NCBI GenBank assembly: GCA_017999985.1
Contig: JAGNKU010000016.1
Coordinates: 1-64,000 of the forward strand
From: Phycisphaerae bacterium
Lineage (GTDB): Bacteria; Planctomycetota; Phycisphaerae; UBA1845; Fen-1342
Length of the DNA stretch: 64,000 nucleotides
Direction: 5' to 3'
The notes under the pieces were generated by a model. The model ran no database searches and had not been told where the DNA came from. It was given only the letters and a program-made list of their open reading frames with translations. The position numbers and the translations under genes are program-made. How positions within the stretch are numbered: position 1 is the stretch's first letter; every line of letters starts with the position of its first letter. This document shows, one piece after another, positions 1-64,000 of this stretch.

Positions 1-87
1 GGTTCACGCTGCGCTGAGATCGTCGCCCACCTTCGAACGTACTCCACCCCTAAAAACCGAGCCCCGTCCGTCGCGACACATGACGCG

Positions 88-588
88 CTACACCCCGTAA
101 GCAATTGCCGTGCCGAACAGAATTGGGTCGGCATCCCCCAGCGCCGCAGCGGCTACAGGAATCGTCATCGCGTCGGGATCGCGGTCAGCTTGTTCGAGCA
201 CTCCCTTGATGGAGTAGCCGAGCGTGGCAACGATGTCGTCCGTGTACCAATGGCGCCGCGGATCGTCACGCAGCGCCTCCACTGGGCGACGCAGCTCTGG
301 TTCTTTGAACTTGAGAAGCCCCTCCGCGGCATGCGTCACAATGCCCGGCTCTTCCGCCTCGAGCAACTTCAGCAAGGGACCGCGAAAACTCGGGTGCGGC
401 CAAACGTCGGCCAGTTTCAGATCCTCAACATAGCGCGTCGTGGCTTGATCATAAGCCAGTCGGGACCACGCCGGCCGGCCCAGAGATTCAGCGACCTCCT
501 CCGCCAGCGCATCCAGTTCCGCCTGCCAAAGCGCGGGCTGCGATGCGGGCGTGCTTTGCAGCACGATGAAGAGCACTGTCGTCAACAT
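88..588 (-). CDS. Hypothetical exported protein with HEAT-like helices
   Basis: This encodes about 166 residues when read from the internal ATG at 588. That start is preferred because it puts a hydrophobic signal-like segment (MLTTVLFIVLQS followed by a small-residue region) at the N-terminus; an upstream start at 627 adds 13 charged residues. The mature part is helical, with stretches such as HAAEGLLKF and RRPVEALRDD that resemble HEAT-like repeats. I see no catalytic motif. Nothing recognisable lies upstream at 1-87. It reads on the same strand as the next small gene but is separated by about 90 bases. No function is assigned. Confidence 0.55.
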   Translation of the reverse strand: MLTTVLFIVLQSTPASQPALWQAELDALAEEVAESLGRPAWSRLAYDQATTRYVEDLKLADVWPHPSFRGPLLKLLEAEEPGIVTHAAEGLLKFKEPELRRPVEALRDDPRRHWYTDDIVATLGYSIKGVLEQADRDPDAMTIPVAAAALGDADPILFGTAIAYGV

Positions 589-681
589 GCGAACGGCCTT
601 CCCGTCCAGTTTGCGCGCCACCACCAAGCGCCGCGAAAGCCCCGATACATCACCTCGCTATGCCGACTCCGCGCCTGCGCG

Positions 682-1095
682 TTAGTCGCGTTTCTGCGCA
701 GTCGCGCCGCACTCGGGGCACACGCCGCTGACGTTGCCGGTCAGATCGTAACCGCAGTCGCAATGGCCGCGCACGATACGGCGACGTCCGCAGTATAGCA
801 GGACAAACCCCACCACCGCGGTGCCGGCGAGCAGCGGCCATAACGGCTTGTCCGCCACACTTGGCAACAGCAGCCAGCGGCCCGCGACGTTTCCGCTCGC
901 GTAAGCAACCTCGAATCGCTCCAAACTTGGTTCAAGGGAATACTTGCCGCCGGCGAGAAACAGCGTCCAGCGCTTGCCGACCACCAGCTCCCCTGGCGAA
1001 ACGAAGCTCGAGACAAAGGCCGTGAGCACGACGGTGCACGTCGCGAACGCGATCCACGCGCCGATTCGCAGGAAGCGTTTCTCGGATCCGCACAT
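682..1095 (-). CDS. Small membrane protein with C-terminal CGYDLTGN zinc ribbon
   Basis: Read from ATG 1095 this gives 137 residues; the longer frame to 1173 only adds an arginine-rich stretch. There are two hydrophobic segments, near residues 11-33 and near residues 85-102. The C-terminus carries a four-cysteine ribbon (CDCGYDLTGN then CPECG). This arrangement, one or two membrane helices followed by a cytoplasmic CGYDLTGN...CPECG ribbon, is a family very common in planctomycetes and of unknown function. A second member lies at 44086-44511. Zinc binding is inferred from the two CxxC pairs. Confidence 0.75.
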   Translation of the reverse strand: MCGSEKRFLRIGAWIAFATCTVVLTAFVSSFVSPGELVVGKRWTLFLAGGKYSLEPSLERFEVAYASGNVAGRWLLLPSVADKPLWPLLAGTAVVGFVLLYCGRRRIVRGHCDCGYDLTGNVSGVCPECGATAQKRD

Positions 1096-1178
1096 ATCGC
1101 TCAACCGACAGAAGACGCCGCACCACGTTCCGGCCACCGTCCGCTGACGTCGCCAGTGGGATCGCAGCTGCAACGCAG

Positions 1179-1391
1179 TCAGAGGCCCAGCGCTTCGCGT
1201 TCGACTCGCCGCCTATCGATGTGTACCTCGAGAACGTAGTCGCCGAACGGAGCCCCGGAAGCAACGAACAGGACCCGAAAGTAGAAAGGAGCAAGTAGGC
1301 GGCGGGAGAGCCCACCTCGCGGCATTGCCAGTAGCTGGTCCGCGAACCGTCCCCCGCGGCTCTCCTTTCTCCTCTCTACGCTCTCCGCCAT
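1179..1391 (-). CDS. Possible small ORF or gene remnant downstream of tRNA-Pro
   Basis: A 70-residue frame begins at ATG 1391, 18 bases beyond the 3' end of tRNA-Pro, and ends at 1179. Its second half (for example FYFRVLFVASGAPFGDYVLE) looks protein-like, but the first half is arginine/serine-rich. The complementary strand is also open here, so coding potential is ambiguous. Its place just behind a tRNA, a common integration site, fits a decayed remnant. I see no recognisable domain. Confidence 0.25.
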   Translation of the reverse strand: MAESVERRKESRGGRFADQLLAMPRGGLSRRLLAPFYFRVLFVASGAPFGDYVLEVHIDRRRVEREALGL

Positions 1392-1408
1392 AGCGACTGA
1401 GCCGCGAC

Positions 1409-1483
1409 TCGGGGCGACAGGACTCGAACCTGCGACCTTCTGCACCCCATGCAGACGCGCTAGCCAGACTGCGCCACGCCCCG
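1409..1483 (-). tRNA. tRNA-Pro (anticodon GGG)
   Basis: The minus strand folds into a complete cloverleaf of 75 bases. The acceptor stem CGGGGCG pairs perfectly with CGCCCCG, followed by discriminator A at 1409. The D arm is GCGC/GCGC. The anticodon stem is TCTGC/GCAGA with loop ATGGGGT, giving anticodon GGG at 1446-1448, which reads CCC proline codons. The T arm is GCAGG/CCTGT with loop TTCGAGT. The 3' CCA is not encoded and would be added after transcription. Confidence 0.93.
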
Positions 1484-1511
1484 GCGAAATCTCAATTCGG
1501 CACACGGTACC

Positions 1512-2309
1512 TTAGGGGCTCGCGGCGCCGGCGTCAAGCTTGGGTTCGCCTACCGCCGCGTGCGCCTTGCGGTCCAGCAGCAGCCGCACCGCGAGAATCC
1601 CCACGCCCACCACCAGCAGCGCGTCCGCGACGTTGAAAACCCACGGCCACAACTCGCGCCCACCCAGCCAGCGTGTCGGAATTTTGATGAAATCGCGCAC
1701 ATAGCCGATCGGCGGCAACAGGCGGTCGGAATACGCCTTCGGAATGCGCCGTGGCGTCTGCTCCGCCGCCGCGGGATATTCGTGCAGCAGGATCCACGAG
1801 CCGTCGGGGCTCTCCGTGGTCGTGTAGTAGCGCGCGACGGTGCCCTGCGCGGTCGGCAGCCCGAATTCGACGAGCACGACGAACGCGCGGTCGTACATGT
1901 TCCCCAGGGCGCCGGCCAGAATCGCACCCAGCGCGATCTGCGTCAGCCACCGCCGGCGCGGACACTGCGCGAACATCCAGATCACCAGCACGAGCGCCAG
2001 CACCGACGCGACCAGAAACAGCTCGGTCTTCCCCCTGCCGATGCCGAACAGCGCGCCGGGGTTCAGCGTCGTATGGAACTCGAGCACATTCGGGATCAGC
2101 ACCCGGTGACCGCCTTGCCGCAGCGTGTGGAACGCCCACTCTTTCGACCACAGGTCGAGCACCAGCCCGAGCCCCACCACGCACCACAGACGCAGGTGCG
2201 CGGCGACGCTGCGCAGCGCGGGGACTTCGTCACCGCCGGCGTGTGCGACAGCGGCAACCGGTGGTGGGGCGGCGGTCAGCACAGGTGGGGGGACGGCGTC
2301 GGTGGACAA
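1512..2309 (-). CDS. lspA: Lipoprotein signal peptidase (signal peptidase II)
   Basis: LspA is an inner-membrane aspartyl peptidase that cleaves signal peptides from diacylglyceryl-prolipoproteins. This 265-residue protein has four hydrophobic segments and both catalytic aspartates: Asp140 in GNMYDR and Asp229 in FNVADA. The conserved TLNPGALFG segment (residues 81-89) is also present. It is much longer than the usual roughly 160 residues. There is a proline/alanine-rich N-terminal extension of about 35 residues, and an insert of roughly 60 residues lies between the two catalytic aspartates, just before the conserved GYVRDFI strand. The apparent start is TTG at 2309, four bases after the stop of the DksA-like gene, so the two are probably one operon. 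Several predicted lipoproteins in this window would be substrates. Confidence 0.9.
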   Translation of the reverse strand: MSTDAVPPPVLTAAPPPVAAVAHAGGDEVPALRSVAAHLRLWCVVGLGLVLDLWSKEWAFHTLRQGGHRVLIPNVLEFHTTLNPGALFGIGRGKTELFLVASVLALVLVIWMFAQCPRRRWLTQIALGAILAGALGNMYDRAFVVLVEFGLPTAQGTVARYYTTTESPDGSWILLHEYPAAAEQTPRRIPKAYSDRLLPPIGYVRDFIKIPTRWLGGRELWPWVFNVADALLVVGVGILAVRLLLDRKAHAAVGEPKLDAGAASP

Positions 2310-2313
2310 GGCG

Positions 2314-2982
2314 CTAGAACCTGCGTGCTTGGCCCTGCTCCTGGGCCAGAGTGTATTCGTAGCTGTACTTGGCCCAGGGCTTGGCCTTCAGGCGGGCCTT
2401 GCCGATTGGCTTGCCGGTGGCGAGGCAGATGCCGTATGTGTTGTTGCGGATACGCTCGAGCGCCTCGTCGATTTCCTTCAGGATGGCCCGCTCACCCTCG
2501 ATCAGCCCGAGCGTGAACTCCAGCTCGTAATTGTCGCTGCCCAGGTCGGCCATGTGGATCGGCATGCTCGACAGGTCGCCGGCGGCGTCGCGACGGTCCT
2601 TGTTCAGCGCTTCGTTGTGCAGCGTGGAGACGTCGCCGAGGATCTCCGCCCGCTTCTCGAGGAGCAACTGGCGGAACTGCTCGACCTCCTCGGGCGTCAG
2701 CAACTGGTCGGTGCTGATGTCGGCGACGGCCGCGTCCTCCGCCGGAGTGACGACGTGCAGGGGCCGCGGGGCGCGTTTCGGTTCGCGATGCGGCTTGGCC
2801 GCCGGCACCGCGGGGCGTTTGGCCGCGACGGCGGGCCGCGGCTTGGCAGCCTTGGCGGGGACAGGCTTGGCCTTGGCTTTGGCGGCGGGCGCGGGCGTGC
2901 GGCGCGGCGGTTTGGCCGCGGCCGGTTTCTTCTTCTTGCCGCGCGTTGCAGCAGCCGACTTTCGGGGAGGTTTCTTGGCCAC
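2314..2982 (-). CDS. DksA/TraR-family protein with Lys/Ala/Pro-rich tail and reduced zinc finger
   Basis: The C-terminal half (from about residue 105) is a DksA/TraR coiled coil ending in the finger region, here YGICLATGKPIGKARL. DksA binds the RNA polymerase secondary channel and modulates transcription initiation. Of the usual four finger cysteines only one remains, so zinc binding is probably lost; such Cys-poor versions are known in this superfamily. Residues 1-80 are a Lys/Ala/Pro/Arg tail like histone H1, which may bind nucleic acid. The start is GTG at 2982. A near-consensus sigma-70 promoter lies upstream at 3077-3105, giving a leader of about 85-90 bases. lspA follows after four bases. 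Confidence 0.85.
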   Translation of the reverse strand: MAKKPPRKSAAATRGKKKKPAAAKPPRRTPAPAAKAKAKPVPAKAAKPRPAVAAKRPAVPAAKPHREPKRAPRPLHVVTPAEDAAVADISTDQLLTPEEVEQFRQLLLEKRAEILGDVSTLHNEALNKDRRDAAGDLSSMPIHMADLGSDNYELEFTLGLIEGERAILKEIDEALERIRNNTYGICLATGKPIGKARLKAKPWAKYSYEYTLAQEQGQARRF

Positions 2983-3076
2983 GGCAGCGTTCCCGAACCA
3001 GAACGAACAAGGCGGCTAGCGTGTCGTAACCCCTTATGGAGCAACGACATCGCCGCATGGCCGCCAGAGCCCTCTA

Positions 3077-3105
3077 AGTATATCGGCACGCGCGCTGACT
3101 GTCAA
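3077..3105 (-). promoter_or_regulatory. Sigma-70 promoter of the DksA-like/lspA operon
   Basis: On the minus strand a perfect -35 TTGACA (plus 3100-3105) is separated by 17 bases from -10 TATACT (plus 3077-3082). It is the best housekeeping promoter I can see in the window, and it lies in the gap between trpD and the DksA-like gene. The predicted transcript would start near 3070. Confidence 0.7.
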
Positions 3106-3146
3106 CCAAGCTCGAGGGCACCCGGCGCGCTTTGCGGCAAGCGGTT

Positions 3147-4181
3147 TCAGGTGGAGTGCGCCGGCGGTGCCGGTGCGAGTCGTCGCCACGCCTCGAGCGT
3201 GCGGCGCGCCGCCCCGCTGTCGAGCGCGGCGCGCGCCCGGTCCGCCCCAGACGGCCAGTCGTCGCACAGGCCGGCGACCCACAGGGCGGCCGCCGAATTG
3301 AACACGACCATGTCGCGCGCTGGGCCGGTCTGACCGGCGAGGACACGCTCGATCATTGCCGCACTCGTTGCGGGCGAGGTCACGTGGACGCGTTCGAGCG
3401 GCGTGGGCTCGATGCCGACCACGCGCGGGTCGACATCCTCGCACTGGATGCCGTGCTCGTCCAAGCGGGCGACGCGCGACGGACCGGCGATGCTCAGGTC
3501 GCAGAGGCCCTCCCGGCCATGGACGACCATGGCACGCTCCGCGCCGAGTTCACGCAGCGCGGCACTGAGCGTATCGACCAGGTGCGGCCGATTGACGCCC
3601 AGCAACTGGCGGCGCACACCGGCTGGATTGGTCAGTGGGCCGACGAGGTTGAAGATCGTGCGAATGCCGAGCGCGCGCCGCACAGGGGCCGCGTAGCGCA
3701 TCGCGGGGTGCAGCCGGACCGCGTAGAGAAACGCCACACGACATTCGGCGAGGCAGCGCTCGATGACCGGCACGTCCGCGTCCGTATCGATCCCCAGCGC
3801 GCCCAGGGCCTCCGCCGAGCCACTCGGCCGGACGTTGCTGCGGTTGCCGTGCTTGGCGACGGTCGCGCCGGCGGCGGCGGCGACAATTGCCACCGCGGTG
3901 GACACGTTGAAAACCGGGCGGCCGTCACCGCCCGTGCCGCAGGTATCGATCGCGGCGAGGCCGAGCGGCGGCCGCACCGGCGTGACGCGGGCGCGCATCG
4001 CCTCGGCGGCGCCGACGAGCTCGTCCACGGTCTCGCCCTTGGCGGCCAGCGCGGTGAGCACCGCGGCGACCACCGCGGGCTCCAGCGTGTTGTCCATCAG
4101 GGCGTCAAAGAGCGCCCGCGCGTCCGCGCGCGACAGATCCTCGCGGGCGACCAGGCGAGCGAGCAACGCCGGCGTGTGCAT
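3147..4181 (-). CDS. trpD: Anthranilate phosphoribosyltransferase
   Basis: TrpD transfers phosphoribose from PRPP to anthranilate in the second step of tryptophan synthesis. The 344-residue length is normal. The glycine-rich PRPP loop CGTGGDG is at residues 81-87, and the conserved KHGNRSN anthranilate/PRPP segment is at residues 110-116, followed by SGSAEALGALG. The N-terminal helical domain and C-terminal phosphorylase-like domain are both complete. The ATG at 4181 has a GAGG-type ribosome-binding site. No other trp gene is next to it, so tryptophan genes are dispersed. It follows the TPR-like gene by about 47 bases and may be cotranscribed with it. Confidence 0.95.
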   Translation of the reverse strand: MHTPALLARLVAREDLSRADARALFDALMDNTLEPAVVAAVLTALAAKGETVDELVGAAEAMRARVTPVRPPLGLAAIDTCGTGGDGRPVFNVSTAVAIVAAAAGATVAKHGNRSNVRPSGSAEALGALGIDTDADVPVIERCLAECRVAFLYAVRLHPAMRYAAPVRRALGIRTIFNLVGPLTNPAGVRRQLLGVNRPHLVDTLSAALRELGAERAMVVHGREGLCDLSIAGPSRVARLDEHGIQCEDVDPRVVGIEPTPLERVHVTSPATSAAMIERVLAGQTGPARDMVVFNSAAALWVAGLCDDWPSGADRARAALDSGAARRTLEAWRRLAPAPPAHST

Positions 4182-4228
4182 GCGCGGAACCTCAGGTACG
4201 TGCGGGCGTGGCCGCAGCCCTCGCCGGC

Positions 4229-5257
4229 TCAGGAATCACTGGCTTGTGAACTGGCGACGGCATGCGGGCTTTGTCGGCTGGCGCGCTGGTGCAGAATGGG
4301 GAGCAGCTTCGAAATCTCCTGCGCGTAGCCGCTGTTGGGGAACTCGCGGATCAGGCGTTCGCCGGCCTCGATGGCGCTGGGGAACTGCTTGTATGAGACG
4401 GCAATCGTGAAGCGGGTCTTGAGCTGTTCCAGGCGGGCCCGGAACACGCCGCGGGCGGACTCCTTGAGGGCCTCCGCCTCCTTGGGGACGAGATACTGGT
4501 CGAGCGCGAAGAGCAGGCGGTGGGCCCGGTCGATGTCCTGGTTGCGCACCGCCACGTCGTACTCCTCGAGCAGTTCGGCCTTGACCTCCTGGCGGCGGCG
4601 TTCGATCTCGCGGGGCAGCGCGACGATGGTGGGGGCCTCCGGGAAGAGCGTGGCCAGGCGGGCGCATTCGGCGCGGGCCTGGTCCCACTTGTGCTGATCG
4701 CACAGCGAATCGAAGCGCGCCAGCGCGGCGGCGATGCGCTCCTCCGTCGTGGCGCGGCGGGCCTGCTCGAGCTTCGCGCGCAGGTGGGCTGCCTCGTCGT
4801 GATAGCCGAGCTCCTCGTCCATGTCGCGGATCAGGTGTTGGGCCGATTCCCAGTCTTGGCGAATGATGGCGCCCTGGATGGTGTCGCGCAGAAACTCGTA
4901 GTCCTTCTCCCGGTAGACGACGCGCTTCGCCCAGTCCGACAGGTTGCTGTTCTCGGCGATCGTGCGGCTGTGCTCTTCCTGCCGGCGCAGCAGGTCGGAC
5001 GCTTCGAGCAGGGCGTCGTAGACGCGGAAGGAGTAGTTGACGAACTTGTAGATCAGCAGGATCTGGCAGTAAAGCAGCACGCAGACCAGCAGCGTGGCCA
5101 GCCCGGTGCCCACGAACGCCAGCCCGAGCGCCGTGTCGTGCACCGCGACGAGGTAGAGGCCGTAGCCGTCGGCCGCGAGTCCGGCGAGGATGCCGACGAC
5201 GAGCGCCGCCGTGGCAAAACGACGCAGCTTCTCATGTCGCGTTGGCGGACCAAGCAT
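4229..5257 (-). CDS. Membrane-anchored TPR-like helical protein
   Basis: This 342-residue protein has two N-terminal transmembrane helices (about residues 14-38 and 43-70). A long, charged alpha-helical cytoplasmic region follows. Its repeating pattern of large and small residues (for example AAALARFDSLCDQHKWDQA, then AGERLIREFPNSGYAQE) resembles tetratricopeptide or tetratricopeptide-like hairpins, which usually act as protein-protein scaffolds. I see no enzymatic motif. The start ATG lies at 5257. Genes downstream on the same strand are trpD and, farther on, the DksA-like gene, but the grouping gives no functional hint. A role in a membrane-associated complex is only an inference. Confidence 0.75.
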   Translation of the reverse strand: MLGPPTRHEKLRRFATAALVVGILAGLAADGYGLYLVAVHDTALGLAFVGTGLATLLVCVLLYCQILLIYKFVNYSFRVYDALLEASDLLRRQEEHSRTIAENSNLSDWAKRVVYREKDYEFLRDTIQGAIIRQDWESAQHLIRDMDEELGYHDEAAHLRAKLEQARRATTEERIAAALARFDSLCDQHKWDQARAECARLATLFPEAPTIVALPREIERRRQEVKAELLEEYDVAVRNQDIDRAHRLLFALDQYLVPKEAEALKESARGVFRARLEQLKTRFTIAVSYKQFPSAIEAGERLIREFPNSGYAQEISKLLPILHQRASRQSPHAVASSQASDS

Positions 5258-5418
5258 TGTACACCTGCCAGCGCTGGGGGAGCCGAAGCACCGATCACCG
5301 CCGCGGAAAACCGGGCCGGCGCAGCGTTGCGCCCGCGCGCGGTCAGTCAGCGTCCCGAAGCTTCTATATCGGCAGCCCCGGCCGTGTGGTCAAGGCCGCC
5401 ACGACGACAGCGGACGTG

Positions 5419-6240
5419 TCATAGCGTTGAGCTGCCGTCGTTACCGCCACCCGAGCCATCCAGGCCTTCGATACCCTGGGAGTTGCCGTTGTTGTTGGTG
5501 TTGCCGTCGTCGGCATTCTCGGTGCCCGGCAGGACCAGCGGGCGCAACGCATCTTCGAGCATCGTGATGAACGCCGATGACTGGAAGCCGACCGAGAGAG
5601 CCGAGAAGAAAGTCCCCAGCATGGCGTTCGTCCAGCGCACCGCGAAGCTGGACTCCGTGGTGCCGGTCGTCGTGGTGGTCGTGGTCGACTGCGCAGTCTG
5701 CGCCCGCTTCGGGAGGCGCGCGATGGCGCCGCCGGCCTGCGTATTGACGCTGCTCCTGCTCGCGGCGTTGCTGGACTTCTGTTGGCTATTCTCGTAGGCC
5801 TGTCCGAGCGCGATCAGGTCTTCCAGCGTGTAATCCGTGTCCCCAGTGCCGGTGTTTGTGTTCGCGCCGGTGTTCGTCAGGTCCGCGAGGCTGTCAAGGC
5901 CGCCGAGTTGGCTGACCAGACCGAGCAGGCTGGATAGGCCGCCCGCGGTCGATGTGCCGCTCGTGCCGGTGTTACCGGCGGCGCGAATCGCGCCCTCTTC
6001 CGTGTTCGGTTGGCCAAAACGGGGCCCCGTGAGGCGGATGCCCTGCAGGCCGTTGTGCCGGCTGAGGGCGGCCTTGACCCACGTGCCGGGTGAGCGGGCC
6101 GCGACGAAGCCGCCGGAGGCGTTCTCGGCCGGTGTGTTGGCGGCGAGGTTCGTTGCGTCGGTCGTGCTGGTCGTCTGGGCGGCGACCGGGTAGACCAGGA
6201 ACGCGGTCAGAACGAGCGCGACTGCAAAGCGGCGGGACAT
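5419..6240 (-). CDS. Secreted Thr/Ser/Gly/Asn-rich hypothetical protein
   Basis: The protein has 273 residues and begins with a clear signal peptide (MSRRFAVALVLTAFLVYP then AQ, cleavage near residue 21). The mature chain is rich in threonine, serine, alanine, glycine and asparagine. It has a TTTTTTTGTTES run near the middle and an acidic Asn/Gly-rich C-terminus (DDGNTNNNGNSQG). Only one stretch, near residues 200-235 (FAVRWTNAMLGTFFSALSVGF), is hydrophobic enough to suggest a helix. No known domain is recognised. It may be a surface or cell-envelope protein. It is transcribed divergently from the lipoprotein gene at 6355. Confidence 0.65.
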   Translation of the reverse strand: MSRRFAVALVLTAFLVYPVAAQTTSTTDATNLAANTPAENASGGFVAARSPGTWVKAALSRHNGLQGIRLTGPRFGQPNTEEGAIRAAGNTGTSGTSTAGGLSSLLGLVSQLGGLDSLADLTNTGANTNTGTGDTDYTLEDLIALGQAYENSQQKSSNAASRSSVNTQAGGAIARLPKRAQTAQSTTTTTTTGTTESSFAVRWTNAMLGTFFSALSVGFQSSAFITMLEDALRPLVLPGTENADDGNTNNNGNSQGIEGLDGSGGGNDGSSTL

Positions 6241-6292
6241 AGTTCATCCTCACTGCGCGTGATACGCCTATCCTCTCCCGGTATTCTGCCCT

Positions 6293-6298
6293 ATTATA
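6293..6298 (-). promoter_or_regulatory. Candidate -10 element upstream of the secreted protein gene
   Basis: A perfect TATAAT reads on the minus strand about 53 bases before the start at 6240. It sits in the near-palindrome CTATTATAG between divergent genes. No convincing -35 hexamer is seen 16-18 bases upstream, so the call is weak. Confidence 0.3.
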
Positions 6299-6354
6299 GC
6301 CTGATCGGCAAAGGGCAGATGCACGCTAACCCGGGGACCGAAGGACGCAGTCGC

Positions 6355-7428
6355 ATGTCATGGACGCACGTACGACGCAGGTTCGCCGGGGGCAGCGCGT
6401 TGACGGCCCTATCGTATCTCATTGTCTTTGCGTCACTTATGGGCTGCGAGCGCTCGGACGGTCCGCCGTCGGGCGACGCGCGGGCCCTGCGCGGCGCGCT
6501 CGTTGCGGTGATCGGACCCGCCGAGGGACACCCGCAATGGCCCGGTATTCGCGGTGGCGCGGAGCGCTTCGCCGCCGGCAACCCTTCGCTCCGACTGCTG
6601 TGCACCGCCCCCCGCGAGGAGTGGGGCGAAACGCTGGCGACCGCGGTGGAGCGCGTCCTGTCCGATCGGCCGGCGATCGTTTGCCTGTGGATCACGGATC
6701 CCGAAGCCGCCGCACCGAGCGTTGCACGGATTGCGAACCAGCAGGTGGTCCTGGTCACGATGAACGCGCGCGCCACGGCTGGATACCCGGCGGCCCATGT
6801 GGACCTCGACTGGTCCAGCGCGGCGCACCTGCTCGGCAGCCAGCTCGGCGTGGTCGCCGCCGGCCGGCGCAGCTATGTCCTGGTCCACGAGGAGGGGCGC
6901 GATCCGCTCGCCACCGCCTGCTACCGGCGCTTCGCGGCAGCGGCTTCGCGGCAGTACGACCTGACGCTGCTTGAGGCGCGCCGCGGCACTGGCGACCCGC
7001 GCGCGGCGGTCGAGGAGCTTCTGGGGCGGTTCTCGCACGCGGGCCTGGTTATTACGCTGAATCCAGATGTCTGGCTGACGGCGCGGGCGGGCTGGGACGG
7101 TGAGCTGCGGGCCCGCAATCGCGAATTCCGCTTCGCGACGTTGTCGGCGGCGCCCGTGCTGTGGTCGCGGCTGGGAACGCCGGCCGCGCCGGGCGACGCG
7201 GCCGCGCTCGTTGGGCCGCTGGACGGCCAGATCGGGTACGCGGCCGTTGAGTTGGCGGCGCGCCTGTTGCTCGGCACGCAGCGCGCGACGCTGGAGCGCG
7301 TGATCTCCTGCGAACTGGTTACGCCGGAGACCCTCGCCGATTTCGCGCAGCGCTACGCGGCCGCAGCGAACGGGCTGGACGTCTCCAAGTGGCTGCCCCG
7401 GACGACGACCGCACCAGCCGCAAGATAG
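6355..7428 (+). CDS. Sugar-binding-protein-like lipoprotein (type I periplasmic binding fold)
   Basis: The start at ATG 6355 is preferred over 6259 because GAAGGA lies about ten bases upstream and because it places an N-terminal Arg-rich, hydrophobic segment directly before the lipobox LMGC. The mature 330 or so residues alternate beta-alpha units like LacI/ribose-binding periplasmic proteins (ALVAVIGPAEGHPQWPGI; later GLVITLNPDVW). Such proteins bind sugars or related ligands for ABC uptake or signalling. No permease or ATPase gene is next to it, so it is an orphan in this window. The downstream gene is convergent. Ligand unknown. Confidence 0.75.
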   Translation: MSWTHVRRRFAGGSALTALSYLIVFASLMGCERSDGPPSGDARALRGALVAVIGPAEGHPQWPGIRGGAERFAAGNPSLRLLCTAPREEWGETLATAVERVLSDRPAIVCLWITDPEAAAPSVARIANQQVVLVTMNARATAGYPAAHVDLDWSSAAHLLGSQLGVVAAGRRSYVLVHEEGRDPLATACYRRFAAAASRQYDLTLLEARRGTGDPRAAVEELLGRFSHAGLVITLNPDVWLTARAGWDGELRARNREFRFATLSAAPVLWSRLGTPAAPGDAAALVGPLDGQIGYAAVELAARLLLGTQRATLERVISCELVTPETLADFAQRYAAAANGLDVSKWLPRTTTAPAAR

Positions 7429-7493
7429 ACGCGGCAGCGCGAAACTGCCGCGCCGCGCGGCCCTGGCCGCCATCGATCCAGTTTGACGGAGCG

Positions 7494-8822
7494 CTATCTC
7501 TCCGTCTTCTCGACGCAGCAGATGTCCATCGTGGCCAGCTCATCGAGGATCGGGTTGTAGATCTCCGGCGTCACGGGCACATGCACGCCGGTCGTGCGAA
7601 TCTGCCCCGTGAGGATCAGCTTGCTGCCGACCGCCGCCGGCAGGCTGACAGTGCGGGCCATCGAACTGTCGCCGTCGGGCTGGCCATAGTCGATCAGCGT
7701 TGACGAGATCCGCTGCTCCTTGCCGTCCGGGAAGCGCGCCACGAAGCGGTGGATGAGCACGATCATGTCCCGCTCGCCCTTCTTGTACGGCATCTTCGCA
7801 TCCAGCCGCGCGGCGAGCACATCGAGCGCCGTCGTCTGCTGGCCGGTGATCGGCAGCGGGTCGTTTGAGAACAGGCCAAGCCACTCGAAGCGATCGAGCA
7901 CGTTGGACTTCACGTCGAGTTTCAGGTGCTGCGCGACCTGGGCCCGCAGGTCCTTGGTCGTTTTGCTCTTGATGAACCCCGCGATCCACTCGGCGAAAGT
8001 CATCCCGGCGGGATAGGTGACCGGCGTCTCGTCGAGCAGGCCCAGGTCCACGACCTTCTTCAGGCACGCGCACCAGCCGGGATAACGCAGCGTCCCGCGG
8101 AACATAGTCTCGATGCCCGCGAGCCCGTAGATCTCGACGTAAATCAGCGAGTCGCGGTTCGGGTAGCCTTCCAGCTCGCCGATGCCTGCCACCGGCACCG
8201 GATGATGGTGCGAGAACAGCTCCGGCCCGGGGATCTCGACCAGCTTGCCATTCTCGCGATAGCGGGCGGCGTTCTTGCCGGCCGTGCACACGCCGCGCGG
8301 GCTCCACGAGAACTTGTAGCCCCACGGGTTGTCGTTGGCTTCCGGCGCGGGCAGCCCGCCGCAGTAGGACTTGAAGGAAACGACTTGGCCGCCCCGCTTG
8401 GCGACATCGTGGATGATCCGCATCGCCGACATGTGGTCGATGCCGGGGTCCACGCCGACCTCGTTGAGCAGCATGACGCCGGCGGCGCGCGCCGCCCCGT
8501 CGAGGGCGCGCATTTTCGGGCTCACGTACGACGTCGTGACCATGTGCTTGCGGTGCGAGACGCACATCTCGGCGACGACCGGGTGCAGCGGTGCCGGCAA
8601 CAGGCTGATGGCCAGGTCATGCTCGCTGACCAGCTTCTCGAGCTTGGCAGTCTCGTTGGCCAGCAACTGCAACGCCGCGCCGCGCGGATGGCCGGCGATC
8701 AGGGCTTCCGCCTTGCTGACGGTCCGCGACGCGACGGTGACGTGGAAGTCCGGCGGATTCAGCAGGTAGCGGACCAGCGGACGGGAAACCAGACCGGCAC
8801 CGAGAACGAGAATCTTCTTCAT
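7494..8822 (-). CDS. Saccharopine dehydrogenase (glutamate-forming type)
   Basis: This 442-residue protein opens with a Rossmann motif (KILVLGAGLVSRPLV) and continues with saccharopine dehydrogenase landmarks: NEVGVDPGIDHMSAM, SYCGGLPAPE and NPWGYKFSWSPRGV. It matches the C-terminal half of animal alpha-aminoadipic semialdehyde synthase, which oxidises saccharopine to glutamate and alpha-aminoadipate semialdehyde. The start ATG at 8822 has AGGAG upstream. It lies 70 bases downstream of the lysine-ketoglutarate reductase gene on the same strand, so the two halves of the eukaryotic bifunctional enzyme are separate neighbouring genes here. A lysine-degradation role is more likely than synthesis. 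Confidence 0.92.
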   Translation of the reverse strand: MKKILVLGAGLVSRPLVRYLLNPPDFHVTVASRTVSKAEALIAGHPRGAALQLLANETAKLEKLVSEHDLAISLLPAPLHPVVAEMCVSHRKHMVTTSYVSPKMRALDGAARAAGVMLLNEVGVDPGIDHMSAMRIIHDVAKRGGQVVSFKSYCGGLPAPEANDNPWGYKFSWSPRGVCTAGKNAARYRENGKLVEIPGPELFSHHHPVPVAGIGELEGYPNRDSLIYVEIYGLAGIETMFRGTLRYPGWCACLKKVVDLGLLDETPVTYPAGMTFAEWIAGFIKSKTTKDLRAQVAQHLKLDVKSNVLDRFEWLGLFSNDPLPITGQQTTALDVLAARLDAKMPYKKGERDMIVLIHRFVARFPDGKEQRISSTLIDYGQPDGDSSMARTVSLPAAVGSKLILTGQIRTTGVHVPVTPEIYNPILDELATMDICCVEKTER

Positions 8823-8892
8823 GGGCTGCTCTCCTGTGACGCCGGCCCGGGGCCGGCTGCGCTCGCGGCGGCACGCCGGTGCCGCGCGGCGC

Positions 8893-10182
8893 TCAACGTA
8901 GCTTGGACTCCAGGTATTGGTAGGGCGGCGTCAGCCGGCCCTTGTAGACGATCGTCGCGCGCCGCAGCTCGGGCGGTAGGCCGCTGGCCGCCAGCTCGCC
9001 GGAAAAATCGGCCCGCGCGAGCGCGGGAATCAGCGGGCGGAGTGATTGCCCGAAATAGGTCGATGCATCGACGGGCAGCTCGCACGGCAGGATGTCCACG
9101 GCCAGAATCACCGGACCTTCGCCCGTGACGCCCGGGTGCGTGGCGCCCGTCTGCGGCTCGTACACGTAGACCGGATCGCCGGGCTCGGTCGCGCGGACGG
9201 TGCACTCGATCGAGCCGTCGATGTCGCACGAGATGTCGCCGATCACCCGCAGCCGTGGGCGCTGCGGGCCGCCGAACAGGCCGCGCAGGTCGGCGTTGGT
9301 CACCAGCCGCGGGTACTTCGGTTCCCAGTAGATGCAGTTGATCAGCAGGCTGAGGTGCGGCACGTGGGCACAGAATGTCGCCCGGTACTCTTCCGGATGC
9401 TGGTAGTAGTGCTGCAGCTCGAACGCCGCGCCCGTCGCGCGCGCCGCCATGTGCTCCTCGCGAAAAACCACCTTGAAGCACTCGCGGGCGCTGGGCTTGA
9501 GTCGCGGAAGTTCCTCGGGCGTGATCGCGCGCATGGGCAGCAGGTCGTAGATTTCCTGCGCGCCCTGCGACACGTTGCCGTAGCCTGCGAAACCGCACAC
9601 CAGCGGCTGGATCTGCGCGGGCAGGCCGTCGCGGCGGATCTGCGCCCCCAGCGCGGCGAGCTCGTCGCGCGCATGCGCGAGGTCGCGGTAGTCATAAGCC
9701 CGGCGCACCTGGGTGAACGGGTTGGCGATGCGCTCGTGCGCGAGACGCTGCCCGAACGCCCAGAGCGAGTCGATCATGCCGGCCAGCCCCGCGAAGCGCC
9801 CGAAGAACACTAGCCGCCGACCGTGCTCGTCCACGATGCGCTCGTAGTCAATCAGCGTACAGCCCAGCTCGAGCAGGCGCTTCAGCATCGGCATGTTCGC
9901 CGGCTGGCCCTTGATGGTGTGGGAAAAGAAGACGTACGTCTTGCCCGGCTCGAAGTAGCGGGGCGGGATCTCCTTGACCCCCAGGATGATTGGGCAGGCG
10001 CGCAGGTCGTCGACGATCGTCGCGCCGGCCGCCCGGTACTCGGCCTCGGCGAACCGCCGGATGGGGGAGGATTGGACCTGCACGGCCAGCCCGTGCTCCT
10101 GTATCAACACGCGCACATCGGCGGGCACCAGCGGCACGCGGGCTTCCCATTGGCTCTTGTCTTCGCGTCGAATCCCGATCAT
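8893..10182 (-). CDS. Lysine-ketoglutarate reductase (LKR) domain protein
   Basis: This 429-residue protein matches the N-terminal LKR half of alpha-aminoadipic semialdehyde synthase. It starts with the alanine-dehydrogenase-like motif IGIRREDKSQWEARVPL, then has IILGVKEIP and YVFFSHTIKGQPANMP, and later DISCDIDGSIECT and a saccharopine-dehydrogenase-like C-terminal region. LKR condenses lysine and 2-oxoglutarate to saccharopine using NADPH. The start is ATG 10182 with GGGAAG nearby. Together with the gene at 7494-8822 it gives the first two steps of lysine catabolism. No aminoadipate semialdehyde dehydrogenase is seen nearby. Confidence 0.9.
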   Translation of the reverse strand: MIGIRREDKSQWEARVPLVPADVRVLIQEHGLAVQVQSSPIRRFAEAEYRAAGATIVDDLRACPIILGVKEIPPRYFEPGKTYVFFSHTIKGQPANMPMLKRLLELGCTLIDYERIVDEHGRRLVFFGRFAGLAGMIDSLWAFGQRLAHERIANPFTQVRRAYDYRDLAHARDELAALGAQIRRDGLPAQIQPLVCGFAGYGNVSQGAQEIYDLLPMRAITPEELPRLKPSARECFKVVFREEHMAARATGAAFELQHYYQHPEEYRATFCAHVPHLSLLINCIYWEPKYPRLVTNADLRGLFGGPQRPRLRVIGDISCDIDGSIECTVRATEPGDPVYVYEPQTGATHPGVTGEGPVILAVDILPCELPVDASTYFGQSLRPLIPALARADFSGELAASGLPPELRRATIVYKGRLTPPYQYLESKLR

Positions 10183-10463
10183 GGATGTCTTCCCGACAGC
10201 TCGCTATCAATCACCGTGGAATACAGCGGCCGACCGGGCTGCCGATCGCCGGGCTGCGCCGGATGCGCTACGGGCCTGACCGCGCCGCGATCCTGCGCCC
10301 CTCCTCGTGAATCTGGCCTTTTATCATAAGCGGATGCGGTGGTCAACAACCCGCGCTGCGGCGGGCGGGCACACCGCGCGCCGTGCGGCTAGAATGGTGT
10401 GTGCGGACCGCGGCGCGCGGCGTGCGCCAGCGCGGCGGCCCACGCTGAGGAGCGATAAACCCC

Positions 10464-11999
10464 ATGTTTAGATCGCATAGGCCGGTACGTCGGACGCCCT
10501 GGGCCGTGGCGGCCATCGCCGTGCTGTGCGTCGGCGTCGGCGACCGCGGACTCACCCCCGGCGCCGCCGCCGTCGAACGCGGCGAACTCCAGGCGACCAG
10601 CGACGAGTTGGCCCAGCTGCAGGCCGACTTGCCCGAAGTGCAGACCGTCTCGCGCGCGTTTCGGCTGGTCGCGAAGATCGCACGCCCCGGCGTAGTGCAT
10701 ATCCGCGTGCGTGGCGGCGAGCGCGAGGGCGATGACGCGGACGGCAGCCAGCGGCTGCGCGAGCGATTGAAGGACATGATCCCGCCCGATCAGCTCGAGC
10801 ACTGGTTGCGGCGCATCCCCGATGGCTCGGCCAGCGGAATCGTGATGGACGCGGCCGGCCACATCCTGACGAACAACCACGTCGTCGCCAACCGCGCGGA
10901 GATCACCGTGGTGCTGTCCGACGAGCGCGAGTTCGACGCCACGATCGTCGGCCGCGACCCGAAGACCGATCTCGCCGTCGTCAAGATCGACGCCCCCGAC
11001 CTGCACCCGCTGACCTTCGGCGACAGCGACGCCCTCGACGTCGGTGACTGGGTCATCGCCGTCGGCTCGCCGTTTGGCCTGACGCAGACCGTGACGCACG
11101 GCATCGTCAGCGCCAAGGGCCGGACGCGCGTCGCGGGCGTCGACATCCGCTACCAGGACTTCATCCAGACCGACGCCGCGATTAACCCGGGCAACTCCGG
11201 CGGCCCGCTGCTGAACCTGCGCGGCGAGGTCGTCGGCGTGAACACGGCGATCGCGACGCACGGCGACGGCGTCAACGCGGGCATCGCCTTCACAATTCCA
11301 TCCAACATGGCGGTCAAGATCGCCGCTCAGCTCAAGGCCGGCGGCGAGGTCCGCCGCGGCTACCTCGGCATCCTGCCGACCGGCCTGACGCGCGACGACG
11401 TCGAGATCTTCGGCCTGCGCGACACGAACGGCGTGCTGGTGGACAAGGTGATCGAGGACTCGCCGGCGGCGCGCAGCGGTCTGCAGCTCGAGGACGTGAT
11501 CATGTCGGTGAACGGTACGCCGGTCACCGGCCTGGAGCAGTTTCGCACGCTCGTGGCCGACTTGGGCCCGGATGAAAGCGCCCGGCTGCGCATCGTGCGT
11601 GATCGACGGGAGCAGGACCTGACGGTGCGGCTGGGTCTGCAGCCGGAAGATGTGACGGCGCCGGTTTCCGCGCTGCGCGACGAGGGCCGGCCGCTGGCGC
11701 GCCTGGGGCTCGGCGTGCGGACGGCCCGCACGGGCGGCGTGCTCGACTTCTGGATGGGCCGCTACGACGAGGTACCGCGCGGCGTCATGATCATGCGACT
11801 GGACGAGCAGTCGACGGAGGCCGCACCGGATGTGCAGCCGTTTGAAGTGGTTGTCGGCTGCAACGGCAGGCCGGTGTCGTCGGTCCATGAGCTGAATGAG
11901 CTGCTGAAGGGCGTCGCGGCGGGCGAGAAAGTCCGCCTGGAGATACTCGAGCCCACCGGCGATCGACGCATCGTCCCTGCGACCGTTCACGCGAAGTAG
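10464..11999 (+). CDS. HtrA/Deg-type periplasmic serine protease with two PDZ domains
   Basis: The 511-residue protein carries an N-terminal signal/anchor segment (about residues 12-28) and a trypsin-like domain with an intact triad: His139 (TNNHV), Asp169 (KTDLAVV) and Ser245 (GNSGGPL). Two PDZ modules follow, one from about residue 290 (GYLGILPTGL...) and a second from about residue 410 (RLGLGVRTAR...). Deg proteases degrade or refold misfolded envelope proteins. It is preceded by a 280-base gap without a recognisable gene and followed by an unrelated transporter gene. No regulator gene is adjacent. Confidence 0.93.
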   Translation: MFRSHRPVRRTPWAVAAIAVLCVGVGDRGLTPGAAAVERGELQATSDELAQLQADLPEVQTVSRAFRLVAKIARPGVVHIRVRGGEREGDDADGSQRLRERLKDMIPPDQLEHWLRRIPDGSASGIVMDAAGHILTNNHVVANRAEITVVLSDEREFDATIVGRDPKTDLAVVKIDAPDLHPLTFGDSDALDVGDWVIAVGSPFGLTQTVTHGIVSAKGRTRVAGVDIRYQDFIQTDAAINPGNSGGPLLNLRGEVVGVNTAIATHGDGVNAGIAFTIPSNMAVKIAAQLKAGGEVRRGYLGILPTGLTRDDVEIFGLRDTNGVLVDKVIEDSPAARSGLQLEDVIMSVNGTPVTGLEQFRTLVADLGPDESARLRIVRDRREQDLTVRLGLQPEDVTAPVSALRDEGRPLARLGLGVRTARTGGVLDFWMGRYDEVPRGVMIMRLDEQSTEAAPDVQPFEVVVGCNGRPVSSVHELNELLKGVAAGEKVRLEILEPTGDRRIVPATVHAK

Positions 12000-12112
12000 C
12001 GCCCGGCGCTGCGGCATATCCGGCACTGGGGCACCGGCGTTCTGCCGGCCAGAGTTTGCGCAGGCTCGAAACCGTCCACCGTGGTAGCCCCGATCGGTTA
12101 ACATGCCGCGAC

Positions 12113-13300
12113 ATGTCGCCGGTGCTCGCTGCCGCCGTGGTAGTGCTGCTCGAGGGCCTCGTCCTCTGGGCGGTGTTTCCCATCATGAGCTACTACTGCG
12201 CCGAGTTCGGCGGCGGGCCGGTCGCGGTTGGGGTCATGTTCGCACTGCTGTCCGCGCCGCGCGTGATCTGCAATCCACTGTTCGGGTGGCTGGCCGAGCG
12301 GTTCGGGCGGCGGCCGCTGATGGCGGTCGCGAGCCTCGGCACGATGGCCGGCTCGATTCTCTGGGCCGTGTCGCCGGACCTCACCTGGCTGGCCGTGTCG
12401 CGCGCGATCGCAGGCGTGTTTGGTGCGCAGGCGGCGTTGTCCGCGACCGTCGTGGCCGACACGACGCCGCCGGAGCGGCGCGGCCGCGCGATGGGCGTGG
12501 TCGGGGCGGCCTTCGGTCTCTCCATGGTCTTCGGCCCGCTCCTCGGCAGTGAAGTGACCACGCAGTGGTCACATGCCGCCGTCGGGTGGGTCAGCGCCGC
12601 CTTGCAGGGCCTGTCGGTGCTGACGGTCGTGTTCGTCCTGAAGGAGACGCACCCGGCGCGGCTGGACCCACGCGCGCCGCGTGTTCCGGCCCCGACCAAC
12701 TGGCAACTGTTGCGCCGGCCACGTGTCACGCCGTTGCTGCTCGTCACGTTCGGCAGCGCGTTGGCGCTGTCGCAGGTGACGACCACGTTCGCGATGCTGG
12801 GCGAGAGTGTCTACCACTTTGCGGAGCGCCAGGCCGGGTACGCCTTCACGGTGTTCGGATTGATCGGGACTCTGGTGCAGGGCGGCGTCGTGCGGGTCCT
12901 GCACCCGCGCTGCGGCGATCGCAGGCTGGCGCTGGTCGGCCTGGCGTGTATCGTGGGCAGCGCGCTCGTGATCCTCGCGCAGCCGCCCGAGTGGACGCTG
13001 TGGCTGTGCATGGGACTGGTCGGCGGCGGTGTGGCGCTGAGTACGCCGACCATCGCCGCGCTGTTGTCGGGCAGCGTCGGGCCGGAGCAGCAGGGCACGG
13101 TCATGGGGCTGAGCCAGGGCACGATGTCGCTGGGACGGGCGGCGGGCGCTCCACTGGCCGGCTGGTTCTTCGCGGCACTGACGCCGACGGCGCCGTACGG
13201 CCTGACCGCTCTGGTCGCCGTCCTGGCCGCGGCGCTGCTCTGGCCGATCAAGGACGGGCGGGGCCCACCGCCGCGGCCGGTACCGTCCAATGCAGCCTGA
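12113..13300 (+). CDS. MFS transporter, TetA-like drug/metabolite exporter
   Basis: Read from ATG 12113 the product has about 395 residues and twelve predicted membrane helices; the longer frame from 12056 only adds charged residues. The loop after helix 2 carries the MFS signature GWLAERFGRRPLM, and the GPLLGSE region after helix 5 resembles the antiporter motif. These are typical of proton-coupled exporters of the TetA/Bcr group. Substrate cannot be told from sequence. It converges on the glycosyltransferase gene at 13303, whose stop is only three bases away. Confidence 0.85.
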   Translation: MSPVLAAAVVVLLEGLVLWAVFPIMSYYCAEFGGGPVAVGVMFALLSAPRVICNPLFGWLAERFGRRPLMAVASLGTMAGSILWAVSPDLTWLAVSRAIAGVFGAQAALSATVVADTTPPERRGRAMGVVGAAFGLSMVFGPLLGSEVTTQWSHAAVGWVSAALQGLSVLTVVFVLKETHPARLDPRAPRVPAPTNWQLLRRPRVTPLLLVTFGSALALSQVTTTFAMLGESVYHFAERQAGYAFTVFGLIGTLVQGGVVRVLHPRCGDRRLALVGLACIVGSALVILAQPPEWTLWLCMGLVGGGVALSTPTIAALLSGSVGPEQQGTVMGLSQGTMSLGRAAGAPLAGWFFAALTPTAPYGLTALVAVLAAALLWPIKDGRGPPPRPVPSNAA

Positions 13301-13302
13301 CG

Positions 13303-14919
13303 CTACCGGTGATCGAACCGGTAGACGATCAGCGCTTCCTGCTTCAATTCCTCGCTCTTGATGCTGTGCTCCGTGCGCTGCGGCGAACCGAGCCGCGCGC
13401 TCAGCGCCTGCACATACGCCTCGAGCTGCTCGTCCGAGAAGTCCACCTTCGGGTGCACGGCCCGGTACGCGAGCAGCCACACGCGGCCGCCCGGCGGTGC
13501 GGAGACCGACTCCGGCGGCGGTGCCAACTCGATCTGCGGCGGTGCGAAACGCAGCGCGTCGAATACAAACTGCCCACCCACGCCATGCCAGTCGCCCAGG
13601 TACGGCGCGTAGGGCACCTGCCGATCGGCGTTGAAGATCACCCAGCGGTCGCCGGGCGCGGTTTGCCGCGCGACGGCGCGGACCGCCTCGCGTCCCCTGT
13701 AAACGGACAGGGATTTGTACGGCTGAATCACGTCGGCGAGCACAGCGCCGACCATGAACAGGGCCAGCGCCGCGGTGGCCGCGTACACGCCGTTGCGCAG
13801 GTGGAAGGGCCACGGCCGCGTCCAGATGCCGCCCCGCGCGCGCATCGCCCGGACCAGCTGGCGCACGACGAAGTGCAGCGCGACCCACGCGCCCAGCCCC
13901 GTCAGGAGGCCGATCGCGGGTGCCATGTACAGCGACGTCCGCGCCGAGCCGCCATACGGGTACGCGTGCCAAGCGGCGGCGACGAACGTCAGCGGCAACG
14001 GCGTCAGCAGCAGCACGACGAGCGCCGGCCGCCGCCGCCACAACCGCACGGCGCCCACCAGGAACAGCAGGAACGTGGCGACGCTGCCAGGCGCGGTCCC
14101 GCCGTGCGGATACGCGAACATGAGTCCCGTGTGAATACCGACAAACCACGCCGGCAATTTCCACGGCTCCGCCAGCGGTGGAAACGTCTTGCGCCACATC
14201 GTGATCTCGGTCAGGTGGCTCGCGAATTGTGCATGGGGCCGCCCGTAGACCCAGTACATCCACCCGTAGCTCGCACAGAAGACGAGCCCGAACGCGAGCC
14301 AGCCGGCGAGTACGCCCGCGCGGCCTTTCTCGCGCACCAGCAGCCACGTCAGCAGCACGCCGACGCTGCCGCCGATGAACGCGACGGGGTACGCGCACCA
14401 CGGCGAGACCGCGGCCAGCACGACCAGCGCGACCCACCGCGCCGCCGAGCGCGGTTGTTCGAACACGCTCCACGCCAGCATCGTCATGCCCAGCGCGACG
14501 AGCAGGTCCGTTTCGTAGGGCTTCACCTCGGCCGAGTGTCGCACCACGTAGAACGAGGCCGCAAAAATGCCGATCGCGAGCAGCGCCGCGCGGCGCGGCA
14601 ACACGCGACCGGCAAACCGCCAGAACAGCAGCAGGGCCACGACGCCGGCCACGTACGGCAGCAGGTGCAGCGCCTGCTCGGAAAGCCCCAGCACGCGGCT
14701 GATGGCGAGTTCGGCCCACATGAACAGCAACGGGACGATCTGCCCATACACCGACGGCTCGATCATCTCGCGGTAGTCGCGCACGACCAAGTCGACGGCG
14801 ACGAACGCCTCGTCCCCCCAGATCGGCATGCCCAGCGCGTAGTGAACCGTGCGCCAGATCAGGCCGAGCACAGCTAGTGCGAGCGTGAGCTGACGCGCGG
14901 TTGGTCGTTGTCGCGGCAC
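13303..14919 (-). CDS. Membrane glycosyltransferase, GT39/PMT-like
   Basis: This 538-residue polytopic protein has about ten hydrophobic segments. An acidic WGDEAF motif sits in the first extracytoplasmic loop (around residues 34-39), matching the catalytic loop of polyprenyl-phosphate-sugar-dependent GT-C enzymes (PMT_2/ArnT-like). HSAEVKPYETDLL at about residue 128 is a further family-like element. Such enzymes transfer sugars from lipid carriers to proteins or glycans on the outer face of the membrane. The start is GTG at 14919, five bases after the nadB stop, with GGAGG upstream, so it is cotranscribed with nadB although the functions look unrelated. Confidence 0.75.
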   Translation of the reverse strand: MPRQRPTARQLTLALAVLGLIWRTVHYALGMPIWGDEAFVAVDLVVRDYREMIEPSVYGQIVPLLFMWAELAISRVLGLSEQALHLLPYVAGVVALLLFWRFAGRVLPRRAALLAIGIFAASFYVVRHSAEVKPYETDLLVALGMTMLAWSVFEQPRSAARWVALVVLAAVSPWCAYPVAFIGGSVGVLLTWLLVREKGRAGVLAGWLAFGLVFCASYGWMYWVYGRPHAQFASHLTEITMWRKTFPPLAEPWKLPAWFVGIHTGLMFAYPHGGTAPGSVATFLLFLVGAVRLWRRRPALVVLLLTPLPLTFVAAAWHAYPYGGSARTSLYMAPAIGLLTGLGAWVALHFVVRQLVRAMRARGGIWTRPWPFHLRNGVYAATAALALFMVGAVLADVIQPYKSLSVYRGREAVRAVARQTAPGDRWVIFNADRQVPYAPYLGDWHGVGGQFVFDALRFAPPQIELAPPPESVSAPPGGRVWLLAYRAVHPKVDFSDEQLEAYVQALSARLGSPQRTEHSIKSEELKQEALIVYRFDHR

Positions 14920-14923
14920 GCGC

Positions 14924-16570
14924 TCACGCCTCCGCGACCGGGCTGGTCGACACCTGGACCTCGTCGTCCGTCCGCACCAGGTCGATATGGCATCGCCAGT
15001 GCGGGTCGGGCTGCGGGAAATCCGTGCGGTAGTGCACGCCGCGCGACTCGCAGCGCGTGGCCGCGCCGGTCGCGATCCCCAGCGCCACGGTCAGCAAGTT
15101 TTGCGTTTCCCAGGCGCGCGGCGTATCGAAGACCTTGTCCATCACGTAGCGCGCCCAGAACTCCACGATCTCGATCGTCTCGCGCAGCCGATCGCCGCTG
15201 CGCTCGACCGCCACGTTGCGCGACATCAGGCTCGTCAGGCTGTTGGCGACGTCGGTCAGGTCCAACTCGGTGCGGGTCGAGCGCGGCAGCAGATGACTGA
15301 CCGGCAGGGGGCTGTTGATGCGGTGATTCGCGGTCGCCAGCTCGCCGGCGAGTCGCCCCGCCCGCCGCCCATAAACCAGCCCTTCGAGCAGCGAGTTGCT
15401 CGCCAGGCGATTCGCGCCGTGCAGCCCGCTCGACGCCACCTCGCCGCACGCCAGCAGCCCGGCCAGGTTCGTCTGCCCGCGTTCGTCCACCACGACGCCG
15501 CCCACCGCGTAGTGGGCGCTCGGCCGGACGGGAATCAGGTCGCGTTCCGGCTGGATGTCGAAATCGGCGCACAGTCGCGCCAGGTTCGGAAAGCGCTCGG
15601 CGAAATGCCCCGGCGGAAAATGCCGCACGTCGAGATACACGCAGGGGCTGTGCCCGCGCTGCATCTCGGCGGCGATGGCACGGCTGACAATGTCGCGCGG
15701 CGCCAGCTCGGCGCGCTGGTCGTAGTGCAGCATGAATCGCCGGCCCTCGCGGGTCACCAGGCGCGCGCCCTCGCCGCGGACGGCCTCGCTGATCAGCTCG
15801 CGGGCGGCCCCGGCGACGTACAGCGTGGTCGGGTGGAACTGCACCATCTCGAGATCGCGCAGCACCGCGCCGGCCCGAAACGCCATCGCCAGCCCGTCCC
15901 CGGTCGCCACGGCGGGGTTGGTCGTCTCACGGTAGGCCCGGCCGCAGCCGCCGGTCGCGAGGATCGTCGTGGTGGCCCAGAACATCTGGTGGCCATGCTT
16001 CGGGTGGGCGGTGAGCACGCCGACGACCTGTCCTTCGTGCGTCAGCAGGTCGATCGCAAAGCACTGTTCGAAAATGCGGATGCGCGGATGGGATTGCGCC
16101 CGCGCCAGCAGCGCACGCAGGATCTCGCGCCCGGTCGTGTCGGCGGCGTGGATGATCCGCGCCACCGAGTGCCCACCCTCGCGACCGGCCTCGAGCTGCG
16201 GGCCGTTGCGGTCAAATACCGCGCCGTATTGCTCGAGCGCCCGCACCAGCTCCGGCGCCTCGCTCACCACGCTGCGGATGAGCGCCGGGTGGCCCAGGCC
16301 ACAGGCCACGTCGATCGTGTCGCGGGCGTGCTGGTCCGGCGTATCGCCCGGAATCGTCGCGGCCGCGATGCCGCCCTGGGCGTAGGCCGTGGCCGAGTGA
16401 TCGGCGCGGTCCTTGGTGACGACCACGACGTCGGCGTGCTCGGCCGCCTGCAGTGCCGCTTCCAGCCCGGCGATGCCGGAGCCCAGCACCAGCACGTCGG
16501 TGAACAGGTGCGGCAGGCGGTGGTGCTCAAAATTGGTCAGGTAGCGGCGGCGGCCGATGGCACTGCTCAT
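14924..16570 (-). CDS. nadB: L-aspartate oxidase
   Basis: NadB oxidises L-aspartate to iminoaspartate, the first step of NAD synthesis in bacteria. The 548-residue protein has the FAD-binding dinucleotide fold VLVLGSGIAGLEAAL (about residue 26). It also has the HSATAYAQGGIAA region, the substrate-site block FHPTTLY plus EAVRGEGARL, and GLHGANRLASNSLLEG, all typical of NadB rather than succinate dehydrogenase. The C-terminal helical domain is present. nadA and nadC are not in the window. It precedes the glycosyltransferase gene by five bases and follows the cyclo-ligase gene by nine. Confidence 0.95.
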   Translation of the reverse strand: MSSAIGRRRYLTNFEHHRLPHLFTDVLVLGSGIAGLEAALQAAEHADVVVVTKDRADHSATAYAQGGIAAATIPGDTPDQHARDTIDVACGLGHPALIRSVVSEAPELVRALEQYGAVFDRNGPQLEAGREGGHSVARIIHAADTTGREILRALLARAQSHPRIRIFEQCFAIDLLTHEGQVVGVLTAHPKHGHQMFWATTTILATGGCGRAYRETTNPAVATGDGLAMAFRAGAVLRDLEMVQFHPTTLYVAGAARELISEAVRGEGARLVTREGRRFMLHYDQRAELAPRDIVSRAIAAEMQRGHSPCVYLDVRHFPPGHFAERFPNLARLCADFDIQPERDLIPVRPSAHYAVGGVVVDERGQTNLAGLLACGEVASSGLHGANRLASNSLLEGLVYGRRAGRLAGELATANHRINSPLPVSHLLPRSTRTELDLTDVANSLTSLMSRNVAVERSGDRLRETIEIVEFWARYVMDKVFDTPRAWETQNLLTVALGIATGAATRCESRGVHYRTDFPQPDPHWRCHIDLVRTDDEVQVSTSPVAEA

Positions 16571-16579
16571 GGTCGGGTT

Positions 16580-17149
16580 CTAGTGTGAGAAGCGGCGCAC
16601 GCGGGCGTCGGTGACGAGCATATCGACCCGCACGTCCGATGGGCCGACCGGGATGCGCTCGACGACCTGGTCCTCGAGGGCCAGGGCGCACGAGACGCCA
16701 CGAAAGTCCGGGTGCGATAGGAAGCGGTCATAGAAGCCGCGCCCGCGGCCTAGGCGGTTGCCGTGCTCGTCGAAGCCGAGACCGGGCACGATGACGAGGT
16801 CGATGTCGGAGACGGGGATGGGCATCCCCTCGACGGGCTCGCGGATGCCCATAAAGCCTTCTTGTACGCCGCTGGCCAGGGACTGGATCTCGACCGGCAG
16901 CATGCGCCGCTGGTCCCAGGAGACACGCGGGGCCAGGACGGTCTTCGTGTCGGCCCAGGCCTGCAGCGCGAGCTGGCGCGTGTCCACCTCGTGCGCGGTT
17001 GACAGAAACAGCATCAGGACCTCGGCGCGCCGGTACTCGTCCTGCTCGCAGAGCAGGCGACAGGCGGCGGCGCTGCGCTGCTGGAGGGCCTCGGGCGCGA
17101 TTGCGCTCAGGCGGCGGCGCAGGTCCTGTCGCAGCAGTTTCTTCGGCAC
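16580..17149 (-). CDS. 5-formyltetrahydrofolate cyclo-ligase
   Basis: The enzyme converts 5-formyl-THF to 5,10-methenyl-THF using ATP. The family signature PGLGFDEHGNRLGRGRGFYD is intact near the C-terminus. I place the start at GTG 17149, two bases after the rarA stop with AAGAG upstream, because the encoded KKLLRQDLRRRL then aligns with the usual N-terminus. An ATG at 17209 would overlap rarA by 58 bases. The 189-residue length is normal. It forms a tight rarA / cyclo-ligase / nadB / glycosyltransferase transcription unit. Folate one-carbon metabolism is also represented by folD at 58 kb. Confidence 0.9.
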   Translation of the reverse strand: MPKKLLRQDLRRRLSAIAPEALQQRSAAACRLLCEQDEYRRAEVLMLFLSTAHEVDTRQLALQAWADTKTVLAPRVSWDQRRMLPVEIQSLASGVQEGFMGIREPVEGMPIPVSDIDLVIVPGLGFDEHGNRLGRGRGFYDRFLSHPDFRGVSCALALEDQVVERIPVGPSDVRVDMLVTDARVRRFSH

Positions 17150-17151
17150 CG

Positions 17152-18492
17152 TCAACTCTTCTGCTTGGGGCTGGACGTAGCAGGATGTGCCGCGCGCATC
17201 GCGCGCCACTCCCGTACCATACGTCCCTCCTGTCCACGCTCCGTGGGATTGTAATACGTCCGGGCCACTCCCAGGTAGTCCTGCGGAACATAACCTGAAG
17301 GATCATCGTGCGGGTACTTGTACCCCGCGCCGCGCCCCAGCCGGGCTGCGCCCCCGTAACTCGCGTCCCGCAGGTGCGGCGGCACCGGCAGCGTCAGCCC
17401 CTCGCGTACCTCCTGGCGGGCCGCGCCGATCGCCAGCGTGACGGCGTTCGATTTCGGGGCACACGCGATGTACACGGCCGCCTGCGCCAGCGCGAATTGA
17501 CACTCCGGCAAACCCACGGCCGCCGTGATCTGGACGGCCGCGGCGGCCAGCACCATCGCCAGCGGGGCGGCGTTCCCCACGTCCTCGGAGGCGCAGATCG
17601 CAATCCGCCGGGCGATGAAACGCGGGTCCTCGCCGCCCTCCAGCATCCGGGCAAGCCAGTACAGGGCCGCGTCGGGGTCGCTGCCGCGCATGCTTTTGAT
17701 GAAGGCGGACGCGATGTCGTAATGCGTGTCGCCGGTGCCGTCATAACCCTGTGACTTCTGCTGCATGGACTCCGCGGCGATCGCGACCGTGACATGCGGC
17801 GGGGTGTCCCCGTGTGACTGCGAGAGCACGGCGACCTCGAGCGCGGCGAGCGCACGCCGCGCATCGCCGTCGGCGCGCTGGGCGATGAAACGCAAGGCGG
17901 CGTCATCGGCCGTCGCGCGCGCGGCACCCAGGCCGCGCTCGCGATCCGTCAGGGCCCGCCGGAGCAGCACCTCAATCTGCTCCGGCGTGAGCGGGCGGAA
18001 CTCGAAGACCTGGCTGCGTGAGATCAGGGGACTGTTGACGGCGAAGAAAGGGTTTTCGGTGGTTGCGCTGACCAGGACGAGCGTGCCCTCTTCGACGTCG
18101 CGAAGTAGTACGTCCTGCTGGGCTCGGTTGAAGCGGTGTATCTCGTCGAGGAACAACACGGTGCGCTGGCCATGGGCGGTCAGCCGGTCGTGGGCGGCTT
18201 CGATGACGGCGCGGACGTCCTTCACGCCCGCCTCAGCGGCGTGGAGTGTGACGAACTCGGCCTTGGTGTAGCCGGCAATCAGCCGGGCAAGCGTCGTTTT
18301 GCCGCAGCCGGGCGGGCCGTAGAGAATCGCGCTGGTGAGCCGGTCGGCTTCGAGCAGTCGCCGGAGCAGCCGGCCCGGCCCGGCGAAGTGTTCCTGGCCG
18401 ACGAACTCGTCGAGGTTCTGCGGACGCATGCGGACTGCAAGCGGTTGCACGCGTTGCACAGCAGCCTCCCGTTGTGCGGCGAACAAGTCCAT
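17152..18492 (-). CDS. rarA: Replication-associated recombination ATPase RarA (MgsA)
   Basis: RarA is a AAA+ ATPase related to clamp loaders that acts at stalled replication forks. The 446-residue protein begins MDLFAAQ and has Walker A GPPGCGKTT (about residue 59), Walker B FLDEIHRFN, sensor SATTENPFF, and the C-terminal tetramerisation domain with GSDPDAALYWLARML, ASEDVGNAAP and PHLRDASY. A sigma-70-like promoter overlaps the gene start so closely that the message may be nearly leaderless. Downstream genes are very tightly packed. Confidence 0.95.
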   Translation of the reverse strand: MDLFAAQREAAVQRVQPLAVRMRPQNLDEFVGQEHFAGPGRLLRRLLEADRLTSAILYGPPGCGKTTLARLIAGYTKAEFVTLHAAEAGVKDVRAVIEAAHDRLTAHGQRTVLFLDEIHRFNRAQQDVLLRDVEEGTLVLVSATTENPFFAVNSPLISRSQVFEFRPLTPEQIEVLLRRALTDRERGLGAARATADDAALRFIAQRADGDARRALAALEVAVLSQSHGDTPPHVTVAIAAESMQQKSQGYDGTGDTHYDIASAFIKSMRGSDPDAALYWLARMLEGGEDPRFIARRIAICASEDVGNAAPLAMVLAAAAVQITAAVGLPECQFALAQAAVYIACAPKSNAVTLAIGAARQEVREGLTLPVPPHLRDASYGGAARLGRGAGYKYPHDDPSGYVPQDYLGVARTYYNPTERGQEGRMVREWRAMRAAHPATSSPKQKS

Positions 18493-18500
18493 GGACGGGC

Positions 18501-18529
18501 AGTATAACCGCCCGGCGGCGTCGGGTCAG
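18501..18529 (-). promoter_or_regulatory. Promoter of rarA, possibly giving a near-leaderless transcript
   Basis: On the minus strand a -35-like CTGACC (plus 18524-18529) and a -10 TATACT (plus 18501-18506) are 17 bases apart. The -10 ends only eight bases before the rarA ATG at 18492, so transcription would begin within about two bases of the start codon. No ribosome-binding site could fit in such a leader. Confidence 0.45.
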
Positions 18530-18599
18530 GCGTTATTGCGGGCGAACCGGTAATTCAGCGCACCGCCCGGCAGCGCAAGTGTGCACCACCCAGGCGCGC

Positions 18600-20129
18600 T
18601 CACGCCACCGCGTGCGCGGGTTTCGGCAAGTCGTCCCGGATTTTCTGCTGCGTAACGCTGTCGCCGGACGTGGTGAACAGGACCATGTCGTCCTTGATCC
18701 GGGCCTGGAGGTGCACCGGGCGCTGCCACAGCTTCTGCAGGTTCGTGAGGCACTCGGTGGCGTACTTGATGTCCAGGTCAATCCCGATGTGCTTGTGCGC
18801 GAGGTACAACTCGCCGCGATTCGCGTAGTTCCCGTCGACCACGTAGATGTACGGCTGGCCGTGGTTGGTCAACTGGAATAGCAAAGTCTGTTTGATCTGG
18901 TTGAAGTCGTGATTCACAACCACCATGCGCCCCGTCGCCGGGTCACGCCGGTAGTGATAGAGCTTGTAGCGGTCGACGAACTCCGGCGTCAGGAATTCGT
19001 CGATGAACGTGACGTCGTTGTGGACGCGCCGGGCCTCGAAGATCTTCTGCAAACCCTGGCCCAGCCCGGTGTCCCAGCGGCGGCGCTGCTCGATCGACTC
19101 GCACTCCTCGTATTCTTTGCCGAAGCGCCCGCGGTTCCAGCGGTCCTCGATGTCGCGGAAGAGCTCGACGCCCATCTTGTACGGGTTCAGCCGCCCCGGC
19201 CCCGTCGCCAGCGTGCCCGAGTGGTGGTCGGCATAGGTGATGAGCTCGTCGTCGCGCAGGTGAAAGCGCGTCATCATGCGCGAGTGCCAGAAGGTCGCCC
19301 AGCCCTCGTTCATGATCTTGGTCATGCCCTGGGGCGCGAAGTAGTACGCCTCCTCGCGGATGATGTCGAGGCAGTCGGCCTGCCAGTCCGCGAGCCGGGC
19401 GTGATGTAGGACGAAGGCGAGCACGTCGCGCTGTGGCGCGCTCGGAAACGCCTGCCGCTGGGCCTGCTCGGCCTTCTCTTCCGCCTCGCGCTCGGCGCGC
19501 AGCCGATCCGGCGGATTGATGTAGCGCTCCATGTACGGCTTGGCCGGGTAGCGGATGCCACGCTCGACCTGCTCGCGCAGCGTGGGGCGCTGTGGCCGGC
19601 GCGGCGGCTCGGCACGGGCCATGAACGGCGAGTAGGGGTCGATCAGGTTCTCCAGCGACAGGCACACGTCGAGGAACTGCTCGACGGTCTCGAAGCCCTC
19701 CCGGTCAATGTGCCGATGGATCCGGGTGGCGTGGTTCGCCATGCCATCCATCATCTTGCGGTTAGTTTTGCTGAACCAGACGTTGTTTTTGAAGAAGTCG
19801 CAATGGCCGTACACGTGCGCCATCACGGTCTTCTGATCGACGAACTCGTTGTCCGACAGCAGGTAGGCGTAGCAGGGGTCATTGTTAATGACCATCTCGT
19901 AGATCTTGCCCAGCCCGTACTGGTGCTGCTTGCGGAGCCGCTCGTAATCCATGCCGAAGCGCCAGTGCGGATAGCGCTGTGGAAAGCCCCCGTACGCGGC
20001 GATCTGGTTCATCTGCTCGAAATCGAGGATCTCGAAGATCGTGTCGAAGAAGTCCAGCCCCTGGGCGCGGGCCACTTCCTCGATGACACGCCGCTGTCGC
20101 TCCAGCTCGGGTGGAATCGTCCTCAGCAC
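18600..20129 (-). CDS. SpoVR family protein
   Basis: The 509-residue protein matches the SpoVR family throughout: YPHWRFGMDYERL, KIYEMVINNDPCYAYL, HVYGHCDFFKNN and, near the middle, MNEGWATFWHSRMM followed by YADHHSGTL. SpoVR is needed for spore cortex formation in Bacillus. In non-sporulating bacteria it is associated with PrkA (YeaG) and YeaH in stress and nitrogen-starvation responses; the biochemical role is unresolved. The start is GTG 20129 with GGAGG six bases upstream. Its usual partners occur in this window at 50378 and 53138 rather than beside it. Confidence 0.93.
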   Translation of the reverse strand: MLRTIPPELERQRRVIEEVARAQGLDFFDTIFEILDFEQMNQIAAYGGFPQRYPHWRFGMDYERLRKQHQYGLGKIYEMVINNDPCYAYLLSDNEFVDQKTVMAHVYGHCDFFKNNVWFSKTNRKMMDGMANHATRIHRHIDREGFETVEQFLDVCLSLENLIDPYSPFMARAEPPRRPQRPTLREQVERGIRYPAKPYMERYINPPDRLRAEREAEEKAEQAQRQAFPSAPQRDVLAFVLHHARLADWQADCLDIIREEAYYFAPQGMTKIMNEGWATFWHSRMMTRFHLRDDELITYADHHSGTLATGPGRLNPYKMGVELFRDIEDRWNRGRFGKEYEECESIEQRRRWDTGLGQGLQKIFEARRVHNDVTFIDEFLTPEFVDRYKLYHYRRDPATGRMVVVNHDFNQIKQTLLFQLTNHGQPYIYVVDGNYANRGELYLAHKHIGIDLDIKYATECLTNLQKLWQRPVHLQARIKDDMVLFTTSGDSVTQQKIRDDLPKPAHAVA

Positions 20130-20302
20130 GCGGACCTCCAGTCTGCTGTCTGTCGGATTCTATCGTCCTTCGGGCCGGCGGTCTTCTGGCGGCCGCCCGG
20201 ACGCAGCTCTTTCCCGGCCGGCGATTTACGAACCGCCCGCCGTCGGGTAGATTCTGGACCGCGGCCGCCGCCTCGGTCGCGCCGCGACCGCGGGAGATCG
20301 CC

Positions 20303-20860
20303 ATGGACGCTGAGACGCCGCCCGCTGCCACCACCGCCGAGCCCGCCGTTGTGCCGCGCCGCAAGGGCCCACCGGCCTGGGGCGTCGCGCTCTTCCTGGT
20401 CCTGCTCGCGGGCGTGATCGCCACCAGCCAGTGGCTTACCACGTCGGGCGCCCCCGTGCAGTGGATCGACGACGATCTCGCGGTGGCACTGGCCCAGGCC
20501 CAAAGCCGCCGCTGCCGCGTATTCCTGTATCTCTATGAGCCCAACGACCCGATCCATGCCCGGAATGAGCGCGAGGTGTTCGCGCAGCGCTGGGCACGCC
20601 GGCCGCTCGAGCAGGCCGTCAGTTGCCGGGTCGCCCTCCAGCCCGGAGACGTGCGGCGCGTGAAGTACGGGTACGAGGGCCGCCCGCTCTTCTTGCTGCT
20701 CGATGCCAAGGGCAACCGCCAGGGACCGGCGGTGTCCGGGGCCGTGGACGAACGCGAGTTCATGACCTTCATTGGCCGGCCCGCGCTCGATTACGCCGCC
20801 CAGCAGGCCCAGAAGGCGTCGGCGGGACAGTCTGAGGGCCAGGATGGCGCCCACCGGTAA
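20303..20860 (+). CDS. Membrane-anchored thioredoxin-fold-like protein without CxxC
   Basis: From ATG 20303, with GGGAG eight bases upstream, the product has about 185 residues. There is one transmembrane helix near residues 30-50 and a soluble domain. The domain pattern (RCRVFLYLYEPNDPIHAR, EVFAQ, PLFLLLDAKGN) resembles thioredoxin-like folds that sense or bind proteins, but the redox CxxC pair is absent. It is divergent from spoVR and overlaps the downstream membrane protein gene by 17 bases, which suggests translational coupling. Function unknown. Confidence 0.65.
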   Translation: MDAETPPAATTAEPAVVPRRKGPPAWGVALFLVLLAGVIATSQWLTTSGAPVQWIDDDLAVALAQAQSRRCRVFLYLYEPNDPIHARNEREVFAQRWARRPLEQAVSCRVALQPGDVRRVKYGYEGRPLFLLLDAKGNRQGPAVSGAVDEREFMTFIGRPALDYAAQQAQKASAGQSEGQDGAHR

Positions 20861-22424
20861 CATCGCCGCGCGTGATCTGCGCGTCGCCGGTCCGCGTCGC
20901 CGGCTCTCCCCCGCGGTCGTGGGCTTGGCCGCCGGGCTGGCGGCGCTCGTGCTATACGCCGCCACCGGCTCACGGGGTGTGGAGTGGCAGGACTCCGGCA
21001 TTCACCAGTATCGCATCCTGACTGGCCGAATTGAGAGTCCGCTCGGGCTCGCCTTGTCGCATCCCCTGCACTATTGGCTCGGACGCCTGATGCTGCGTGT
21101 CCCACTGGGTGATCCGATCCACAAGCTCAACCTTTTGTCCGGTCTGTGCGGGGCCGCCGCTGTGGGCGTGCTCGCCGGTGTCCTCACCAGGCTGACGCGC
21201 AGTGCGTTGGCAGCCGGCTTTGCAGCGGCGGCCGTGGGGCTCGCTCACGCGTTCTGGCAGATGTCCGCGCTGACCGAGACGTACACCCTGGCGGCCATGC
21301 TCATGACGATCGAGTGGGCCCTCTTGCTTGGATTCGTGCATTCACAACGGCCGATCTGGCTCGTCGGTGTCTTGGCCGTAAATGGGCTGCAGGTTGCGGA
21401 CCACCTGCTCGGCCTGTTTCCGTTGCTCTCATATGTGGTCCTGCTGGCAGTCCTGGTCGTGCGTGGCCGTGTCCGGCCCGGCTGGCTCGTAGTCGCTGCG
21501 GGCGTCTGGTTGCTGACGGCTTCGTGCTATTGGACCCTCGTCCTGGCGCATTGGCAACGAACGGGTGACCTGGCCGAGACTGTTCGCTCTGCGCTGTTTG
21601 GTGGCAGCGCGCGAACGACCGGCTGGACTGGCAATGTCCTTAACGTTCAGATGTCGCTCGCTCAGATCAAGCTTGTCACCTTTGCGTTCATTTACTGCTT
21701 CCCCTGTGCGACAGCAGCGGTCGCCTGCGTTGGTCTGCTGCGACGGGCACGCGGCAGACGGCGCATCTTTCACTGGGTGCTGCTCGGGCAAACCTTGCTG
21801 ATCTGCGTGTTCGTCGGCCGCTACAGGATTCCTGACGTCTACAAGTACTTTGTCCCGATCTGTGCAGTGACCGCGCTCTGGTTCGGTTGGGGGGTAGCAG
21901 GGATGCTACGCCGTTGGCGTGTTGGACCTGGCAGGTGGTGGCTGCTGGGGCTGCTGACCGCGAATGCGCTGCTACCGGTGGTGGTGTACTTTTGCTTTCC
22001 CATCCTCGCCGCGAGCCACGGCTGGCTCGCGGGCCAGTTGCGGGACATTCCCTACCGCGACGAATATCAGCATTTCTTTCGACCCTGGCGGCATAGCGGA
22101 CGCGGTGCTGCGACGTTGGCGTCCAGCGCCATGGAGCAGCTGGGATCCGGCGGCTGGCTGATCGGTGATAACACGACCGCCTTCCCTGTGGCAATCACCT
22201 ATCTCGTGCAGGGCGGCCCGCCCGCGGTGCGCGTGTACTGGTTCCGCGAATGCCTGACCGACCCCGCCCAGCCGCCACTGACAGACGACGAACTCGGCGC
22301 ACACGTCCGCGGCGGCGGTCGCGTGCTGCTCGTGCCGTCCGCCTTGATCGAGCGGCAGATTCCGCCGCCGCTCGAAATCGACAAGAGCCAGCCGCTCTGG
22401 CGCGTGGTCGCGCCTACCCCTTGA
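20844..22424 (+). CDS. Polytopic membrane protein, DUF2723-like (putative GT-C glycosyltransferase)
   Basis: From ATG 20844 the protein has about 526 residues and roughly ten transmembrane helices. An early acidic motif (EWQDSG) is followed by LALSHPLHYWLGRL, which resembles the DUF2723 family of protein O-mannosyltransferase-like enzymes. The C-terminal soluble part (GSGGWLIGDNTTAFPVAITYL) is like the periplasmic domain of such proteins. The start overlaps the preceding gene by 17 bases. The stop overlaps convergent etfA by 11 bases. Substrate unknown; assignment rests on overall layout and the early acidic loop. Confidence 0.6.
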   Translation: MAPTGNIAARDLRVAGPRRRLSPAVVGLAAGLAALVLYAATGSRGVEWQDSGIHQYRILTGRIESPLGLALSHPLHYWLGRLMLRVPLGDPIHKLNLLSGLCGAAAVGVLAGVLTRLTRSALAAGFAAAAVGLAHAFWQMSALTETYTLAAMLMTIEWALLLGFVHSQRPIWLVGVLAVNGLQVADHLLGLFPLLSYVVLLAVLVVRGRVRPGWLVVAAGVWLLTASCYWTLVLAHWQRTGDLAETVRSALFGGSARTTGWTGNVLNVQMSLAQIKLVTFAFIYCFPCATAAVACVGLLRRARGRRRIFHWVLLGQTLLICVFVGRYRIPDVYKYFVPICAVTALWFGWGVAGMLRRWRVGPGRWWLLGLLTANALLPVVVYFCFPILAASHGWLAGQLRDIPYRDEYQHFFRPWRHSGRGAATLASSAMEQLGSGGWLIGDNTTAFPVAITYLVQGGPPAVRVYWFRECLTDPAQPPLTDDELGAHVRGGGRVLLVPSALIERQIPPPLEIDKSQPLWRVVAPTP

Positions 22425-23397
22425 GCTTCTTGATTTCCGCCGTCATCGCCGGCACCACCTTGAACAGGTCGCCGACGATCCCATAGTCCGCGATCTTGAA
22501 CAGCGGCGCCTCCTTGTCCGTGTTGATCGCGACGATCACCTTGCTGCCGCGCATGCCCGCCAGGTGCTGGATCGCGCCGCTGATGCCGCATGCGATGTAC
22601 AGCCGCGGCGTCACCGTCTTGCCCGTCAGGCCGACCTGCCGGCTGTGCGGCTGGTAGCCGGCGTCGCACGCGGCGCGCGAAGCGCCGACCGCGGCGTCGA
22701 GCTCTTTGGCCAACTCAAAGATGATGCGGAAATTGTCCTCGTTCTTTAGCGCCCGCCCGCCGGACACGATGATGTCTGCCTCAGTGACGTCCTTGACCGT
22801 CCCGCCGGCCTTCGCCAGCTCCTTCACATCGATGCGATCATCGCCGGCGACCGGGGCGTACGCCAACGTCTCGCGTGCCGCGCCGCCGCCGCCGGTCGCG
22901 GCCGGGAAGCTGTTGGGCCGCACCGTCGCAACCGCCAGCCGATCCTTCGGGAACCGCACGTGACAGAACGCCTTGCCGTTGTACACGGGCCGCCGGACAT
23001 CCAGCCCGCCGTCCGCGCCGATCGTCAATTCAACAACGTCGGTCGCGACCGCCGCTTGCATCCGGGCGGCGACGCGCGCCCCCAGATCGCGCCCCATGAA
23101 CGTCGCCGGCAGCAGCAGCACGCGCGGCTCGACCTTCGCGACGGCGGCGGTCAGGGCCGTGCGATAGCGGAGGGCGGAATACAGGCCCAGCGCCGGCGCA
23201 CTGGTCGTGATAATGCGGTTCACGCCCGCCTTGTCGAGCGCGGCCGTCGCCGCATCGAGCTTGTCACCGATCAGGCACGCCACGACCTGACCGCCGGTCT
23301 TCGCCGCCAGGTCGCGGGCGGGCGTGACGATCTGCAAAGCCGTGGGGTGAAGTTGGTCATTTCGCTGTTCGGCAAAGATCAGAATATCGTTGCTCAT
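22414..23397 (-). CDS. etfA: Electron transfer flavoprotein alpha subunit (classical set)
   Basis: EtfA carries the FAD of the ETF heterodimer that accepts electrons from acyl-CoA and other dehydrogenases. The 327-residue protein has the full C-terminal FAD domain: SGGRALK, VGASRAACDAGY, QVGLTGKTVTP, YIACGISGAIQHLAGM, and VAINTDKEAPLFKIADYGIV. The start ATG 23397 has GGAG upstream. It sits about 70 bases after its partner etfB on the same strand. A second, divergent ETF pair occurs at 40073-42250. Confidence 0.95.
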   Translation of the reverse strand: MSNDILIFAEQRNDQLHPTALQIVTPARDLAAKTGGQVVACLIGDKLDAATAALDKAGVNRIITTSAPALGLYSALRYRTALTAAVAKVEPRVLLLPATFMGRDLGARVAARMQAAVATDVVELTIGADGGLDVRRPVYNGKAFCHVRFPKDRLAVATVRPNSFPAATGGGGAARETLAYAPVAGDDRIDVKELAKAGGTVKDVTEADIIVSGGRALKNEDNFRIIFELAKELDAAVGASRAACDAGYQPHSRQVGLTGKTVTPRLYIACGISGAIQHLAGMRGSKVIVAINTDKEAPLFKIADYGIVGDLFKVVPAMTAEIKKLKG

Positions 23398-23465
23398 GTT
23401 CGCTCCAGGCAGCTCTCAGAGGTCATGGTCCAGTCGCGCACGGGGCCGGGACCCCGCCCCCATCA

Positions 23466-24254
23466 TCAGATCGCCTTCGCCTCTTCGCGCAGCAGGCGCA
23501 CCAGCTTGCGGGCGGCTTCTTCCGGCTCGCCGGGGATCAGCTTGCCCGGCGGACGTTCCGGCGGCGGCTGGAACGTGTGCAACTGCGTCCCCCCGACCGC
23601 GCTCGTCGCGAAGCCCGGCACATCGGCCGCCTTCAGCACCTGCACTGGCTTCTTCTTGGCCTTCATCAGGTTGGGCAGCGACGGGTAGCGCATCTCGCAC
23701 AGCCCCTTGTCGCACGTCAGCAGCGCCGGCAGCGGTACCTGCACGACTTCCTCGGCCCCCTCGATGCGTCGCCGCGCCGTGAAGGACTTGCCATCGTCGG
23801 CCACTTCCAGCTTTACCGTCGCGCCTACGTGCGGCAGGTCGAGCAGCTCGGCCAGCGCCGGCCCAAGCTGTCCGCTGTCGAGGTCGATCTCCTGCTTGCC
23901 GATCAGGATCAACCCGTAGCCCCGGTCCTTGACGACGGCCGCGATCAGGGCGGCAAGCTGCAGCTCATCGAGCGCGTCGAATGCCGGATCCTGGAGATGA
24001 ATGCCATCGTCGCAGCCGACGGCCAGCGCGGTCCGCAGAGCTTCCGCGGCCTGCGCCGGCCCGACGATTAACGCTGTGGCGGCCTCCACGTCCTTGCGTT
24101 TCTCACGCAACTGAACGGCCTGCTCGATGGCAAATTCGTCGAACGGGTTGACCACCATCTTCACACCGGTGCGGTCAATGTCCTGACCGTCGGCGCGGAT
24201 CTTGATCGCGGTGGTCGAATCGGGCACTTGACGGACGACAACGAGTACCTTCAT
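23466..24254 (-). CDS. etfB: Electron transfer flavoprotein beta subunit (classical set)
   Basis: EtfB pairs with EtfA; in classical ETFs it binds AMP structurally. The 262-residue protein has KVLVVVRQVPDS at the N-terminus, MVVNPFDEFAIEQAVQL (about residues 34-50) and the GKQEIDLDSGQLGP loop. Its overall pattern is that of the mitochondrial/beta-oxidation type rather than the NAD-binding bifurcating type. A promoter-like TTGGAG-17-TATGAT lies about 50 bases upstream. It leads the etfB-etfA operon. Confidence 0.93.
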   Translation of the reverse strand: MKVLVVVRQVPDSTTAIKIRADGQDIDRTGVKMVVNPFDEFAIEQAVQLREKRKDVEAATALIVGPAQAAEALRTALAVGCDDGIHLQDPAFDALDELQLAALIAAVVKDRGYGLILIGKQEIDLDSGQLGPALAELLDLPHVGATVKLEVADDGKSFTARRRIEGAEEVVQVPLPALLTCDKGLCEMRYPSLPNLMKAKKKPVQVLKAADVPGFATSAVGGTQLHTFQPPPERPPGKLIPGEPEEAARKLVRLLREEAKAI

Positions 24255-24302
24255 GCGCTCTACCTCGACACGGTCTGGATGTGCGGATCCCGGAAAACCG
24301 CG

Positions 24303-24331
24303 ATCATAGCGGCTGCCGCCGGAATCTCCAA
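24303..24331 (-). promoter_or_regulatory. Candidate promoter of the classical etfB-etfA operon
   Basis: On the minus strand TTGGAG (plus 24326-24331) is 17 bases from TATGAT (plus 24303-24308). It lies in the gap between etfB and the DUF4091 gene, with a predicted start near 24297. Both hexamers are imperfect. Confidence 0.4.
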
Positions 24332-24341
24332 GGCGGGCGGC

Positions 24342-27206
24342 TCAGGGCCAGAGCATGATCAGATTGCCTAGCGCTGCCGGGGTGTAGCAATAGCCGCGCG
24401 CGCCGGACCAGGATGAGTATTCCCCGTGCCGGGCGTCCAGCCGCGTGATGTTGAGCCCCCAAACGCGGTTGCGGCGGGCTTCTGCGCCAAACGCCGTCAG
24501 CGGAATGGCCAGTTCGACGACCCAGTGGTCGCGCTCGATGTTCACCGCGACCCGCGCTCCACAGGGCCACGTCTCCGACGTGCCCATCGGCGGCTCGGTC
24601 CGGCAACCGTTGCGCGCCACCAGCAATCCGGTCGGCTTGACCTGCACGCAATACAGATCGCTGCTCGTCCCCGTCGCCACGCCGCGCGGGTCAATCAGGA
24701 CTTCCACGACATCCTGGCCCCACGGCAGCGCGCCGTCGATCGTGATTGTGTTATCCGCCCGCGCGACCGGCGGCTCGCCAGGCTTCAGCCGGCAACGCAC
24801 CCCCACGTACAGATGTGCCCGATCCATCGCGCAGTACGCCTGCGTGCCCAGCGCCGGCAGGTCCGTACCCGCCGCGACCGCCGCCTGGCTCAGCCGGCAC
24901 AGGCGAAAATCACCGGCCGCGTTGTTCGACGCCAGCGGCCAGTCGTCCAGACGCCCGTCTACCGTGGGCGCCGTGTCCAGCATGGGACACACGGCCACCG
25001 CAAGCCGGGCGGGCACGCGAAACGTGCCGAGCGCGGCGGTGTTGAACGCCAGCTCGAACGGGTACACGCCGTCGATGTTGTACGCCAGCCCGGTCATGCT
25101 CAGTTCGAGCTGGACTGGTCGGCGCGTGCCCGCGTCGAGGCTCGTGACGACCTCTGCGGCCTGCTGCCAGCCCGGTGGGGGGACGGGCAGCAGCCAGCGC
25201 CCCTCGAGCGGGCGGTTCGTCGTGTTGAGCACGCTGCCAAACACGTCGGCCCGCAGGGTTTCGGTCGCCGTGCTCAGACGCACGCCGTTCACCGTGGCGA
25301 CGACGCGCTCCGCCTGGTTCATCATCAGGCCCCACTGCGACAGGCCGTCGATCTGTCGCTGGCGCGCGGTGGGGTTCGGCTCGAACTGACCGGCCAGCTC
25401 CTGGAGCATCAGCGTCCGGGCCAGTCGCAGCACAGCGGTCTGTCGCGGCCAGCCGGTCTCCTTGCAGCTCACCAGGTTGTCCAGACAGGCGTCCGTGCAC
25501 GCCCAGCGGACGATCTGGCCCGCCAGGGTCTGCGCGAGCAGCCGCTTGCCGTTGTCTTCCAGCAGCCGCAGCAGCGCGTAGTCCTGCAAACCGCGCCGCA
25601 GACGCTTGAGGCGCAGCGAGGCGAGCGGCCGATCACCCACGCCATATTGTTCCCCGGGGTAGATCAGGCCACCGGCGAGCCACGGGGTCAGGGCGCTGCC
25701 GCTGGACGCCGTGTCTCCGATCTTCGCGGCGTGCTCGATCCAGACGGCGTCGGCGCCGTAGCGGTAAGCCTGCCAGGCAATGATCCGCCCATCCGCGGCG
25801 GGGCCTTCGACCGTCAACGCGCCGCTGTACGGTGGGTAGTCGGGCATGAACCACGTGCGCTTGCCGAGTTTGCGCTCGCGTTCCATCGCCGCCGGCTCGT
25901 ACCACATCGCGGGCGGCGCCCAGATTTGCACGTCGGGCAGCTCGATCGGCGGGGCCTCGTGCCAGCCGAGGCCGCGCAGCGAACGCGCCGGCAGGTGGGC
26001 CACCACCGGCAGCCCGGCTTCACTCTGCTGCACGATGCCGGTGATGCGGCGGGCCTGGTTCACCGCCCCCGACGTGAGGGGTTCGGGCGGGGCGAGCCGC
26101 ACGAATGCACGCTCCAGCCAGCCCCGCTCGGCAAAATGCCGTCGGCATTCCTGCAGATATGCCGCGAGCAGCCGCGCGTAGCGCGGCGACTCCAGTCCGC
26201 CGTTGCGCTCCGCACTCGGGTAATCGAGCGTGGCCGGAACCGCCCAGGCTTCGAGCCGCACGCGGTCGTGGAAGCCCGAGCCGTCCAGCCACGGCGTCAC
26301 CAGTTGGTCGTAATCCGCCCAGTCGACCTCCACTTCCCGCTCGCCGATCGGCCGGAATTTCGGGAACGAGCCCCACAGCACCGGCGTCGTCCGGTGCTCC
26401 TGGAATGTCTCCATCGTCTGGTTGACGAGCTGCACTGCGGCCGAGTGGTTCGGCAGGGTGGGGAGCAGATGCAGCTCCTCAGGCGCGGTGCGCGGCCAGC
26501 GCAAGTGCCTGGTCAGCAGGTCCTGCGCGTCCAGGCGACAAATGACGGCCAAACCGCGTCGGTCCGGCAAAGCGACCGGCAGGACTTCCAGCCGCAGTTG
26601 GCACGTGAAGACCGGTGTGGCGTCGCGTCCCCGCCGAACCTCGATCCGTCCGCTGTACTCACCGGGCGTCGCCGTCGCGGGCACGTGCACGTCGGCCCAG
26701 ATGATCTCATTGCGGCGGTCAGCGAGCGTAACGGGGCCACCGCCGCGCGCTGCACGCCAGGGGACCGCGATGTCCGGGAACAGGCCAGGGGTCGCGGGGC
26801 GGGCGGCGGCCGAGGCGAACCAACTGCGGAACTGCTCGACACGGGCGTACTGGATGCGATACAGCGTTGTGACGCTCGCGGCCGGCAATGTCTCCGCGGG
26901 GCCGGTGAGGTCGGTGATACGCACATCAAACGGTCCGGCCGGCGGCGCGGCGGTGTGCAGCGCGATCTGGAGGTCGATGGTCTCATTCAACGCGGCCTGG
27001 AGACGCACTTCGCCGCGGGCTGCGGAATAGATGTCGTTCTCGAGACTGGGTGGCGTGTCGGCCGCCAGCTCCTCGTCGCCGCTCACGATCCAGAACGAGA
27101 CATTGCGTGACGCGCCGGGGAGTGCGCAACCGGTCGAGAGCACCAGCGCGAGCGACACCAGGGCGAGCGAAATCCAAAGCCCTGCGCTGCGCGATTTGGT
27201 TCTCAT
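24342..27206 (-). CDS. DUF4091 lipoprotein with C-terminal CBM9-like domain
   Basis: This 954-residue protein has a lipobox (ALVLSTGC, about residues 20-27) and should be anchored in the envelope. The central part, with an MPDYPPYSG segment and GALTVEGPAADGRIIAWQAY, resembles DUF4091/GH123-type glycoside-hydrolase-like proteins. The last 200 residues (TAPTVDGRLDDWPLASNNA; VEVLIDPRG; WVVELAIPL) match the carbohydrate-binding family 9 fold. A role in polysaccharide binding or degradation is inferred. The start at ATG 27206 overlaps the stop of the upstream oxidoreductase gene as ATGA, so the two are translationally coupled. Confidence 0.75.
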   Translation of the reverse strand: MRTKSRSAGLWISLALVSLALVLSTGCALPGASRNVSFWIVSGDEELAADTPPSLENDIYSAARGEVRLQAALNETIDLQIALHTAAPPAGPFDVRITDLTGPAETLPAASVTTLYRIQYARVEQFRSWFASAAARPATPGLFPDIAVPWRAARGGGPVTLADRRNEIIWADVHVPATATPGEYSGRIEVRRGRDATPVFTCQLRLEVLPVALPDRRGLAVICRLDAQDLLTRHLRWPRTAPEELHLLPTLPNHSAAVQLVNQTMETFQEHRTTPVLWGSFPKFRPIGEREVEVDWADYDQLVTPWLDGSGFHDRVRLEAWAVPATLDYPSAERNGGLESPRYARLLAAYLQECRRHFAERGWLERAFVRLAPPEPLTSGAVNQARRITGIVQQSEAGLPVVAHLPARSLRGLGWHEAPPIELPDVQIWAPPAMWYEPAAMERERKLGKRTWFMPDYPPYSGALTVEGPAADGRIIAWQAYRYGADAVWIEHAAKIGDTASSGSALTPWLAGGLIYPGEQYGVGDRPLASLRLKRLRRGLQDYALLRLLEDNGKRLLAQTLAGQIVRWACTDACLDNLVSCKETGWPRQTAVLRLARTLMLQELAGQFEPNPTARQRQIDGLSQWGLMMNQAERVVATVNGVRLSTATETLRADVFGSVLNTTNRPLEGRWLLPVPPPGWQQAAEVVTSLDAGTRRPVQLELSMTGLAYNIDGVYPFELAFNTAALGTFRVPARLAVAVCPMLDTAPTVDGRLDDWPLASNNAAGDFRLCRLSQAAVAAGTDLPALGTQAYCAMDRAHLYVGVRCRLKPGEPPVARADNTITIDGALPWGQDVVEVLIDPRGVATGTSSDLYCVQVKPTGLLVARNGCRTEPPMGTSETWPCGARVAVNIERDHWVVELAIPLTAFGAEARRNRVWGLNITRLDARHGEYSSWSGARGYCYTPAALGNLIMLWP

Positions 27207-28243
27207 GAGCGTGGCTCCGGCCAACCTTGCACCTGGTAGAGCTTCAACGGCGCCTCGGGGTGACCGGTGCGTGCGGCCAGGTGGATGGCCTCCAGGAGCG
27301 CCGTCACCGTCAGGTGCCGTTCCAGCAGCGCTGCGGCCCGGTCACGCGCCCCGCTGCGGACGAGTTCCGCGAACCGCAGGAGATCACTTGCCAGGAAGTC
27401 GCTCGGCAGGGGACGCTGATCGAGCGTCTGCCCACTGCCGTCCAGCAACACCACCACCTCGTCCGTGAGCGTCACGGACGCATTGTGCGCGTGGTGAGCG
27501 AGCATGAATTCGTGGCCGGGCAGGTCCCACGTGGCCCGGAGGGCCGCCGCGCCCCCGTCCGCGTATCGCAGAATTGCCGCCGCGGTGTCCTCGACCTCGC
27601 GACCCGCCGCCGCCGACGCCGCGCGAAACCGGCCGATGACGGCGTCCACCGTGTCGGGCAGCCCGCGGACGGCGACCAGGGCCTCGAGCAGGGCATATCC
27701 CGCGTCGCCGAGCACGCCGGCTGTTGCATCATTGGAACGGACCCCGCCGGGTACCGCCTTCGGTTGAGGGGCGTTGACGCGCAAATCCGAAAACCGCGGC
27801 GTGAAACCGTCCGGCCAGTGCAGTTCGTGCCAGACGTGATCAGCGACGTACTCCCACCAGGACGCCACGCGGTGGATTGTTGGAAGTTGTCGCAGGCGCG
27901 TGACGAGTTCGGTGCCCTCGGCGAAACTGCGCGCCAGTGGTGGGTAGCGCCACACATGCAGGCCCCGCTCGGCCGCCATGCGGACGAATTCCACCTCGCC
28001 GCGCGTCCCGGTGGCAAACAGGACGGCCTCCAGGCCGGGCTCGGCCAGCAGGGTGCGCGGATCATCAAACCGCGGCACGTCGCGCAGGCCCGTTCCCGGC
28101 GGCAGGCCGGCCTGCCCGAGCGGCTGGATGAGTAGGCAGCCGTCGATGGCCGCGACCAGCGGCGCGGCGCGCGCGCCGTCGGCGACCAGCCCGACGCGCA
28201 CCGGGCCCCGCGATTTCTGCTCGTTGTTTGCCGCTGTGCTCAT
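27203..28243 (-). CDS. Gfo/Idh/MocA-like oxidoreductase (divergent)
   Basis: The 346-residue protein has an N-terminal Rossmann region (VRVGLVADGARAAPLVAAI) and a C-terminal domain laid out as in Gfo/Idh/MocA sugar dehydrogenases. Several hallmarks are weak: the nucleotide-binding glycines are reduced and the usual EKP motif reads YPPLA. It may be an inactive or altered member. It is operonic with the DUF4091 lipoprotein (ATGA overlap), pointing to a carbohydrate context. The upstream gene is divergent and its promoter appears to lie inside this gene's 5' end. Confidence 0.6.
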   Translation of the reverse strand: MSTAANNEQKSRGPVRVGLVADGARAAPLVAAIDGCLLIQPLGQAGLPPGTGLRDVPRFDDPRTLLAEPGLEAVLFATGTRGEVEFVRMAAERGLHVWRYPPLARSFAEGTELVTRLRQLPTIHRVASWWEYVADHVWHELHWPDGFTPRFSDLRVNAPQPKAVPGGVRSNDATAGVLGDAGYALLEALVAVRGLPDTVDAVIGRFRAASAAAGREVEDTAAAILRYADGGAAALRATWDLPGHEFMLAHHAHNASVTLTDEVVVLLDGSGQTLDQRPLPSDFLASDLLRFAELVRSGARDRAAALLERHLTVTALLEAIHLAARTGHPEAPLKLYQVQGWPEPRS

Positions 28244-28251
28244 CGTATAAT
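28224..28251 (+). promoter_or_regulatory. Sigma-70 promoter of the 28291 gene / purC unit
   Basis: TTGTTT (28224-28229), a 16-base spacer and a perfect TATAAT (28246-28251) lie about 40 bases before the ATG at 28291. The -35 falls within the first codons of the divergent oxidoreductase gene, so the two promoters may interfere. Confidence 0.55.
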
Positions 28252-28290
28252 GAAGCGTCTCAGCATGTCTCGTTGCCGTGGAAGGAGCGC

Positions 28291-29208
28291 ATGCGCCTGC
28301 TCGCCTTCACAATCCTGCTTTCCGTCGCGGCGGGACTGCAGGCCGACATTTTGCACCTGCGCGATGGTTCCCGCCACTATGGCGAGCTGGTGTCCCAGGA
28401 CAATAACGTGATTGTATTTCGGATCGTGGCCGCCGACGGCTCGTCCGCGCTCGTCCGATCGTTCCCGGCCGAGCTGGTGCGGAGCGTCGCGCCGGGGGGA
28501 CGCCCGCCCGTGACGCCGCCCCTCCCCGTCGGGACGGCGCCCGACGCCGCCTTGGCCGCGGATTGTGAACAGATGCTGCGCGAGGCGTTCGAGTTGCTCG
28601 ACGATGATGACCGCCCGGCAGCCCTGCGCGCCATGCAGCGCGCCGTGCTCGGCGCGCCCCCTGCGCTCTTGGAACGCCTCGCCCAGATGTGCCGCGCGGC
28701 ACGCGGAGTGGCTCTGGACGAGTTGCTCGCGCGCACGCGCGTCGACGTGGCCGAGCGGGCCCCGGCTGGTCGGGGCTTTCGTTTGCGCTACACGACCCCC
28801 TATGAACGGGCGGCGCTCGGACGCGTGCTGGCCGAGATGCACACCGAGCGGCTGAACCGGAAGTACGCGGGACGCACGGTGGCCGCGTGGGCGGCCGAGC
28901 CCGCCGCCTACACATCCCTGCAGCCTGATACCCGGGCGCTGGTGCAGGACGCCAGCCGGGCCGCGGCGGCGATCGCGGCGCGGTTACGGCTGGATCCGGC
29001 GCTCCGCGGGCAGACCGAGGAACGGACACGCCTCGAGCACACGCGTGGCGATCTCGTGCGCCTGGCCGCCCGGCTGCAGGCGTTGGCGGGCTACACGGCG
29101 CCACTCGAAGATGATGACACATTTGACCCGGCCGAAGACGCGGCCGAACGACTCGCGGCGGAAACCGCACCCGCCAGTCAACCCGTGACATGCGATGGAG
29201 AGCGCTAA
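28291..29208 (+). CDS. Exported hypothetical protein
   Basis: From ATG 28291, preceded by GGAAGGAG, the product has 305 residues and a signal peptide (MRLLAFTILLSVAAGLQA). The start of the mature chain (DILHLRDGSRHYGEL, then VIVFRI) is a small beta-rich segment of the type often found at the N-terminus of planctomycete envelope proteins. The rest is helical with many Arg/Ala/Glu residues. The gene ends in TAATG, so its stop overlaps the purC start and the two should be coupled. Function unknown. Confidence 0.7.
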   Translation: MRLLAFTILLSVAAGLQADILHLRDGSRHYGELVSQDNNVIVFRIVAADGSSALVRSFPAELVRSVAPGGRPPVTPPLPVGTAPDAALAADCEQMLREAFELLDDDDRPAALRAMQRAVLGAPPALLERLAQMCRAARGVALDELLARTRVDVAERAPAGRGFRLRYTTPYERAALGRVLAEMHTERLNRKYAGRTVAAWAAEPAAYTSLQPDTRALVQDASRAAAAIAARLRLDPALRGQTEERTRLEHTRGDLVRLAARLQALAGYTAPLEDDDTFDPAEDAAERLAAETAPASQPVTCDGER

Positions 29209-30149
29209 TGGCCCCACGGACCGTGATTCGGAAGACGGACCTGCCGGAACTGGTGAATCGCGGCAAGGTGCGCGATGTCTACAAGTTGGGCGGGCGCCTG
29301 ATGATCGTGGCGACGGACCGCATCTCGGCGTTCGACGTCGTCATGGATCAGCCGGTGCCGGGCAAGGGCATCCTGCTGACCGAGATGTCGCGTTTCTGGC
29401 TTGAGACCCTGCCCGCCTGCCAGCCGCATCACCTGGAATACGTGGTCGACGACGACCATGTGCCCCCCGAGTACGCGCCTTACCTGGACCAGCTCAATGG
29501 ACGCACGATGGTCGTGAAACGCGCCGAGATCCTCCCGATCGAGTGCATCGTGCGCGGCTACATCATCGGCAGCGGCTGGAAAGAGTACCAGACCACGGGG
29601 TCCGTCAGCGGAGTGACTCTGCCGCCGGGCCTCCGCCGCGCCGAAAAGCTGGCCGAACCGATCTTCACCCCGTCGACGAAGGCGACGGTCGGGCACGACC
29701 AGCCCATCTCGTTCGAGCATGCCTGCGAGACCGTGGCCCGCTTCCTGGCTCCGAAGCGCAGCATCTCCGCCGACGCGCGCGACCTGCTGGAACGTGTCCG
29801 CCGGCGATCGCTCGACATCTACACGCAGGCCGCGGCGCACGCGGAGCGCTGCGGCATCATCCTGGCCGACACGAAATTCGAGTTCGGCCTCTACAACGGC
29901 GAGCTGCTCCTGGCCGACGAAGTGCTCACGCCCGACTCCTCGCGCTTCTGGCCCAAGGAGCACTACCGGGTCGGCGACGATCAGCCGAGCTTCGACAAGC
30001 AGTTCCTGCGCGACTACCTCGAGACGCTGGCTTGGAACAAGCAGCCGCCGCCCCCGCCGATCCCGGACGACGTGATCCGCAAGACCCGTCGCGGGTACGA
30101 GGATGCTTATCGGCGCCTGACGGGGCGCACGCTCACGCTGCCGGAGTGA
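29208..30149 (+). CDS. purC: SAICAR synthetase (phosphoribosylaminoimidazole-succinocarboxamide synthase)
   Basis: PurC joins aspartate to CAIR with ATP in purine synthesis. The 313-residue protein has the family blocks GKVRDVYKL, ATDRISAFDVVM, RGYIIGSGWKEY, and ADTKFEFGL. I chose ATG 29208, which overlaps the preceding stop as TAATG and has GGAG upstream, rather than 29190. The length fits the longer yeast-like/planctomycete type. No other pur gene is adjacent. Confidence 0.95.
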   Translation: MAPRTVIRKTDLPELVNRGKVRDVYKLGGRLMIVATDRISAFDVVMDQPVPGKGILLTEMSRFWLETLPACQPHHLEYVVDDDHVPPEYAPYLDQLNGRTMVVKRAEILPIECIVRGYIIGSGWKEYQTTGSVSGVTLPPGLRRAEKLAEPIFTPSTKATVGHDQPISFEHACETVARFLAPKRSISADARDLLERVRRRSLDIYTQAAAHAERCGIILADTKFEFGLYNGELLLADEVLTPDSSRFWPKEHYRVGDDQPSFDKQFLRDYLETLAWNKQPPPPPIPDDVIRKTRRGYEDAYRRLTGRTLTLPE

Positions 30150-30406
30150 TCTTCCCCGCCGCGGGTCCCAGAACACACCGCGTCGGCTCAGGCAGGATTG
30201 TGGTGGGCGGGCGGCGCCGTGCATTCAACCACACTTCATGCAGCCGACCGGGGGGCTGGCCGATGAGTGCAGGTGGTTGTTCGTGCGGTCACGGAGCAAC
30301 CGCGCGCCGTACGGAGGTTCGCCCCTTATCGGACGGCGTGCCATTGCTGATGGCTGCGAGCCGCCGCGGGCGGCGCTCACCGCGCCCCCGGCCTGAAAGG
30401 AACTAT

Positions 30407-31291
30407 ATGGAATCGGGTACGGCCACGTTGACGCGAACGCTGTCTCCGGCCCTGCAGCGCGTGCTCGCGCGGGTGACGGAGATCAATTCGCTGCCCGAGG
30501 TGACGACCCGCATCGTGCGCGTCGTCGAGGACCCGCAGTCCACGGCGCACGACATGCACGAGATCGTGAAGACCGACCCGGCGCTGGCGACCAAGATCTT
30601 GCGCGTCGTCAACTCGGCGTTCTACGGCATGCCGGGCCAGGTCGCGAGCCTGGACCGCGCGATCCTGCTGCTGGGGCTCAGCGCGGTGAAGAACATCGCG
30701 CTCGCCGCCTCGCTGGCCCGCATGTTCAACGCCGCCGCCGTGGCCAATCATTTCCTGGCGCGCGACCTGTGGCGGCACTCGGTCGCGGTCGGGGTGGGGG
30801 CGCGCCTGCTCGCCGAAGCGGGGCAGGAGATCGCGGCGGACGAGGCCTTCGTGGCGGGACTCGTGCACGACCTCGGGCTGATTGTCATGCTGCAGCTCTT
30901 CCCCGAGGAAATGAAAGAGCTCGAGGCCCGTTGCCTGGGCGGGAGTGTGTCGTTCCGGGCGCTGGAAGACAGTCTGATCGGCGCGGACCACCAGTTGTTC
31001 GGCGACGCGCTCGCCATGCGCTGGGGGTTTCCGGTGGGCCTGCGCGTTGCGGTGGCGTGTCACCATGCGCTCGACGGGCTCACCGGTGAACTGCGCAGGA
31101 TCGCGACGCTCGTGCACGCGGCCGACACGCTGTGCGCGCACGCCAAGTATGGATTCTGGCTCTCCGCGCGCGACCAGGAAGTCGCGGACGCGACCTGGGC
31201 GTACCTGAATGTCTCAACTGACGCGCTTGCCGTCGTACGCGAGCGCCTGCCGGAGCATCTGGAGGAAAACGTGCGCGTGTTTGCCGACTGA
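30407..31291 (+). CDS. HDOD domain protein (paralogue 1)
   Basis: The product starts at ATG 30407 with GAAAGGA upstream and has about 294 residues; the longer open frame upstream is only a shadow of purC and spacer. It is almost entirely an HDOD domain (NSLPEVTTRIV, TDPALATKIL, VVNSAFYGM, GLSAVKN, DEAFVAGLVHDLG), followed by a helical tail. HDOD proteins are non-catalytic relatives of HD phosphohydrolases linked to signalling and stress regulation. A closely similar gene follows at 31378. The 257 bases between purC and this gene show no clear feature. Confidence 0.88.
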   Translation: MESGTATLTRTLSPALQRVLARVTEINSLPEVTTRIVRVVEDPQSTAHDMHEIVKTDPALATKILRVVNSAFYGMPGQVASLDRAILLLGLSAVKNIALAASLARMFNAAAVANHFLARDLWRHSVAVGVGARLLAEAGQEIAADEAFVAGLVHDLGLIVMLQLFPEEMKELEARCLGGSVSFRALEDSLIGADHQLFGDALAMRWGFPVGLRVAVACHHALDGLTGELRRIATLVHAADTLCAHAKYGFWLSARDQEVADATWAYLNVSTDALAVVRERLPEHLEENVRVFAD

Positions 31292-31377
31292 GACGGTCGC
31301 GATCCGCGCGGGTGGGGCGTGGTGCCGGGACATCACCGCGGTGCACGGCCCGGCGCCTACGCTGAAAGGATGAAGTC

Positions 31378-32283
31378 ATGTCGGATTGCGTGGCGAGTGC
31401 CAAAGCGCCCGTCGTCGGCGGCAAGACGCTGCCGCCGGAGCTGCTCAAATCCCTGAACCGGGTGACCGAGCTCAGCTCGCTGCCCGAGATCACGACGCGC
31501 ATCGTGCAGGTGGTCGAAGACCCCCGCTCGACGGCCCGGCAGATTCACGAGGTCGTGCAGTCCGACCCGGCCCTGGCCACCAAGATCCTCAAGATCGTCA
31601 ACTCCGCGTTTTACGGCCTGCCGTCCCAGATCGCGAGCCTGGATCGCGCCATCGTCATGCTGGGCCTCAGCGCCGTGAAGAACCTCGCGCTGGCGGCCTC
31701 GCTGTCACGCCTGCTCAAGGCCGGCGAGGTGTGCACGGGTTTCTCCACCCGCGACCTGTGGCGCCACAGCGTGGCCGTGGCCGTCGCCGCCAAGCTCCTC
31801 GCCCGGGTCGGTCGCTACGCGCTCGGCGACGAAGCATTCGTCGCCGGCCTCGTGCACGACATGGGCCTGATCGTCGTCCAGCAGCTCTTCACGGAAAAGA
31901 CCCGCGACGTGGCGGAACGCTGCCTCGCCACACCGCAAAGCTACTGCGCCGCCGAGGAGACCATTATCGGTGCCGACCACCAGTTGTTCGGCGCGGTCCT
32001 GGCCACAAAATGGAAATTCCCGCCGGCCCTGCGTTTCGCGATCGGCTACCACCACGAACCGAGCTCGCTCCAGCCCGAATTCCAGCGCATCGCCGGGCTC
32101 ATCTACCTGGCGGACACGCTGAGCTGTCGCGGCCAACACGGCTACTGGCTGACCGGCCACACGCAGGACTATCCGGAGTGGCTGCTGCAACTCGCCGGCC
32201 TGACGCTGCCGGACATTGAGCAGGTTGGCAACGAGCTCGGCGCACAGCTCGTCGAAGCCGAGCAGATCTTCGGCAGCGATTGA
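31378..32283 (+). CDS. HDOD domain protein (paralogue 2)
   Basis: This 301-residue protein is a clear paralogue of the preceding gene. Shared blocks include SLPEITTRIVQVVEDP, SDPALATKILKIVNSAFYGLP, ASLDRAIVMLGLSAVKN, DLWRHSVAV and IGADHQLFG. The two diverge mainly after residue 190. The ATG at 31378 has GAAAGGATGAA upstream, and the gene follows the first copy by 86 bases in the same direction, so it arose by tandem duplication. No GGDEF or EAL gene is nearby. Different tails suggest different partners. Confidence 0.88.
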   Translation: MSDCVASAKAPVVGGKTLPPELLKSLNRVTELSSLPEITTRIVQVVEDPRSTARQIHEVVQSDPALATKILKIVNSAFYGLPSQIASLDRAIVMLGLSAVKNLALAASLSRLLKAGEVCTGFSTRDLWRHSVAVAVAAKLLARVGRYALGDEAFVAGLVHDMGLIVVQQLFTEKTRDVAERCLATPQSYCAAEETIIGADHQLFGAVLATKWKFPPALRFAIGYHHEPSSLQPEFQRIAGLIYLADTLSCRGQHGYWLTGHTQDYPEWLLQLAGLTLPDIEQVGNELGAQLVEAEQIFGSD

Positions 32284-32296
32284 GCGGACCGCGCTG

Positions 32297-33811
32297 CTAC
32301 GCCCAGTCTGGCGGCAGATGCTCGGGGGCCGCGGCGGCATAACGCTGGGCCTGCTCGGTGCTCATCCGCGGGTTCTGGTGGTGGATATCCAGCAGCGCTG
32401 TGAGGGGCTCGAAAGCCTCCGCGTTCTGGCGCAGGCCCGCGAAGCGCTCCGCCCCCGGCCCCAGCGCCGTCACCAAAGTCAGATCCTGTGTGTGCGATAC
32501 GCCCGTCCAGCTCACCCCATTGTGATTCGCGAGGATTTCACCCAGCACCGCCAACAGGCCCGCGCGCTGCGCGTTCAGCGCCGCCGTCGCCGCGCCGGCC
32601 GCGACGTTGCGCAACACGTCCGCATGTTCCCTGGAAATGTCCACGCCCTGCGCCACCCGCACGAGCTCGATGACGCGCTCGGCCGGCAGGGCAGGCTGGT
32701 CCCGGCCCGGGCGCAGGTCGCACGCCAGGCGGTCCAGTGACATCGTCGCCCGCGTCAGACGCGCGAGGCAGCGCTGGCTGGCGCCGTAGCCGCCGCCCAT
32801 GCCGTTGAGACCCGGGTTGGCGTTGCCGTGGTCGCTCGTGATGACGACCAGCGTGTCGCCCCGGCGGCGCGCGAACGCCACCACGGCCGCGATGGCATCG
32901 TCAAAGGCCAGTTGGTCCCACAGTAGCGCCGCGGCGTCGTTGCCGTGCGCCGCGTGGTCGACGCGCCCGCCTTCGACCTGCAGCACGAAGCCTCGGTCGC
33001 CGGCCGCGAGCAGCTCCAGCGCCGCCTGCGTCATCTCCGCCAGCGTCGGGACGCGCTGCGCCAGCTCAGCGGTATTGCGCTGATCGATGGTGTAAGGCAG
33101 GTGACCGTCGTCGAACAGGCCGAGCACGCGCGGCGGCCGGGCGCTGCCGGTCAGTTGCCCGCGCTGCTCCCAGAACGTGTAGCCCCGGCCGACGAACTCG
33201 CCGATCAGATCGTGTCCGTCCTTGCGCCGCGCCGCGTCAAAGAACTTCCGCCCGCCGCCCAGGATGACATCCACGCGGTCCAGGTACTGCGGTGCAATTA
33301 ACTGCTCGTCGCCGCGATTGGTCTGCACGGCGGCAAAGCCGGCCGGCGTCGCGTGTGTCACCGTCGTCGTGGTGACGAGCCCCATGCGCAAGCCCGCGTC
33401 GTGCACCAGCGCGCCGATCGGCGTGAGCGTCGTGCCGTCCGGCAGCACGTTCAGAAAACCGTTGAACACGCGGCTGCCGCTGCTCCAGGCAGTCGAGGCG
33501 GCGGCCGAGTCCGTCACCGGCGAATTCAGCGACCCGGTGTCAAAGAAGCCGAGCGTGTTCCGCGGATCGCGCAACAACGCCGCCCACGCCGTCCCCGTCT
33601 CGCGGACCAGTTGCGAGAACGGCTCCGCCAGCGAGGGCACACCCAGGCTCATGCCATCGGCCACCATGAAGACGATGTTCCGCGGGCGGCCAGCCGTGGA
33701 CGTCGTCGGGGCGTCCTGCGCCCGGGTCGCGCCGAGCAGCCCGGCGCTCAGACCGGCGGCAATACCCAGTTCGAGCAGTTCACGACGATTCAATTCCCGC
33801 GGGTCACGCAT
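32297..33811 (-). CDS. Alkaline phosphatase, Tat-exported
   Basis: The 504-residue protein, read from ATG 33811, has a twin-arginine-like leader (LNRRELLELGIAAGL) and the alkaline phosphatase core: FMVADGMSLG, the nucleophile Ser102 in VTDSAAASTAW, the metal-ligand region VEGGRVDHAAHGND, and VITSDHGNANPG. Alkaline phosphatases release phosphate from organic esters in the periplasm. The upstream codon run from 33838 offers a GTG start, but AAGGACGGAG then sits in the coding region. It is convergent with the second HDOD gene. A TATAAT lies at 33878. Confidence 0.9.
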   Translation of the reverse strand: MRDPRELNRRELLELGIAAGLSAGLLGATRAQDAPTTSTAGRPRNIVFMVADGMSLGVPSLAEPFSQLVRETGTAWAALLRDPRNTLGFFDTGSLNSPVTDSAAASTAWSSGSRVFNGFLNVLPDGTTLTPIGALVHDAGLRMGLVTTTTVTHATPAGFAAVQTNRGDEQLIAPQYLDRVDVILGGGRKFFDAARRKDGHDLIGEFVGRGYTFWEQRGQLTGSARPPRVLGLFDDGHLPYTIDQRNTAELAQRVPTLAEMTQAALELLAAGDRGFVLQVEGGRVDHAAHGNDAAALLWDQLAFDDAIAAVVAFARRRGDTLVVITSDHGNANPGLNGMGGGYGASQRCLARLTRATMSLDRLACDLRPGRDQPALPAERVIELVRVAQGVDISREHADVLRNVAAGAATAALNAQRAGLLAVLGEILANHNGVSWTGVSHTQDLTLVTALGPGAERFAGLRQNAEAFEPLTALLDIHHQNPRMSTEQAQRYAAAAPEHLPPDWA

Positions 33812-33877
33812 GTGATTGGCGCACTCCGTCCTTTGCACCGGTGGGCCGAACGCACGGCCGGGCCGGGGCCATGGACG

Positions 33878-33883
33878 ATTATA
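33878..33883 (-). promoter_or_regulatory. Candidate -10 element of the alkaline phosphatase gene
   Basis: A perfect TATAAT on the minus strand lies about 67 bases before the start at 33811. The best -35-like hexamer, TTGAAA at plus 33897-33902, is only 13 bases away, shorter than normal. No Pho-box pattern was recognised. Confidence 0.3.
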
Positions 33884-33933
33884 CGCGCTGGAGTGTTTTC
33901 AATGCGCTAAGACGGCGCGCAGGTCACCACAGG

Positions 33934-35454
33934 TTATGGGAGCCGCGCCAGTAGCTCGGCGAGCTGGTCGCCGACCACTTCCGCTGCCTGGTCGTAGTTG
34001 CACAGGACCACGACCGTGCAGCCCGCATCGAGATACATGTCGAACCGGGCGCTGATGCCCGCGAAACCGCCGCTGTGGCCCACGACGCGATTGCCCGGCG
34101 TGCCGCGGATCGCGAAACCGTGGCCGTACCCCTGGCCTTGACCGCCGGACTGCGCCGACGGCGTCCACATCCGGGCCGCCGTCTCTGGTTTGACAAGCTT
34201 GTTGGTGCGCAAGGCCTGATCGAAGCGCAGCAAATCCTCAACCGTGGAGAACCCGCCGCCCGCCGGCCCGCCGCGAATCACGTGCTTGAAGAGATTGGTT
34301 TCCCAATGCTCGCCGACGTCGTCCGCCGCCCAAGTGTAGCCGACGGCCAGGTTCGGCACCGGCCGGTCCAGGTCGTAGCAGTCGCTGTTGGTCATGCCCG
34401 CCGGCGTATAGATGTTTTTCCGCACGTAGTCGTAGTAGCTCCCGCCCGAGACCTTCTCGACCACCGCCCCGAGCAGCAGGAACCCCGTGTTGCTGTACGC
34501 GTACCGTGTGCCGGGCTCGAATGCCAGCGTCGCCTCCACAAGCGGTTTGTAGTCGTCCACGACGCGGAATCTCTCGCGCGACCCCGCCATGAACGTGTCA
34601 TTGAAGTACGACCCGAGCCCCGCCGTATGCGTCAGCAAATGCTCGATCGTGATCTTGTCGGCCACCTCCCGCGGCAGCCAGTCCGGGCCGAGATACTTGC
34701 TCACCGGGTCGGCAAGACTCAGTTTCCCCCGCTCGGCGAGCTGCGCGATCGCTACCGCCGTGAACGACTTGTTGATCGACCCCAGGTTGAACTTCGTGTC
34801 CACCTTGTTGGGTATGTCGAAGTCCTTGCTCGCCTGACCCCACGCGCCCTTGAACCACACCTCCCCATCCTTCGCCAACAGGACCGCGCCCGAGAACACG
34901 TCTGCGGTGACGAGTCGCTCGATGAAGCGCTGCAATTCTTCGATCAGCTCGGGCCGCGTCAACTTGGGCGCCGGGGGCAGGTCCGTCGGCGGTCGCGCCG
35001 GTGAGATGGTCAGGCCGGCGATGCGGTGCGGCGGCTCACTTTCCACCTGCATCATGAGGCCGCGCCAGCCGCCGGTCAGTTTCTGCCGCAAGATCGCCAC
35101 CAACTCGCCAGCGCGGCGCGGCTGTTCGTAAGTGCGGATCGCGTAAAACTCGAGCCCGCCGCTCGCGCGCCGCACCCGCCGGAAGAAGTTCAGGTGATCC
35201 TTCATTGGCATGAAGTCACGGAACTCGGGCGCGAACGTGTCGTTAATGAACGCGCTCATGCGCGCGTCGTCGCCGGCGTTGATGGCGTCCAGCAGCCCGG
35301 TGAGGCGCTCGCCGGCAGGGCCGCTCGGCAGCTCGCGCACATCCTTGAAGTCGCCAGGCGATGGCTGTCCGAGCGCGTCGGGGAGCGCGTCGGTCGCGCT
35401 GGCCAGGGACACCGAGATCAGGACCGGCAGCCACAAGCGGTTCCACAGACCCAT
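33934..35454 (-). CDS. Serine beta-lactamase-like hydrolase (class C / PBP-like)
   Basis: From ATG 35454, with GAAGGAG upstream, the product has 506 residues and a signal peptide ending near residue 22. A DUF3887-like or cystatin-like region (about 35-140) precedes the beta-lactamase-related domain. Its motifs are intact: Ser226-x-x-Lys229 (SINK), Tyr320-Ser-Asn322 and a C-terminal HSGG in place of KTG. Such proteins include esterases, D-aminopeptidases and cell-wall enzymes, so beta-lactam resistance should not be assumed. The alkaline phosphatase gene follows on the same strand at about 120 bases. Confidence 0.85.
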   Translation of the reverse strand: MGLWNRLWLPVLISVSLASATDALPDALGQPSPGDFKDVRELPSGPAGERLTGLLDAINAGDDARMSAFINDTFAPEFRDFMPMKDHLNFFRRVRRASGGLEFYAIRTYEQPRRAGELVAILRQKLTGGWRGLMMQVESEPPHRIAGLTISPARPPTDLPPAPKLTRPELIEELQRFIERLVTADVFSGAVLLAKDGEVWFKGAWGQASKDFDIPNKVDTKFNLGSINKSFTAVAIAQLAERGKLSLADPVSKYLGPDWLPREVADKITIEHLLTHTAGLGSYFNDTFMAGSRERFRVVDDYKPLVEATLAFEPGTRYAYSNTGFLLLGAVVEKVSGGSYYDYVRKNIYTPAGMTNSDCYDLDRPVPNLAVGYTWAADDVGEHWETNLFKHVIRGGPAGGGFSTVEDLLRFDQALRTNKLVKPETAARMWTPSAQSGGQGQGYGHGFAIRGTPGNRVVGHSGGFAGISARFDMYLDAGCTVVVLCNYDQAAEVVGDQLAELLARLP

Positions 35455-35586
35455 GCGATGCTCCTTCTTCTGGAGTGGTCTGAATGCGGGCACAGTCTAA
35501 CTGCACAGGGTTGGGGACGCCGACCGGGGGCGCCACCGGTCAAGAAATTCGCACGTGTAGTCTCCCGCGTGGCCGTCGGCCGGTGA

Positions 35587-36402
35587 TTACCGTGGCTCCA
35601 GCAAAGGTCCCGTGAAGGCGCGCTGGAAACGCGCATAGTCAGCGAAGTCGACATCGCCGTCGCTGTCGAGATCGGCTTCGCTGGGGTCTTCGGCCGGGGT
35701 GGGGGCGAACTCGGCCGAGACGACGTAACCGGCTTCGCCCGAGACCAGGGGGTAATCGTCCCATCCCTCCCAGGCCTCCCCATGCAGATCGGTGGCGACC
35801 AATAGCTCGTACACGCCCGGCGGAAGCTCCGTTGCGAACGCGACAGACATGTCCGTGAATAGCTCGGGGCTCCATTCGCCGCTGCTCATTTCGAGGTAGA
35901 TACTGTTTGCATAGAGCGTTGGGCCGGCGACCTGCCGGAGTTCGACGTTCGCATGGAGCAAGAGCGTCCAGGCAGAGGAGGTCCCGTCGGCGAAGCCACC
36001 GAGCGAGACGTACCCGACCAGATCGACCGTCGCGCGCTGCGGAACGGCGAAGCGCACCTGACAGCGGTTCTCGGCAGACTCGAAGTAGAGGGGACCGTAA
36101 TTCGGTCCAGACGTGACGATGATGTCCGCCGCGCCGAACGCGTCGATCGTCGCCGCCGTCACCGCGGAATACTGGCCGGCGCTCGCAGCCCGCGGGACGG
36201 TCGGTGATTGCGCGCAGATGTCCGCCTGCCACAGGTCGAATCCAACCGCCGAATTGTACTCCTCGACGTTCTCGGGGCTGTTTGGTTCGTACCGCTCGCC
36301 GACCGCGGCCTGGACGTGCCGGTCCTGTTGCACGGGATAGATCGGCTGCGCGGTGGCGGCGACACTCAGTGCCAAAGCAATGAAGGCGGCCAGACGAGAC
36401 AT
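35587..36402 (-). CDS. Secreted protein with C-terminal dockerin/EF-hand-like repeat
   Basis: From ATG 36402 (AAAAGGAG upstream) the product has 271 residues: a signal peptide (MSRLAAFIALALSVAATAQ), a beta-rich body, and a C-terminal calcium-binding loop DLDSDGDVDFADYARFQRAF followed by TGP. That tail is the single dockerin-like repeat seen on many planctomycete exported proteins and may serve as an attachment or sorting element. The body resembles no domain I know. A good promoter (TTGAGA-18-TATACT) is found upstream at 36494-36523. Confidence 0.75.
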   Translation of the reverse strand: MSRLAAFIALALSVAATAQPIYPVQQDRHVQAAVGERYEPNSPENVEEYNSAVGFDLWQADICAQSPTVPRAASAGQYSAVTAATIDAFGAADIIVTSGPNYGPLYFESAENRCQVRFAVPQRATVDLVGYVSLGGFADGTSSAWTLLLHANVELRQVAGPTLYANSIYLEMSSGEWSPELFTDMSVAFATELPPGVYELLVATDLHGEAWEGWDDYPLVSGEAGYVVSAEFAPTPAEDPSEADLDSDGDVDFADYARFQRAFTGPLLEPR

Positions 36403-36493
36403 GCAACGCTCCTTTTCCCCGGGGCGTGGGCGGTGCACCCGTTGTCCGCACCGTACCCCGAATGATGGCGCGATCCGCGAGACCCTCAACCCC

Positions 36494-36523
36494 AGTATAG
36501 AGATGGCCCACGTCGCATCTCAA
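36494..36523 (-). promoter_or_regulatory. Promoter of the dockerin-like protein gene
   Basis: Minus-strand -35 TTGAGA (plus 36518-36523), 18-base spacer, -10 TATACT (plus 36494-36499). The predicted transcript starts near 36487, giving a leader of about 85 bases. Confidence 0.5.
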
Positions 36524-36563
36524 GCCAATTCAGCGCCGCGCCGGGCGGGTATCCGTCCAGCGG

Positions 36564-36594
36564 TTGTAACCTCCTTCCCCGCGCCGTGTACAAT
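36564..36594 (+). promoter_or_regulatory. Candidate promoter of the C39/metalloprotease fusion gene
   Basis: Plus-strand TTGTAA (36564-36569) and TACAAT (36589-36594) are separated by 19 bases, slightly long. The start of transcription would be about 15 bases before the ATG at 36616, leaving room only for the GGGAG ribosome-binding site. Confidence 0.4.
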
Positions 36595-36615
36595 TCGGCA
36601 GCCGGGAGACTCGCC

Positions 36616-38028
36616 ATGCGCTCTGCCTGCCTGCTCGCGACGATCCTGCCACTTCTGTGTGTCGCCGCCCTTGCCGACGCTCCCTATGCCGACGTCCTCA
36701 TCGCGGACGTGCCGCACGTCGTCCAGAAGCCCGACTTCTGCGGCGAGGCCTGCGCCGAGATGTACCTCCGCAAGCGCGGCCATATCATCACGCAGGACCA
36801 GGTGTTCAACGCGTCCGGCCTGGACCCGACCCTCGGCCGCGGTTGCTACACGGCCGAGCTGGACACCGCCCTTGGTCGCCTGGGATTTAGGACCGGCGCG
36901 GTCCGCTACACGGTGGCGGCGGCCCGGGCGGACCAGCAACTCGAAGAGCAGTGGGGGGCCTTGCATGCCGATCTCCTCCAGGGTGTACCGTCCATCGTCT
37001 GCATGCACTACAGCGACCAGCCGCGGACCACCGAGCATTTCCGGCTGGTCCTCGGCTATCGCGCGGAGTCCGACGAAGTCGTCTATCACGAGCCGGCGGA
37101 AGTCGACGGCGCGTACCGGCGTATGCCGCGCACGCAGTTCCTCAAGCTCTGGCCGCTCAAGTACGAAGCCAAGCGGTGGCAGGTCATCCGCTTTCGTCTC
37201 GCGGCGGACAAGATTGTGGCTCCGCCGGCGACGGAGGGCTTCACCAGCGCGGACTATGCTCAGCACATTCTCGAGCTGAAGAAGAAGCTGCCGTCGCATG
37301 GCGACTTCACGATCGTCGTGCAGCCGCCCTTCGTTGTCATCGGCGACGAGTCACGCGACACGGTCCGCCGACGCGCGGAGGACACCGTGAAATTCGCCGT
37401 CGATCGCCTGAAGCGCGATTTCTTCCAGCGCGATCCGGCGGAGATCCTCGACATCTGGTTGTTCAAGGATGATGCCAGCTACCGGCGAAACGCGAAAACG
37501 ATCTTCAACGACGAGCCCACGACGCCGTTCGGGTATTACTCGAGCACGAACAAGGCGCTGGTGATGAACATCGCGACGGGTGGTGGAACGCTGGTGCACG
37601 AGATCGTGCATCCGTTCATGCGCGCGAATTTCGCGGAGTGTCCGCCGTGGTTCAACGAGGGGCTGGGCAGCCTGTACGAGCAGAGCTGCGACCGGGACGG
37701 CCACATTCGCGGCCTGACGAACTGGCGGCTGCGCGGCTTGCAGGACGCGCTCCGCGGCGACGGCGTGCCGACGATCGAGGCGCTGACGGCGATGGACACG
37801 GACGCGTTCTACGAGCACGACCGCGGGACGAACTACTCCCAGTCGCGCTATCTGTGCTACTACTTGCAGGAGAAGGGCCTGCTGGTGAAGTTTTATCGCG
37901 CCTTCGTCGCTGCGCAGGCAGACGACCCGACGGGCTACAAGACACTGCAAGCCACGCTTGGCGAAACCGACATGGCCGCCTTCCAACGCAAGTGGGAAAA
38001 GTACGTCCTGAAGCTGAGATTCCCGTAA
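36616..38028 (+). CDS. Exported protein fusing a C39-like cysteine peptidase domain to an HExxH metalloprotease domain
   Basis: From ATG 36616 (GGGAG upstream) the 470-residue protein has a signal peptide to about residue 21. Residues 30-190 match papain-like peptidase C39 domains: VPHVVQKPDFCGEAC with probable nucleophile Cys42, a histidine at about 141 (HFRLVLGY), and VVYHEP. Residues 200-470 contain a gluzincin-type metalloprotease: His328-Glu329-x-x-His332 (HEIVH), with Glu348 in WFNEGLGSLYEQ as likely third ligand, as in DUF1570-like proteins. Both sites look intact. After the stop, GAGAGCG and CGCTCTC arms flank a 30-base loop and could be a weak terminator. Both peptidase activities are inferred from motifs. 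Confidence 0.75.
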   Translation: MRSACLLATILPLLCVAALADAPYADVLIADVPHVVQKPDFCGEACAEMYLRKRGHIITQDQVFNASGLDPTLGRGCYTAELDTALGRLGFRTGAVRYTVAAARADQQLEEQWGALHADLLQGVPSIVCMHYSDQPRTTEHFRLVLGYRAESDEVVYHEPAEVDGAYRRMPRTQFLKLWPLKYEAKRWQVIRFRLAADKIVAPPATEGFTSADYAQHILELKKKLPSHGDFTIVVQPPFVVIGDESRDTVRRRAEDTVKFAVDRLKRDFFQRDPAEILDIWLFKDDASYRRNAKTIFNDEPTTPFGYYSSTNKALVMNIATGGGTLVHEIVHPFMRANFAECPPWFNEGLGSLYEQSCDRDGHIRGLTNWRLRGLQDALRGDGVPTIEALTAMDTDAFYEHDRGTNYSQSRYLCYYLQEKGLLVKFYRAFVAAQADDPTGYKTLQATLGETDMAAFQRKWEKYVLKLRFP

Positions 38029-38089
38029 ATCGGAGAGCGGAGCTGCTCCTGGACCATTGCTCGGCCGGACGCTCTCTTTCACAGGAAGC

Positions 38090-39973
38090 CTAATCCTTCG
38101 CCGGCACCGGCCCCGCAATTAGCGCATATTCCTCCAGCGGCGTACGGTCGCCAGTCGCGATCAGCTCCGCGTTCAGCCGCACCTTCGCCATCTCAACGTC
38201 GATGAACCGCCGCGCCACGCGCTGCTTCCGTTGCCGCAGCGCCGCCAGCTTCGCCTCGGACAGAATCGCCTGCGGCCCCGGCGCGCCCGCCGGCCCCGCC
38301 GCCTGTTGCAGCAGCAGATGCCCGATGAACACCGCCGCCGCCGCATCGACCAGTCGCCGGCCCGCCAGATCGAGATAGTCCGTGCTCTGGCTCTTCACGA
38401 ACGCGATCGAGTTCAGCACGTGCATCCGCCCCTCGACGAGCTTCTGCTTCAGCTCCGCCAGCACCGGGTCGGCGTAGTTGCGTTCCTCGAACTCCAGCAC
38501 GCGTTTCTCGAACGCCCCCGAGCACACGCCGCGCACCGCCGCCACGATCTGAAGCTGGCTCGTGCCCTCGTAGATATTCGTGATGCGGGCGTCGCGCAGG
38601 TAGCGTTCCGCCGGATAGTCCCGCATGTAGCCCGACCCGCCCAGGACCTGCAGCCCCATGTCCGCCACGCGATTGCACATCTCGGATGCGTAATACTTGC
38701 TCATCGGCGTGAGCATGCCGTTGAGCCGCTTCAGCGTCCGCGCGAGTTCCTTGCGCGCCTTCAACTCGTCCTTGTCGGCTGGCGGGCTGAATTCCAGCAC
38801 CATCGTGTTGTTGTTTTCGATGTCGCACACGCGGCTCGTCTCGTACGTCAGCGCGCGGGCCGCCTCGATCGCGATCTTCATTTCCGTGATCATGTCCGCG
38901 ACCGCCGGCAGCCGCTCGATCGGCCCGCCGAACTGCTTGCGCGAGTTCGCATACGTCCGCGCCAGCCGATACGCCGCCTCGGCGATGCCGAGCGACTGCC
39001 CGGCGATGCCGACGCGGGCGCCATTCATGAGCGCCATGACGTAGGTGATGAGTCCGCGTTGCCGCTGGCCGATCAGCTTCGCCGGTGCGTCGTCATAGAC
39101 GAGTTCGCACGTCGGCGACCCGTGAATACCAAGCTTGTGCTCCAGGTGTCGGACGCGGATGCGGTTGCTGCGCTCCGACAGGAACAGGCTCAGCCCGCGC
39201 CCGTCGGCGATGTCCGCCTCGCTGCGCGCCAGCGTGAGCAGGATCTCGCCGCAGCCGTTCGTGATGAACCGCTTCACGCCGCGCAGGTACCACTGCCCGT
39301 TTTCCTCGATCGCCCGCAGGCGGACGGCCTGAAGATCGCTGCCGGCGTCGGGCTCGGTGAGGACCATCGCCCCCGTAACCTCGCCGCGCGCGAATCGCGG
39401 CAGGTACTCGTCCTTGACCGCGTCGTCGGCGAAGGCATTGATCGTCTCGGCGATGCCCTGCAGGCCGAAGATGTTCATCAGCGAGGCATCGGCCCGGCTG
39501 ACGATCTCGATGGCCATCGAGTAGATCAGGTTCGGGCAGTTCAGCCCCCCGTACTTACGGGGCAGGGTGAAGCCCATCAGGTCGGCCTGCGCCAGCCGGC
39601 GCAGGTTGTCCTGCACGAGCGGATGCAGCGTGACGGTGCCGTCCTCGTTGAGCGTGTTGCCCTCGGCGTCGATCTGCTCCGCGCGCGGGGCGATGGTATT
39701 GCCGGCAACGTCGCCGACGATTTCGAGGATGCGACGATAGTTGTCGATCGCATCAGCCTCGTCGACGGGCGCATAGTCGCACGTGTGACACTGCTCCTTG
39801 TGCCACTGCTCTTGAGCAGTGTCTTCCGCGCCGGCCTTCGGGTGCTGCCCCGGAGCAGTAGCACCCGCGCGCCCCTCCGCGAACCCGCGTTCCTGCACTC
39901 GCGCCAGCTCGGCGAGGTCCATGTGGTGGAAGAGGAAAAGGATGTCGTCGTTGTCAGTGAAGAAGTTGGGCAT
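38090..39973 (-). CDS. Acyl-CoA dehydrogenase (large form) with repeat-derived N-terminal insert
   Basis: This 627-residue FAD enzyme has the family blocks MGFTLPRKYGGLNCP, MVLTEPDAGSD, KRFITNGC, ARVGIAGQSLGIAEAAY, YANSRKQFG, and QVLGGSGYMRDYPAERYLRD. The likely catalytic base is the Glu of NIYEGTSQLQ. A C-terminal extension past residue 480 matches the longer, roughly 600-residue ACAD subgroup. Residues about 36-64 (from GATAPGQHPKAG to EQCHTC) are encoded by palindromic DNA and look like an in-frame repeat insertion. It is upstream of nothing but downstream of its own ETF pair: etfB2, etfA2 and this gene form one minus-strand unit, so a dedicated redox complex is likely. Confidence 0.92.
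   Translation of the reverse strand: MPNFFTDNDDILFLFHHMDLAELARVQERGFAEGRAGATAPGQHPKAGAEDTAQEQWHKEQCHTCDYAPVDEADAIDNYRRILEIVGDVAGNTIAPRAEQIDAEGNTLNEDGTVTLHPLVQDNLRRLAQADLMGFTLPRKYGGLNCPNLIYSMAIEIVSRADASLMNIFGLQGIAETINAFADDAVKDEYLPRFARGEVTGAMVLTEPDAGSDLQAVRLRAIEENGQWYLRGVKRFITNGCGEILLTLARSEADIADGRGLSLFLSERSNRIRVRHLEHKLGIHGSPTCELVYDDAPAKLIGQRQRGLITYVMALMNGARVGIAGQSLGIAEAAYRLARTYANSRKQFGGPIERLPAVADMITEMKIAIEAARALTYETSRVCDIENNNTMVLEFSPPADKDELKARKELARTLKRLNGMLTPMSKYYASEMCNRVADMGLQVLGGSGYMRDYPAERYLRDARITNIYEGTSQLQIVAAVRGVCSGAFEKRVLEFEERNYADPVLAELKQKLVEGRMHVLNSIAFVKSQSTDYLDLAGRRLVDAAAAVFIGHLLLQQAAGPAGAPGPQAILSEAKLAALRQRKQRVARRFIDVEMAKVRLNAELIATGDRTPLEEYALIAGPVPAKD
39791..39866. repeat. Palindromic repeat inserted in the acyl-CoA dehydrogenase reading frame
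   Basis: Two adjacent hairpins lie inside the coding region: CACTGCTC-TT-GAGCAGTG at 39804-39821, an uninterrupted 8-bp stem, and an imperfect GGTGCTGC...GCAGTAGCACC at 39841-39866. The encoded residues are hydrophilic and absent from the usual family N-terminus, so the element appears to have inserted in frame. Confidence 0.6.
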
Positions 39974-39975
39974 AA

Positions 39976-40072
39976 GAAAAGCTCTCAGCTATCAGCCTTC
40001 AGCCGTCAGCCAGAAACTGCATGGTTTTCCGGGAGGCCTCGCACTTCTGACTTCTGACCTCACGTTTCTGAC
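39976..40072. repeat. TCAGC-type short tandem repeat spacer
   Basis: The gap between the dehydrogenase and etfA2 holds degenerate units (CTCAGC, ATCAGC, TTCAGC, GTCAGC) followed by the opposite orientation (CTTCTGACTTCTGACC, TTTCTGACTT). Similar blocks occur at 41125-41290 and 44979-45030. Confidence 0.6.
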
Positions 40073-41107
40073 TTATTCCTTCGGCCGCTCCTTGATCGCC
40101 TTCACCATCATCGGAATCACCTGGTTCAAATCCCCGACGATCCCGTAATGCGCCACGCCGAAGATCGGCGCTTCCTTGTCCCAGTTGATCGCCACGATCT
40201 TGGCCGACTCTTCCATGCCCGCCCGGTGCTGGATCGCGCCGCTGATGCCGCATGCGATGTACAGCGCGGGCCGCACGGTCGTGCCGGTCTGGCCCACCTG
40301 GTGCGCCTTGTCGATGAACCCGCCATCGACCGCGGCCCGCGACGCGCCCACGGCCCCGCCGATCGCGCCTGCCAAATCGTGAATCACCTTGAAGTTCGCC
40401 TTGCTCCCCACGCCGCCGCCGCCCGCGACGATCGTCCGCGCGCCCTTCAGGTTCACCTTCCGCGGCTCGCGGTGCCGCTGAATCAGCCGGACGGCGAAAT
40501 CCTGCTCCTCGAACTGGACCTTCTCCGCCACGATTTCGCCCTTGCGCTGCATGTTCGGCTCGCGCAGCGGCATGACGCCCTCGCGTACCGTCGCCATCTG
40601 CGGCCAGCGCTCGGGATTGATGATCGTCGCGATGATGTTCCCGCCGAACGCGGGCCGGATCTGCAGCAGCAGGTTCTTGTGCGTGACCTTCGCCGCCGGA
40701 TCGGGCACGTCGGCGATGTCGAGATCGGTGCAGTCCGCGGTCAGTCCGCAGCGCATCTGTGAAGCCACGCGCGGCGCCAGGTCGCGGCCGAGCGCGGTCG
40801 CGCCGAACAGCACGATCTGCGGCTTGTGCTTCTCGATCAGCGTGCAGATCGCGCGCGCGTACGGCTGCGTCTGGTAGTGCTCCAGCCGCCGATCCTCGAC
40901 GAGATAGACGTTGTCCGCACCATGCTGAATCAGCCGGTACGACAGCTCGCGGGCATTCCAGCCGACGAGCACCGCGCCCATCTTCACGCCCAGCCGTTCA
41001 GCCAGCTCGCGCGCCTTGCCGCAGAGCTCCAGCGCGACATCATGCAGCGCGGCGTCTTCCTGCTCCGCGAAAACCCAGACCTCGCCTTGTCGATTCACAG
41101 GAATCAT
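40073..41107 (-). CDS. Electron transfer flavoprotein alpha subunit (second, bifurcating-like set)
   Basis: This 344-residue EtfA has the FAD domain with VAGGGGVGSKANFK, VGASRAAVDGGF, QVGQTGTTVRP, YIACGISGAIQH and APIFGVAHYGIVGDL. The N-terminal part (MIPVNRQGEVWVFAEQEDA; LVGWNARELSYRL) resembles the EtfA of anaerobe butyryl-CoA dehydrogenase/ETF complexes and FixB-type proteins rather than the mitochondrial form. The ATG at 41107 has GGAG upstream. It lies between etfB2 and the acyl-CoA dehydrogenase gene, with repeat-filled spacers on both sides. Confidence 0.92.
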   Translation of the reverse strand: MIPVNRQGEVWVFAEQEDAALHDVALELCGKARELAERLGVKMGAVLVGWNARELSYRLIQHGADNVYLVEDRRLEHYQTQPYARAICTLIEKHKPQIVLFGATALGRDLAPRVASQMRCGLTADCTDLDIADVPDPAAKVTHKNLLLQIRPAFGGNIIATIINPERWPQMATVREGVMPLREPNMQRKGEIVAEKVQFEEQDFAVRLIQRHREPRKVNLKGARTIVAGGGGVGSKANFKVIHDLAGAIGGAVGASRAAVDGGFIDKAHQVGQTGTTVRPALYIACGISGAIQHRAGMEESAKIVAINWDKEAPIFGVAHYGIVGDLNQVIPMMVKAIKERPKE

Positions 41108-41124
41108 GGCAACTCCGACGAAAA

Positions 41125-41290
41125 GTCAGCAGTCAGCAGTCAGAAGTCATAAGTGCCGACCGCCCGCCCACGGTTCTCGTTCCATGCACGCGTGTCGGCG
41201 CGGTTGCTTCTCATACTTCTGACTCATCACTTCGAGCTTCTGACTTCGCGCTTCCGACTTCCGACCTAATACTTTGACTTATTACTTCTT
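41125..41290. repeat. Oppositely oriented AGTCAG / CTGACTT repeat blocks between etfB2 and etfA2
   Basis: AGTCAGCAGTCAGCAGTCAG and related units run at 41125-41153; the reverse-sense block (CTTCTGACTC, CTTCTGACTT, CTTCCGACTT, CTTTGACTTATT) runs at 41215-41290. The two ends could pair into an imperfect stem in the operon transcript. No gene lies in this gap. Confidence 0.6.
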
Positions 41291-41293
41291 GCT

Positions 41294-42250
41294 TCATCCC
41301 AGCGTGTGATCCACGACGAGTTCGCGGATCAGTCTGCGCACGCCCTCTTCCGTCGGCGGAATCTCGGTGTAGCCCTCTTTCGTGAGCACGATCGCCTGCA
41401 CGCGGTGCACCTTCGTCGGCGAGCCGGCCAGACCGCACCAGCTCAGGTCCGCTTTGATGTCGTCCAGCCCCCACTGGTCCATCATCAGCCCCCGCGCCCG
41501 CAGCGTCTCCGCCCGCCGTTCAACCTCGGCCTCCAGCGCCGCCGGCGACAACTCAGCTGGAGCTTTGTGCTCTCCCGGGGACAGCAAAGCTCCTGCTTTG
41601 CTTTCTTCCTTCACCGCCGCCTCCAACTCCGCCCGCACCACCGCGCGCTTGTACTTCATCACGCGCCGTGCGGCCGGCGGACGCGGCTCGGCCGCTGTGT
41701 CGAGCACCGTGATCAGCACCGGCAGCCGCACTTCGACCAGCTCCCACCCATTGCCGACGTTCCGGCGAATACGGGCGGTGCGGTCCTTCAGCTCGACGAG
41801 TTCCTCCAGGTACGTCACCTGCGGGATGCCGAGCTTCTCGGCGCACTGCGGCCCGACCTGCGCGGTGTCGCCGTCGATGGCCTGCCGGCCGCAGAAGACG
41901 AAGTCGTACTGGCCGAGCGTGCGGATCGCCCGGCTGAGGATGTAGCTCGTCGCGAGCGTGTCGCTGGCGGCGGCCCGGCGATCGGTGAGCAGGATGGCCC
42001 GGTCGGCGCCGCGATAGAGGCAGTCGCGGAGCACGTCCGCGGCCTTCGGCGGGCCCATGCTGATGACGGTCACGGTCCCGCCGTAGCGGTCGCGGACCTG
42101 GAGTGCGACCTCCAGCGCATGGAGGTCTTCGGGGTTGAACACGGTCGGCAGGGCGGCGCGGTTGACGGTGCCGTCGGCCTTCATGGCCTCGGCGGTGATG
42201 TTCGCCGTGTCGGGGACCTGCTTGACGCAAACGACGCTGTGGTACGGCAC
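41294..42250 (-). CDS. Electron transfer flavoprotein beta subunit (second, bifurcating-like set)
   Basis: This 318-residue EtfB shows VVCVKQVPDTANI, FNPEDLHALEVAL, VTVISMGPPKAADVLRD, GADRAILLTDR, SDTLATSYIL and GRQAIDGDTAQVGP. That series is like the NAD-binding EtfB of electron-bifurcating ETF/Bcd complexes in anaerobes. About residues 216-231 (around AGALLSPGEHKAPAE) are encoded by a palindromic repeat and interrupt the normal charged helix. The start is GTG 42250 with GGGAG upstream. It is the first gene of the etfB2-etfA2-dehydrogenase unit. Actual bifurcation is an inference. Confidence 0.92.
   Translation of the reverse strand: MPYHSVVCVKQVPDTANITAEAMKADGTVNRAALPTVFNPEDLHALEVALQVRDRYGGTVTVISMGPPKAADVLRDCLYRGADRAILLTDRRAAASDTLATSYILSRAIRTLGQYDFVFCGRQAIDGDTAQVGPQCAEKLGIPQVTYLEELVELKDRTARIRRNVGNGWELVEVRLPVLITVLDTAAEPRPPAARRVMKYKRAVVRAELEAAVKEESKAGALLSPGEHKAPAELSPAALEAEVERRAETLRARGLMMDQWGLDDIKADLSWCGLAGSPTKVHRVQAIVLTKEGYTEIPPTEEGVRRLIRELVVDHTLG
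41559..41602. repeat. Palindromic repeat inserted in the etfB2 reading frame
   Basis: AGCAAAGC-TCCT-GCTTTGCT forms a perfect 8-bp hairpin at 41583-41602. An overlapping outer pair GGAGCTTTG / CAAAGCTCC spans 41559-41593. A related hairpin (AGCGAAGC-TCT-GCTTTGCT) is intergenic at 43412-43430, which supports a mobile element family. Confidence 0.6.
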
Positions 42251-42327
42251 GTTTAGGCTCCCTCACACTCTCCACCGTGGAAAGCCCCGCGAAACTAGCA
42301 GCGCGCCGCCGGAGCGTCAAGGGAAGG

Positions 42328-42405
42328 GGAAGCCACGGAGCCACGGAGGGCTGAGGGGCTGCGCCGTCCTTCGTCGCTTCGTGGCTCCGTGGCTCCGTGG
42401 CTTCC
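42328..42405. repeat. 21-bp perfect inverted repeat between etfB2 and fabI
   Basis: The arms at 42328-42348 and 42385-42405 are exact reverse complements, with a 36-base loop. Each arm contains the unit AGCCACGG twice. It occupies the shared upstream region of the divergent etfB2 and fabI genes, where promoters would be expected. Confidence 0.8.
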
Positions 42406-42474
42406 TCCTTGCTTTCCCCCTTCGCCCGCCTAAGCTTGTGCGAGCTGATACTTGTTTCGGGCGAGGAGTCGAAC

Positions 42475-43263
42475 GTGAAGAACATGTCAATGGGCCTGAT
42501 GGACGGGAAGAAGGGCATCATCTTCGGCGTCGCGAACGACCGTTCGATCGCGTGGCACATCGCCGAGCGGCTGCACGCCGAGGGCGCCGAGCTGGCGTTC
42601 ACGCACCTGCCGCCGCCGAAGATGGAACGCCGCGTCCGGCTGCTGGCCGAGCCGCTGGGGGCGACGTGCATCGTGCCCTGCGACGTGACCGATGACGCCC
42701 AGATCAAGGCCGCGTTTCAGGAGGCGAACCGGCAGATCGGCCCGCTCGACTTCATCCTGCACTCGATCGCGTACGCCAGCCGGGCGGCCCTGTCGAACCC
42801 GTACTACAAGACGAGCCGCGCCGACTTCGCCCAGGCGCTGGACATCAGCGTCTACTCGCTCGTCGCCCTGTGCCAGCACGGCCTGCGCTACCTGAACGCG
42901 GGCGCGAGCATCCTGACGCTCAGCTACCTCGGCGCCGTCAAGATGGTCCCCGGCTACAACGTCATGGGCGTCTGCAAGGCCGCCCTCGAATCCAGCGTCC
43001 GCTACCTCGCCGGCGAGCTCGGCCGCGAGAAGGACATCCGTGTCAACGCAATCTCCGCCGGCCCGGTGCAGACGCTGTCGGCCGCCGGCGTCAGCGACTT
43101 CGACAAGATCCTGCGGCACTATCCGCTGAAGGCCCCGCTGCACCGCAACATCCGCCCGACGGAAATCGGCACGAGCGGGTTGTACTTCCTGAGCGATCTA
43201 TCGAGCGGCGTAACCGGCGAGGTCCACTACGTCGATTGCGGCTACAGCATCGTCGGCTGGTAG
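42475..43263 (+). CDS. fabI: Enoyl-[acyl-carrier-protein] reductase (NADH), FabI
   Basis: FabI reduces enoyl-ACP in the last step of each fatty-acid elongation cycle. The protein has the NADH fold GVANDRSIAWHIA and the catalytic segment LSYLGAVKMVPGYNVMGVCKAALES, containing the family tyrosines and lysine, followed by AISAGPVQTLSAAGV. GTG 42475 is chosen because GAGGAG lies six bases before it; an ATG at 42484 is the alternative. It is divergent from the bifurcating-like etf operon. Downstream lies a long repeat island. Confidence 0.95.
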   Translation: MKNMSMGLMDGKKGIIFGVANDRSIAWHIAERLHAEGAELAFTHLPPPKMERRVRLLAEPLGATCIVPCDVTDDAQIKAAFQEANRQIGPLDFILHSIAYASRAALSNPYYKTSRADFAQALDISVYSLVALCQHGLRYLNAGASILTLSYLGAVKMVPGYNVMGVCKAALESSVRYLAGELGREKDIRVNAISAGPVQTLSAAGVSDFDKILRHYPLKAPLHRNIRPTEIGTSGLYFLSDLSSGVTGEVHYVDCGYSIVGW

Positions 43264-43765
43264 CCGCCGATCCCCGAATCGGCTGTCCCGCTCGGGTACG
43301 GGGAAGCTCCGGCTTCGCCGCATGTGTGGCACCGCCACCCTACCGGTGAAGTTGTGGCACCACCGTCTCGGTGGTGGTGTAGTGGCACCGGCGTCTCGCC
43401 GGTTGGGGGAGAGCGAAGCTCTGCTTTGCTCGCCGGTGATGTAGGGTCCGCCCCCCGTGGCCGACGTGTAGCAGCCGACCCCCGAGTCGGCCGTCATAGC
43501 TGGGGGATAGGCCTCCGGCCTGTCGTCTGACCGACCGGAGGTCGGTCCCCCAAGTGGGGGCCACACTGCGTCCGCCCGGCCGTGGGCGCGTCCAGAAACT
43601 GGCGGCCCTTCAGGCGGGCCGCAGGTCGGTAGCTGGGGGCGTCCGCGCCCCCGGACACCAGCGCCGCGCCGCCGATCCTCAAGCCCCAGCAGCGCGCTGG
43701 TTTGTCCCGCTCCGTGCCTGCGTGCCTCCGTGACTGCGTGCCTTCGTCCCTTTCAGTGTCCCATC
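43264..43765. repeat. Palindrome-rich intergenic island
   Basis: About 500 bases after fabI are a mosaic of short hairpins rather than a gene: CACCACCG-TCT-CGGTGGTG, CACCGGCG-TCT-CGCCGGTTG, AGCGAAGC-TCT-GCTTTGCT, GCCGACCCCCGAGTCGGC, GACCGGAGGTC and GGGGGCGTCCGCGCCCCC. Several share a stem-TCT-stem plan. They look like an accumulation of small palindromic elements. Confidence 0.7.
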
Positions 43766-43817
43766 CGCCCGAAGGGCGCACGCCGGTTGCCAGGGTCTTC
43801 AGACCCTGGAGGGCGAG
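43766..43817. repeat. Left arm of a 52-bp inverted repeat flanking the zinc-ribbon gene
   Basis: This arm pairs with 44650-44701 (49 of 52 positions complementary by my count). It includes two internal palindromes, CGCCCGAAGGGCG and CCAGGGTCT-TC-AGACCCTGG. The pair encloses roughly 830 bases. Confidence 0.8.
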
Positions 43818-44085
43818 GCATCCTCGTCATTCTCCCTTCAGCCTGGAGGGATGACGAAGCGTTGTGGTCGAGCGACGCCCACGGGAGAATGGCAGCAGGT
43901 GTCCGCGCGGCACCTGATGACGCGTGGAATGGGACCGTGCCCTGAGAGCCGCCGCCGCGCTGCGCGAGAGATGGAAGGCCGTGTACCAGTCGGATGAACA
44001 CCCTTCTGTGGAAAGCATGCGAGCGCTGTGAATCGCCCAATGGGCGTGCACAACTCTGTGCGCCGCCCTGGTCGGTCTGTTCATC

Positions 44086-44511
44086 GTGAGTTACTACCAG
44101 GCCGTCGTCTGCATCGACGCAGCGGGGCAACCGCGTGTGCTGATCGCGCAGGGCAGCGTGTCCGTGACGATCCATTGCGAGCAGCCGGTTGACGTGTGCT
44201 GCGGCCCGGGGGCAACGCTGTCCAAGGGGCGTTGGCAGACCCTGGCAACGCCGTCGATTCCGCTGCTGACGGTGCAGGCGGCAATGCAGTCGTGGTCCAC
44301 ACCAGTCACGATACGGATCTGGCTGTGGCTGCTGATCGTCGTGTCGGGCTGCGCCGCCGGGATGTTTGCCTTGGGAGTACGTATGCGTAGGTCGGCGCGC
44401 CGGGTGTGCTCGTCGTGCGGCTACGACCTCACCGGCAATGTCACCGGGCGGTGTTCGGAGTGTGGTCACGAGTGCAGCCGGGATATTCGTTACACGGGGC
44501 GACGGGAGTGA
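44086..44511 (+). CDS. Small membrane zinc-ribbon protein (CGYDLTGN family), possibly 5'-disrupted
   Basis: The frame ending at 44511 encodes a periplasmic-type stretch, a transmembrane helix (about residues 75-97 from GTG 44086) and the four-cysteine ribbon CSSCGYDLTGN / CSECG. It is the second family member here (see 682-1095). Upstream of 44086 the same frame continues open to 44032 and encodes a further hydrophobic stretch (CAALVGLFIVSYY), but without an ATG. An ATG at 43994 reads MNTLLWKACER in another frame. A one- or two-base frameshift near 44020-44030 may have broken the gene. It sits inside the inverted-repeat pair. Confidence 0.55.
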   Translation: MSYYQAVVCIDAAGQPRVLIAQGSVSVTIHCEQPVDVCCGPGATLSKGRWQTLATPSIPLLTVQAAMQSWSTPVTIRIWLWLLIVVSGCAAGMFALGVRMRRSARRVCSSCGYDLTGNVTGRCSECGHECSRDIRYTGRRE

Positions 44512-44649
44512 CGCTTCAATTGTCCCCTGCGGGGACTCTCATTGGAGGAAGAAGGGGAGATGTAGGGGGCCGATTTCCACGGGCTTGCGCCCGAGGCTAC
44601 TCACAGACGCCCGCTGCGCGGGCTAGGAGGGAAAAGGACGGTGGTGGGG

Positions 44650-44701
44650 CTCGCCGTCCAGGGTCTGAAGCCCCTGGCAACCGTCGTGCGCCCTTCGGGC
44701 G
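44650..44701. repeat. Right arm of the 52-bp inverted repeat
   Basis: Reverse-complementary partner of 43766-43817, differing at three positions. No target duplication is visible just outside the arms. Between the zinc-ribbon gene and this arm (44512-44649) are more short palindromes such as CCCCTGCGGGG and GCCCGCTGCGCGGGC. Confidence 0.8.
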
Positions 44702-44741
44702 ACGAGTCCGAAAGGGCGGTTCTACGGGAACGTCCGCGCGC

Positions 44742-44969
44742 CTACGTCTTCGCCGGCGGATCGATGTCCGGCAGCTTGAACGTCCGCTCGCCGTAGCGGA
44801 CTTCGCCGGTGCGGAGGAACTCTTCGAGGTGTGGCCGGCACGTGCCGCAGCCGGTGCAGCAACCGGTCTGGCGGATCAACTCTTCGATATCGGTGATCCC
44901 ATGCCGGCGGGCATAGCTGCGCAGGGCGATGAAGCTGAGTTGCTTGCAGTCACAGCGGGTGGTGCCCAT
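44742..44969 (-). CDS. BFD-like [2Fe-2S]-binding protein
   Basis: From ATG 44969 the 75-residue protein has CxC near the N-terminus (RCDCKQLSF) and CTGCGTC in the middle, matching the four-cysteine BFD-like [2Fe-2S] domain. Bacterioferritin-associated ferredoxin (Bfd) uses this fold to reduce and release iron from bacterioferritin; other small members serve in different redox roles. No bacterioferritin gene is adjacent. It lies between the repeat island and a TCAGC repeat block. Confidence 0.75.
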   Translation of the reverse strand: MGTTRCDCKQLSFIALRSYARRHGITDIEELIRQTGCCTGCGTCRPHLEEFLRTGEVRYGERTFKLPDIDPPAKT

Positions 44970-44978
44970 GGCGGGATT

Positions 44979-45030
44979 GTAAGCGGTCAGCAATCAGCGG
45001 TCAGCACTCAGCCAGAGCTACTGACCTGCG
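44979..45030. repeat. TCAGC-type short tandem repeat block
   Basis: Units GGTCAGCAATCAGCGGTCAG and CACTCAGCC are followed by CTACTGACC in the opposite sense. This is the third copy of the repeat type seen in the acyl-CoA dehydrogenase operon. Confidence 0.55.
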
Positions 45031-45050
45031 ATCGGCCGCGCGAGCCGCGC

Positions 45051-45815
45051 TTACGCCAGATACCGCCGGGCCCAGGCGGCTAGCAGGTCGGCGACGTAGC
45101 GGGCGTCCTGCTCGCGGGCGATCAGGAGATGATCGGCGCCGTCGAGGGCGATGAAGCTCTTCGGGTGGCGCGCGGCCTCAAAGATGCGACGGGCGTGGTC
45201 GATGCCGACCACGTCGTCGGTGGGCGAATGGAAGATCAGCAACGGCAGATTGAGCTGCGCGACTTCGGCCAGGACATCGTGCTTCCGCAGATCGTCGAGC
45301 AGTTGCCCCTTGATCCGGATCGGGCGGCCAGCCACCTCCACCTCGGCGACCTCGTCATGCCCCAGCCCCGGCGCCTGCCGCGTCAGGAACTCCTGCATAT
45401 GCCCGAGTCCCGCCGGCGCGGCGATCGTCGCGACCGCGACCGTCTCCGGAATCTGCCGGGCGGCGACGAGCACCGCCGTCCCGCCGAGGCTGTGGCCGAT
45501 CAGGATGCGCGGCGCCTGGTAGTTCTGGCGGAGGAAGTCGGCGGCCGCGAGAAGATCGGCGAGATTTGACGTGAAATTGGTGTCGGCGAAATCGCCCTCG
45601 CTCTCGCCGAGGCCGGTGAAGTCGAAGCGGAAGAAGGCGATGCGGCGATCGACGAGTTCGCGGCTGATCCAGGTGACCGCCTTGAGGTCCTTCGTGCAGG
45701 TGAAGCAGTGGGCGAAGAGGACGTAGGCGAGCGGGTTGGCGGGGGCGTCCAGCCGGGCCGCCAGACGGTTGCCGAGGGCCCCGGTGAACTGCACGCGCTG
45801 GCGTTGCGGGAACAT
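45051..45815 (-). CDS. Alpha/beta hydrolase (stand-alone, OsmC-fusion type)
   Basis: The 254-residue protein has FAHCFTCTKDL, DFTGLGESEGDF, the nucleophile elbow GHSLGG, the acid region FHSPTDDVVG and the histidine in GADHLL. This pattern is that of the hydrolase half of bifunctional alpha/beta-hydrolase/OsmC proteins; the OsmC domain is missing here and no separate OsmC gene is next to it. The substrate is unknown. Start ATG 45815. Confidence 0.85.
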   Translation of the reverse strand: MFPQRQRVQFTGALGNRLAARLDAPANPLAYVLFAHCFTCTKDLKAVTWISRELVDRRIAFFRFDFTGLGESEGDFADTNFTSNLADLLAAADFLRQNYQAPRILIGHSLGGTAVLVAARQIPETVAVATIAAPAGLGHMQEFLTRQAPGLGHDEVAEVEVAGRPIRIKGQLLDDLRKHDVLAEVAQLNLPLLIFHSPTDDVVGIDHARRIFEAARHPKSFIALDGADHLLIAREQDARYVADLLAAWARRYLA

Positions 45816-46270
45816 GCGAAACCTCAGCCGGGTGCGCTCATGTGCCGCCTCATCGAAGGGAGTTCATCACAGGGGTGGTACGGGCGTCCCGCCCGTCGTC
45901 GGAACCGGTAACATGCCCGTACCACCCATGTTGGAATACCTCTGAGGCACTACAGAGCCCATATCCACGGGTCGCCGGCAGAAAACCGTAGGCTGTTTTC
46001 GGACGCGCGCCAAGCGGGACGGCGGCTGGTAGCGCGGCTGGTTCACCGGGGCCGGGCAGGTGCGGTGCGGGCGGCGACTGGCGTTCCAGCACACAACGCC
46101 CACGCGTTATCGGAAGCCGCCGGTAACGACGGGGTTGGCGGCGGTGGCCGGCGCGTCGCTATCGGAATGGTCTGAGCGCCCTGCCCGATTCGGACGATGG
46201 AACCGGGGCAGACGGAGTTTCGAGACGTTCACCCCGGCCCGCGAAGCCGGGCCAGCACCCGAGGAAGTGC
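45816..46270. other. Gene-free stretch containing one dispersed repeat
   Basis: Apart from the hairpin repeat at 45873-45927 I see no gene or RNA here. Short open frames are present on both strands but have poor codon character. The upstream region of the coiled-coil gene, with AGGAAG before its ATG, falls at the end of this interval. Confidence 0.5.
45873..45927. repeat. Dispersed hairpin repeat (GGGTGGTACGGGC family), copy 1
   Basis: The 13-base arms GGGTGGTACGGGC and GCCCGTACCACCC are perfect reverse complements and enclose an internal GGGCGTCCCGCCC palindrome. Copy 2 is at 62054-62107 and a half-copy (GGTGGTACGGGCA) is near 49596. All lie between genes. Confidence 0.8.
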
Positions 46271-47524
46271 ATGAGCACGGTGACGACCCCAGCGCCGCAC
46301 ACCGCCGAGGATGAGGGCGGGTTGATCCTGACGGCGGACGCACCCGGGACCGGGTTGCGCAAGACGAGCCAGCCGCCCCGTTCGCGCGGGGCCCGCTGGC
46401 GACGGCTCTGCGATGACCTGACGGCCCGCGCCGAAGCGCTCCGCAGACTGCGTGACGAGATCGAGCCGAAGGCCGCACTGCTCGACGACCGCGCGAAGGA
46501 GCTGGACACGCGTGCGGCGGACCTGGATGCGCAGGTGCGGCAGAGCGAGGCCCTGGCCGCCGAACTAGCGCACGGCAGCGCCGAGCTGTCAAAATTCGCC
46601 GCCCAGCTCGATGCGCGGCGCGCAGAAATGGACCAGGAGGCGGAAGCCCAGAAGATTCGCAGCGAGGAGTTGGCAGCGCTGGCCGCCGCGGTGGATGAGC
46701 GTGAGAAGGAGTCCGCCTCCCGGGCGCGTGCGCTTGACGAGCGCGCGCGGGTCCTCGAGATGCGGGCGCGCGAAGTACACACGCAAGTCGGTGAGCTGTC
46801 GGCGCGGATGGCGGAGCTGGAGCCCCGGCAGGCCGCGCTGGAAGACCTGGCCGAACGACTGAACCGCCAGCGTCGCGAGGTGGACGCCCAGAGCGCGGCC
46901 TGCGCGGTGCGCGAGCAGGAATTGGACGAGCGGCAGCGCACGCTGGGCGCGCTGGCCGAGCAACTGGCCACGCGCGCGGCCGACGTGGATAAGCGCCAGA
47001 AGGCGCTCGCGAAGGTGGCCCACAAGGTCAAGGAACGGCGGCGTGCCATGTCGCGCCGCGTGGCGGAAGTCGAGGAGAAGTGGCGCGCGATCCAGGGCGC
47101 GACCGAGCGGCTCGAGGCTCGCAGCGCCGAGCTGAACGCCTGCCGGTCCGATCTGAGCGCCGAGACGGCGCAACTGGCCGAGCTGCGCAGCCAGCTCACC
47201 GTGCGGGCCACGGAACTCGATGAGCGCGAGGCAGAGCTGGCCGCCAACCTCAGCCGCCATGAGCAGCGCGCCCAGATGCTGGATCGCCGCACCCTGGAGG
47301 TCGATCGGCGCGAGCGCACCCTGGGGCGACGCGCGGACGAGCTGGCCGCCCGCGAGCGCGAGCTGAACGTGCAGCGGCAGCGGCTGGAAGCGCAACGCGG
47401 CGACTTCGACGCCTGCGTCGGCACGCTCGCACGCTGGATCGGCTCGTACGTCAGCGCGGCGCGGGCCGAGGGCGAATCCGCCAGCAGCGGCAGCAACCTG
47501 GACGACGAGACGACAGTTCGCTGA
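46271..47524 (+). CDS. Long coiled-coil protein
   Basis: This 417-residue protein starts at ATG 46271 with AGGAAG upstream. From about residue 45 to 395 it is almost uninterrupted heptad-like sequence rich in Ala, Arg, Glu, Leu, Gln and Asp (for example LDERARVLEMRAREVH, LDEREAELAANL), predicting a long parallel coiled coil. No transmembrane segment or enzymatic motif is visible. Such proteins act as scaffolds, cytoskeleton-like filaments or chromosome-associated factors. The C-terminus is short and acidic. Confidence 0.75.
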   Translation: MSTVTTPAPHTAEDEGGLILTADAPGTGLRKTSQPPRSRGARWRRLCDDLTARAEALRRLRDEIEPKAALLDDRAKELDTRAADLDAQVRQSEALAAELAHGSAELSKFAAQLDARRAEMDQEAEAQKIRSEELAALAAAVDEREKESASRARALDERARVLEMRAREVHTQVGELSARMAELEPRQAALEDLAERLNRQRREVDAQSAACAVREQELDERQRTLGALAEQLATRAADVDKRQKALAKVAHKVKERRRAMSRRVAEVEEKWRAIQGATERLEARSAELNACRSDLSAETAQLAELRSQLTVRATELDEREAELAANLSRHEQRAQMLDRRTLEVDRRERTLGRRADELAARERELNVQRQRLEAQRGDFDACVGTLARWIGSYVSAARAEGESASSGSNLDDETTVR

Positions 47525-47634
47525 CGGTGCCCGACACGGCGCCGTCTGCTCTGTCCCGGGGGCTACGCGGGCGGAGTCTGACTATCACATCCTGGCCGCA
47601 GCCCTATACTCTTCAATGAGCCAGGAGAGTCGGT

Positions 47635-49110
47635 ATGCGGCGCGGGTGTGTCGGCGTGTTAGTTGCGTTGGCCGTTGGCGTGCGCGCTGGCGGCTGTGAA
47701 CACACGACCGGGTTACTTCTGCCGGCACGGGAAAGCGACACGCTGGACCTGCCCGCACCCGTGCTGGTTGCACGCCTCATGCACGTCAGCGACCTGCACC
47801 TGATGGATACCCTGTCGCCGGCGCGGTTCGCGCAGGCCCACGCGTTCAGCGCGACCGCCTGGCGGCCGTACGAGGCGTACTCGACGCAGCTCGCGGACGG
47901 CATTCTGCGCGCCACCAATCGTATCCACGCTGCGGGTCGGACAATTGACTTCGTGATGCTCACGGGAGACGTGTGTGACAACGCACAGGCGAACGAACTG
48001 GCGTGGCTGCGCGCCTTGTTCGATGGCGGCGTCGTGAACCCGCTGTCGGGGCCGGACGACCGCGCGCCGGCGGACCGTCCGGCGGTGGAACTAGACCCGT
48101 ATGCGGCGTTCGAGGCGCAGGGGCTGTATCGGGCCGGCGTGCACGGCGCGCTACCCTCGATTCCCTGGTACACGCTGATCGGGAACCACGATGCGCTCGC
48201 CCTCGGCGTATTTCCGTTTTTCGAGGCGGCCGCTGGGCATCGCACGGCGCCGCTACCGCTCGAGTGGCGGCCGGGGATCGTGCTGCCCGTGTTGCTTGAC
48301 CCCACCGGGGCGTGGGCCTACGGCAATGTCACGCCTGCTGAGCCGGGCCCGCCGGGGTGGTTCGAGGTGGCCCAGCCGGTGGTGCCGGACCCGGCGCGGG
48401 CGTACTTCAGCAAGCCCGAGTTCGTGCAGGCGCTGTTCACGACCGCGACGGAACCGGCCGGGCATGGGTTTGCCGGTGTGGATGCGGGGGCGACGTGGTA
48501 CAGCGTGAGTCCGGTGGCGGGTCTGCGGCTGATCGGGCTCGACACGACGGACGCGGTGCGGAAGCTGCCGGGTCACATGTACGACAACGGCGCGCTTTCG
48601 CGCGCCCAGTTCGCGTTCCTGCAGGCGGAACTGGCCGCCGCGATCCGGCGCGGCGAGCTGGTGATCGTCGCGACGCACCATCCCAGCGACACGCTGACGA
48701 CGCTCGCGGGCACCGAAGTCGGCGCGGACGAGTTTCGCGCCGCCTTGCAGGCCTGCCCGGCGGTGGTGCTGCACCTGGCCGGGCACATGCATCGCAACCG
48801 CGTGGTCGATCGTGTGACGTATGTGGAGATCGAAACGTGCGCGACGCTCGATCCGCCGCAGGAGGCCCGGCTCGTCGAACTATGGCGCGACACGACCGGC
48901 GGGCAGATCGCGGTGGTGTACGAGATGTTCTCGCACATTCAAGATGAGCTGCCGCCGCTGGGGGATGATCCGCTGCGGGCGCTGCGCGCGCAGGCGCTTG
49001 CGCGAGGTGACAAACTGGCCGCGGCGCGCCAGCGGCAGCACGATCCCTCCGGGGCCGACCCGCGCGGCACGCCCGCCGATCGCGCCGGCGTACTCATCCT
49101 GCCGCGCTAG
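47635..49110 (+). CDS. Exported calcineurin-like metallophosphoesterase
   Basis: The 491-residue protein has a hydrophobic leader with a possible lipobox (VRAGGC, Cys21). The five metallophosphoesterase blocks are present: Asp53/His55 in SDLHL, GDVCDN, GNHD, a histidine in THHPSD, and GHMH. The two-metal site should be intact. The substrate may be a nucleotide, phosphodiester or phosphoprotein. An insert of about 130 residues with YSVSPVAGLRLIGLDTTD separates the GNHD and last histidine blocks. It overlaps convergent ispF by 17 bases. Confidence 0.85.
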   Translation: MRRGCVGVLVALAVGVRAGGCEHTTGLLLPARESDTLDLPAPVLVARLMHVSDLHLMDTLSPARFAQAHAFSATAWRPYEAYSTQLADGILRATNRIHAAGRTIDFVMLTGDVCDNAQANELAWLRALFDGGVVNPLSGPDDRAPADRPAVELDPYAAFEAQGLYRAGVHGALPSIPWYTLIGNHDALALGVFPFFEAAAGHRTAPLPLEWRPGIVLPVLLDPTGAWAYGNVTPAEPGPPGWFEVAQPVVPDPARAYFSKPEFVQALFTTATEPAGHGFAGVDAGATWYSVSPVAGLRLIGLDTTDAVRKLPGHMYDNGALSRAQFAFLQAELAAAIRRGELVIVATHHPSDTLTTLAGTEVGADEFRAALQACPAVVLHLAGHMHRNRVVDRVTYVEIETCATLDPPQEARLVELWRDTTGGQIAVVYEMFSHIQDELPPLGDDPLRALRAQALARGDKLAAARQRQHDPSGADPRGTPADRAGVLILPR

Positions 49111-49582
49111 GGCCGAGGAGCACTGCCGCCCAGCACGCGATGGCCTCGCTACGGCCGATCGCATCCAGGCCTTCGTTCGTGGTTGCCTTGACACCGACGC
49201 GGTCCGGCGCGAGGCCGAGCAATGCGGCGACGGCAGCGCGGATGCGTTCCTTGTGCGGCCCCAGACGCGGCTGCTGGGCGTGGATGATGAGATCTACGTT
49301 TTCGACTGCGTAGCCGCCGGCACGCGCGCGGCGCAGCGCCTCAGTCACGAAACGCCGGCTGTCGGCACCCTTCCAGGCAGGGTCAGTGTCCGGGAAGAGA
49401 TCGCCGATGTCGGGTTGGCCGGCGGCGCCGAGCAGCGCATCGCACACGGCGTGCAGCACGACATCCGCATCGCTGTGGCCGAGCAAGCCCCGATCATGCG
49501 GAATCGGCACGCCGCCCAGGATGAGCGGGCGATGTTCAACGAGCCGGTGCAGGTCATAGCCGATGCCGATCCGCGTGCTCAT
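49094..49582 (-). CDS. ispF: 2-C-methyl-D-erythritol 2,4-cyclodiphosphate synthase
   Basis: IspF forms the cyclic diphosphate in the MEP isoprenoid pathway. The metal ligands are in GYDLH (residues 7-11) and GHSDADVVLHA; the GDLFPDTDPAWKGADS and KATTNEGLDAIGR blocks are also present. Start ATG 49582 gives the normal 162 residues; the longer frame to 49663 is not needed. No ispD neighbour is visible. The 3' end overlaps the metallophosphoesterase gene. Confidence 0.95.
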   Translation of the reverse strand: MSTRIGIGYDLHRLVEHRPLILGGVPIPHDRGLLGHSDADVVLHAVCDALLGAAGQPDIGDLFPDTDPAWKGADSRRFVTEALRRARAGGYAVENVDLIIHAQQPRLGPHKERIRAAVAALLGLAPDRVGVKATTNEGLDAIGRSEAIACWAAVLLGPSAAG

Positions 49583-49690
49583 TAGACGGTCCGCCGGTGG
49601 TACGGGCACTTGGTGCGCGGTTATGCTATCGAGCGGGCGTCCGAACGGCGAGTCGGGCGACACGTAGAATCAGAGGAACGGCAGGCGCGA

Positions 49691-50158
49691 ATGGCGAAGG
49701 CACGGCGGTCCAACGAATACACCGACTATCGCCGGGTGCTGAAGGCGAAGGGCGATGTCTCCCTGGGCGCCTACGCCCGGGCGGAACGCCGGCGGCGCAT
49801 TCTGATCGGGCTGGCTGGGCTGGGGCTGATCGTGGGGGCGGGCGTGGCGTACTACCTGCTGCGGCCGGCACCGACCAAGCCAATGGTGCCGACCGTGCCG
49901 CTGGCCGTCCGGTGCGTGGTGCCGACTTGCGGTTGGGAGGGCGTGCTGGACGTGCCGCTGGCGCAGACCGAGCAGCCCCAGGAATGTCCGAAGTGCAAGC
50001 AGCGTTCGTGCCAGAAGCTGTGGGAGTGCCGCGATTGCGGGACGCAATTCCTGCCCAAGGGCGTGCCGACCAACCTGCGGTGTCCGGCGTGCGGAAGCGC
50101 GGCGGTGGGCACGGCCGAGGCGACGGTGGGCGGGCTGGAGGGTAGTGACTCGCCCTGA
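49691..50158 (+). CDS. Membrane-anchored double zinc-ribbon protein
   Basis: From ATG 49691 the 155-residue product has a basic N-terminus, one transmembrane helix (about residues 38-57) and two zinc-ribbon-like units: CVVPTCGWEG with CPKCKQRSCQ, then CRDCGTQFLP with CPACGS. The eight paired cysteines suggest two zinc sites. Function unknown. It lies upstream of prkA by about 220 bases on the same strand. Confidence 0.7.
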   Translation: MAKARRSNEYTDYRRVLKAKGDVSLGAYARAERRRRILIGLAGLGLIVGAGVAYYLLRPAPTKPMVPTVPLAVRCVVPTCGWEGVLDVPLAQTEQPQECPKCKQRSCQKLWECRDCGTQFLPKGVPTNLRCPACGSAAVGTAEATVGGLEGSDSP

Positions 50159-50377
50159 GCAGCGGGTGACACAAGGGTTCAGGGCGAAGCGGTCGATAAT
50201 GTTCTGGCGAGGACGCCGGCGGGCCGCGTTGACGGGCCGCGTGGTGGTCCGTAGCATCGAAGCAGACGCGGGGAGGCTTGGGGCCGTCGAGGTCCGATAA
50301 CGGCCGCCCCGCGAGTTGTTGCCGCCTGCGGGCAGACCGGCACGTCTGCGGTCTGGCGGCGGGCATGGAGGCTGCAG

Positions 50378-52438
<2,061 letters not shown>

Positions 52439-52743
52439 CGCGCGCCGTTTCCGGTGCGGGGCACGGCGCCTTATTCCCCTCCCTCTCAGGAAGTGGGCAG
52501 GGGGAGGGTCGACGGCAGGAGCGGCGTATCCTCTCCCTGGGAGGAGGAGGGATCGTGACCGCCGCTGGTCGTCTGCTTGCGGGGTAGATCACTGCGGTTT
52601 CAGCGTGAACGGCGCCGGGCGGGTCGATAGCCTGAGTGTATCTGGTGCGGCGTGGCCCCGGGGAAGGGCGCGCCGGTGCCGGGAGTGAGGTGCGCGATTG
52701 GACCAGCGACCAGACTGCGCTGCCAGTAAGAGCGTAGCGCACA
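52439..52743. other. Gap after prkA with imperfect palindromes
   Basis: No credible gene was found. CCCCTCCCTCTC...GGGGGAGGG and CCTCTCCCTGGGAGGAGG give overlapping imperfect stems that could act as a repeat or a terminator for prkA. There is no T-run. Confidence 0.4.
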
Positions 52744-52995
52744 TCAAGGGGTTGTTGGTCCGGACGCAGGCATCGTCGCTGCCGGCAGGATGGGGGCCAG
52801 GATCTCTCGGATGGCTGCCATACGTTCAAAGACGTGGTCCAACTTCTTGCGCACGGTCGAAACGACTGCTGCGCTATCAGGCTCTTCATCCTCGTCCCAT
52901 TTCGAAAGGACCTCGTTGAAGAGTGTGGTCCAGCTATCAGCAATCTTCTTTGGATCCGGGAATCGCTTGAACCCGAGTTCATCTGACCGTGCCAC
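52744..52995 (-). CDS. Small hypothetical protein or gene fragment between prkA and yeaH
   Basis: An 83-codon frame starts at GTG 52995 and encodes a plausible soluble helical peptide (SWTTLFNEVLSKW, VRKKLDHVFERMAAI). The same frame stays open upstream to about 53070 and reads WRRRAIQQLVARSDE, which is also protein-like but has no start codon. It may therefore be the truncated end of a longer gene. Base composition is visibly less GC-rich than the neighbours. No homology recognised. Confidence 0.4.
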   Translation of the reverse strand: MARSDELGFKRFPDPKKIADSWTTLFNEVLSKWDEDEEPDSAAVVSTVRKKLDHVFERMAAIREILAPILPAATMPASGPTTP

Positions 52996-53137
52996 GAGCT
53001 GTTGAATGGCACGTCGTCGCCACTCGGTGCCCTTACACCACCCAAGCGCTGCTCGCGCCCTCGACGGCTCTCACCTCTGGCGGTATAGAATCCGATAGAA
53101 AGGGCGTCTGACGCCTTTTCCTGGACTTGCAGGTGCC

Positions 53138-54253
53138 ATGGTGGATAACGGCGGCCCGCTCAAGATCGGCAAGGACCATCAGCGCTTCCGGCAGATCGTC
53201 AAGGGGCGCATCCGTAAGGACTTGCGCAAATTCCTGACCCGCGGCGAGCTGATCGGCAAAGAGGGCAAGCGCCTCGTCAGCATCCCCGTGCCCGGTATCG
53301 ACCTGCCCCATTTCCGCTATGGCGACAACAATGACCAGGGCGTCGGGCAGGGCGACGGCGAGGCCGGTCAGACGGTCGACGGCGATGAATCCGGCGCCGG
53401 CCCCGGCGGGACCGAACCCGGCCAGCACATCCTCGAGGTCGAGGTTTCGCTCGAAGAGCTGGCTGACATCCTCGGCGAAGAGCTGCAGCTCCCGCGGATC
53501 ATGCCCAAGGGCCGCCACAACATCACCAGCGTCAAGGAGCGCTACAGCAGCATTCGCCAATCCGGTCCGGAGTCGTTGCGGCATTTCAAGCGAACGTTCC
53601 GTCGCGCGTTGCGCCGGCTGATCATGTCCGGCGCCTGGGACCCGAACAACCCGAAAATGGTCTTCGAACGATCGGACAAGCTCTATCGCAGTTGGAAGCC
53701 GGTGCGCAAGCCGCAATCGAACGCCGTCATCGTCTACATGATGGACGTCTCCGGCTCGATGGGTCACGAGCAGAAAGAGTTGGTCCGGCTGGAGGCCTTC
53801 TGGATCGACGCCTGGCTCCGCCGCAACTACGACGGCATCGAGAGCCGGTACATCGTGCACGACGTGCACGCCGCCGAGGTCGATCGCGAGACGTTTTTCC
53901 ATCTGCGCGAGGATGGCGGCACGAAGATTTCGAGCGCGTTCAAGTTCTGCAAGGAAATGCTCGACAAGCACTACGCGGCGAGCGAATGGAACATCTACCT
54001 CTTCCATTTCTCCGACGGGGACAACTCATCGGAGGCGGACTCGCGCGAGTGCTGCGACATGCTCAAGCAGCACCTGCTGCCGAACGCGAACCAGTTCGGC
54101 TACTGCCAGGTGGCCAGCGCCTACGGCAGCGGGCATTTCATCAACGTCCTGCGTGAGCACCTGGCCAACCAGGAGAACATGGTCACCAGCCGGGTGAACA
54201 CGAAGGACGACATCTACGACAGCATCAAGGAATTCTTCGCCAAGGGCCGTTGA
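53138..54253 (+). CDS. YeaH/YhbH family protein (DUF444, von Willebrand A-like)
   Basis: The 371-residue protein begins VDNGGPLKIGKDHQRFRQIV and has a glycine-rich acidic linker (about residues 65-100), then a vWA-like domain with MIDAS motif DVSGSMG (around residue 205). YeaH is the conserved partner of PrkA (YeaG) in many bacteria and belongs to the same stress-response functional unit as SpoVR. The start ATG 53138 has AGGTG upstream. The last residues end 12 bases before the kinase gene stop. Confidence 0.93.
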   Translation: MVDNGGPLKIGKDHQRFRQIVKGRIRKDLRKFLTRGELIGKEGKRLVSIPVPGIDLPHFRYGDNNDQGVGQGDGEAGQTVDGDESGAGPGGTEPGQHILEVEVSLEELADILGEELQLPRIMPKGRHNITSVKERYSSIRQSGPESLRHFKRTFRRALRRLIMSGAWDPNNPKMVFERSDKLYRSWKPVRKPQSNAVIVYMMDVSGSMGHEQKELVRLEAFWIDAWLRRNYDGIESRYIVHDVHAAEVDRETFFHLREDGGTKISSAFKFCKEMLDKHYAASEWNIYLFHFSDGDNSSEADSRECCDMLKQHLLPNANQFGYCQVASAYGSGHFINVLREHLANQENMVTSRVNTKDDIYDSIKEFFAKGR

Positions 54254-54265
54254 GCCGTGGTGCGC

Positions 54266-56005
54266 CTACGGGGGGACTTCGGGGGTGTCGCTGCCGGCAC
54301 CGACGCTTGCTTTGTAGAGCTGCGCGGTCCACTCGGCGGACTGGGCGGGCCGACCCCAGGCATCGTAGAGCTGCACCAGCCGACGCATGGCCTCGAGCGT
54401 CTGCGGATGCTCGGGTCCGTAGGAGCTCCGCAGGCCCTCGTAGCTGCTGAGCAGCGGCAGTTCCGCCTGCGCGTATCGGCCGAGGCGGATCAGGCACTCA
54501 CCGTGCTCGCTCTGAAGCTTCGCGGCATACCAGTTGCGGCGCGGCAGCACGAGCTTGGCGATCGCCACCAGCCGCCCGTATTCAGCCTCGGCCTCCTCCG
54601 CGCGGCCTTGTGCCAGCAGTTGGGCTGCGGTCGTGCGCAGCACCTCGAGCGGAATCCGCGGAAGGATCGGCGGCGAGGCCGGCTGGCCATCGTCCTCGGC
54701 CCTGTCGGCGCCGGTGTCCTCGCCGAGGATGAATTCCGTCAGCCGCTTGGTGGCCTCGGCCTGGGCCCGGGCGTGCTCCTCCGCGGCGCGGGCGCGCAGC
54801 AGGCCGCTGTACGTCCCGATGGTCGTGGTCGCGAGGCCGAGCAGGACGGCCGCTAGCGTGGCGACGAGCCCCTTGTTCCGCTGCGCGAACTTCGTCCATT
54901 CGTACCAGGTGCTGGGCGGACGGGCGGTGATCGGGCGGTCCGTCAGGTAGAGCCGCACGTCGCCCGCCAGCTCCGATACGCTCTGGTAACGCCGGGCCGG
55001 CTCCTCGGCTGTCGCCGTGCGGATGATGGTCTCGACATCCGGCGGCACGCTGGGATCGATGGCCCGCGGGCGTCGCGGCTGCTGCTCGGCGAAGACGCGC
55101 CACGCCTCGGGGAGCGGCAGGTCCTCGACCGGGTAGGGCAGGTCGCCGGTCATGAGCTTGAAGAGGATCACGCCGAGCGAGTAGACGTCGCTGCGGACGT
55201 CGCACGACTCGCGTTCGCCGCGGCGTTGCTCGGGGCTCATGTAGGCGAGCGTACCGACCATGGCGCCGGTGGTGCCGATCCTGGTCCCGTGCGTCGTGTC
55301 GCTGCCGGTGATGGCGGCGACGCCGAAGTCGACGACCTTGACCTGGAGCTCCTGGCAGGTGGGGTCCTTGGGCGGCAGGACGAGGATGTTCGAGGGCTTG
55401 AGGTCCAGGTGGATGACGGACTTCATGTGGGCGTGCTGAATCGCCTCGCAGATCTTGCAGAACAGCACGAGGCGCTCGCGGCGCGGCAGGTTGTGCTGCT
55501 TGACGTAGTCGTCCAGCCGTTCGCCCTCGATGAGTTCCATGACGAAGTACGAAAGACCGTCCTCGGTCTGGTCGGCGTCGTAGATGCTGGCGACAAAGGG
55601 GTGGTTCAGCCGCCCGAGGATGCGCGGCTCGTGACCGGACCAGCGGGCGTCGCCGCCGCCGGTGTGGACGACCTTGAGCGCCACGCGGCGGTGCGGCCAG
55701 CGCTGCTCGGCCTCGTACACGGTGCCCATCCCGCCGTGGCCGAGCTCGCGGATGAGGCGATACGGTCCGATCTGCCGGCCGACCAGCGCATCGGTGCGGG
55801 GCGGCTTGTCCACGGGGCCGGCGAGGAGCGACGTTTCCAGGAATGTGCTGCCGCGTTCGCTGGCGGCGAGCAGGTTCTCGACCTCATGGCGCAGATCCGG
55901 GGCGTCGGGCAGCTCCGACGTCAGAAACGCATCCCGGGCCTCGGGCGGCACTTTCTGCGCCGCGTGGAAGACCCGCTCGATGATGCGGAAGCTGTCGGCG
56001 TTCAT
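54266..56005 (-). CDS. Membrane-spanning Ser/Thr protein kinase (non-RD)
   Basis: From ATG 56005 the protein has 579 residues. A roughly 75-residue planctomycete-type leader (RIIERVFHAAQKVPPEARDAFL, LLAASERGSTFL) precedes the kinase domain, which has the glycine loop LGHGGMGTVY, Lys111, HLDLKPSN at 199-206 and DFG at 226-228. The usual HRD arginine is leucine (Leu200), making it a non-RD kinase that may not need activation-loop phosphorylation. A transmembrane helix at about 380-402 and a TPR-like extracytoplasmic tail follow. Its ATG overlaps the stop of the ECF sigma gene as ATGA. Confidence 0.88.
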   Translation of the reverse strand: MNADSFRIIERVFHAAQKVPPEARDAFLTSELPDAPDLRHEVENLLAASERGSTFLETSLLAGPVDKPPRTDALVGRQIGPYRLIRELGHGGMGTVYEAEQRWPHRRVALKVVHTGGGDARWSGHEPRILGRLNHPFVASIYDADQTEDGLSYFVMELIEGERLDDYVKQHNLPRRERLVLFCKICEAIQHAHMKSVIHLDLKPSNILVLPPKDPTCQELQVKVVDFGVAAITGSDTTHGTRIGTTGAMVGTLAYMSPEQRRGERESCDVRSDVYSLGVILFKLMTGDLPYPVEDLPLPEAWRVFAEQQPRRPRAIDPSVPPDVETIIRTATAEEPARRYQSVSELAGDVRLYLTDRPITARPPSTWYEWTKFAQRNKGLVATLAAVLLGLATTTIGTYSGLLRARAAEEHARAQAEATKRLTEFILGEDTGADRAEDDGQPASPPILPRIPLEVLRTTAAQLLAQGRAEEAEAEYGRLVAIAKLVLPRRNWYAAKLQSEHGECLIRLGRYAQAELPLLSSYEGLRSSYGPEHPQTLEAMRRLVQLYDAWGRPAQSAEWTAQLYKASVGAGSDTPEVPP

Positions 56006-56619
56006 GGCGGCACCGTCGCGCTGTCGTTGGCTGGCGTGCTGCCGTCCAGGGCGTTGAACAACCAGGCCTTCGCCAGCCGCCAGTCGTTGTGAATGCTGGC
56101 GCGCGACAGCCCCAGCTCGTCCGCCGCCTCCTGGAAGGTCAGGCCCAGCAGGAAGAGCAGCTCCACGACGCGCGCGTGACGGGGTGATATTTCGTGCAGG
56201 CGCTGCAGGGCCTCGTCGAGCGCGAGGAAATCGGAGCTGTCCCAGCCCTGCTGGGCCGCGCACTCGTCGGAGAGCAGTTGGCGGTGAAACACGGGCCGAT
56301 GCGCGCCGTTGTGCCCGCGCCCGCCGCGCTTCTGCGCGTCGATCCGCCGGGCCAGGTCGCACAACTGCTGGCGCATCTTCTGGACCAGCAGCGCCAGGGC
56401 GTGGGCGCGCGACGTGCAGTTCTCGACACCGCATTCCGACAGCTTGAAGAACGCCTGGTGGACCAGCGACGCGGTCCCCGGCCGGTTCAGGCCCGACCAC
56501 TTGGCCAGCAGACGATGGGCACGCTCGCAGGCCTTGTCGTAGACCAGCGGGATCCAGTCCCGCAGCCGCTGCGGAGCCTCGCTCCCGGGCTCACCGTTGT
56601 TGCCCCGGTCACTGACCAT
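56002..56619 (-). CDS. ECF-type RNA polymerase sigma factor
   Basis: The product has about 205 residues from ATG 56619. Region 2 includes RPGTASLVHQAFFKL and DLARRIDAQKRG; region 4 includes LHEISPRHARVVELLFLLGLTFQEAADEL and the helix-turn-helix LSRASIHNDWRLAKAWLF. This is the planctomycete ECF group that is encoded with Ser/Thr kinases, and here the stop overlaps the kinase start (ATGA). The kinase is a likely regulator. No anti-sigma gene is visible. A TATAAT lies at 56678. Confidence 0.9.
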   Translation of the reverse strand: MVSDRGNNGEPGSEAPQRLRDWIPLVYDKACERAHRLLAKWSGLNRPGTASLVHQAFFKLSECGVENCTSRAHALALLVQKMRQQLCDLARRIDAQKRGGRGHNGAHRPVFHRQLLSDECAAQQGWDSSDFLALDEALQRLHEISPRHARVVELLFLLGLTFQEAADELGLSRASIHNDWRLAKAWLFNALDGSTPANDSATVPP

Positions 56620-56677
56620 CTGTCTTCCGTCGCGCACGTTGTGTCGCACGCCGGCGGGCCGGCGCCGTCACACCTTG

Positions 56678-56683
56678 ATTATA
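56678..56683 (-). promoter_or_regulatory. Candidate -10 element of the ECF sigma/kinase operon
   Basis: A perfect TATAAT reads on the minus strand about 59 bases before the start at 56619. No good -35 is seen at the normal distance, so an activator or non-sigma-70 recognition is possible. Confidence 0.3.
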
Positions 56684-56731
56684 CACGTTTGGGTAAGACC
56701 GCAGGGTTGCCATGCCAGCCGCAAGCCCGCA

Positions 56732-57253
56732 TCACGGCCAGAACGCCGCGATTGCCACGGTGATCCAGATCGCGGCACCAGCTATCAGCTTGGCAACCGT
56801 GCCGGCGAAGCGTCCCACGCCCGCCCCGAGACCCGACTTCAGAGCTGCGTGGCCAGAACGCCCGCCGCTGAGCTCGAACGCCCAGGCGCCGATCGCGGCG
56901 CCGCCGCAGGTGCCCAGGAGGGAGCCCAACACCGGCGCGAAGAAGGTGCCCACGACGGCACCCAGGATGGCTCCCAGCAGTGCGCCTAGCGCCCCCCGGC
57001 GCGTTCCGCCGACGCTCCGGCTGCCGACCGCGCCGGCGACGAACTCGAAGACCTCGGCGGCCAGCGCGACCACGCCGATCGCAATCAGGACGGGGACGCC
57101 AATGAGCGGGGTGCCGTCGCCGGTGTCCCACCACCACCACGCGACGAGCAGCGTGCCCAGCACCATCAGCCACGTGCCCGGCAGGCCGACGACAACCAGG
57201 GCCAGCCAGCCGGCGTTCAGGAGCGTCAGCCCGGCCGCAATGAGATAGGACAT
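56732..57253 (-). CDS. DUF456 membrane protein
   Basis: From ATG 57253 the 173-residue protein is highly hydrophobic with about four helices: LTLLNAGWLALVVVGLPGTW (typical DUF456 start), AWWWWDTGD, VLIAIGVVALAAEVFEF and the glycine-rich GALLGAILGAVVGTFFAPVLG stretch. The family function is unknown. The frame to 57364 adds an unlikely Arg-rich leader. It is not tightly linked to its neighbours. Confidence 0.8.
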   Translation of the reverse strand: MSYLIAAGLTLLNAGWLALVVVGLPGTWLMVLGTLLVAWWWWDTGDGTPLIGVPVLIAIGVVALAAEVFEFVAGAVGSRSVGGTRRGALGALLGAILGAVVGTFFAPVLGSLLGTCGGAAIGAWAFELSGGRSGHAALKSGLGAGVGRFAGTVAKLIAGAAIWITVAIAAFWP

Positions 57254-57395
57254 ACCATCCTCACCGCCGCTCGCGGGGCACAGCCGCACCGGCGGCCGCG
57301 CGAGCACACGCATTTGGGTGCCCGTTCGGCCCCGCTGCGGCGCCGCGCCGCGCCGGTGCGACATGGCGGCGCTCCCCGGTGGCGCCGCCGGTCTT

Positions 57396-57596
57396 CTACG
57401 GCTCCGGCGGTGACTGGGCCGGCGGTGGGATTGGCGCGACGCGGAGGTTGCGATAGGCGCCTTCCTGCTGAAACCGACTGCAGTCCCGGTGAGCTTCCTC
57501 CTCGGTGTCGTAGCGCCCGAGCGTGACCGTCAGACCATCGACAGCCTGGGCCTGAATCCGCCAGCGCTTCGGCTGAATGGGCCGGATCGGAGGCAT
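57396..57596 (-). CDS. Small hypothetical protein
   Basis: A 66-residue frame begins at ATG 57596 with AAGGAG about eight bases upstream. The peptide RWRIQAQAVDGLTVTLGRYDT and its continuation have normal codon character, and the proline-rich ends look genuine. I do not recognise the family. Confidence 0.6.
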   Translation of the reverse strand: MPPIRPIQPKRWRIQAQAVDGLTVTLGRYDTEEEAHRDCSRFQQEGAYRNLRVAPIPPPAQSPPEP

Positions 57597-57671
57597 GCGG
57601 TACTCCTTGAACGGTGGCGCCGGCGCGCCGGCCCCCGGCAGCGGCCCGTGGGTGGCGCCGCAAGCACAAAC

Positions 57672-57980
57672 CTAGTACCGCCGACCGCCGCCACGGCCGC
57701 CATGGCCTCCGCCACCGAATCCGCCGCGGCTCTCGCGTGGCCGGGCTTCGTTGACCGTGAGGGTGCGGCCGTCGTGCTCGGACCCGTTGAGGGCGGTGAT
57801 CGCTGACTGGGCCTCGTCGTCGCTGCTCATCTCCACAAACGCGAATCCCTTGCTGCGCCCGGTCTCTCGATCGGCAACGACCTCGGCGCTGCGGACGGTT
57901 CCATGCTGCGCGAACAACTGCTCGAGATCCGCGCTGCTGACGGTGTAGCTCAAGTTCCCGACATACAACCTCTTGCCCAT
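57672..57980 (-). CDS. RRM-domain RNA-binding protein with Gly/Arg-rich tail
   Basis: From ATG 57980 the 102-residue product has a single RNA recognition motif: RNP2 LYVGNL (residues 5-10) and RNP1 KGFAFVEM (about 44-51). A short C-terminal Gly/Arg tail (FGGGGHGGRGGGRRY) follows. The layout is that of the bacterial/cyanobacterial cold-inducible RNA-binding proteins. The gene has a strong promoter far upstream (58151-58179), leaving a long leader of about 165 bases that may carry regulation. Confidence 0.92.
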   Translation of the reverse strand: MGKRLYVGNLSYTVSSADLEQLFAQHGTVRSAEVVADRETGRSKGFAFVEMSSDDEAQSAITALNGSEHDGRTLTVNEARPRESRGGFGGGGHGGRGGGRRY

Positions 57981-58150
57981 CGGATCACTCCATACGATGG
58001 CAGGCCGGACCCAATGTTTCTCTTTCAGGGTCGCGTGTGAAAGCGGCCGACGTTTCGGCCTGGGAGGTAGGAAAGCGATCCAGGCCATGCAGTCTGGATT
58101 GGTTGCACAATCTTCACGCACACGCCTGATTCGACGAACCAACCGTGTTC

Positions 58151-58179
58151 ATTATAACGCCGGGTCGACGACTGTCCAA
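58151..58179 (-). promoter_or_regulatory. Sigma-70 promoter of the RRM gene
   Basis: Minus-strand -35 TTGGAC (plus 58174-58179), 17-base spacer, perfect -10 TATAAT (plus 58151-58156). Transcription from here would give an untranslated leader of about 165 bases before ATG 57980. Confidence 0.6.
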
Positions 58180-58219
58180 AGCCAGGCACCCCCGCGGCGC
58201 GCACGCCGCGAACGCCCCC

Positions 58220-59104
58220 TCAGACCCCGCGCCGCAGTTGCTTCTGCGCGGCTTCTACCGTGTTGCGCAGCAGCATCGCCACCGTGAGCGGTCCGACGCC
58301 GCCCGGCACCGGCGTGAGCGCGCTGGCCACCTCGCGTACCGCGGCAAAATCGACGTCGCCGACCGTGCGGCGAACCTCGCGGCCGTCCGCGTCGCGTTCC
58401 TTGATGCGGTGAATGCCGACGTCGATCACCACGGCCCCAGGTTTCACATGTGCGACGCCGATCGCGCGGGGCTGGCCCATCGCGACCACGAGAATGTCCG
58501 CCGCCCGCGTGTGGCTCGACAGGTTGCGCGTCGCAATATGGCAGCCAGTCACCGTCGCTTCGTGCGTCAGCAGGAACATCGTCACCGGCCGGCCGACAAT
58601 GCGGCTCTGGCCGACGACGACGGCATGGGCGCCGCGCTCGACGACGCCGCTGCGGCGAATCAGCTCGGTGACCGCGAGGGCGGTGCAGGGGGCGATGAGC
58701 GGCTCGCCGTAGAAGAGCAGGCCGATGTTGGCCGGGTTGACGCCTTCGACGTCCTTGTACGGATCGATGTGATACTGGGCGACGGCGGGCTCGATGTGTG
58801 GCGGCAGGGGCAATTGCAGCAGGATCCCGGTCACCGTCGGATCCGCATTCAGCCGGTCGAGTGTCGCCAGCAGTTCGGCCTGCGTGGTGGACTCGGGCAG
58901 CTCGACGAGGTCGTACTGCACGCCGACCTTGACGGCGAGGTGGCGTTGCGAACCGGCATACAGCCGTCCGGCCTCGTCCGTGCCGACTAGAACAGCGCAG
59001 AGCTTGATCGGGCCGTGGTGGGCGTTGTACCACGCGACCTGGCGGGTGACCTCGGTGCGAATCTCGGCGGCATACGCCGCTCCGTCAAGAATGCGCGCGG
59101 GCAT
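58220..59104 (-). CDS. folD: FolD-like methylenetetrahydrofolate dehydrogenase with altered catalytic lysine
   Basis: From ATG 59104 (GGTGGAG upstream) the 294-residue protein has the FolD blocks TGILLQLPLP, DVEGVNPANIG, VVGQSRIVGRPV, TPVPGGVGPLTVAML and the NADP Rossmann fold. In normal FolD the Tyr-x-x-x-Lys motif supplies the lysine needed for cyclohydrolase activity; here it reads YAGSQ with Gln53 where lysine is expected (codon CAA). Dehydrogenase activity may remain while methenyl-THF cyclohydrolase is lost. Confidence 0.88.
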   Translation of the reverse strand: MPARILDGAAYAAEIRTEVTRQVAWYNAHHGPIKLCAVLVGTDEAGRLYAGSQRHLAVKVGVQYDLVELPESTTQAELLATLDRLNADPTVTGILLQLPLPPHIEPAVAQYHIDPYKDVEGVNPANIGLLFYGEPLIAPCTALAVTELIRRSGVVERGAHAVVVGQSRIVGRPVTMFLLTHEATVTGCHIATRNLSSHTRAADILVVAMGQPRAIGVAHVKPGAVVIDVGIHRIKERDADGREVRRTVGDVDFAAVREVASALTPVPGGVGPLTVAMLLRNTVEAAQKQLRRGV

Positions 59105-59345
59105 GGCGTCTCCACCTCGGCGCTCGGGCGGCGAATGAACGCGTGCCACCACCGCCGGCTCCACAGTGCGACACAGACCGAACGTCGCCGGCCGGCATGC
59201 GAAAGAGAGATTAGACGAACTTGCGCTGGCTGTCGAACCGGGGGCGCCGGCGCGAAAGCAGCGTCAGCCGGTTGCGGGGAGCGCGCCCGCCGGCTATGAA
59301 GTGCCAGATTCTACTTGCGTCGCGACCCAGCGCGAGGAGCCCAGC

Positions 59346-61013
59346 ATGGAGAGTGTGCCCGCCAAGACCCCGTTTTGGGTGCAGGTGCGCAGCCTGCCGG
59401 CAAATTTCTGGTACGCCAATGTCATGGAGATGTTCGAGCGCCTGGCGTTCTTCAGTGTCAGCGCCATCCGCGCGTTGTTCCTGGTTGCGGCGACCAGTTC
59501 AAACGGGCTTGGGCTCAGCTATACGCAGAAAGGTACGATTCTCAGCATCTGGGCGGCGCTGCAGTGCCTGATCCCGATGGTCTCCGGCGGCTATACGGAC
59601 CGCTACGGCTACCGAAAGAGCTTGGCGGTGGCCTTCACGATCAACACCCTGGGCTATCTGCTGATGGCCCATTCGAAGGGCCTCGCCGATGTGCTCGGCG
59701 GGCGCGGGCTGCCGGACGCCGGATTCTGGGTCTTCCTGTTCGCGGCGTGCATGGTGGCCAGCGGCACCGCGATCTTCAAGCCGCCGGTCCAGGGCACGAT
59801 CGCCCGCGTCACAACGGCGGAGACTTCGTCGCTGGGCTGGGGGCTGTTCTACTGGGTCGTCAACATTGGCGGAGCGCTGGCTCCGGCGATGGCAGGCTCG
59901 CTGCGGGGTGAGGTTGACTGGCGCTACGTGTTCTATTTTGCCGCGGGGGTCACCGCATTGAACTTCCTGCCGGCGTTTTTGCTCTATCGCGAACCCGCGC
60001 ACGTGCCGGCTGCCGCGGGCGACGAGGAGCAGAAAGGGCCTTTCGGAGTGTTCTGCGCGTCGATCGCCAACGTTTTCAGGGACCCGCGGCTGGTCGCGTT
60101 TCTGCTGATCTTCTCGTGCTTCTGGCTGATGTTCATGCAGCTCTTTGACCTGCTGCCGAACTTCATCGACGAATGGGTGAATACCAGCGACGTTGCCGGC
60201 TTCTTCGGTACCATTCGGCACGACTGGGTCACGGCGACCGGACAGACCAAGCCCGAGATCATCGTGAACATCGACGCCGTAACGATCATCCTGCTGGTCA
60301 TTCCGATCTCCTGGCTCATCAGCCGCATGCACAAGGTGGCAGCCATGATCATCGGGATGCTGATCGCGACCTTCGGCTTCATCGGTTGCGGGCTGACGAC
60401 GATCGGCTGGCTGTGCTGCGTCATGATCTTCGTCTTCGCGATCGGCGAGATGATCTGCAGCCCGACGTTCAGCGCGTACATCGGCCTCATCGCGCCGCCG
60501 GACAAGAAGGCCCTCTACATGGGCTATTCCAATATCCCGCTCGCGATCGGCTGGGCCGTCGGTAACCTGCTGTCCGGCTACGCCTACGAGCACTTCAGCA
60601 GCAAGGTCAATCTGGCCCGACACTACCTCGTGCATACGCTCGGCCTGCCGAATGACCTGGTCGCGAATACGACCGCGCTGCCGGGCGAGCAAGTGGTCAA
60701 CAGCCTGGCTTACATCGTGAAGACCGGCGACGGCGCGGCAGTCTGCGACGCGGTCTCGTCACTGACGCAGTACACCGCCAAGAGCCCCGCCGCGCCCGAG
60801 CAGATCACCGCCGCCTTCGAGCGCATCGTCGCGCAGGTCGACCCGGCGGCTGTGCAGCACGTCACGCAGCTGCTGTGGAACGCGTATCACCCGCAGGTGG
60901 TGTGGTTCGGGCTGGGTGCCGTGGGCTTGATCGGCACGCTCGGCATGATCGGGTTTTACTTCGTCACACGGGGCGGCGGCTCGGGACCGGCGGAATCCGC
61001 TTCGGCCGCCTGA
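59346..61013 (+). CDS. POT/PTR-family proton-dependent oligopeptide transporter
   Basis: The product from ATG 59346 (GCGAGGAG upstream) has 555 residues and about 12-14 membrane helices. The proton-coupling E-x-x-E-R motif is intact (Glu28, Glu31, Arg32 in MEMFERLAFF). FTYTDRYGYRKSL-like and FKPPVQGTIARV segments follow the family pattern. Two hydrophilic inserts (about residues 280-320 and 420-520) enlarge it relative to classical POT proteins. It overlaps the convergent YkgJ-like gene by 58 bases. Confidence 0.85.
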   Translation: MESVPAKTPFWVQVRSLPANFWYANVMEMFERLAFFSVSAIRALFLVAATSSNGLGLSYTQKGTILSIWAALQCLIPMVSGGYTDRYGYRKSLAVAFTINTLGYLLMAHSKGLADVLGGRGLPDAGFWVFLFAACMVASGTAIFKPPVQGTIARVTTAETSSLGWGLFYWVVNIGGALAPAMAGSLRGEVDWRYVFYFAAGVTALNFLPAFLLYREPAHVPAAAGDEEQKGPFGVFCASIANVFRDPRLVAFLLIFSCFWLMFMQLFDLLPNFIDEWVNTSDVAGFFGTIRHDWVTATGQTKPEIIVNIDAVTIILLVIPISWLISRMHKVAAMIIGMLIATFGFIGCGLTTIGWLCCVMIFVFAIGEMICSPTFSAYIGLIAPPDKKALYMGYSNIPLAIGWAVGNLLSGYAYEHFSSKVNLARHYLVHTLGLPNDLVANTTALPGEQVVNSLAYIVKTGDGAAVCDAVSSLTQYTAKSPAAPEQITAAFERIVAQVDPAAVQHVTQLLWNAYHPQVVWFGLGAVGLIGTLGMIGFYFVTRGGGSGPAESASAA

Positions 61014-61321
61014 ATTTCGTATCCGAATCGTGCCCGCGCCGCGACGCAATCCGGCGAGCCGGCGGCGAACTCGCGGCAGAGCGTCGGTCGCTGGGTGTAG
61101 ATCCGGCACGCGTTGGCGTGCAGCGGCCCGTCCAGTGCCACGCAGCGGTCGGTGTCCCGGTGCCGCTTCATGAAACGCAGGGCCGGCGCCCCCGGGCGGC
61201 GATACAACGTGGTTAGCGCCACCAGCCGCGGGTCGCCCTCGAACTGGTCCGCCTCCGCGTCGGTCAGCAGCACATCCAGGCCATGACAGCACGCACCGCA
61301 GGTTTGACAGTCAAACGACAT
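60956..61321 (-). CDS. YkgJ-like cysteine-cluster protein
   Basis: From ATG 61321 the 121-residue protein begins MSFDCQTCGACCHG, the CxxCxxCC signature of the YkgJ/UPF0153 family, and later has CRIYTQRPTLCREF with further conserved cysteines, likely binding zinc or an Fe-S cluster. Function not established. Convergent with and overlapping the transporter gene. The longer frame to 61840 is antisense to the next gene. Confidence 0.85.
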   Translation of the reverse strand: MSFDCQTCGACCHGLDVLLTDAEADQFEGDPRLVALTTLYRRPGAPALRFMKRHRDTDRCVALDGPLHANACRIYTQRPTLCREFAAGSPDCVAARARFGYEIQAAEADSAGPEPPPRVTK

Positions 61322-61505
61322 GATCGACGTCCACGTGGTGGCCACCGGCCTTCGGCGCCGTTCGCGCCGGCCCGCACTGGCACATCCGGCCCTTCCACGG
61401 GTAATCTTAGGCGCTCCGGGGCCCGGTGGCACGTCGGCAGCGATCGGCCGGGTGGCGGTCACGGCTTGCGCCGGTGGCTCTGGACGGACCACGGGAGGCA
61501 CGGTC

Positions 61506-62021
61506 GTGAAACAGATGTTCGTCGGTGGGGCGGTGCTGGTGTTGTTGGTCGGGGGGCTGGTCGCGTACGGCGTGCGGCACTTGCGCGCGCAGTTCAGCGG
61601 TGCGGAGGGGTTCCCGGTCGGCTTCGCGCTGGGCAACGCAGGCTCGAACAGCATCGAGCTGCACGTCGCGGTGACGCACGACATGGTGAAGGCGGACCCG
61701 CCGACCATCACCCCCAACGGTGTATTGCTCTGGAACGAATGGGTTCCGCAGCATTTCGAATTGCGCGACGCGGCGGGGCAGTCCGTGCGTCTGAACCGCG
61801 CGGGCACCAGCGTCGTGATCAACGAGCGGAAGGCGTTCAACCCCGAGTTCTACCTGGTCGCACGACTCACGCCGGGCACCACGTACAGCCTCGACTACAT
61901 CCCCTATGTGGGCGAGAACAAGCGCCACCGCCATACCTTCACGGCGACGGCGGCCGAGCAGCCGTTTCAGCGCCTGATCTTCGAGACCATCCGCACTGCC
62001 CCGCCACGGTCGGCGCCGTAG
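61506..62021 (+). CDS. Membrane-anchored hypothetical protein
   Basis: From GTG 61506, with GGGAGG seven bases upstream (ATG 61515 is an alternative), the product has about 171 residues. One N-terminal membrane helix (FVGGAVLVLLVGGLVAYGV) is followed by a beta-rich domain (IELHVAVTHDM, YLVARLTPGTTYSLDYIPY), possibly immunoglobulin-like and envelope-exposed. No known domain recognised. The dispersed hairpin repeat follows after 32 bases. Confidence 0.65.
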   Translation: MKQMFVGGAVLVLLVGGLVAYGVRHLRAQFSGAEGFPVGFALGNAGSNSIELHVAVTHDMVKADPPTITPNGVLLWNEWVPQHFELRDAAGQSVRLNRAGTSVVINERKAFNPEFYLVARLTPGTTYSLDYIPYVGENKRHRHTFTATAAEQPFQRLIFETIRTAPPRSAP

Positions 62022-62053
62022 TGTACAAGCTCGTTGCAGGTGGCTCCGGTCAT

Positions 62054-62107
62054 GGGTGGTGGGGCGTCCCGCCCGCCGCGGCAACGGGCAATATGCCCGT
62101 ACCACCC
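62054..62107. repeat. Dispersed hairpin repeat (GGGTGGTACGGGC family), copy 2
   Basis: GGGTGGTGGGGCG...GCCCGTACCACCC, closely matching the repeat at 45873-45927 including the internal GGGCGTCCCGCCC and the trailing ATGTTGGA. It lies between convergent genes and may act as a bidirectional terminator or be a mobile REP-like element. Confidence 0.8.
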
Positions 62108-62141
62108 ATGTTGGAGTAATTGTGAAGAACTGCGTTGGCGG

Positions 62142-62570
62142 CTACGTCCCGAACAGCTTCTGCAGGACGTCCTTGGCCCGGTCCGCGTCCGCGTCGGCGT
62201 AGAAGGCGATGCTCGTGACGCAGCGCCCGCCGAGCGACAGGGCAGCGTAGCTGAGAATGTTGATGTTGGCGTCCGACAGCGCGTTGGCGATCTTCGCGCC
62301 GAGCCCGGGCGCGTCCGGCGCCTCGATCCGCAGCGTCCGCAAATGGCCCGCCTTGGACAACCCGGCCCTTTCCGCGGTCTCCAGCTCCTGCACGCTGCGC
62401 AGTGGGGAGATGAACAGCGTGGCCTGGCCGGAAGTCTCGCGGCGGGCGATGATCAGCTCGAGATTGAGGCCGCCGGCGCTGAGCGCCCGCAGCTTCTCGC
62501 CGAGCGCCCCCTTGTGATCCGCCAGCGTGCCACCCCAGACGTGCTCTTTCGTGATGCGATAGTCTTTCAT
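62142..62570 (-). CDS. ACT-domain protein
   Basis: The 142-residue protein appears to consist of two ACT-like units: one around residues 12-65 and a clearer one around 75-135 (IEAPDAPGLGAKIANALSDANINI, CVTSIAFYAD). ACT domains bind amino acids or related small molecules to regulate enzymes. ATG 62570 has GGGAGG upstream. The partner enzyme is unknown. Confidence 0.8.
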   Translation of the reverse strand: MKDYRITKEHVWGGTLADHKGALGEKLRALSAGGLNLELIIARRETSGQATLFISPLRSVQELETAERAGLSKAGHLRTLRIEAPDAPGLGAKIANALSDANINILSYAALSLGGRCVTSIAFYADADADRAKDVLQKLFGT

Positions 62571-62690
62571 GTCGCCTCCCGAGGCAACGAGCCGCAGCGA
62601 TCCGCTTTGAACACGCCCAGAATGTACCGTCCGCCAAGGCGAAGTGGTAGTGCGAAGTTGAAGTCCGCACGTCCGTGTCGGTCGGTCGTG

Positions 62691-63758
62691 CTACGTCCGA
62701 CGTACGGACTGGCCAACAATGTCCGCCGCCAGCCCCACGCGTCCGCCGGCGTCGCCGTCCCAGGCATGCGTCGCGATGCTCTGCACGATCTGTTCGGCCA
62801 GCCGGACCGCGGCGACGCCATCCTCCACGCTGACCGGCGGGCGCTTGTGCGTCCGCACGCATTCGACGAATGTCTCCAGCTCGGTGCGCAGCGGGTCCTG
62901 GTCGTCGATCTGCAGCGGCTCGACGTGGACCATTTTGCCGAAGTCGAGGCCCGCCATCTGCGACAGGTCCTCGATGTTCTTCTCGCGCGCCAGCTTCAGC
63001 ACGTCGAGGTTGCGGTCCAGCGTGATCGCGACGCCGACCTTCTTCTGATAGTCCAGCGAGACGTACGCCTTCTCGGCGAAGACCCGCAGCTTGCGCTCGG
63101 TCTTCAGCGCCAGGCGCGACGCGGTGAGGTTCGCCACGGCGCCGCCCCTGCAGGTCACGCGCGCGTTCGCGATGTCCTCGTACTTCCCGAGCACGTTGAC
63201 GCCGACCGCATCGACGCGCTGCACCTCATCGCGGACCAGGTGCAGCAGGATGTCGATGTCGTGGATCATCAGGTCGAACACGACGCCGACATCCGCCGAG
63301 CGGAACGTGAACGGGCTGATCCGGTGCGTTTCGACGAATTTCGGCCGCAGCCCCAGCCGGTCCACCGCCCGCACCGCCGGATTGAAGCGCTCCGTGTGCC
63401 CGACCTGCACGATGACGTCATGCTCGCGGGCAAGCGCGGCGATCTGCTCGGCATCCGTCGCCGTTGGCGCCAGCGGCTTCTCGATCAGCACATGAATGCC
63501 ACGCTCGATGAGGGGCCGGCTGACGGCCAGGTGGTGCACGGTCGGGACGGCGATGTTCACCGCGGCGACGTCGCCCAGCTCCGGCGTCAGGCGGTCGGCG
63601 TAGCGCACCTTCAGCGGTTCGGCGAGCTGCCGCGCGCGCTCCACGTTTGAGTCGATCACGGCGACGAGCTGCACGCCGGGCATCTGGGCATAGGTGCGCA
63701 CGTGGTGGCGGCCCATGTGGCCGGCGCCGATCACGGCAACGGGCAGGGGGGTATTCAA
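62691..63758 (-). CDS. Gfo/Idh/MocA-family sugar (UDP-sugar) dehydrogenase
   Basis: The 355-residue protein has the NAD(P) motif VIGAGHMGRHHVR, EKPLAPT around residue 95, GHTERFNPAV, and a C-terminal domain with DIDILLHLV. Members next to lpxA act as UDP-GlcNAc 3-dehydrogenase (GnnA) in making lipid A with amide-linked acyl chains; whether this one does so is only an inference. The start is TTG 63758 with AGAGGA upstream, four bases after the stop of the neighbouring lpxA-like gene. Confidence 0.85.
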   Translation of the reverse strand: MNTPLPVAVIGAGHMGRHHVRTYAQMPGVQLVAVIDSNVERARQLAEPLKVRYADRLTPELGDVAAVNIAVPTVHHLAVSRPLIERGIHVLIEKPLAPTATDAEQIAALAREHDVIVQVGHTERFNPAVRAVDRLGLRPKFVETHRISPFTFRSADVGVVFDLMIHDIDILLHLVRDEVQRVDAVGVNVLGKYEDIANARVTCRGGAVANLTASRLALKTERKLRVFAEKAYVSLDYQKKVGVAITLDRNLDVLKLAREKNIEDLSQMAGLDFGKMVHVEPLQIDDQDPLRTELETFVECVRTHKRPPVSVEDGVAAVRLAEQIVQSIATHAWDGDAGGRVGLAADIVGQSVRRT

Positions 63759-63762
63759 CGGG

Positions 63763-64000
63763 CTAATCCTCTTTCCGGTGGTCGTAGAAGCCGGCCAGGT
63801 CCTGCACGCTGTCCGTGCGATAGTGCTCGCGGACGCGGCCGAAGATGCCGATTTCGAGCTTGCGTTTCAGGAAGTCGACCAGGTAGCGCACGTGGTCGTC
63901 GTCGATGAGCCCGTTGGTCTCGATCTCGCGCAGGGCCTCGCTGGTGCGCAGCGGGGCGCGCTCGCCGCGCCGGGCATACAGCAGCCGCGCGGCCGCGCGG
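63763..64000 (-). CDS. C-terminal part of a probable LpxA-type acyltransferase (cut by window end)
   Basis: The last 79 codons of a minus-strand gene run off the window and end at TAG 63763. The residues RLLYARRGERAPLRTSEAL and DDHVRYLVDFLKRKLEIGIFG resemble the helical C-terminus of UDP-GlcNAc acyltransferase (LpxA), which follows the left-handed beta helix. The four-base spacing to the Gfo/Idh gene fits an lpxA operon. The N-terminal repeats that would prove it lie outside the window. Confidence 0.45.
   Translation of the reverse strand, partial: RAAARLLYARRGERAPLRTSEALREIETNGLIDDDHVRYLVDFLKRKLEIGIFGRVREHYRTDSVQDLAGFYDHRKED

Follow-up and report, generated by a model that had tools for sequence, protein, structure and literature searches.

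The closest described systems to the locus analysed here are the REPINs (Bertels and Rainey 2011, PMC3116915), the GTAG-tagged REPs and REPtrons (PMC3733652), the TnpA transposases of IS200/IS605 subclass 1.2 (PMC6006769) and the REP-unit mosaics known as BIMEs. The part of PMC3733652 drawn on here covers REPs in Planctomycetes and gives it as a known habit of GTAG-REPs that they supply the TAG stop codons of genes. Subclass 1.2 is recognised by the signature Y---Q--HH (Quentin et al. 2018, PMC6006769), and its members are described as generally without typical terminal structures and as occurring mostly in Cyanobacteria and Bacteroidetes (PMC6006769). Our window, meaning the whole 64,000-nucleotide stretch of a Phycisphaerae bacterium contig that was analysed, holds a small zinc-ribbon gene between two inverted arms at 43766-44701, which a sequence-only reading had taken for either a non-autonomous mobile cassette or two converging REP elements. 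We consider it highly probable that in the arms a REP, here called S, is present twice in REPIN orientation, that the arms descend from the ends of an IS200-like element, and that they now stand around an unrelated zinc-ribbon gene and a second repeat, here called R.

The arms and the DNA around them

Separated by 832 nt, the left arm (43766-43817, + strand) and the right arm (44650-44701, - strand) match as reverse complements at 49 of 52 positions, just as the sequence-only reading had it. When the 1.9-kb region was resampled 30 times under a first-order Markov model, the best inverted match of a 52-mer came to 29-33 of 52, so the pairing of the arms is not due to chance. The description of each arm as two small palindromes also holds, since both fold, with the right arm slightly imperfect. 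In each arm a spacer separates the outer hairpin CGCCCGAAGGGCG from a GTTG foot, which is followed by the main hairpin CCAGGGTCTTCAGACCCTGG; in the left arm the two hairpins and the foot between them lie at 43766-43778, 43786-43789 and 43790-43809 (outer hairpin, foot, main hairpin), and the right-arm foot is at 44678-44681 on the - strand. The arms thus show the GTTG/GTAG-like tetranucleotide 5' of an imperfect palindrome that marks a REP, with GTAG in some other S copies, such as the one at L012. The 52-bp arms are real, but they are not the whole repeat: an inner hairpin at 43824-43857 (+), resembling GGAGGGCGGACGAAGCG, the inner hairpin of S elements in relatives, is part of the left element, and on the right the 3' flank or linker beyond the arm belongs to the repeat as well. 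A pattern scan across the window for hairpins behind GTAG or GTTG gave no enrichment over control tetranucleotides, and no Rfam family was found within 42000-46500.

The presence of a CGYDLTGN zinc-ribbon gene and further hairpins between the arms, with no transposase, is borne out. A tblastn search of the interior with four transposases gave matches at E>0.1 only, so no RAYT remnant was found there. The open reading frame as called runs from GTG 44086 to 44511 (+) and encodes a membrane helix, a loop, a second helix and the zinc ribbon. The likely original start is ATG 44017, giving a frame of 44017-44511, and four codons on there is an in-frame TGA at 44029-44031. The homologue at L121 reaches further upstream than the residue matched to window codon 44035, and the GTG start falls inside the first membrane helix as judged by eye from the sequence. 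With a stop codon so near its likely start the gene looks broken and is probably decaying, or the assembly may be in error at that spot. Small membrane zinc-ribbon proteins of this kind form a large family, which has 19 matches in the source genome and tens in relatives; the nearest homologues of the window gene match chiefly in the zinc ribbon. Elsewhere in this family, three tandem paralogues (L107, G004:C44) are a sign of local expansion, and in G015 a REPIN happens to sit about 21 nt away from where one zinc-ribbon gene stops.

The R-type dispersed repeat begins at the stop codon of the gene and occupies about 44505-44628 (+), between the gene and the right arm; its bottom strand reads GTAG followed by CCTCGGGCGCAAGCCCGTGG. 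It is 81-82% identical to the units that frame, in inverted orientation, an IS200-like gene of the source genome (G000:C1:400514-400966). A remnant of a second R-type transposase, consisting of the C-terminal 44 residues at 59% identity, lies near this intact copy (L055:2741-2872). A zinc-ribbon gene sits between the two, and at L055:1979-1985 a zinc-ribbon gene has its TAG stop supplied by the GTAG of a REP.

On the left, the conserved neighbour is a fabI-like enoyl reductase gene (42397-43263, +), and on the right it is a gene for a BFD-like [2Fe-2S] protein (44742-44993, -). A GTAG-REP of the class-2-type RAYT at G000:C12 lies at 43260-43285 (+), with one in the same place in the relative G010, a second of this type at 43468-43493 (+), and another GTAG-tagged hairpin GTAGCTGGGGGCGTCCGCGCCCCCGG at 43629-43654 (+). 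The fabI-like gene takes its TAG stop from the GTAG at 43260-43263, likewise in G010, and two REP copies of the L058 type stand beside that gene within 43260-43654.

G010 and G001 also have these two genes side by side, about 140 bp apart in the former and about 97 bp in the latter, and both the zinc-ribbon gene and the arms are absent from these syntenic relatives. Their intergenic DNA has diverged too far for the junctions of the insert to be located. Relatives that keep the gene without the arms, which the sequence-only reading had named as evidence against itself, were not seen; G010 and G001 lack both. As far as the compared genomes show, with one genome of the source genus in the set, the REP-rich intergenic insert is private to the lineage of the window. 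Another reading takes the arms for hairpins with a regulatory or terminator role in the flanking genes, and not for mobile-element relics. In its favour, the REPs here lie at gene ends, where they may affect mRNA ends, and the region stands between convergent fabI-like and bfd genes. Neither terminator-like sites nor sigma-70 promoters were found within 43200-44800, however, the arms are missing from the same gene pair in two relatives, and in relatives they track a transposase. We give this reading almost no weight and regard a regulatory origin of the arms as refuted, though a regulatory effect may have been gained later.

The S family and its transposase in relatives

A search of the source genome and 60 relatives gave many partial matches to the arms, both elsewhere in that genome and throughout the order, and no second copy of the whole 936-bp bounded unit in the 61 genomes. 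The partial matches define the S family, with the two-hairpin consensus CGCCCGnAGGGCGCACGAyGGTTGCCAGGGnCTTCAGnCCCTGG. The covariance model R1, built from 20 S copies, scores the left arm at 69.0 bits and the right arm at 70.0 bits. The stems covary: double-change cells number 16, whereas shuffled alignments average 5.1 (0 of 500 as high) and slid controls give 1 to 4. At E<=1e-4 there are 15 R1 units in the source genome and 15-25 per genome in relatives, a low copy number for a REP, and the placement is intergenic where it was seen locally. The source genome has two adjacent S pairs within 2.5 kb, of which the window pair is the sole converging one, and its S units are otherwise single. The contigs that carry the S motif are, where named, mostly Phycisphaerae or Planctomycetota metagenome assemblies, and this places the family there. 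Matches of a 20-mer in Chloroploca, Nocardiopsis and Acetobacter reach about 20 bits or have no model match, and we take them as chance.

In sister genera S units frame a 150-aa IS200-like transposase in the arrangement S(+)-tnpA-S(-). There are five complete cases of 648-673 bp, each with a PF01797 match between the S units (G046:C1:13838-14491, G046:C1:642107-642754, G022:C222, G059:C10 and G018:C475), and the S feet are outermost, which is the same geometry as in the window pair. Two further transposases, at G007:C102 and G015:C2:66418, are flanked by S arrays. The association with a Y1/HUH transposase is thus found in the relatives and not in the source genome (98.65% complete), where a search for a cognate S transposase found none.

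Outside the window we found 25 S(+)/S(-) pairs within 2.5 kb, and no other gene cargo was found in them among the genomes examined: 18 are of REPIN length, 5 contain tnpA and 2 are split by an IS110-like gene, one of these also holding tnpA. The 18 doublets, of 169-252 bp, all lie in relatives and qualify as REPINs, and such REPIN-length pairs predominate in G015 and G046. In the G015 and G046 pairs inspected, the inner hairpin CCCGCCCGGAGGGCGGACGA is present both in the short doublets and bordering tnpA, so the doublets look like internal-deletion derivatives of the tnpA element, that is, REPINs. S pairs at two sites, L145 (G015:C2:463900-466400) and L067/L160, contain the same IS110-like transposase gene, which suggests that an IS110-type element targets the S REP.

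The transposases that partner S and R are both 150 aa long and share 42-44% identity between the types. They carry HUH together with Y---Q--HH (as YIARQKEHH and YIAGQAEHH), a signature seen at 24 loci. All three of those tested exceed the cut-off of NF033573 (IS200) and none that of NF047646 (REP_Tyr_transpos), and the nearest solved structures are of IS200/IS605 type, such as ISHp608 TnpA. Our tentative assignment to subclass 1.2 is by motif, length and the IS200 model. At 21 of the 24 loci, from the source genome and relatives together, the inverted repeat across the gene is above every shuffle by a margin; at L064, L067 and L072 it is at or near the shuffled maximum, with S units further out at L064 and L067. 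The Phycisphaerae Y---Q--HH genes (L062-L091) mostly have inverted two-hairpin ends that vary in sequence and share a layout of outer hairpin, GTAG/GTTG-type foot and main hairpin. In the source genome a different inverted REP family frames each of four transposase genes (L055, L058, L059 and L060), and the three class-2-type genes among them (L058, L059, L060) each have their own REP. From these sequences it appears that two-hairpin ends are common among planctomycete IS200-like genes bearing the subclass 1.2 signature, which may be a new point, and a link between subclass 1.2-type transposases and REPINs is possible.

Origin of the converging pair

That the locus holds two converging REP-type ends, the second of the two proposals, is well supported by the foot and hairpin of each arm, the dispersal of S, the covariation of its stems and its framing of transposases and REPINs in relatives. 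Most probably S makes up the ends of an IS200-like element with a single-strand transposase. The element survives in sister genera, where the intact S-tnpA-S form measures about 650 bp and its non-autonomous derivatives are REPINs, about 170-250 bp long, whereas in the lineage of the window S units would persist as relics. Movement of S and R would presumably have been by peel-and-paste of single-stranded DNA, carried out by a HUH/Y1 transposase through recognition of the hairpin together with the foot 5' of it. The pair at 43766-44701 would then most likely represent both ends of a single element or REPIN. What lies inside it now is probably unrelated DNA: the zinc-ribbon gene, as a bystander, and a REP of R type derived from another IS200-like element. 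Against this stand the length of 936 bp, which is that of neither a REPIN nor a transposase element, the lack of a transposase remnant between the arms, the join of the right S to R, and the lack of a match to a cognate S transposase in the source genome.

Instead of having ever been one element, two solo S-type REPs could have settled independently and in converging orientation on either side of the gene. The R-S composite of the right arm recurs without a zinc-ribbon gene at C23:195-318 (79% over 126 nt), so the right arm and R form a repeated mosaic independent of the gene and the arms could have arrived separately. Most S units of the source genome are single, REPs crowd this intergenic region, and an R unit at C2:2329 (L017) likewise follows the stop of an unrelated gene. 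On the other side, by our hand estimate 15 units in 5.2 Mb would give about 0.01 converging pairs within 1 kb under uniform placement, and perhaps 0.1 if S is confined to intergenic DNA. In addition, the two arms share an outer-loop GAA that is absent in the other S copies inspected, and the left arm fits the left-type S ends and the right arm the right-type ends. We therefore hold independent arrival to be unlikely, while giving it real weight, and a single-element origin of the pair is favoured by orientation, end types and this rough chance estimate of 0.01-0.1.

The first proposal of the sequence-only reading, a true non-autonomous cassette, would have S ends moving zinc-ribbon cargo in trans or the gene replacing tnpA. 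The geometry and end types do match those of the autonomous element, the R homology starts at the stop codon of the gene just where tnpA ends in the R element, and the gene and the arms are jointly absent in two syntenic relatives. But there is a single copy in 61 genomes, all 25 of the other +/- S pairs hold only REPIN interior, tnpA or an IS, and the gene looks broken at its start. A tie between S and zinc-ribbon genes is rejected, since no S unit was found near any of 29 zinc-ribbon loci of relatives within the DNA examined, and the replacement of tnpA by the gene is weakened by the R unit that follows an unrelated stop at L017. Arms that occur singly, which that reading had itself named as counter-evidence, are what the source genome shows, and this speaks against the cassette. 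We find the cassette improbable, and we would likewise not expect this Phycisphaerae IS200-like family of subclass 1.2 type to be able to bear a host zinc-ribbon gene where its transposase would be, between intact hairpin ends, as a gene-bearing and potentially trans-mobile REPIN.

Comparison with known systems

What replaces the cassette is a picture of a planctomycete lineage in which relics of several single-strand transposases abound, every one of these transposases having a REP family of its own. S and R are new REP/REPIN families of a known kind. IS200-like transposases with two-hairpin GTTG/GTAG-type ends that apparently yield REPINs are good material for the study of how REPs originate from insertion sequences.

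Like the REPINs of PMC3116915, S forms inverted REP doublets with the tag ends outermost, is intergenic and tied to a Y1 transposase, and its solo copies look like remnants. It differs in having an IS200-like partner (NF033573) below the NF047646 REP_Tyr_transpos cut-off, two hairpins per end, and 15-25 copies per genome where REPINs have hundreds. The window pair has the REPIN orientation, with the feet outermost, but its ends are 936 bp apart with other DNA inside, which is not a typical spacing. With the GTAG-tagged REPs and REPtrons, as far as they are set out in the part of PMC3733652 drawn on here, S shares a foot (mostly GTTG in S) followed by a hairpin and a place at gene ends, and the locus shares GTAG giving TAG stops and REPs that frame a tyrosine transposase. 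S has a different sequence and an extra, outer second hairpin, and a planctomycete S family is not described in that part of the source. The partner transposases resemble TnpA of subclass 1.2 (PMC6006769) in their length of about 150 aa, HUH motif and Y---Q--HH, and differ in coming from Planctomycetota and in that most have clear inverted two-hairpin ends and REPIN derivatives. Finally, the R-S joins are like BIMEs in being mosaics of REP units in alternating orientation, but the mosaic in the window mixes two REP families of different transposases and has a gene between them.
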